From positions 1-20,228 of IMG/VR virus record IMGVR_UViG_3300023284_000081: 20,228 nucleotides of DNA, one strand, 5' to 3'. Shown here in pieces: positions 1 to 20,228 of the stretch. This stretch comes from a virus. Positions within the stretch are counted from its first letter, which is position 1, and every line of letters starts with the position of its first letter. Position numbers and translations under genes: made by a program. The notes under the pieces were generated by a model. That model made no database searches. It had not been told where the DNA came from and saw only the letters and a program-made list of their open reading frames with translations.

Positions 1-713
1 GCTGTTGGTGCGCCCATAGCCGCACCAGCTGGGTCTGCAATCGCTGCAATGGTTACCGATCCGAGCGCATTTGATGTCAATGCCCGCATACCACCGAAGT
101 TGCGTGAAATCTGTGCATTCTCCCATGCAGTACGAACCAGTGAATCGGCTGCGGTTAGTGAGTTCTGCTGGTCTGCCAATACAACCTGAGTGAACGGGTT
201 GATTAGGTAAAACCAGGGCATGTCGCCAGGAACGCCTATAGAACTTAGCAGCGCGCCAGCTTCAGCGACATCTGACCACGCTGTTACAGCCGTGCCGGGA
301 GTGCCGTGAACTAAGCCAGAGTTCTCCAGCATGAATTGCGCGAAATCCGTCTCAAGATCGGTAACGATACGGCGTGCCATCGGTGCAATGATCTCATCAA
401 GCTGATCAAGCTCCAATGCCTCTTCAACACTACCCCACTCCGTTGCCGCAGTAAAATAATTCTGAACTGTTGCCGTAGCCTTACCAGAGATGATGTCATC
501 TTTGACTGAGCTAGAGATATCACCGCCTGCAGTCCGGATCGACCGATAGTCGTGCGGACGTTTGATGTCCACAGTCGTACCCGATGCCGGCGTGAATTTG
601 CCCTCGAAAAGCTGAGTGTTGACAGTCTTGGTCACAACTCGATTTGACTCGAAATGCTTCAAGAATACCCGCATCAGCCTTCGGGTGACGTTGCTTGTTA
701 AACTGTTAGCCAT
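1..713 (-). CDS. P22-type major capsid (coat) protein, N-terminal part, runs off left edge
   Basis: This should be the icosahedral shell protein. About 237 residues are in the window; P22-family coats are usually around 400 to 430, so the C-terminal part is missing. The protein begins MANSLTSNVTRRLMRVF, then has the early segment FEGKFTPASGTTVDIKRP and IRTAGGDIS, a pattern I associate with P22 coat-like proteins (an extended N-arm before a HK97-fold core). The start ATG at 713 is preceded by GGAGTTTAGGA. It lies just downstream of scaffold and portal, the P22 order portal-scaffold-coat. Assignment rests on sequence style plus gene order; family placement is likely but not proven. Confidence 0.8.
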   Translation of the reverse strand, partial: MANSLTSNVTRRLMRVFLKHFESNRVVTKTVNTQLFEGKFTPASGTTVDIKRPHDYRSIRTAGGDISSSVKDDIISGKATATVQNYFTAATEWGSVEEALELDQLDEIIAPMARRIVTDLETDFAQFMLENSGLVHGTPGTAVTAWSDVAEAGALLSSIGVPGDMPWFYLINPFTQVVLADQQNSLTAADSLVRTAWENAQISRNFGGMRALTSNALGSVTIAAIADPAGAAMGAPT

Positions 714-752
714 TTCCTAAACTCCAAATTGTTGTCAGGAACTGGCCATAAT

Positions 753-1502
753 TTAACCAGTTCCAAAGTCGTATTTGGCACCTTTCTCCCATCCCTCTTT
801 CATTTCAGGAACTCCGCCACCACTTAATGTGATAGGCGGTTCAGGTGCATTACTTGTTTGTGGTTTCAGCAATGAAGCCTTCTGTCTGATATCACCATTA
901 AGGTGATTCACCAATTGAAGTGTTGACATCCCGTTCATTTCTCCTAACTCAACAGGATTCTGTGACAGATAAGTTACAAACAATGGGCCATCCGGGTCTT
1001 CCAGAAGTACATCCTGAAAGGTGTTAGATATTCCATATGCAATAACCGTATCGGCCGCAGCCTTCGTCTCAACCGGATTCAGACCGTGTGTGACCATGTT
1101 CGAATCAAACTCAGCAATCCTCTTATTGATCGCTTGATTCTCACTGGCTACACGAGCCTCGTCCTTTTCTTTCCGCTGTGCTTCTTGCCGTTGCTGTGCC
1201 GCATCTTGATCCGCTTGCTTTCTAATCGCGTCGTCACGACTCGCCACATCCGCGGCATAAGTCTCTGAATACTGATCAGGCACTGGTGGAATCGCCACCG
1301 TCGCATTCTGACCTTTCAGTTCATCCAATTCCTTTTGGATAGAATCAGCCCGTTTCTCCGCTTCTACTCGACTTCGCTCTTGGTCTCTGAACTTCTTGTG
1401 CTGAACATTGACGTCTTTTTGATGCTTATCGACTCGGATAAACCCATCATGGGTTTCTTCCGGCTGTTCCGTTTGTTCCGTTGCTTCATCTACTTCTGGC
1501 AT
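753..1502 (-). CDS. Head scaffolding protein
   Basis: Internal scaffold that would direct coat assembly and leave before DNA packaging. The 249 residues fit a P22 gp8-like scaffold (about 300). Composition is the best evidence: an acidic start (MPEVDEATEQTEQPEETHDG), then a highly charged Glu/Lys/Arg/Gln-rich stretch at about residues 25-130 that should be helical and partly coiled coil, with almost no hydrophobic core, and a short conserved-looking C-terminus KYDFGTG. It sits between portal and coat, where P22-type phages keep the scaffold. GGAG lies 13 bases before the ATG, which is long spacing. The 128 bases upstream (1503-1630) hold no convincing gene, only a possible 7-codon ORF. Confidence 0.8.
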   Translation of the reverse strand: MPEVDEATEQTEQPEETHDGFIRVDKHQKDVNVQHKKFRDQERSRVEAEKRADSIQKELDELKGQNATVAIPPVPDQYSETYAADVASRDDAIRKQADQDAAQQRQEAQRKEKDEARVASENQAINKRIAEFDSNMVTHGLNPVETKAAADTVIAYGISNTFQDVLLEDPDGPLFVTYLSQNPVELGEMNGMSTLQLVNHLNGDIRQKASLLKPQTSNAPEPPITLSGGGVPEMKEGWEKGAKYDFGTG

Positions 1503-1630
1503 AACAATTTACTCCGCTTTGTTTGGTCTGCCTCCCGACCGGATTCTCACCGACTTATCAATCACTCTCCACGGTTTTCATATGCATCTTACTAACCGCT
1601 TACCGCTACAGGTGGCACTGTGAAACTGGT

Positions 1631-3715
1631 TTATAGTTGTTCCGCTTGGGCTTCTCTTATCACAGCCCCCTGATCGATAAATGCTTTCAGACCACCAGGA
1701 CCACTAATTGTCTCTAGCGCCGCACTCATCTTGACCCAGGTATCCGCGTGTTTGTTCAATGTCTCCGCTTGCGTCTTGATAAGTTCGATTGCCTCCTTCA
1801 TCGAAGTGCGATCATCATCACGCTGATTATTGTCAATCTTCTCATCTAGCTCCCTGTCCTTACGTGCCGCTTCAATGGCACTGATCTGAACTCGATCATC
1901 CTCTACTTCAGCCTGTCGTTCAAGTGCAACAGCCACTGGATCTGGCGGCTGCTCTGGCTGATTTTCAATGAATTCAATCTCCTCATCAGTCATCTGCTCT
2001 TGAGGTATCTGGCCAGATAGTACCATACGTTGTCTAACACGCTCGGACAATACGTCGAATCCTGGCGCATTCATGTTCTTGTAGAGGATATCACGGCCTT
2101 CCTCAATGATCGTCGGGTCGATGCTGGCGACCTCTACCATCGAGTTAACAGTCTCGCCTTGACGATTCTTGAACGATTTCGATACCTCACAGGTCACATC
2201 ATATAAACCCTTTGATAGATCAATGACTTCAACCGGCTCTCCTGATTGTTCGTCAATAATGGTGTCATTCAATGTCACCATATCGAATGATTGATCTTCA
2301 TTGATAACGCGTACTTGACGTTTCGTATCGTATACCAAAGGAATGGCCAGCATTAGTATCTTGCCAGTATGACAAATGGCGATCTGCTTTGACTTGGTAT
2401 ATTTATAGTTTCGCGTGTCACCTCTGTTCTGTTTAAGTTCAACAGCAAGGCCGGACTGCAGGCCCAGAGGCTGTCCGGGCAACTGATCGATCCCTGCTGT
2501 GCTTTGAAGATTCTGCAGCATTGATTGTGATGCCACCTCAAGACCTGGATTGATCTCAGCACCACCGAGTTTGAATGGTGCCGGAACGCCATCCACCCAT
2601 TCATATGGCAATACCGGATCTTGCGATACGTTGAGACGCTCCCATGATTCGCGTTCGCCACCAATCTGTTCCTTTGTAGCGAGGATCTTGGCCAATGGAG
2701 CTAGTGCACCTTCCTCAACCTTACGAGATTCACTATAATTATAAATGCGTTGTGCATCCATCTTCTTGGTAACAATGCCCCAGTAATTCGGCACTTTCTG
2801 ACGTACAGACCAGTTGGCATACTCCGGCACAATAGGCAGCAATTCAAATACCGTGTCCTGAACAGGCGTCAACCACCCACCACCGTCAAAGATGCGGGTC
2901 TTGACTTCATTCATCTCACGATCACGGGATCGCTTCTCTACTGCACCTTGCTTTTCCAACTCATCCTTAATGGTTTGGAATTTCTCATCATCCACATATA
3001 CTGCACCATTACTAAGTTCGACAATGCGACGCGTTACTTTCACTTTGTAAAGGATCTCACCAACAACAACCGACTCAGGTGTGCGATCTGTCATCGTAAT
3101 GTCATCCATGCTGATGGACCGACCACTACCTTCAGGAAACTTTTCGTCATAATCGGACTTGATCATGGTCTGCAATACAAAGCAATAACCAGCATCTTCT
3201 CGGGTTTGTAGCACAGAGCCAGGATCAAACCATACGCGATTAACAAAGTCAGCAATCGGATCAATGTATAGATCCTGATCGAAAGTATTGTTGTCACCCC
3301 AACGCTGATTGATACGCCATCCATCCATTCCAGCACGAACGACTATACGAGTTGAAGCATCGTATACATCGGTTGCGTTAGATAGGTTTTGAATGTTGCG
3401 GATTAGACCATCATAGGTCTTGGCCAGATCCTTGGTCGCATCGCCCCCGGCTGGCAATACCTGGATGTCAAAGTCGGTTTGCTCCATAGCGCCTGCAATA
3501 TCATCAACTAGATCATTGCACCTATCGAGCGTGTATCGGGGTCGCCCAGCAAATGCCTTAGCAGCGAAGTCATCCCATTGACCATCCTTGTCATCAAGGA
3601 AGATATTAACTTCACGGACTATTTCACGAACATCCTTCTCGACATCCTGTGCATTACGCAACAATAGCAGAACTGCTCCGTGGTTTTCGAAACCTTTATC
3701 GTCTTGATCAGCCAT
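1631..3715 (-). CDS. Portal protein (P22 gp1-like)
   Basis: Forms the dodecameric ring at one capsid vertex through which DNA enters and leaves. The 694 residues are close to P22 gp1 (725), much larger than HK97-type portals. The N-terminal part contains DKDGQWDDFAAKAFAGRPRY, NDLVDDIAGAMEQ and IDPIADFVNRVWFDPGS, typical of the P22-like portal family. The C-terminal quarter (from about residue 560) is Glu/Gln/Asp/Arg-rich and helical, compatible with the barrel region of this family. It overlaps the preceding Cys-rich gene by 8 bases, so the two are probably translationally coupled. Family call is strong; the barrel interpretation is inference. Confidence 0.88.
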   Translation of the reverse strand: MADQDDKGFENHGAVLLLLRNAQDVEKDVREIVREVNIFLDDKDGQWDDFAAKAFAGRPRYTLDRCNDLVDDIAGAMEQTDFDIQVLPAGGDATKDLAKTYDGLIRNIQNLSNATDVYDASTRIVVRAGMDGWRINQRWGDNNTFDQDLYIDPIADFVNRVWFDPGSVLQTREDAGYCFVLQTMIKSDYDEKFPEGSGRSISMDDITMTDRTPESVVVGEILYKVKVTRRIVELSNGAVYVDDEKFQTIKDELEKQGAVEKRSRDREMNEVKTRIFDGGGWLTPVQDTVFELLPIVPEYANWSVRQKVPNYWGIVTKKMDAQRIYNYSESRKVEEGALAPLAKILATKEQIGGERESWERLNVSQDPVLPYEWVDGVPAPFKLGGAEINPGLEVASQSMLQNLQSTAGIDQLPGQPLGLQSGLAVELKQNRGDTRNYKYTKSKQIAICHTGKILMLAIPLVYDTKRQVRVINEDQSFDMVTLNDTIIDEQSGEPVEVIDLSKGLYDVTCEVSKSFKNRQGETVNSMVEVASIDPTIIEEGRDILYKNMNAPGFDVLSERVRQRMVLSGQIPQEQMTDEEIEFIENQPEQPPDPVAVALERQAEVEDDRVQISAIEAARKDRELDEKIDNNQRDDDRTSMKEAIELIKTQAETLNKHADTWVKMSAALETISGPGGLKAFIDQGAVIREAQAEQL

Positions 3716-4043
3716 TATTCACCTTGCTTGGTCGTGAATATCCAGCCCTCGGATTTGCTGTCAAGTAACGTGTCCGTCTGCGTCTGGCGTTCACTTCAAC
3801 TCTGGCAAGGTCTTCGACTGTGCAATCACCGCACAGCATTACGTCGCTAGGATGTAAATCTCTACTGTGTTTGTAACTGCCGAATCTCTGCTGGCGATAC
3901 ATGGCAAGTTTGAAGTCATCTCCGATATTGATGACGTTTCTGCAGGCATGGCAAGTTGGATCGCATCCAGAAAGCCTGAATAACCGATCCATAATCGCGG
4001 TTAGTGCCTGAGTCGTACCTTCAGGTATGTCGTCAAGTGTCAT
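3708..4043 (-). CDS. Small Cys-rich, probably zinc-binding protein between terminase and portal
   Basis: Not recognised as a named family. The 111 residues contain C27-x3-C31-x2-C34 and C71-x2-C74, a spacing suited to one zinc ribbon. The C-terminus is basic (EVNARRRRTRY and onwards). It starts 5 bases after the large terminase stop and its end overlaps the portal start by 8 bases, so it is part of the packaging/head operon and should be made with it. A role in packaging, for example as an HNH-like or DNA-binding accessory, is only suggested by position; no HNH catalytic pattern is visible. Confidence 0.65.
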   Translation of the reverse strand: MTLDDIPEGTTQALTAIMDRLFRLSGCDPTCHACRNVINIGDDFKLAMYRQQRFGSYKHSRDLHPSDVMLCGDCTVEDLARVEVNARRRRTRYLTANPRAGYSRPSKVNNG

Positions 4044-4048
4044 TTTAG

Positions 4049-5476
4049 TCAGTTGCCATAGACAGATGCAAACCTGAGTTTCATCTCAGCCTTATTAGGC
4101 AGAGGAGTAGCAAGACTCATCATCATTGAGTCAGCCATGTTCGGCGATGTGATCTTTTTCTGTGCCATTTCCTCTTTGCTCATAATCTGAATAAGTCCAG
4201 CACCATTGGGTCTTCTCGGTATTCTACACACTTCAGCACGCAATGCAGCCATGTTGTCTATATTGGACGACAGGCTGATCATCTCATCAGGATCAATATA
4301 CTTGCCATTTTCAACTGCTTGATACGTGTTATAGAACCGATCACGCAGCATCCAATAGTACTGTGCACGCCTGTTCTTGAACGTTTGCTCGTTGCTTTTG
4401 GCCTTTGTATTAGAATGACTATCGACCTTCTGATACGTCTGCTTGGGGTCATCAACGCCCTTACTGCCTTTGAACTCGACATGATCCATCTTCTTGCCCT
4501 GAATGGATTCCAGGGTTTGTCGACGTAAACTTGCTCCCAGCCCATCACAGTCCCAGATATAGACATCAGCCTGTATATCAATGGCATAGTCTACAGCCCA
4601 GTCACAGCCCTCGTTAACGTCCAGGCCAGCCTTTTCTTGCACATCCAGTATCACGCTGCCATGTCGGTAACATAACCCCTTGTCGTCAGGGCCTTTGTCT
4701 GACGGGTCATGAGAGACAACTTTGGTCCCACGTGGTTCAAAACCTAGCTTAACATGGGCATCGATAGCGGCATCGAACCATTCAGACGGGATAATGCTGT
4801 TCTCGACATGATCATTGAATGCACCTTCCCAGATATGATCATATTCAGCTCTTGGTAGGTTCTCACGATCCCATACACGCTCTGACTCAAGCTCGCCATG
4901 CCAGGGATTATCACGCCAGTTCATAACGATGATCAAATGCATATCGTCTTCGTAATAGCCATCCCGAGTCAGTTCCTTCAAATAAGGCACGATGAACCGC
5001 TTGCTGAATGGATCAGCCGATGATTTTGGATTGGCCGTGAAGAATAACTGTGAACCAGCGGCACGTATGGTTGGCGTCAAGTCCTGGATAGACTCCTTAC
5101 TGAGTGTTTGGGCCTCTTCAATCCATGAGTATTTGAAGCCCTGAGCCGACTTAACAGCCGATGAGTTCCTGGCAAAGCCTTTGAAACGGAAGCCGCCGCC
5201 TGTCAGACAATCTATTTTCTGCTCCAATACACTGAAGCCATTGACCTGTAAAGTGTCCTGTATGAGCATCTTGAGCAGCTTATGGACTGAATCATCAATG
5301 GACGACTGGAACTCACGACCACAGAGTATATCTGCGGCCTCGGTCTGTACCTTCATTGTGAGGAATCGGCCTACGCTCTCACTCTTAGCTGAGCCGCGCC
5401 CACCAATCAGAACAATGAATCGCTTGGTACTAGCCAGTATGGGGCGGAACTTACTCGGTATTTGAATCTTCGGCAT
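4049..5476 (-). CDS. Terminase large subunit (Sf6 gp2-like packaging ATPase/nuclease)
   Basis: Motor that pumps DNA through the portal and cuts the concatemer. ATPase domain: Walker A GGRGSAKS at residues 25-32, Walker B YSWIEEA with acids E120/E121, and the coupling segment FFTANP at 145-150. Nuclease domain: candidate metal-binding acids D257 (in VSHDPSDKG), D309 or D311 (in YIWDCDGLG) and D449 (in NMADSMMM). Their spacing agrees well with the three acids known in Sf6 gp2, as does the 475-residue length. The start overlaps the upstream small-terminase candidate by 26 bases. Headful packaging is likely from the family but not shown by the sequence. Confidence 0.93.
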   Translation of the reverse strand: MPKIQIPSKFRPILASTKRFIVLIGGRGSAKSESVGRFLTMKVQTEAADILCGREFQSSIDDSVHKLLKMLIQDTLQVNGFSVLEQKIDCLTGGGFRFKGFARNSSAVKSAQGFKYSWIEEAQTLSKESIQDLTPTIRAAGSQLFFTANPKSSADPFSKRFIVPYLKELTRDGYYEDDMHLIIVMNWRDNPWHGELESERVWDRENLPRAEYDHIWEGAFNDHVENSIIPSEWFDAAIDAHVKLGFEPRGTKVVSHDPSDKGPDDKGLCYRHGSVILDVQEKAGLDVNEGCDWAVDYAIDIQADVYIWDCDGLGASLRRQTLESIQGKKMDHVEFKGSKGVDDPKQTYQKVDSHSNTKAKSNEQTFKNRRAQYYWMLRDRFYNTYQAVENGKYIDPDEMISLSSNIDNMAALRAEVCRIPRRPNGAGLIQIMSKEEMAQKKITSPNMADSMMMSLATPLPNKAEMKLRFASVYGN

Positions 5477-5774
5477 TTATTACCTCTACCGTCCAGCTCA
5501 TATCAATGGGACCACCTTCAGGCCCTGATACTTCAACCGCTTGGGACGGTTTGCCCTCAACACGATTGGCTATCTCTTGCCAGGCTTCCTTATTACCGTC
5601 ACTAGCTTGTTTCACTACCTGTCTAGCAACACGATCAAGACCTCTACGATAGTTTGGCTTGTCTTCACCCTCTTCCGCTGCAAGCTTTGTGAGTGCTCGC
5701 TTTAATGCTTGTGACCAAGGCAACCGCTTCTTGGCTGCGTTCTTGTTCCCTGGTTGTGCTCCTCGTTCAGCCAT
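5451..5774 (-). CDS. Probable terminase small subunit / DUF5681-like DNA-binding protein
   Basis: Candidate for the subunit that recognises the packaging site. The 107 residues begin MAERGAQPGNKNAAKKRLPW, a start commonly seen in short phage proteins placed directly before the large terminase, followed by a helical region (about 15-75) and ending in EIANRVEGKPSQAVEVSGPEGG. That ending is shared by many DUF5681-like or small-terminase-annotated proteins. It overlaps the large terminase by 26 bases. The assignment depends mainly on gene order and this motif; no classical helix-turn-helix is obvious. An AGGA lies about 12 bases before the start. Confidence 0.6.
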   Translation of the reverse strand: MAERGAQPGNKNAAKKRLPWSQALKRALTKLAAEEGEDKPNYRRGLDRVARQVVKQASDGNKEAWQEIANRVEGKPSQAVEVSGPEGGPIDMSWTVEVINAEDSNTE

Positions 5775-5817
5775 TCGTCAACTAATCCTATATAATTGAT
5801 CCGCTTTGGATTTTTAA

Positions 5818-6198
5818 TCAATATTCTAACATCGGCACATCAGACAGTGTGCTATGCGCATTACTCTGAAGCCAAGTCCTTCTCACAGCCTTAGGATCAC
5901 ATGTTTTAGGACGCTTTTTGCCTTTTGTGAACCGAATTAACTTGCTATTGTTGAGGTTTTTTAAGACAACTTCTCGCTTATTAAATTGACGATGCTTATA
6001 ATCGCCGTATAGGACGGAATACTTGTCTTTGCCCCACTTCAATCGATACTTAGCGTCATAAAAGGCCTCTAGTTTACAAAACGCCGTATTGATGCCTTTC
6101 CTTGCATCTTCGACCATGTATGCAAACAGCACCGGATCAATTGGACTGTCGTAATAAAACGATTCAAAGATCCATCGATAGAGCTTCTTGAGTGGCAT
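5818..6198 (-). CDS. Hypothetical basic protein, 126 residues
   Basis: Not recognised. It is rich in Lys, Arg and aromatic residues (for example KYRLKWGKDKYSVLYGDYKH) with no membrane segment or Cys cluster. The central block at about residues 40-100 looks like a compact basic domain that could bind nucleic acid; this is inference only. Its ATG shares one base with the TAA of the 32-residue Lys-rich gene before it (TAATG), so the two should be translationally coupled. It is the last gene before the terminase pair. Confidence 0.6.
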   Translation of the reverse strand: MPLKKLYRWIFESFYYDSPIDPVLFAYMVEDARKGINTAFCKLEAFYDAKYRLKWGKDKYSVLYGDYKHRQFNKREVVLKNLNNSKLIRFTKGKKRPKTCDPKAVRRTWLQSNAHSTLSDVPMLEY

Positions 6199-6296
6199 TA
6201 CCTACGCCGTTTCACTGGCTTTTTGGCATTCTTTTTCTTCTTTTTGGCCGTCCGTGAAGATCGTTTGGCACGTTCTGCTTCTGTATGAGATGGCAT
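6198..6296 (-). CDS. 32-residue Lys/Arg-rich peptide
   Basis: Very small gene found from its ribosome binding site and overlap. The protein starts MPSHTEAERAKRSSRT and continues with a run of Lys and Arg to its end (KKPVKRRR); 17 of 32 residues are Lys or Arg. AAGGAG stands six bases before the ATG, about the best ribosome binding site in this region, and the TAA overlaps the next ATG by one base. A peptide this basic could bind nucleic acid, but no function is claimed. Lack of homologues would not disprove it given its size. Confidence 0.65.
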   Translation of the reverse strand: MPSHTEAERAKRSSRTAKKKKKNAKKPVKRRR

Positions 6297-6306
6297 AATC
6301 TTCTCC

Positions 6307-6606
6307 TTATGATGATCCGAGTTGTTTGCCTTGTATCCAGACGGCTAATGTGGGAGCTGTTGCGCCAGCTAGATCAACCTGCAATTCGTTAGAATCTGAA
6401 ACGGGAAAATCAAAAATCGTATCCGATGCTGCGGTAAATGAACCATTAGCTACATCAACAAATACGCCCGATGGATCTTTAGCTTGTAGCTTTCCTATAC
6501 CAGTTCCAAAGCTCCCAGTCAATGATAACCTAACTGGACCAATAAATATCTTTGGATTTGTCTGTGTGTTTGTTGTAAGTACTTGTCTGTTTCCTGTGCC
6601 TGCCAT
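6307..6606 (-). CDS. Small beta-rich virion-associated protein
   Basis: Ninety-nine residues, rich in Thr, Ser, Gly and Val, with alternating hydrophobic residues and no charge clusters. It looks like a single beta-sandwich such as a decoration or fibre-adaptor domain; this is inference. The middle and end (KLQAKDPSGVFVDV, then SNELQVDLAGATAPTLAVWI) resemble small structural proteins that often accompany phage fibres. It begins 4 bases after the downstream fibre gene stop, with AGGA six bases before the ATG. The first codons (MAGTGNRQ) recur in the mini-ORF upstream of the other fibre gene at 9418. Confidence 0.6.
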   Translation of the reverse strand: MAGTGNRQVLTTNTQTNPKIFIGPVRLSLTGSFGTGIGKLQAKDPSGVFVDVANGSFTAASDTIFDFPVSDSNELQVDLAGATAPTLAVWIQGKQLGSS

Positions 6607-6609
6607 GTC

Positions 6610-7965
6610 TTATCCTCGCGATGTTCTCGTTATATTCCTAGCCAATGGTCTGGCAAGGCTTCGTGAAAATGAAAGTGCTGTCTCGCTAATTAATCCATTA
6701 CTCAAGTTTTTAAGGAATTGATCGTCTTTGCGGACATTATAGTACCGTATTGAACGCATATGGCCATTAATGTGTCCGGCGTTAGTATTGGAGGACAGTC
6801 TCAGCGTGGTTAGACCCTGCGGAGTTGATCTGCTGGTGTTGGTGATTATCGGACGTCCGTTAGAACTTGTGCTGAAGGTAGTCGTGGCGTTGTCCCACGA
6901 GGTTGCCTGTATTAGTATCTCACCCTTCTGCGTATTAACACCATCGTCATTCAGTTGCGTAGCATTCACGAACAGGTGGGTGTCCCACTCGTCGGGCTGT
7001 TGTTTGAGATTATGAAGGATTCGACTAGTCGTCAGGCCGTTGTCAATCGCAATGATGAATGGCGTAGTTGGTGATGTCTTAGAGACTTTCGGGATGCGTA
7101 TCTCGGTAACGAGTGCGCCCTGCGTAGTGTTGATCCAACTCATATCCGTTGTAAAGATGTTCTCGGCTACCCGTTGCATAGCAATACTGGTAGTAGGGAT
7201 ATATGTTGTGGGAGTCGAGAAGCCTATTTCTAGTTGTGCTCCCCAAGAATGCGATGATCCCGTCGTAGACATGACATCAATGAAAGAACCGTGCGCTGCG
7301 GTGGCGGGTAGAACCTTGAATTGTATTCCGATGTTACCTGTACTGTTGTTCTGAGCGCGACACCATATACGCCAGTACTCGCCGTAGTCTTCAGCTTGGA
7401 ACGTGTCGTGTCCTACGCCGTTCGTCTCTCCGGTGTCTGTATTCAGACGCGGTGCGATGGGCTGCGGTACTGTGCCACCAAAGAAACTCAACTCGAACCC
7501 GAAGGTAGGAGATGTGCCGCCAGTAGTCTTCTTGACAAAGATACTGCCAGCGTGCCAACCATTGTCGTTTGGTACGGTAATAGACTGTTGTACACCTTCA
7601 CGGTTAGTCGCGTTGTTGTCCGAGAGTAGTGTAACATTAAGATCACCCTCAGGACTGATAGCGCTATTCGCAACAATGCCGGGAGTCTGTATGCTAGTCC
7701 AAGGGGCAGAGAACAGGTTACCGCTCTGTCTGCAATTATTGAACCGCTGTTCCTCGACTAGCAGACCTAAACACTTTCCTGTGGCGGGATCGTGGTCAAA
7801 TCGCGGTGCATTGGCAACTAATCCTCCTACCATAAGGCCACTAGCATCGCGATACCTTCCACCTGATGCGCGGAAGATGGTAAGCGTTGGCCCAAGACCC
7901 TGAGACGCTACAAGACTCTTATTGCGTGCAAAATCATAGAAAAGTGCAAGATTAGGATCAGCCAC
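6610..7965 (-). CDS. Fibre/head-spike-type appendage protein, second of a tandem pair
   Basis: A 451-residue virion appendage protein. It has the signature common in phage head-spike-fibre and lectin-like fibre proteins: RFDHDP at 55-60 followed by GLLVEEQ at 67-73, then APW and a beta-rich body with YWRIW and YIPT. The C-terminal third looks like a concanavalin A/LamG-type sandwich ending in IRYYN. It is a paralogue of the upstream gene, sharing the first eight residues (MADPNLAL), FTTDMSW and the C-terminal block DQFL-x2-LSNGLI to SLARPLARN. The start is GTG with AAGGG seven bases upstream. Receptor or glycan binding is inferred from the family. Confidence 0.75.
   Translation of the reverse strand: MADPNLALFYDFARNKSLVASQGLGPTLTIFRASGGRYRDASGLMVGGLVANAPRFDHDPATGKCLGLLVEEQRFNNCRQSGNLFSAPWTSIQTPGIVANSAISPEGDLNVTLLSDNNATNREGVQQSITVPNDNGWHAGSIFVKKTTGGTSPTFGFELSFFGGTVPQPIAPRLNTDTGETNGVGHDTFQAEDYGEYWRIWCRAQNNSTGNIGIQFKVLPATAAHGSFIDVMSTTGSSHSWGAQLEIGFSTPTTYIPTTSIAMQRVAENIFTTDMSWINTTQGALVTEIRIPKVSKTSPTTPFIIAIDNGLTTSRILHNLKQQPDEWDTHLFVNATQLNDDGVNTQKGEILIQATSWDNATTTFSTSSNGRPIITNTSRSTPQGLTTLRLSSNTNAGHINGHMRSIRYYNVRKDDQFLKNLSNGLISETALSFSRSLARPLARNITRTSRG
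6638..6664. repeat. 27-base exact repeat in the 3' ends of the two fibre genes
   Basis: The second copy is at 8000-8026. It encodes the shared C-terminal RSLARPLARN-type segment and lies in a longer stretch of similarity that continues through codons for LSNGLI. Identity at base level far exceeds that of the gene bodies, suggesting recent duplication or gene conversion of the ends. Confidence 0.85.
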
Positions 7966-7977
7966 TAAAATGCCCTT

Positions 7978-9363
7978 TCAGAATGTTCTTGATAGATTTC
8001 TAGCCAATGGTCTGGCAAGGCTTCGTCTAAAAGTTAAGCTGTTACCTTCGTTAATTAATCCATTACTCAGGTCTTGCAGGAATTGATCCGGCTTGCTTGC
8101 GTTGTAGTAGCGTATCTCCTGCATGAGCCCAAAGAGAGCATTACCCGCACCGACCGTGTTGCCGATGTGTAGCGTAGTCATGTTTCCGAACGCTGGATAT
8201 GCTGCGCCCGTGACCGTACCCTCAACTAAAACATCAAATGCTGCGAGATTGGTACCGTTGACCATCACTCTTTGGTCGCCATCTTTAAGTGTAAAGGCTG
8301 CCCTGTTAATACCCCGAAAGCCAGGTGTAGTTCCGATGTCATCATTAAGGGTTGTAGCACCTACGGTGAATCCCACACTTCCCCCAAACACCATCTCCAT
8401 CTCTATGACGTCACCATTAGTGCCATCACTTATCTGCATTAGAGCCTGATCGCCCGGCGGAGCATCATGGAGCCACTGTGCGTATAATGTATGCACGTCG
8501 CCTGTAAGCCAAGACATATCCGTTGTAAATGCATCATCTACACCACGTGTTACTGGTACTGTGGTCGTTGGGATGTAGCTTGATGTGCTAGCAATGGCGC
8601 CGCTCGGAAGAGTAACCTGCATGCCCCACACGACTGCGATGCCCGCTGCTGCGACATCTTGTACGGGATCATCACCGGACGTCAAGGGGTCGTGCGCTGA
8701 CCACGCTGGGAATACCTTAATCACTAGATTGGTGTTGGTGCTGCTGTTGACAGCAATCCCCATGAGCCGCCAATAGTCTCCCTGATCCTGAACACCCTGA
8801 TTAGCCGTACCGTCTGTTTCACCAGTGTCAGTGTTGAGCCACCATGTACTTACAATACCTGCAACACCCCCTGTGTACTGTGTCTGTAGCGCAAAGGTAG
8901 GGGCTGTGCCGCCGAATGTCTTCTTGACATAGATACTGATAGCACGGAAATTAGTGTCACTAGCGACCGTTATGATCTGTTGGACGCCCTCTGTGACCGT
9001 GGCGGAGTTGTCCGTAAGGAGGGTAGCCTCTACTAGTCCTGTAGGACTCGCTGTGCTGTTGGTCTCAAGACCCGGTGTGCCAATACTGGTCCACGGCGCA
9101 CTGACCATGTTGCCGCTCTGTAAAGCTATATTAGTCTCAGCCCTCTCCATGAGGAGGCCACGAACCGCCTTAGCTACGGGATTATGCTCGAAACGCGCAA
9201 CATCAACTGCTACGTTCTCGATAAGGCCCAGAGCATTGGTTCGAGTAGCCACACCAGAGCGGGTAAGCGTTAGTGGCGGTCCCGGCAACCGGGTCGTAGT
9301 CTCTGCATTGAGATCAGGCGTCTTAACGAAGTCATAGTGGAGAGCTAAATTCGGATCAGCCAC
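7978..9363 (-). CDS. Fibre/head-spike-type appendage protein, first of a tandem pair
   Basis: A 461-residue paralogue of the next gene. It carries the fibre signature RFEHNP (57-62) and GLLMERAETN (69-78), then APWTSIGTPG, FTTDMSWL and the C-terminal LSNGLI to SLARPLARN block. Between the shared ends the two proteins differ most in the last 150 residues before the tail, where binding specificity usually resides. The start is GTG preceded by GAGAGG eight bases away, in sequence context very similar to the start of the second copy, so the duplicated unit includes the ribosome binding site. Both copies look intact. Confidence 0.75.
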   Translation of the reverse strand: MADPNLALHYDFVKTPDLNAETTTRLPGPPLTLTRSGVATRTNALGLIENVAVDVARFEHNPVAKAVRGLLMERAETNIALQSGNMVSAPWTSIGTPGLETNSTASPTGLVEATLLTDNSATVTEGVQQIITVASDTNFRAISIYVKKTFGGTAPTFALQTQYTGGVAGIVSTWWLNTDTGETDGTANQGVQDQGDYWRLMGIAVNSSTNTNLVIKVFPAWSAHDPLTSGDDPVQDVAAAGIAVVWGMQVTLPSGAIASTSSYIPTTTVPVTRGVDDAFTTDMSWLTGDVHTLYAQWLHDAPPGDQALMQISDGTNGDVIEMEMVFGGSVGFTVGATTLNDDIGTTPGFRGINRAAFTLKDGDQRVMVNGTNLAAFDVLVEGTVTGAAYPAFGNMTTLHIGNTVGAGNALFGLMQEIRYYNASKPDQFLQDLSNGLINEGNSLTFRRSLARPLARNLSRTF

Positions 9364-9418
9364 TAAGATGTCCTCTCAGAGCGGCGAGTGTCTGTCTGTT
9401 TCCTGTTCCTTTTGCCAC
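9356..9418 (-). CDS. 20-codon mini-ORF in front of the fibre gene (leader or gene remnant)
   Basis: Reads MAKGTGNRQTLAALRGHLSG from a GTG. A TAGGAG stands six bases before that GTG, overlapping the stop of the preceding gene, and the mini-ORF's TGA overlaps the GTG start of the fibre gene by eight bases. Its first residues match the start of the 99-residue protein beyond the second fibre (MAGTGNRQ), and the two share 14 identical bases. It could be a coupling leader or the stub of a duplicated copy of that small gene. Translation is plausible; function unknown. Confidence 0.4.
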   Translation of the reverse strand: MAKGTGNRQTLAALRGHLSG

Positions 9419-9427
9419 AACTATCTC

Positions 9428-9754
9428 CTAAGTTATCTGTGCAAACCTTAAGTCTTTGATCCTATATAAATATTCTTCAAAATGCTGCGTGGATAATCCG
9501 TTGTCTGTATTCACCGTCAATACTTTGGGTTCCGGGGTTCGTCTGTCACCGATAATAGCGTTTACACTGCCTGGAACTGTGATTTGCATGGATGTTGACG
9601 GTGTTGCAATCGTTGTCCAGGCCACCAACTCCTTTTCGGTCAGGCAATCATCAACTCGGTATCTCGCCGTTGTTGGCGTGAAAGGATTATTGGCCGTATC
9701 AAACGGGGTCACCGTGATCGTGACTTCGCTCAATTCGTTGTGAATGCGGGCCAT
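9428..9754 (-). CDS. Hypothetical beta-rich structural protein, 108 residues
   Basis: Not named, but it resembles small virion proteins: an N-terminal beta-rich stretch with TITVTPFDTANN and FTPTTARYRVDD, a strand-rich middle, and a C-terminal helical segment around HFEEYLYRIKDLR. It has the feel of an Ig-like or beta-sandwich domain with a helical tail, which is inference. AAGGAG is located five bases before the ATG and is formed by the last codons of the upstream gene, so the genes are likely coupled. Confidence 0.6.
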   Translation of the reverse strand: MARIHNELSEVTITVTPFDTANNPFTPTTARYRVDDCLTEKELVAWTTIATPSTSMQITVPGSVNAIIGDRRTPEPKVLTVNTDNGLSTQHFEEYLYRIKDLRFAQIT

Positions 9755-9756
9755 TG

Positions 9757-10431
9757 CTACTCCTTAGCGACAAACAGACTGCCGCTTTCCTGTTCAATAA
9801 TAGCACCATCTTCGGTGAGGATAAATCCGAGCGGCAACGGTGTGTCAGTGATTGTAATGATATTACTCGCTGATTGAAACGTGGTTTGCTGTTGTATCGC
9901 TGAGAATGTCATCAGATTCGATACCGAAGAGAACGATAATGTGTGATTCTCAAGTATCGGTATATCTGCTGTCACCCCGATGGTCGGAATGCCAATCACG
10001 TCATCCGTGTTGGTCTCCAGAGCCTCATCTGGCACCGTTACTGTAATGACCTCAGCAACCGTTATATCGTAACCTGGGGCCGCTGAGAGCGTTACAGTGA
10101 CAACTGTATCTGAGGTTCTTACAACCGAAACTATTGATTCTTTGTCTCGTACCTCTCTATTCCAGCCTGTAATTTCGGCTTGAGCAGAGCTAATGCCATT
10201 GAGGATGTTCTGTCGTTGTTGATTGAACGGGGTTCCTGCAGCGACCCATGTATCATTATTTATCGTGATGATAATGGTTTGGCCGCCCGCCCGAACTGTG
10301 GTCTCGGTAAATGCTACTGTTCCGCTGATTGTGGCCGATACGTCTAAAGCTGACGTATATCCGCGAAGTACAACAAACGGGATTGTCGCACCAGGCCCGT
10401 AGCCACGAACTATAATGTTACGGATGGCCAT
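9757..10431 (-). CDS. Virion structural protein with Ig-like segment
   Basis: A 224-residue Thr/Val/Ile-rich protein. Residues about 105-135 include VTLSAAPGYDITVAEVITV, a segment I recognise as recurring in beta-sandwich repeats of phage structural proteins. The N-terminus (MAIRNIIVRGYGPGATIPFV) and the C-terminus (PLPLGFILTEDGAIIEQESG) are also of the beta-strand type with no transmembrane span. It lies in the appendage block between a large beta-helix candidate and the 108-residue protein. Exact role (tail adaptor, decoration, fibre connector) is unknown. Confidence 0.65.
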   Translation of the reverse strand: MAIRNIIVRGYGPGATIPFVVLRGYTSALDVSATISGTVAFTETTVRAGGQTIIITINNDTWVAAGTPFNQQRQNILNGISSAQAEITGWNREVRDKESIVSVVRTSDTVVTVTLSAAPGYDITVAEVITVTVPDEALETNTDDVIGIPTIGVTADIPILENHTLSFSSVSNLMTFSAIQQQTTFQSASNIITITDTPLPLGFILTEDGAIIEQESGSLFVAKE

Positions 10432-10442
10432 TTATGTGGCTC

Positions 10443-12161
10443 TCAAGTCGTGCGGGTTAATGCTGTCGGGTTAGTAGCATCTGAAAGTGTAAAAGTAGCC
10501 GCCGTTGTGATGCCGTCGATTTGTCTGACCGTCAGAGTAGTGCCAGATATTGCGAAATCACCCAGCATCTGCTGTATCAGGAATAGAGCCTGCGTCAGTG
10601 TAGGCGCAACACCATCAGCCGCGAATGCTTCAGTCATTTGAGTAGTCAATATATCCGTTACGGAAATATCATTAAGGGCCGCTATCAATCCAGGTATATC
10701 ATCTGTCTGTAATTCGTTGGTATCTGCAACGATAAGGGCTGTTTCTGCCTTCACTGCTGCAATATCAGCACTTATATCAACAGTCGGTGTGCCTAGTTTT
10801 GGCTGCATATCGGCTGTATCCACCAAAATGTCAGCTATATTTATCGTATTGTCATCCAGCGTCTCAACTACAGCGCCACCTGAATTATCCGTGAGATCCC
10901 AGTTTCCTCGTCTGAATACAGTCCCGCCTATGCAGTTGGCGTTAAAGATGACCTGACCATCACCCTCAATCGAGGCAATATCAGTACCTGCTTGCCCCAT
11001 ATTTTGAAACTCAATACCACCAGATGAATGTCTGAGATTAAGGTTTGTGTTCAACACAGCAGCACCAAAGTCAAAAACTGGAGCAGCAGGCCCTGCTAAA
11101 CCTGAATGCCATGAATCATAAAACATATCTCCAGCCGGTAAGGTCTGTGTGCCAGTAACGCTAGAACCTTCAATAACATGCGTATCAGCCGGTAATGTCA
11201 CTGCACCCATCGAGCAGGCGCGGAACTTCTGAGTTCCCGTGCCAACCGCTATACCAGAAACAGTAGCACCTATAAACGTTGAATCGCTTATATCCTGACC
11301 ACCCAAAGCCAAAGTCCAGCTATCATCACCCGTGAATAAGAAATTATTGAAGGTGGATGCCAAGGTAATGTTTGATCCTGGTGCTATTCTAAATCTTGAT
11401 AATCCTAAAGATGTTGCCAATGTAGTGGCATCGGCTAATGTGTCAACTGGGTTGAATGGGGTTCCCGACTCGAAATCAGTGGTGCCGGGTGACCCATTAA
11501 TGGTATCGATCCATACTGCGCCATCCTCATAAACACCAAACTCCTGAAGATCGCGAACTCTGCGCCCCGCTGAATCAGCTATATTATGTGTGGCTCCTGT
11601 TAATATCTCATCCCATATATCATCAACCGCAGCAGCCGTAATACCAACATCAGCGGTTACACTACCTACAGATCCGGACAGGTCTCCAGTAATATTACCG
11701 GTGATATTCATGGTTTGATCAGGAAGATTTATAGCTGTAAGACCAGCGCCTGCCACACCAATATCGTCTGTCTGTCCTTCGATCACGGCAATATCGGCTG
11801 AAACGCTTGCACCTGCTGGCGCACCAAGCCGGATAAATGCAGCTCCTAACTCAATAGTAAACTGTCCGACGACTTCTCCAATTATCGAAACGCCACCTAC
11901 TGTTCCGGTTGATATGTAGATTGCATAGCTTTTGCCGGCCTCGTATCCATTCGCCGCAGTCGCTACAATGGTGGCCTCATTCAGACCAACAACAGAGGCT
12001 CTATCCACACTGACGCTAACCCCAGAAGTAATGGGTGTGGCGTTGTTTTCCTCCAGCACCGAAAGCACCGGAGTTCCTGCTAAGACTGTTGGTATACCAG
12101 TAGCAAATGCACGAGTCGTAAACTGGTGCCGGAATGTGTCTTCAAGCGTTATATCTCTCAT
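10443..12161 (-). CDS. Large virion appendage protein with beta-helix-like body
   Basis: A 572-residue protein. The N-terminal 110 residues look like a beta-sandwich attachment domain (through GEVVGQFTIELG). Residues about 150-175 contain the repetitive NITGNITGDLSGSVGSV, typical of phage fibre linkers. A following section with WIDTINGSPGT, NPVDTLADA and RFRIAPGSNITL is characteristic of right-handed beta-helix or pectin-lyase-like structural proteins found in many phages. The C-terminal 100 residues are helical then beta-rich. I infer a tail or capsid appendage; enzymatic activity cannot be judged by eye. GGAG lies 11 bases before the ATG. Confidence 0.7.
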   Translation of the reverse strand: MRDITLEDTFRHQFTTRAFATGIPTVLAGTPVLSVLEENNATPITSGVSVSVDRASVVGLNEATIVATAANGYEAGKSYAIYISTGTVGGVSIIGEVVGQFTIELGAAFIRLGAPAGASVSADIAVIEGQTDDIGVAGAGLTAINLPDQTMNITGNITGDLSGSVGSVTADVGITAAAVDDIWDEILTGATHNIADSAGRRVRDLQEFGVYEDGAVWIDTINGSPGTTDFESGTPFNPVDTLADATTLATSLGLSRFRIAPGSNITLASTFNNFLFTGDDSWTLALGGQDISDSTFIGATVSGIAVGTGTQKFRACSMGAVTLPADTHVIEGSSVTGTQTLPAGDMFYDSWHSGLAGPAAPVFDFGAAVLNTNLNLRHSSGGIEFQNMGQAGTDIASIEGDGQVIFNANCIGGTVFRRGNWDLTDNSGGAVVETLDDNTINIADILVDTADMQPKLGTPTVDISADIAAVKAETALIVADTNELQTDDIPGLIAALNDISVTDILTTQMTEAFAADGVAPTLTQALFLIQQMLGDFAISGTTLTVRQIDGITTAATFTLSDATNPTALTRTT

Positions 12162-12177
12162 TTATTGAATTTCTCCA

Positions 12178-13224
12178 TTAGCCAGCTAATCCACCCGATC
12201 CTCCTGCGATGCCTCCTGGCCCAACAAGTCCGCCATGATGTGCAAGACTGGACATTATCCTGCCACCGGGAGCCACAGCAGTAAAGTTAAATGGCCCAAT
12301 ATCCGCCACACCGGTTCGTGTCGCGCCAGTTATGTCAATCGCGAGTGATCCGGTTCCCGCCGCGTTTAGCAGTGAATCGAGCAGGGTGAAGTCAAAAGAT
12401 GAAGTTGTTGTGCTAGGGCTCGTAAATTCATTAGCGGATGCAACGATATCCACAGAATTTGTAAATATTGTCTGAGCCGTCCCATCAAGAGATGCATTAT
12501 GCGAGCCAGAGGGTGCCGGAACACCATCAAAGAAGTCATTCGTAGCCTCAACAACCCAAGAATTCGTAACTGTTGATTCGTCTTCTAGTAGTATTCCGAA
12601 AGTGTTTGTGCAAAAAAATCCACAATGATTGAAATTAAAAGTAGTGCCAGCGCCGGCATCTCTTGGCTGAATTCCGGAGCAGTCCCCAACAGCCAGATAA
12701 TTCACAAAAGTGTAATCTGCGTTCGTTCTGCTTGTGTTCCATATAGCGTTACTGGATGCAGTTCCAGTATAGAGTGTGCCGCAACTGTCTATCGTAAGGA
12801 ATCCGTCACTGGCTCCGACACCATCATGAATCATCATCGAAACATTGCTATTTTTATATTCAATAGCAGTTATCACGATATGATCTTCTCGCAGAATCCA
12901 CCCAAAAGCGCTGGTTAAAGCAAGTTGATAACCCGAAGAATTATTATCCCTCGATACCCCATCGAAACGAGCGGCGCCCCTGGCTTCTATGTTCAGAAAG
13001 TTGGTGGTTGTCGTAGTCCACCCATCAATATTCCAAACTGCTGTATCCACTCCGCCTACGGTTGTAATGGCGTTGAGCGTCGAAGCACTTGTCAGGTCGG
13101 CCTGCTCCGCTGCCTCAAGCGCAGAAAACGTTTGATAGGCGTGTGTGTTGTCACCAGAGCTGTCTGTATCAGTGGTTCCATCACCACCCGCATCAGCACC
13201 AATGCGCCAGAATCTATCAGTCAT
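12178..13224 (-). CDS. Beta-helix-like virion protein with glycine-rich end
   Basis: A 348-residue protein with short repeating strands rich in Thr, Ser, Asn and Gly and segments such as FLNIEARGAARFDG, ITAIEYKNSNVSMMIHDG and FNFNHCGFF. This style fits a pectin-lyase-like parallel beta-helix. The last 30 residues are flexible and glycine-rich (GGLVGPGGIAGGSGGLAG). Its ATG overlaps the upstream stop as ATGA. The gene belongs to the appendage block, but whether it sits on the head or tail is unknown. Confidence 0.65.
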   Translation of the reverse strand: MTDRFWRIGADAGGDGTTDTDSSGDNTHAYQTFSALEAAEQADLTSASTLNAITTVGGVDTAVWNIDGWTTTTTNFLNIEARGAARFDGVSRDNNSSGYQLALTSAFGWILREDHIVITAIEYKNSNVSMMIHDGVGASDGFLTIDSCGTLYTGTASSNAIWNTSRTNADYTFVNYLAVGDCSGIQPRDAGAGTTFNFNHCGFFCTNTFGILLEDESTVTNSWVVEATNDFFDGVPAPSGSHNASLDGTAQTIFTNSVDIVASANEFTSPSTTTSSFDFTLLDSLLNAAGTGSLAIDITGATRTGVADIGPFNFTAVAPGGRIMSSLAHHGGLVGPGGIAGGSGGLAG

Positions 13225-13673
13225 AGTACGTCCGAGTCAGTTAATTGGTTACTCTCATCGTCAGCCGAAGCATCCAGGGGATTAATGATAATCTTTCGTC
13301 TAATTCTGGTTTTTGCCGCTGTCCAATCAACTGTTATCTCGCCCATTGTCAGCAGTTCTGCTCCAATGGCAGCAGGTAAAACGGACTGTGGCACCCTCCA
13401 CCTCCTGCGTCTCTCCTCAAGGCGTTCAGTAAGTTTATCACGGAGCTTTAACGCGATGCTGTTGGGTACGTCTGTGATATGTACATAAGCAAAGGGCGAT
13501 CCAGCGGCGCCAGCGTTTAGCCTGTATTTTCCATCGGTTAAGGTGGCATATTGACTAGCAACCCATCCGGTCAGAATGTCGCCTCTTCTATATCGTCTCG
13601 CTGCCTTCTCAGGATCATAACTGAGGTCATGCGTCGCCGGTTCCAGCATTATTTCCAGCGTTACATCGACCAC
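13221..13673 (-). CDS. First gene of the late block, hypothetical, 150 residues
   Basis: Not recognised. The protein begins MVDVTLEIMLEPATHDL, has an RRYRRGDI basic patch at about 27-33, a helical charged segment ALKLRDKLTERLEERRRRW near residue 75, and ends in acidic residues. It uses a GTG start with AAGGA a few bases upstream. It is the first gene after the terminator and candidate promoter at 13862-13798, so it should head the late operon. Neighbours suggest a virion or assembly role only by context. Confidence 0.6.
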   Translation of the reverse strand: MVDVTLEIMLEPATHDLSYDPEKAARRYRRGDILTGWVASQYATLTDGKYRLNAGAAGSPFAYVHITDVPNSIALKLRDKLTERLEERRRRWRVPQSVLPAAIGAELLTMGEITVDWTAAKTRIRRKIIINPLDASADDESNQLTDSDVL

Positions 13674-13797
13674 AATCTATCCTTACTCGTATCCGCTACA
13701 ATTAAACTCACACAGGTATCCATCACATATGTAAAAGATGTGTCCACAAACAGACCAAATGTGAGTTATCTTGTGCATGATATTGTCCCATTACGGG

Positions 13798-13806
13798 ATT
13801 CTAGCA
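13798..13806 (-). promoter_or_regulatory. Candidate late promoter, extended -10 element
   Basis: On the minus strand TGCTAGAAT matches an extended -10 (TGn plus a 4 of 6 match to TATAAT, TAGAAT). It starts immediately after the T-run of the terminator and about 125 bases before the first late gene. No good -35 box lies 17 bases upstream, as expected for some extended -10 or activator-dependent promoters. Position between gene blocks is the main support. Confidence 0.35.
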
Positions 13807-13810
13807 CAGT

Positions 13811-13862
13811 AAAAAAGGGCGCACAGCATCAGTCGGAGCAATTTGACTAAGTGCTGTGGCCC
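13811..13862 (-). terminator. Intrinsic terminator ending the early/middle transcript
   Basis: Reading the minus strand, GGGC-CACAGCA pairs with TGCTGTG-C-GCCC with one bulged base, and AGTC/GACT extends the stem inside a small internal loop; the terminal loop is about 10 bases. Six T residues follow immediately. This is a textbook Rho-independent terminator and lies 8 bases after the last gene of the upstream block (13870). Confidence 0.8.
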
Positions 13863-13869
13863 GAAAACT

Positions 13870-14133
13870 CTAGATATAACTCTTTGTCACCACAGCGAGA
13901 GCCTCATCAACTGATCGTACAATTCTTATCTGTCCTCGCCATTTCGGTATAAACTTTTCCTGAAATGGAGTGAGTTTATTCAACCCTTTTGGATTCTTAC
14001 ATTCTAACAGAAAATTCCTCGCTCTGTAGCCTACAAGTAAATCCACTGGCCGACCCATCTTGTAGACAGTACAGCCAATCTTCTCCAATGCTTTGACTAT
14101 CTCGCTCTGGTTATTGTCGCTTCTATGTCTCAC
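13870..14133 (-). CDS. Small PD-(D/E)XK (VRR-NUC-like) nuclease
   Basis: Probably a metal-dependent endonuclease acting on DNA, such as a branched-junction resolvase. In 87 residues it shows the compact signature: E11 in the first helix, D31 (GRPVDLLVGY), E44-x-K46 (FLLECKN) and the LTPFQ segment at 54-58 that commonly follows in this family. The length is near the minimum for a VRR-NUC domain. The GTG start overlaps the TGA of the upstream YbcO gene (GTGA), so the two nucleases are coupled. Resolvase function is an inference from family and from the recombination-type neighbours. Confidence 0.75.
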   Translation of the reverse strand: MRHRSDNNQSEIVKALEKIGCTVYKMGRPVDLLVGYRARNFLLECKNPKGLNKLTPFQEKFIPKWRGQIRIVRSVDEALAVVTKSYI

Positions 14134-14411
14134 CAGCTAATTACACCCATTTCAATCAATTGGGCTTGAGTTCGCATAATCCCCTCAAGAAACGCTCTTT
14201 GTATCTCATCGTCTGCCTTCTTCTGTTCTGTTTCTGTATGGCAATCAGAACAGCACCAAGCGCCCAAGAGGTCTGGAGCCTTCATACCAGCACCTGTTAT
14301 GCCGGCAAGTCGTAAATGAGCTAGCACGGTCGTGGCTATATTGTGGTTGCATATGCCCGGTAGTCTGACTTGACACCGCTTATTTTGTGCCAATTTCCTG
14401 AGATTAGACAA
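14130..14411 (-). CDS. YbcO/DUF1364 HNH-type nuclease
   Basis: Homologue of E. coli YbcO from the DLP12 prophage, a metal-dependent HNH-like endonuclease. The match runs along its whole length: LRKLAQ-x3-CQVRLPGIC, VLAHLRLAG, GAW-x-CSDCH, and the C-terminal LEG-x-MRTQ. The Cys and His residues expected to hold metal are all present. I place the start at a TTG at 14411, giving 93 residues (YbcO has 96) and an 8-base overlap with the preceding gene. The alternative ATG at 14453 would add 14 Trp-rich residues and overlap by 50 bases, which homologues lack. Confidence 0.85.
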   Translation of the reverse strand: MSNLRKLAQNKRCQVRLPGICNHNIATTVLAHLRLAGITGAGMKAPDLLGAWCCSDCHTETEQKKADDEIQRAFLEGIMRTQAQLIEMGVISW

Positions 14412-14850
14412 AACCCACCACCATATCAGCCACTTGATTTCTGATCTCCTCATCCGTCAGATGCTTACAAACATGCTTTAATATTACATCAATCGTCTTG
14501 GAGAATAGCTTTTCAAACTCATCATCATCCATATTAGCAAATGATATAGACTTGGCTTCAGTTCTTATATCGCCGTTCAACCTGACGCTCTGCTCATAGA
14601 ATCCAGCGAGAATTGTGATGTCCTTTCTGAATCGATCTTTATTCTTCATGGGCTGATCATCTTCAGGCTCCCAAAAATCATAGGCTAGATTAATCAATGC
14701 CCAGTACTTTCGATGGAAGGCATGATTGCGAACTGACGTTATTTTGAGTCTCACTGGTCGACCAATCTTCATCTTTTTCAGGAAGTCACTAGCATCCTCA
14801 TCAAACGGGACAAGAGCATTGAATGCGGTTTTTTGAAATATTGCGTCCAT
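14404..14850 (-). CDS. DUF1367 family protein
   Basis: A 148-residue protein of the DUF1367 family common in lambdoid and related phages near recombination and nin-type genes. Recognisable parts are FLKKMKIGRPVRLKITSVRN, AFHRKYWALINLAYDFW, and the C-terminal SISFANMDDDEFEKLFSKTIDVIL. The family's biochemical role is not established to my knowledge. It precedes the YbcO nuclease and the PD-(D/E)XK nuclease, and the trio likely works in DNA recombination or processing of replication intermediates, which is inference from position. Confidence 0.8.
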   Translation of the reverse strand: MDAIFQKTAFNALVPFDEDASDFLKKMKIGRPVRLKITSVRNHAFHRKYWALINLAYDFWEPEDDQPMKNKDRFRKDITILAGFYEQSVRLNGDIRTEAKSISFANMDDDEFEKLFSKTIDVILKHVCKHLTDEEIRNQVADMVVGFV

Positions 14851-14859
14851 TAAATAGCC

Positions 14860-15468
14860 CTATACATGCGACCAACTCTTTTTAGCAGCAATATTATTAA
14901 TGCTTGTAGCGCAAACGCCAAACAACCACACCAATGCTCGTCTATCGGTGCCAATATCAATTAAGTCTCGAATTAATACGACATCACACTCTTTTAACTT
15001 GCAGTTGGAATTATTAACGCCATGACGATCATATATATTTTGTCTGCCCTTAGCATACATGTCTTGTAAATTATCAGACTGAGTACCTAAAAACAGATGG
15101 TCTGGATTTATACATGGAGGATTATCACACCTATGGCAAACCAATAACCCATCGGGTATCTCCCCAAAATATTCCTCATAGCATACTCTATGTGTCATTT
15201 TATGTTGACCATCAATTGTTATAGATCCATAGCCTCCGCCACTTTTTCCACCATTCCAAATCAGACAACTGCCATCTTCAGTCGCCCTGAATAACAATCT
15301 CTCTTTTATTGTTCTGTCGTGAAATGTTGACTTGTTATAACCGTATCTGCCAAATCTTTTGTAATGCTTATTACAAAGCCGCTTGCCAACTGGCCTGTTA
15401 TGACAGCCTTCAATCTTGCAGATATTCTGGCTACTCTTCTCTTGCGATACTATTGCTTGTATGCTCAT
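14860..15468 (-). CDS. Free-standing HNH homing endonuclease with N-terminal zinc finger
   Basis: A 202-residue mobile endonuclease. An N-terminal zinc-finger-like unit holds C17, C22, C32 and H35. The HNH_3-type core has H93, then CHRCDNPPCINPDH (residues 111-124) with the catalytic-type His/Asn pattern, and SDNLQDM after it. The C-terminus (about 155-200) is a helix-turn-helix of the kind that ends these proteins (LIRDLIDIG to WSHV). Its ATG overlaps the TGA of the Cys4 gene upstream (ATGA), using a GGAG encoded in that gene's last codons. No intron is evident, so it appears to be an intergenic homing gene. Confidence 0.88.
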   Translation of the reverse strand: MSIQAIVSQEKSSQNICKIEGCHNRPVGKRLCNKHYKRFGRYGYNKSTFHDRTIKERLLFRATEDGSCLIWNGGKSGGGYGSITIDGQHKMTHRVCYEEYFGEIPDGLLVCHRCDNPPCINPDHLFLGTQSDNLQDMYAKGRQNIYDRHGVNNSNCKLKECDVVLIRDLIDIGTDRRALVWLFGVCATSINNIAAKKSWSHV

Positions 15469-15485
15469 TTCTTTTGCTCCTGTTT
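15464..15485. repeat. Gene-junction repeat A, 22 bases
   Basis: The second copy is at 16664-16685 with one mismatch. Read on the minus strand it encodes KQE-x-KK-stop, carries GGAG, and provides the ATGA start of the next gene. It joins different gene pairs at the two sites. Confidence 0.8.
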
Positions 15486-15770
15486 CAGTAGGGTCAGAGG
15501 CGTTATAGGCTTGAACTCAGTGCAGATCGGCCAACCGTCCTTGTCGAATACCCACTCTTTCGTCGGATATTCCTCGTCTTGCACATCGAATATCAGGGCG
15601 CGACCAAGTATCTGGCAACCGCCCGTCTGTGACTGACGGCCTTTCCAGTCATGGGCGCATTTGGAGCAGAATGCCGCCTCGAATATATCGCCCTCGGTCC
15701 CATTCGAGGGCCGGAACGATCCGCCGGCAGATTCGGGATATTGATACAGGATTTGTGGCTTCTGATTCAT
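15465..15770 (-). CDS. Small Cys4 phage protein
   Basis: A 101-residue protein of a type common in phage accessory regions and usually left hypothetical. It has C35-x2-C38, C52 and C83, suggesting one zinc site, within FCSKCAHDW, GGCQILGRAL and the closing pattern EYPTKEWVFDKDGWPICTEF. Its last codons (KQEQKK then stop) contain the ribosome binding site of the downstream HNH gene. The same junction recurs at 16664-16685. Confidence 0.65.
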   Translation of the reverse strand: MNQKPQILYQYPESAGGSFRPSNGTEGDIFEAAFCSKCAHDWKGRQSQTGGCQILGRALIFDVQDEEYPTKEWVFDKDGWPICTEFKPITPLTLLKQEQKK

Positions 15771-15774
15771 TCGA

Positions 15775-16014
15775 TCATGTTCCTATCGTTTGCTGCAGTT
15801 CTTGTGATCGACCCCAGAGGGCCAATAATTCATCGCGACCATCTGGACGACGTTCTTTCACGTGTGGTTTCAACCAATCCGAAACCGTAGACTTGCCACA
15901 TGGCCCAATCTTTTCCGTAATGATTGCCGCTATGCGAGCGTGTGACAGACCTTCCTCCCTAAACTCAAACGCCATCAAAACCATTTCATCTTTTCTTGGA
16001 TGTGATCTTTTCAT
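15775..16014 (-). CDS. Helix-turn-helix DNA-binding protein
   Basis: Likely a small regulator or DNA-binding accessory. From MKRSHPRKDEMVLMAF, residues about 8-45 form a plausible helix-turn-helix: FEFREEGLSHARIAAIITEK followed by CGKSTVSDWLKPHV, where the second helix has the Ser/Thr-rich recognition look. I chose ATG 16014 because GAGG stands six bases upstream; a GTG at 16053 would extend it 13 residues into the previous gene with a poor ribosome binding site. The target is unknown. Confidence 0.65.
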   Translation of the reverse strand: MKRSHPRKDEMVLMAFEFREEGLSHARIAAIITEKIGPCGKSTVSDWLKPHVKERRPDGRDELLALWGRSQELQQTIGT

Positions 16015-16037
16015 GTCCTGCCTCAACAAGTCTAAAT

Positions 16038-16259
16038 CTAAGCGAGCCGCCACCAGGTAATTTCTGAACCGCTAATGTACAGACCTTTTCCCCCGTCTTG
16101 CCAGCCACACGGCTCCACCGGCACACCACAAACCTCACGGACGCACCTCTTGCCATATAGTTCTTGGGTGTACTCTTGATGAACGGTCTTCACATCGCAC
16201 AACTGGCCGTGTTCTGGGACTTCGTTTGCCAGTGAGCGCCAACCGACGCCTTTATCCAT
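16038..16259 (-). CDS. DUF551-like small protein
   Basis: Seventy-three residues. The layout WRSLANEVPEHGQLCDVKT near the start and ITWWRLA at the end resembles DUF551-type phage proteins (WR-x-PE-x-G, ending in a Trp-containing strand). Function of that family is unknown. ATG 16259 is preferred because GAGGACTGAGGAC precedes it; a GTG at 16274, sharing a base with the upstream TAG, would add five residues. Confidence 0.6.
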   Translation of the reverse strand: MDKGVGWRSLANEVPEHGQLCDVKTVHQEYTQELYGKRCVREVCGVPVEPCGWQDGGKGLYISGSEITWWRLA

Positions 16260-16273
16260 GTCCTCAGTCCTCA

Positions 16274-16513
16274 CTAATCAAAATGCAATTCATTGCAAAT
16301 ACGCCAGGCCCTGCCATCAGCCTTGCATTGTTGTTCAACACGCTCTTGATTGTGCTGTCTTTCAATTCTGTCTTTTCTCTCATCACCGGGATTTCTAACT
16401 TGTTTGGCAATATTTATTGTTAAGACACCAGTAGAAAACACCAGAATAAAGACAATCAAAGCAATAAAATCTGCTTTCATGGTGTCAATCTCTGTTTTTG
16501 ATAGTTTATTCAT
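16274..16513 (-). CDS. Single-pass membrane protein, 79 residues
   Basis: Starts MNKLSKTEIDTMKADF and has one clear transmembrane helix at about residues 16-37 (FIALIVFILVFSTGVLTINI). A charged tail follows with many Arg, Glu and Gln and two Cys. Its ATG overlaps the TGA of the preceding 52-residue gene (ATGA), with GGAG five bases upstream. A longer reading to 16621 is an artefact because it overlaps that gene in another frame. Not similar to a holin or spanin I can name, although a lysis-related or superinfection role would fit its size. Confidence 0.65.
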   Translation of the reverse strand: MNKLSKTEIDTMKADFIALIVFILVFSTGVLTINIAKQVRNPGDERKDRIERQHNQERVEQQCKADGRAWRICNELHFD

Positions 16514-16668
16514 CCGATCTCCAGGCCACGCAAGGCATCTGCTATCTTGTCTGCTATTGCTTTGCTTTTGGTCAAAGCTACCTGATGATTTCCATATCTG
16601 GAATATATTGCGAATTTCCATCGGCCCTGTTGCATGACACCACGCACATCATATTTTTTCTCACTCAT
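16510..16668 (-). CDS. 52-residue hypothetical protein with overlaps on both sides
   Basis: Reads MSEKKYDVRGVMQQGRWKFA and ends ADKIADALRGLEIG. It shares ATGA junctions with the gene before it (16665-16668) and after it (16510-16513). CAGGAG lies eight bases upstream of the ATG. These exact overlaps make it a convincing gene despite its size. The fold looks like two strands and a helix; no family is recognised. Confidence 0.7.
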   Translation of the reverse strand: MSEKKYDVRGVMQQGRWKFAIYSRYGNHQVALTKSKAIADKIADALRGLEIG

Positions 16669-16829
16669 TTCTTATGCTCCTGTTTATCATCTTCCTCTAC
16701 AGGGTCACTGTATTTCGGATAAATCCTCTCAATCTCTGCTTTCGTCATTTTGCGCATGGGCATAAAATAATGGTCTATGTCAGCCACAAAGCCGTATAAG
16801 GGCTTTTTGTCTGGTTTCTTGTCATTCAT
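16665..16829 (-). CDS. 54-residue hypothetical charged protein
   Basis: Starts MNDKKPDKKPLYGFVADIDH and ends EEDDKQEHKK. GGAG six bases before ATG 16829 favours this start over an upstream in-frame ATG at 16868, which has no ribosome binding site. It is the first gene after the non-coding structured region. The last codons carry the ribosome binding site of the next gene, and this stretch is nearly identical to the junction at 15464-15485. Confidence 0.6.
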   Translation of the reverse strand: MNDKKPDKKPLYGFVADIDHYFMPMRKMTKAEIERIYPKYSDPVEEDDKQEHKK

Positions 16830-17080
16830 CCCCGTCTCCAAAATCATATAAATATAGTGTCTTTCCATACCAAGATCATAGACCCCTACTAAGAAAGGGG
16901 CCTTACGTGTTCCTTATGTCCATTGATACAAAACCAGCATGGTCTTTCTGCATTACGTTTGAGGGCAACCAACCTCTTGGGGTCTTTCTTAGTGCTGTTC
17001 AGTCGGGTCTAAAACCGTTGTATCTCTGCGATCTGACATTATTTGAGAGCACGTCACTGCTCGTTCGGGTTTGAGTTATA

Positions 17081-17207
17081 CAAATTGCTTTGAAGGTGGC
17101 TTCAGGATCAACCGGGTCCCGGCTTACATTCACCTTGGCTGCTTGGGGTTTGGTACCAAGACAATTATGCAAACCACACTTGCACAAGCCACCATCAAAA
17201 CAATCTG
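17081..17207 (-). ncRNA. Structured RNA element 2 (homologous to element 1)
   Basis: Arms at 17186-17207 and 17081-17102 form the same design as element 1: 13 bp, a single U-U mismatch where element 1 has its bulge, then 8 bp. The 8-bp part has different sequence yet pairs perfectly. Inner hairpins are TGCAA/TTGCA with a 7-base loop (17168-17184), CTTGG/CCAAG (17142-17160) and a CCGG/CCGG hairpin (17112-17122). It follows element 1 after a 5-base TATAA spacer and is followed by another TATAA (17076-17080). Confidence 0.65.
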
Positions 17208-17212
17208 TTATA

Positions 17213-17363
17213 CAAACTGCTTTAGTGAACGGCCCTCGGCTCATTATCGTTATGCCGAGCCTCGCCCGAATCGAACGGGCTTTAGGTTGCCTTCCGCGGA
17301 CTAGCACCTGTATTCCAACAATAGGCATGACGCACATGCTTAGGCCGTTCCTAAAACAGTCTG
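17213..17363 (-). ncRNA. Structured RNA element 1 (21-bp closing stem)
   Basis: The arms at 17343-17363 and 17213-17234 pair along 13 bp plus 8 bp with one bulged A; two of the 13 are G-U. Inside lie several hairpins: GCATG/CATGC at 17325-17339; a GC-rich arm GCCCG-TTCGATT-CGGGC at 17264-17280 that looks like a tRNA T-arm; a GGTGC/GCAACC arm at 17285-17308; and CTCGGC/GCCGAG at 17235-17259, stacked against the closing stem. TATAA flanks both ends exactly. Confidence 0.65.
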
Positions 17364-17381
17364 TTATACGGTCAGACCGAT

Positions 17382-17403
17382 AAAAACACCGCCAGAATGC
17401 GGT
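17382..17403 (-). terminator. Terminator-like hairpin inside the non-coding region
   Basis: Minus strand ACCGC-ATTCTG-GCGGT followed by GTTTTT. The stem is short (5 bp) but GC-rich and has a T-run, so it may stop or attenuate the transcript arriving from the early genes. It sits just upstream of the two large RNA elements. It could alternatively be one more structural hairpin of the same RNA. Confidence 0.45.
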
Positions 17404-17598
17404 TAGACTTGATTTCAAGAGCAGGGATAGTGATATAATCAACCTGCGCCTGGTTTCGAATCCACCGATTCCAGTACCAGTCCTTGTAAGACTGGTTAAA
17501 TCTGAGAGGCTGATTCCTGTAATGGGTTTCGGCCTCTCTTCTATCAAGAGTATGTTATTCATCATCCTCATTCAACTGTTCATTATCCGTGGATCTGT

Positions 17599-17910
17599 TT
17601 AGACAATGGATTTTCCCAATATATGGGGCCACTCCTCCTCTGTTGGCTTCCTTTCATCGCCGCAATCGATACAGGCCATTCGCGTGTATTCGCGAGGCAC
17701 TGTCATCGTTGCTTTCCATTTGTGATCTTCGCCGTTCAAGCAATCTGCTTTTTGTTCGTGGTAGACAAATAGAATCGATGTTCGGAAGATGTACAACTTC
17801 TCACACGAATGGCACTCAACCTCGTGGGGTCCGTCTTCCTCATAGCCGAAACCATCGTCATGACACACTTCCTGTGCGCTACCGCAATAGGGACATTCAA
17901 GATCACTCAT
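17599..17910 (-). CDS. Double zinc-ribbon phage protein
   Basis: A 103-residue protein of a small zinc-ribbon type seen in many phages. Two Cys pairs near the start, C6-x2-C9 and C33-x2-C36, flank the acidic HDDGFGYEEDGPHEVE. A second set comprises C57, H63, C80 and C83, within ADCLNGEDHKW and RMACIDCGDERKPTEEE. Function is unknown, perhaps protein-protein or nucleic-acid binding. Its ATG overlaps the stop of the preceding gene as ATGA. It is the last gene before the long non-coding region. Confidence 0.75.
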   Translation of the reverse strand: MSDLECPYCGSAQEVCHDDGFGYEEDGPHEVECHSCEKLYIFRTSILFVYHEQKADCLNGEDHKWKATMTVPREYTRMACIDCGDERKPTEEEWPHILGKSIV

Positions 17911-17945
17911 TGCTCTAATACCTTACTGTCTACAATAGCTTTGAT
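17903..17945. repeat. Gene-junction repeat B, 43 bases
   Basis: The second copy is at 18590-18632 with two mismatches. On the minus strand it encodes the IKAIV-x-SKVLEQ tail, its stop, and the ATGAGTGA start of the following gene. One copy ends a hypothetical gene, the other the HNH endonuclease. Confidence 0.9.
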
Positions 17946-18224
17946 AGCGCTCATAGTGCGGCCCAGTTTGAAACCACAGCCAAGTTCTGTCCCTTTGTTC
18001 TCAGTTGAAAATACTTGTACCCATTCATCGCGAAAGCTAATATAGATATTTGGTAAAGCATCCACCTGTCTCATAAGTTGAGCTGCGAGGGCGTCACGTA
18101 CCGGCTGAATTGCGTATGCGGGTGAGCATCGGTGAACACATGCTGCGTGGATATTTCCAGCCTTATTAATTTTCCATCCATCAGCCAGTTCTACTGCCTT
18201 AACTATATATTCTTTGTCATCCAT
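17907..18224 (-). CDS. Hypothetical protein with conserved ends, copy 1
   Basis: About 105 residues from MDDKEYIVKAVELADGW to AIVDSKVLEQ; family not recognised. It is a paralogue of 19102-19437: both start MDDK after an identical 36-base DNA segment and both end with an AIVDS-x-VLE-type tail. I chose ATG 18224 because GGAG lies eight bases upstream and this arrangement is conserved in both copies. An ATG at 18245 would add seven residues that are the read-through of the same repeat. The middle part of the two copies differs more, with shared IAAQ/LAAQ-x2-RQ-(I/V)D segments. Confidence 0.65.
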   Translation of the reverse strand: MDDKEYIVKAVELADGWKINKAGNIHAACVHRCSPAYAIQPVRDALAAQLMRQVDALPNIYISFRDEWVQVFSTENKGTELGCGFKLGRTMSAIKAIVDSKVLEQ

Positions 18225-18246
18225 TCTGTCTGCTCCGATATTCATT
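18211..18246. repeat. Gene-junction repeat C, 36 bases, identical copies
   Basis: The second copy is at 19424-19459. On the minus strand it carries GGAG and the ATG GAT GAC AAA start of the two paralogous genes. At the first site it follows the upstream stop; at the second it also encodes the last residues and stop of the upstream gene in another frame. Confidence 0.9.
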
Positions 18247-18487
18247 TACCTGAGACCTCAACGAGTCGCTGCCATAAATCCTCACCAAAGTAGTGTGGAC
18301 CCTCAACATCATCCTCAACTGCTTCTCGAATCAGGATAAGTAAATCTCTTCGTTCAGTAGACTCGGTTTCTGCGGCGATCATTAGCTGTTCAGCAACGTA
18401 TAGCAACCTATGAAAGTCACCGCCATTTCCCGACTCCCACGCAGTTCGTATGTGATTTAGCTCATCTCGCAATTTAGCGTTATTCAT
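18242..18487 (-). CDS. 81-residue acidic helical hypothetical protein
   Basis: Reads MNNAKLRDELNHIRTAW and continues as an all-helical, acidic protein ending WQRLVEVSGK, probably a small helical bundle. Not recognised. ATG 18487 has GGAG five bases upstream and overlaps the stop of the 36-residue membrane peptide. A longer in-frame reading to 18586 would overlap that peptide out of frame and should be discarded. Confidence 0.65.
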   Translation of the reverse strand: MNNAKLRDELNHIRTAWESGNGGDFHRLLYVAEQLMIAAETESTERRDLLILIREAVEDDVEGPHYFGEDLWQRLVEVSGK

Positions 18488-18597
18488 CATGACTCCGTTT
18501 TGCCTGGGACTAAAGCGCCAGCAATAAAAATCCCAATTAGCCCCAGAATGCCACCAGTGATCAACAGACCCCACACAGGAATACATACTTCACTCAT
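18487..18597 (-). CDS. 36-residue single-helix membrane peptide
   Basis: Reads MSEVCIPVWGLLITGGILGL and ends ALVPGKTES. Residues about 7-30 form one very hydrophobic transmembrane helix with several Gly. The ATG overlaps the TGA of the HNH gene (ATGA), and its TGA overlaps the start of the next gene, so it sits exactly in the operon. Small membrane peptides of this sort occur in phage early regions; role unknown. Confidence 0.7.
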   Translation of the reverse strand: MSEVCIPVWGLLITGGILGLIGIFIAGALVPGKTES

Positions 18598-19109
18598 TGC
18601 TCTAATACCTTACTGTATACAATAGCTTTAATGTGTTTCCAATTCTCACCACGTAATGCACCAGCTAAAGTCTTTACTGATACGCCAAAGCAACGAGCAA
18701 TATTAGCCACTGACTCGCCAGCCTTTTTTCGTTTGTGCGCTACCAACAATATTTCTTCTGTGAGAATCGCCCTGTAGTGGTCCTCTCCTTTGGCGATACG
18801 AGCACGACTTCTGTTTTCCTCAATAGGTATCCAACGGCAATTCTCGGGAAAGTAATCACAGTCTGGATCTATGCGATCTATCGACAAAGATGCATCAAAT
18901 CCGTTATGAATAGCCCATTCTCGAAACGCATCAAATGACTCTCTCCATTCCTGACACACGCCGATACCTTTTCCGCCGTAGCAATGGTATTTACTGTGGC
19001 CTTTATCCCTACACCGTCCATTCATTGAGGTCCATCGTGAATATAGGGGCGCTGTTTCAGTATCGGTGATGCTGTAATCTTTGTTGCTGTATTTATGCTG
19101 ATTACTCAC
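18594..19109 (-). CDS. HNH homing endonuclease with a captured C-terminal tail
   Basis: A 171-residue endonuclease of the phage HNH type: YSRWTSMNGRC at 23-33, the YGGKGIGVC-x-EW block at 44-55, and SIDRIDPDCDYFPENCRW at 76-93 containing the active-site-type Asp/Asn. A C-terminal helix-turn-helix (GESVANIARCFGVSVKTLAG) precedes the final tail KAIV-x-SKVLEQ. That tail is shared with the unrelated gene 17907-18224 at DNA level. Start GTG 19109 has GGAG nine bases upstream; a GTG at 19139 lacks one. The gene overlaps the upstream gene by eight bases. Confidence 0.85.
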   Translation of the reverse strand: MSNQHKYSNKDYSITDTETAPLYSRWTSMNGRCRDKGHSKYHCYGGKGIGVCQEWRESFDAFREWAIHNGFDASLSIDRIDPDCDYFPENCRWIPIEENRSRARIAKGEDHYRAILTEEILLVAHKRKKAGESVANIARCFGVSVKTLAGALRGENWKHIKAIVYSKVLEQ

Positions 19110-19437
19110 TTTCAAGAACTCCTGAATCAACAATTGCACGAATGCTGTTCATGGTGCGGTCTTCGTCATTTGCTTTTGCTATTCGCGCCATATCACCAAC
19201 ACTAAAAGCCGATCCAGACCAAACCTTTGCAGTTCCGTGTGGGTCAGAATCAACCCAAAAATTATCAAGCACATCAATCTGTCTCACAATCTGTGCTGCG
19301 ATGATGTCTTGCACCCATCCCCACGACAAATGAACTTGTTTCGGTATTCCATCTACTTCTGGATAGGTCCAATTATCAGAATCAACCTCCCAATCAATAA
19401 GCACCGCACCCTTGCGTATAACATCTTTGTCATCCAT
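19102..19437 (-). CDS. Hypothetical protein with conserved ends, copy 2
   Basis: About 111 residues from MDDKDVIRKGAVLIDWE to VDSGVLESE. Paralogue of 17907-18224, sharing the start repeat, an internal AAQ-(I/L)-(V/M)-RQ-(I/V)D segment and the tail type. The start ATG 19437 overlaps the TGA of the upstream gene by eight bases and has GGAG eight bases before it. Function unknown. The homing endonuclease lies immediately downstream, so this gene may be the left neighbour of an insertion. Confidence 0.65.
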   Translation of the reverse strand: MDDKDVIRKGAVLIDWEVDSDNWTYPEVDGIPKQVHLSWGWVQDIIAAQIVRQIDVLDNFWVDSDPHGTAKVWSGSAFSVGDMARIAKANDEDRTMNSIRAIVDSGVLESE

Positions 19438-19786
19438 TCTGTCTGCTCCGATATTCATTCATTTGGGCGATTGCTTTTCCGGCATCGATTTTTCTCTGTT
19501 CCTCACTGATCTGTTCCGGTCTGCGAGGCTTATAAGACAACTCCGGTATTTCGTAATCCTCGCCCCACCATTCATCTCTGCCGAAAAAAGTTCTGGCCTG
19601 TTTTACTAATTCGGTTCCTGTCTTGCCGGTGTGATCACACCACTTAGCATAGGACTTTGTACCTTCCAATATGTCCTCAAACAGAACACCACGGCTTATA
19701 TGGGCCTTTATCAGTCTTCTGGCAGCAACCCATCCCTGACCGCCTGATCGTTTGGGATAAGCTGATTCAATGGTTTCTGTGTCCAT
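19430..19786 (-). CDS. Replication-protein C-terminal-like domain protein
   Basis: Starts MDTETIESAYPKRSGGQGW. The pattern YPKR-x-GG-x2-W, then A-x2-LIKAHISRG, YAKWC-x3-GKTGTELVKQA and TFFGRDEWW is the C-terminal domain found on many phage replication initiators or helicase-loader proteins. Here it stands alone in 118 residues, without the usual N-terminal DNA-binding domain. The upstream gene ends in TAATG overlapping this start. The last residues (NEYRSRQNG) come from the junction repeat read in a second frame. Possible partner of replisome proteins encoded further right. Confidence 0.7.
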   Translation of the reverse strand: MDTETIESAYPKRSGGQGWVAARRLIKAHISRGVLFEDILEGTKSYAKWCDHTGKTGTELVKQARTFFGRDEWWGEDYEIPELSYKPRRPEQISEEQRKIDAGKAIAQMNEYRSRQNG

Positions 19787-19944
19787 TACATTAAGTCCAA
19801 TTCGTCCTGTAACCGCTTGATGGCCCACTCAACTGCCTCGCGTTCGCAACCTTTAAGACCCATAGTTCCGCCACCATCAAAGATAAAGCTTCTAATATTT
19901 ACGTCGTTTTCCGTTATGGTCACTACTCCAGCCTTCTCAATCAT
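19786..19944 (-). CDS. 52-residue hypothetical protein
   Basis: Reads MIEKAGVVTITENDVNIRSF and ends AIKRLQDELDLM: a few strands, a Gly-rich turn (FDGGGTMG) and a C-terminal helix. AGAGGG lies about seven bases before the ATG, and its TAA overlaps the next ATG (TAATG). No family recognised, but the coupling on its 3' side and ribosome binding site support it as real. Confidence 0.65.
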   Translation of the reverse strand: MIEKAGVVTITENDVNIRSFIFDGGGTMGLKGCEREAVEWAIKRLQDELDLM

Positions 19945-19945
19945 T

Positions 19946-20086
19946 TCAATTCCCTCTCTCACTAGTCAGATTTTGGAATACTTCGCATTCTCGTTGTTTC
20001 TTAGTCGCACACGCATATCCTATGGTCATGTTATGACGTTTACACCAGGCTAGTATGTGTTTGCCTACTTTGTTGTATGGGTCCAT
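19946..20086 (-). CDS. 46-residue hypothetical protein
   Basis: Reads MDPYNKVGKHILAWCKRHNM and ends FQNLTSERGN; basic, with three Cys and a helical first half. Its ATG shares a base with the TAA of the partial gene upstream (TAATG), and its last codons supply the ribosome binding site for the next gene. No strong ribosome binding site of its own, so it may depend on coupling. Confidence 0.6.
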   Translation of the reverse strand: MDPYNKVGKHILAWCKRHNMTIGYACATKKQRECEVFQNLTSERGN

Positions 20087-20228
20087 TATTTTATAGCCTT
20101 CAATGCTGCGCGGGCATAATCGCCTATTTGGTAGTCATCAGCATCACCGGCACCTGCCTCATCTATTTGATAAAGAAAGTTAGTCCACTGTGAATGATAT
20201 TGCCTAGACTCACGCTTATCTCCGCGCA
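20086..20228 (-). CDS. C-terminal fragment of a hypothetical gene, runs off right edge
   Basis: The last 46 residues of a protein whose start lies beyond the window, ending DDYQIGDYARAALKAIK and then TAA. It contains an acidic Gly-rich stretch (DEAGAGDADD) and a helical end. The open frame to the edge and the TAATG overlap with the next gene support it. Not recognised. Confidence 0.6.
   Translation of the reverse strand, partial: RGDKRESRQYHSQWTNFLYQIDEAGAGDADDYQIGDYARAALKAIK

Follow-up and report, generated by a model that had tools for sequence, protein, structure and literature searches.

The closest described systems are of the IsrK-C4 type, in which a control RNA lies in a translated frame with no fixed protein sequence. 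In Gifsy-1, orf45 is conserved in its nucleotides and variable in its amino acids, it overlaps anrP as AUGA, and the production of AnrP needs both the short IsrK RNA and the translation of orf45 (PMC4825925). The seqA/CI system of P4 has been described as related (PMC4825925). In phage SfV, orf37 ('immunity region'; L186, 1048-1884, 278 aa) has both Rfam elements, isrK followed by C4, in one frame, and it can serve as a positive control where structured RNAs in open frames are sought.

We analysed a virus record of 20,228 bp, hereafter the window (the whole stretch of DNA under analysis), in which scaffold, portal, large terminase, tail-protein, HNH and NinB/Orf genes all lie on the minus strand. 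A preliminary description had proposed two adjacent minus-strand elements with long closing stems, and these are present essentially as it described them. It had placed them in a gap between genes, but they sit in a 190-aa open frame on the same strand (16999-17571, minus strand), which is found between two small genes, spans three hairpins (I-III) and the two elements (modules A and B), and has in-frame ATGs at 17571, 17565 and 17562.

Relatives were reached via a terminase search. The DNA of the locus was recognisable in three phages (G005, G041 and G013), and in two more (G014 and G008) it was found by a scan for long stems together with a search for the arm motif in related records, so that five related phages carry the locus besides the window. 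We considered the window a homologue of the relatives' locus because its hairpin I was the best match of a covariance model of this hairpin built without the window (R2; E = 0.0027) and because one of its arms matched G005 with E = 1.8e-6. A collection of 50,697 phage records yielded no relatives by blastn or tblastn; pattern searches for the 5' domain and the 3' domain gave none in 84,980 genomes and, in IMG/VR, the same few contigs only. Model R1, run over 50 related records, added no member, and a weak match in G010 was rejected. Two genome matches to the arm motif look like chance, and the viral-contig matches of the 17-mer repeat GTATAACAGAYTGTTTT belong mainly to an unrelated phage clade. 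G013 has, just upstream of its main locus, a short additional version (L136, 3306-3145, minus strand): hairpins I and II and the 3' arm phrase AAAGCAGTTTGTGTAACTCAA lie there in a separate open frame of 53 aa, which overlaps the next gene.

The 190-aa frame has 0 internal stops, against 19 and 12 in the remaining sense frames of the window. Homologous open frames were found in the five other phages: over seven copies of 53-282 codons there were 0 internal stops where shuffles expect 3-14, and the other sense frames of the same copies held 2-22 stops each (7-40 for both together). Each of the seven modules has a span divisible by 3 (153, 129, 108, 168 and 162 nt, plus 138 nt for the G014 A module and 183 nt for that of G008, both taken to the same boundary). 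The start of the frame overlaps the stop of the preceding gene, as ATGA in G041, G013 and G005 and as TGATG in G014, and its stop overlaps the start of the following gene as ATGA in G041 and G008, though not in the window.

Since the genes downstream of the locus vary between phages, none stands out as a common target of regulation. The locus is followed in G014 and G008 by a gene for a T5orf172/MUG113 (GIY-YIG-like) protein (L143, 7126-7557, and L150, 15493-15903, both minus strand). A 67-aa ORF of the window (16665-16868) was considered as a possible remnant of such a gene on account of a similar start (MERHYIYMILETG), and the similarity was judged too weak to claim. As regards the other genes of the window, the one preceding the element (17599-17910, minus strand) matches Lar-like restriction alleviation proteins, though below threshold. 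The genes at 17907-18245 and 19102-19458 (minus strand) have the N-terminus MNIGADRMDDK in common, and the end of the HNH gene (18594-19139; ..KAIVYSKVLEQ) resembles that of the 17907-18245 gene (..KAIVDSKVLEQ); as judged from these sequences, the small genes flanking the HNH gene are a partial duplication around it. Two adjacent tail-protein genes (6610-7965 and 7978-9363, minus strand) match the same region of the phrog_5939 profile, a tandem duplication.

Module A (17212-17364, minus strand) consists of a 14-bp stem, a bulged A, an 8-bp stem and a 108-nt interior; its arms ACAGACUGUUUUAG and GAACGGCC pair with GGCCGUUC and CUAAAGCAGUUUGU, between which the bulged A lies. Module B (17080-17208, minus strand) consists of a 14-bp stem, a U.U mismatch, an 8-bp stem and an 83-nt interior, and here ACAGAUUGUUUUGA and GGUGGCUU, separated by the mismatch, pair with AAGCCACC and UCAAAGCAAUUUGU. 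The layout had been given as 13 bp, an irregularity and 8 bp; the single irregularity and the 8-bp part stand, while the outer part is in fact 14 bp long. Within this part all the differences between A and B compensate, with exactly the exchanges claimed (C-G/U-A, A-U/G-C and G-C/A-U), and the two G.U pairs common to both stems were also found again. The 8-bp parts, as stated before, are unlike in sequence between the modules and pair perfectly in each.

The fold of the 321-nt region was more stable than expected (z = -6.1), and none of 100 shuffles was equally stable. Long stems of this type occurred at 0.02 per dinucleotide-shuffled window (maximum 1, 150 shuffles), and the same scan of the real window returned three, two of which are modules A and B. 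The third is a long imperfect stem at 15958-16042 (minus strand; 13 + 10 bp, span 85), rare by shuffles, inside a 92-aa ORF (15775-16053). Module A also holds a T-arm-like hairpin read from the sequence (17264-17280, minus strand; GCCCG UUCGAUU CGGGC) that the other modules do not have; a tRNA reading of it was dropped, there being no tRNA in the window.

Hairpin I (17504-17538, minus strand) has a 7-bp stem, an internal loop, 2-3 further bp and a 7-nt loop. In a MAFFT alignment of the whole sequences of four phages, with the structure itself specified by the analyst, 7 of its 10 pairs were altered on both sides, as in none of 500 shuffles; by sequence alone hairpin I was not significant. Hairpin II (17476-17496, minus strand) reads ACCAGUC..GACUGGU in the window and CUGGNN..NNCCAG in the relatives, and in a hand alignment of seven copies all 6 of its pairs showed changes on both sides. 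Hairpin III (17380-17403, minus strand; ACCGC AUUCUG GCGGU, then GUUUUUAU) came from a terminator scan and covariation; it is terminator-like in the window, where alone the U-run is clear, and this run is not kept in most relatives. Beyond the modules, a 3' hairpin (16881-16902, minus strand; GGCCCC..GGGGUC) contains AGGGG 3 nt ahead of the ATG of an 11-aa ORF (16844-16879, minus strand), which overlaps the start of the 67-aa ORF. Analogous 3' hairpins with GGGGGA before an ATG are present in G005, G041 and G013, hence in four phages in all such a hairpin carries a Shine-Dalgarno (SD)-like run shortly before an ATG. The frames of the window and of G005 terminate ahead of the SD in this hairpin, and in these two there is accordingly no sign of direct stop-start coupling.

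The preliminary description held that the covariation was real for a minus-strand RNA, on the strength of two copies, and it is now seen over seven modules. Precisely, 15 of the 21 stem pairs of the A/B type change on both sides and 95% of the cells are paired, against 29-54% in slid controls of the stem alignments, and for hairpins I and II pooled 14 of 15 pairs covary over seven copies. Both of these seven-copy alignments contain hand-chosen stem letters only, so pairing is favoured in them, and the shuffle counts are not to be taken as probabilities because the copies are related. Over all the hand-picked stems the non-Watson-Crick pairs of the sense strand were 27 G.U and 2 A.C, a ratio that fits an RNA of the minus strand, with the proviso that G.U pairs had been admitted when the stems were chosen.

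The substitutions fell on the three codon positions as 17/14/21, and 77% of the codons with a single difference were nonsynonymous, about the expectation without protein selection, in a count in which 167 of 1008 aligned positions were read in a differing frame. The codon bias of the frame is weak or absent; it is weak but above zero in some copies, which leaves a protein role some small probability. Searches of the encoded protein against Pfam, PHROG and NCBIfam gave nothing above cut-off, and an NCBIfam Rv3212 match on the G005 ORF was disregarded (19 bits, cut-off 150). The mean AlphaFold pLDDT was 35, which is weak evidence given a thin alignment of six divergent rows. The RNA reading had originally been set against that of a conserved protein; the frame is conserved and the protein sequence is not. 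On this comparative evidence we conclude that the locus is maintained as a single open frame within an operon, that the same-strand RNA keeps a defined fold, in which hairpins I, II and III are followed by up to two long-stem modules, and that the encoded protein sequence is under no detectable constraint. An open frame, covarying stems and neutral amino-acid change together indicate that selection maintains the fold and the openness, not the protein sequence.

The reading that we favour, tentatively and at somewhat less than an even chance, is that of a phage cistron which is structured, translated and built in the manner of IsrK-C4/orf45, with translation as its gate. We infer steps of coupling, gating and processing. 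Ribosomes from the preceding gene would traverse the frame and open the hairpins, and translational coupling would pass them on to the next gene. If translation failed or were prevented, the RNA would fold and the 3' hairpin would mask the next ribosome-binding site; the stems of about 22 bp could then become RNase III-type processing sites, and the modules could be released as small RNAs.

It is doubtful that the locus is instead a stand-alone structured non-coding RNA that belongs to a new class and is processed out of the operon transcript, with the open frame kept only as a ribosome shield against Rho-dependent termination. The strong covariation, the unconstrained protein and the unrelated downstream genes would suit it, but such an RNA would be unfolded by the translating ribosomes, the overlaps with the starts and stops of the neighbours are those of an ordinary cistron, and a scan of the window found no promoter of the element's own above background. 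Only slightly more doubtful is a new phage RNA device, namely a cistron of the operon whose translation would serve its RNA and which would carry interchangeable long-stem cassettes. Phages would exchange the interiors of these cassettes, the stems co-evolving, and stem cleavage might release the cassettes as RNAs with phage-specific targets.

We consider it unlikely that this is a true IsrK-C4 antisense immunity locus diverged beyond Rfam, whose long-stem module would base-pair, as an antisense RNA, with two targets, the leader and the ribosome-binding site of the next gene. The order of the parts is as in SfV, smaller hairpins are enclosed by a long closing stem, the frame overlaps the next gene, and in G008 a duplex is possible between CCACCCUU of the module and AGGGGUGG at the SD of the next gene. 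Against this, the C4 model (RF01695) had no match in the six phages (E <= 10), with 82 bits in the controls SfV and phage 2H10, and isrK (RF01394; 64 bits in SfV and 55 bits in 2H10) was absent from the cmscan listing for the loci of the six phages (E <= 5-10). The controls have module-SD helices of 14-15 bp, whereas in these phages the cognate helices were no better than the non-cognate ones and the SD-upstream duplexes no better than shuffles, the RNAduplex energies of long segments being uninformative. Neither a repressor nor an antirepressor was identified adjoining the locus.

Less likely again are mobile palindromic elements, of the Rickettsia palindromic element, ERIC/RU or MITE type, inserting in frame into a phage ORF. 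In their favour, the number and order of the modules vary: A-B in the window, B-A in G041, B in G005, A in G014 and G008, and none in G013. Moreover, at the site AACCAGC|GG a module-A block is present in G014, G008 and G041 and missing in G013 and G005. Elsewhere in G005 there are another two long-stem modules, separated by about 490 nt (L145, 7446-7295 and about 6960-6800, minus strand), with an identical stretch of 116 nt (the interior and the inner 3' arm) and outer arms that differ and are self-complementary in each, which looks like the copying of an interior from one stem to another. Copies of a mobile element would be expected to resemble one another, but between phages the seven module interiors have no evident homology; moreover, both arms change together, and no transposase was noticed adjoining the locus. 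Finally, an ordinary fast-evolving protein gene with palindromes by chance would account for an open frame in an operon, and is highly improbable in view of the neutral codon pattern with little codon bias, the compensated stem changes, the lack of Pfam, PHROG or NCBIfam matches above cut-off and the low pLDDT from a thin alignment.

If the translated, gated cistron that we favour is the right reading, the IsrK-C4 design would be in use beyond enterobacterial prophages. It would also be a warning that long open frames of phage operons can be maintained for RNA and not for protein, so that they would be misread by gene callers and by searches for non-coding RNAs alike. Exchange of stem interiors in a cassette-like manner can be put to a direct test.

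As for known families, the first reading knew no named RNA with such a layout, and cmscan with all Rfam families over the loci of the six phages agreed, giving no match (E <= 5-10). The GOLLD or ROOL relationship then suggested was not supported: the locus is, like them, large, structured and phage-encoded, but Rfam gave no match, the window has no tRNA, and the region is an open frame, probably translated, without their long fixed multi-stem fold. With Rickettsia palindromic elements and the enterobacterial RU (ERIC) it shares palindromic units of about 100-170 nt lying in frame within ORFs; here, unlike there, the interiors are unrelated, the stems covary and there is no dispersed family of a single sequence. 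The Ash family (PF10554) is likewise a variable-length phage ORF over a structured control RNA, and gave no match in four of the phages (E <= 10). From isrK-C4 the locus differs in its tandem, reordered modules with unrelated interiors, in lying in different phages with no antirepressor identified, and in matching neither Rfam model and having no module-SD complementarity; where C4 has a closing stem of 17 bp, that of the locus has 14 + 8 bp and is interrupted by an irregularity. Since the layout is shared but the C4 and Ash models are unmatched and antisense complementarity is absent, we call the locus IsrK-C4-like and do not file it as a member. As in isrK and C4 of SfV orf37, phage 2H10 and the Gifsy-1 isrK-orf45-anrP locus, two hairpins, a terminator-like hairpin, here with a clear U-run in the window alone, and a long-stem domain follow in the same order; a single frame runs over all the parts and overlaps the start of the next gene in several members; nucleotides are conserved and amino acids variable, as in isrK-orf45; and, as in C4, a long closing stem surrounds smaller hairpins, the stem covarying here and the inner hairpins being predicted only. 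We regard the locus as a new variant of the IsrK-C4-type layout which, as far as its function can be inferred, probably gates the next gene.
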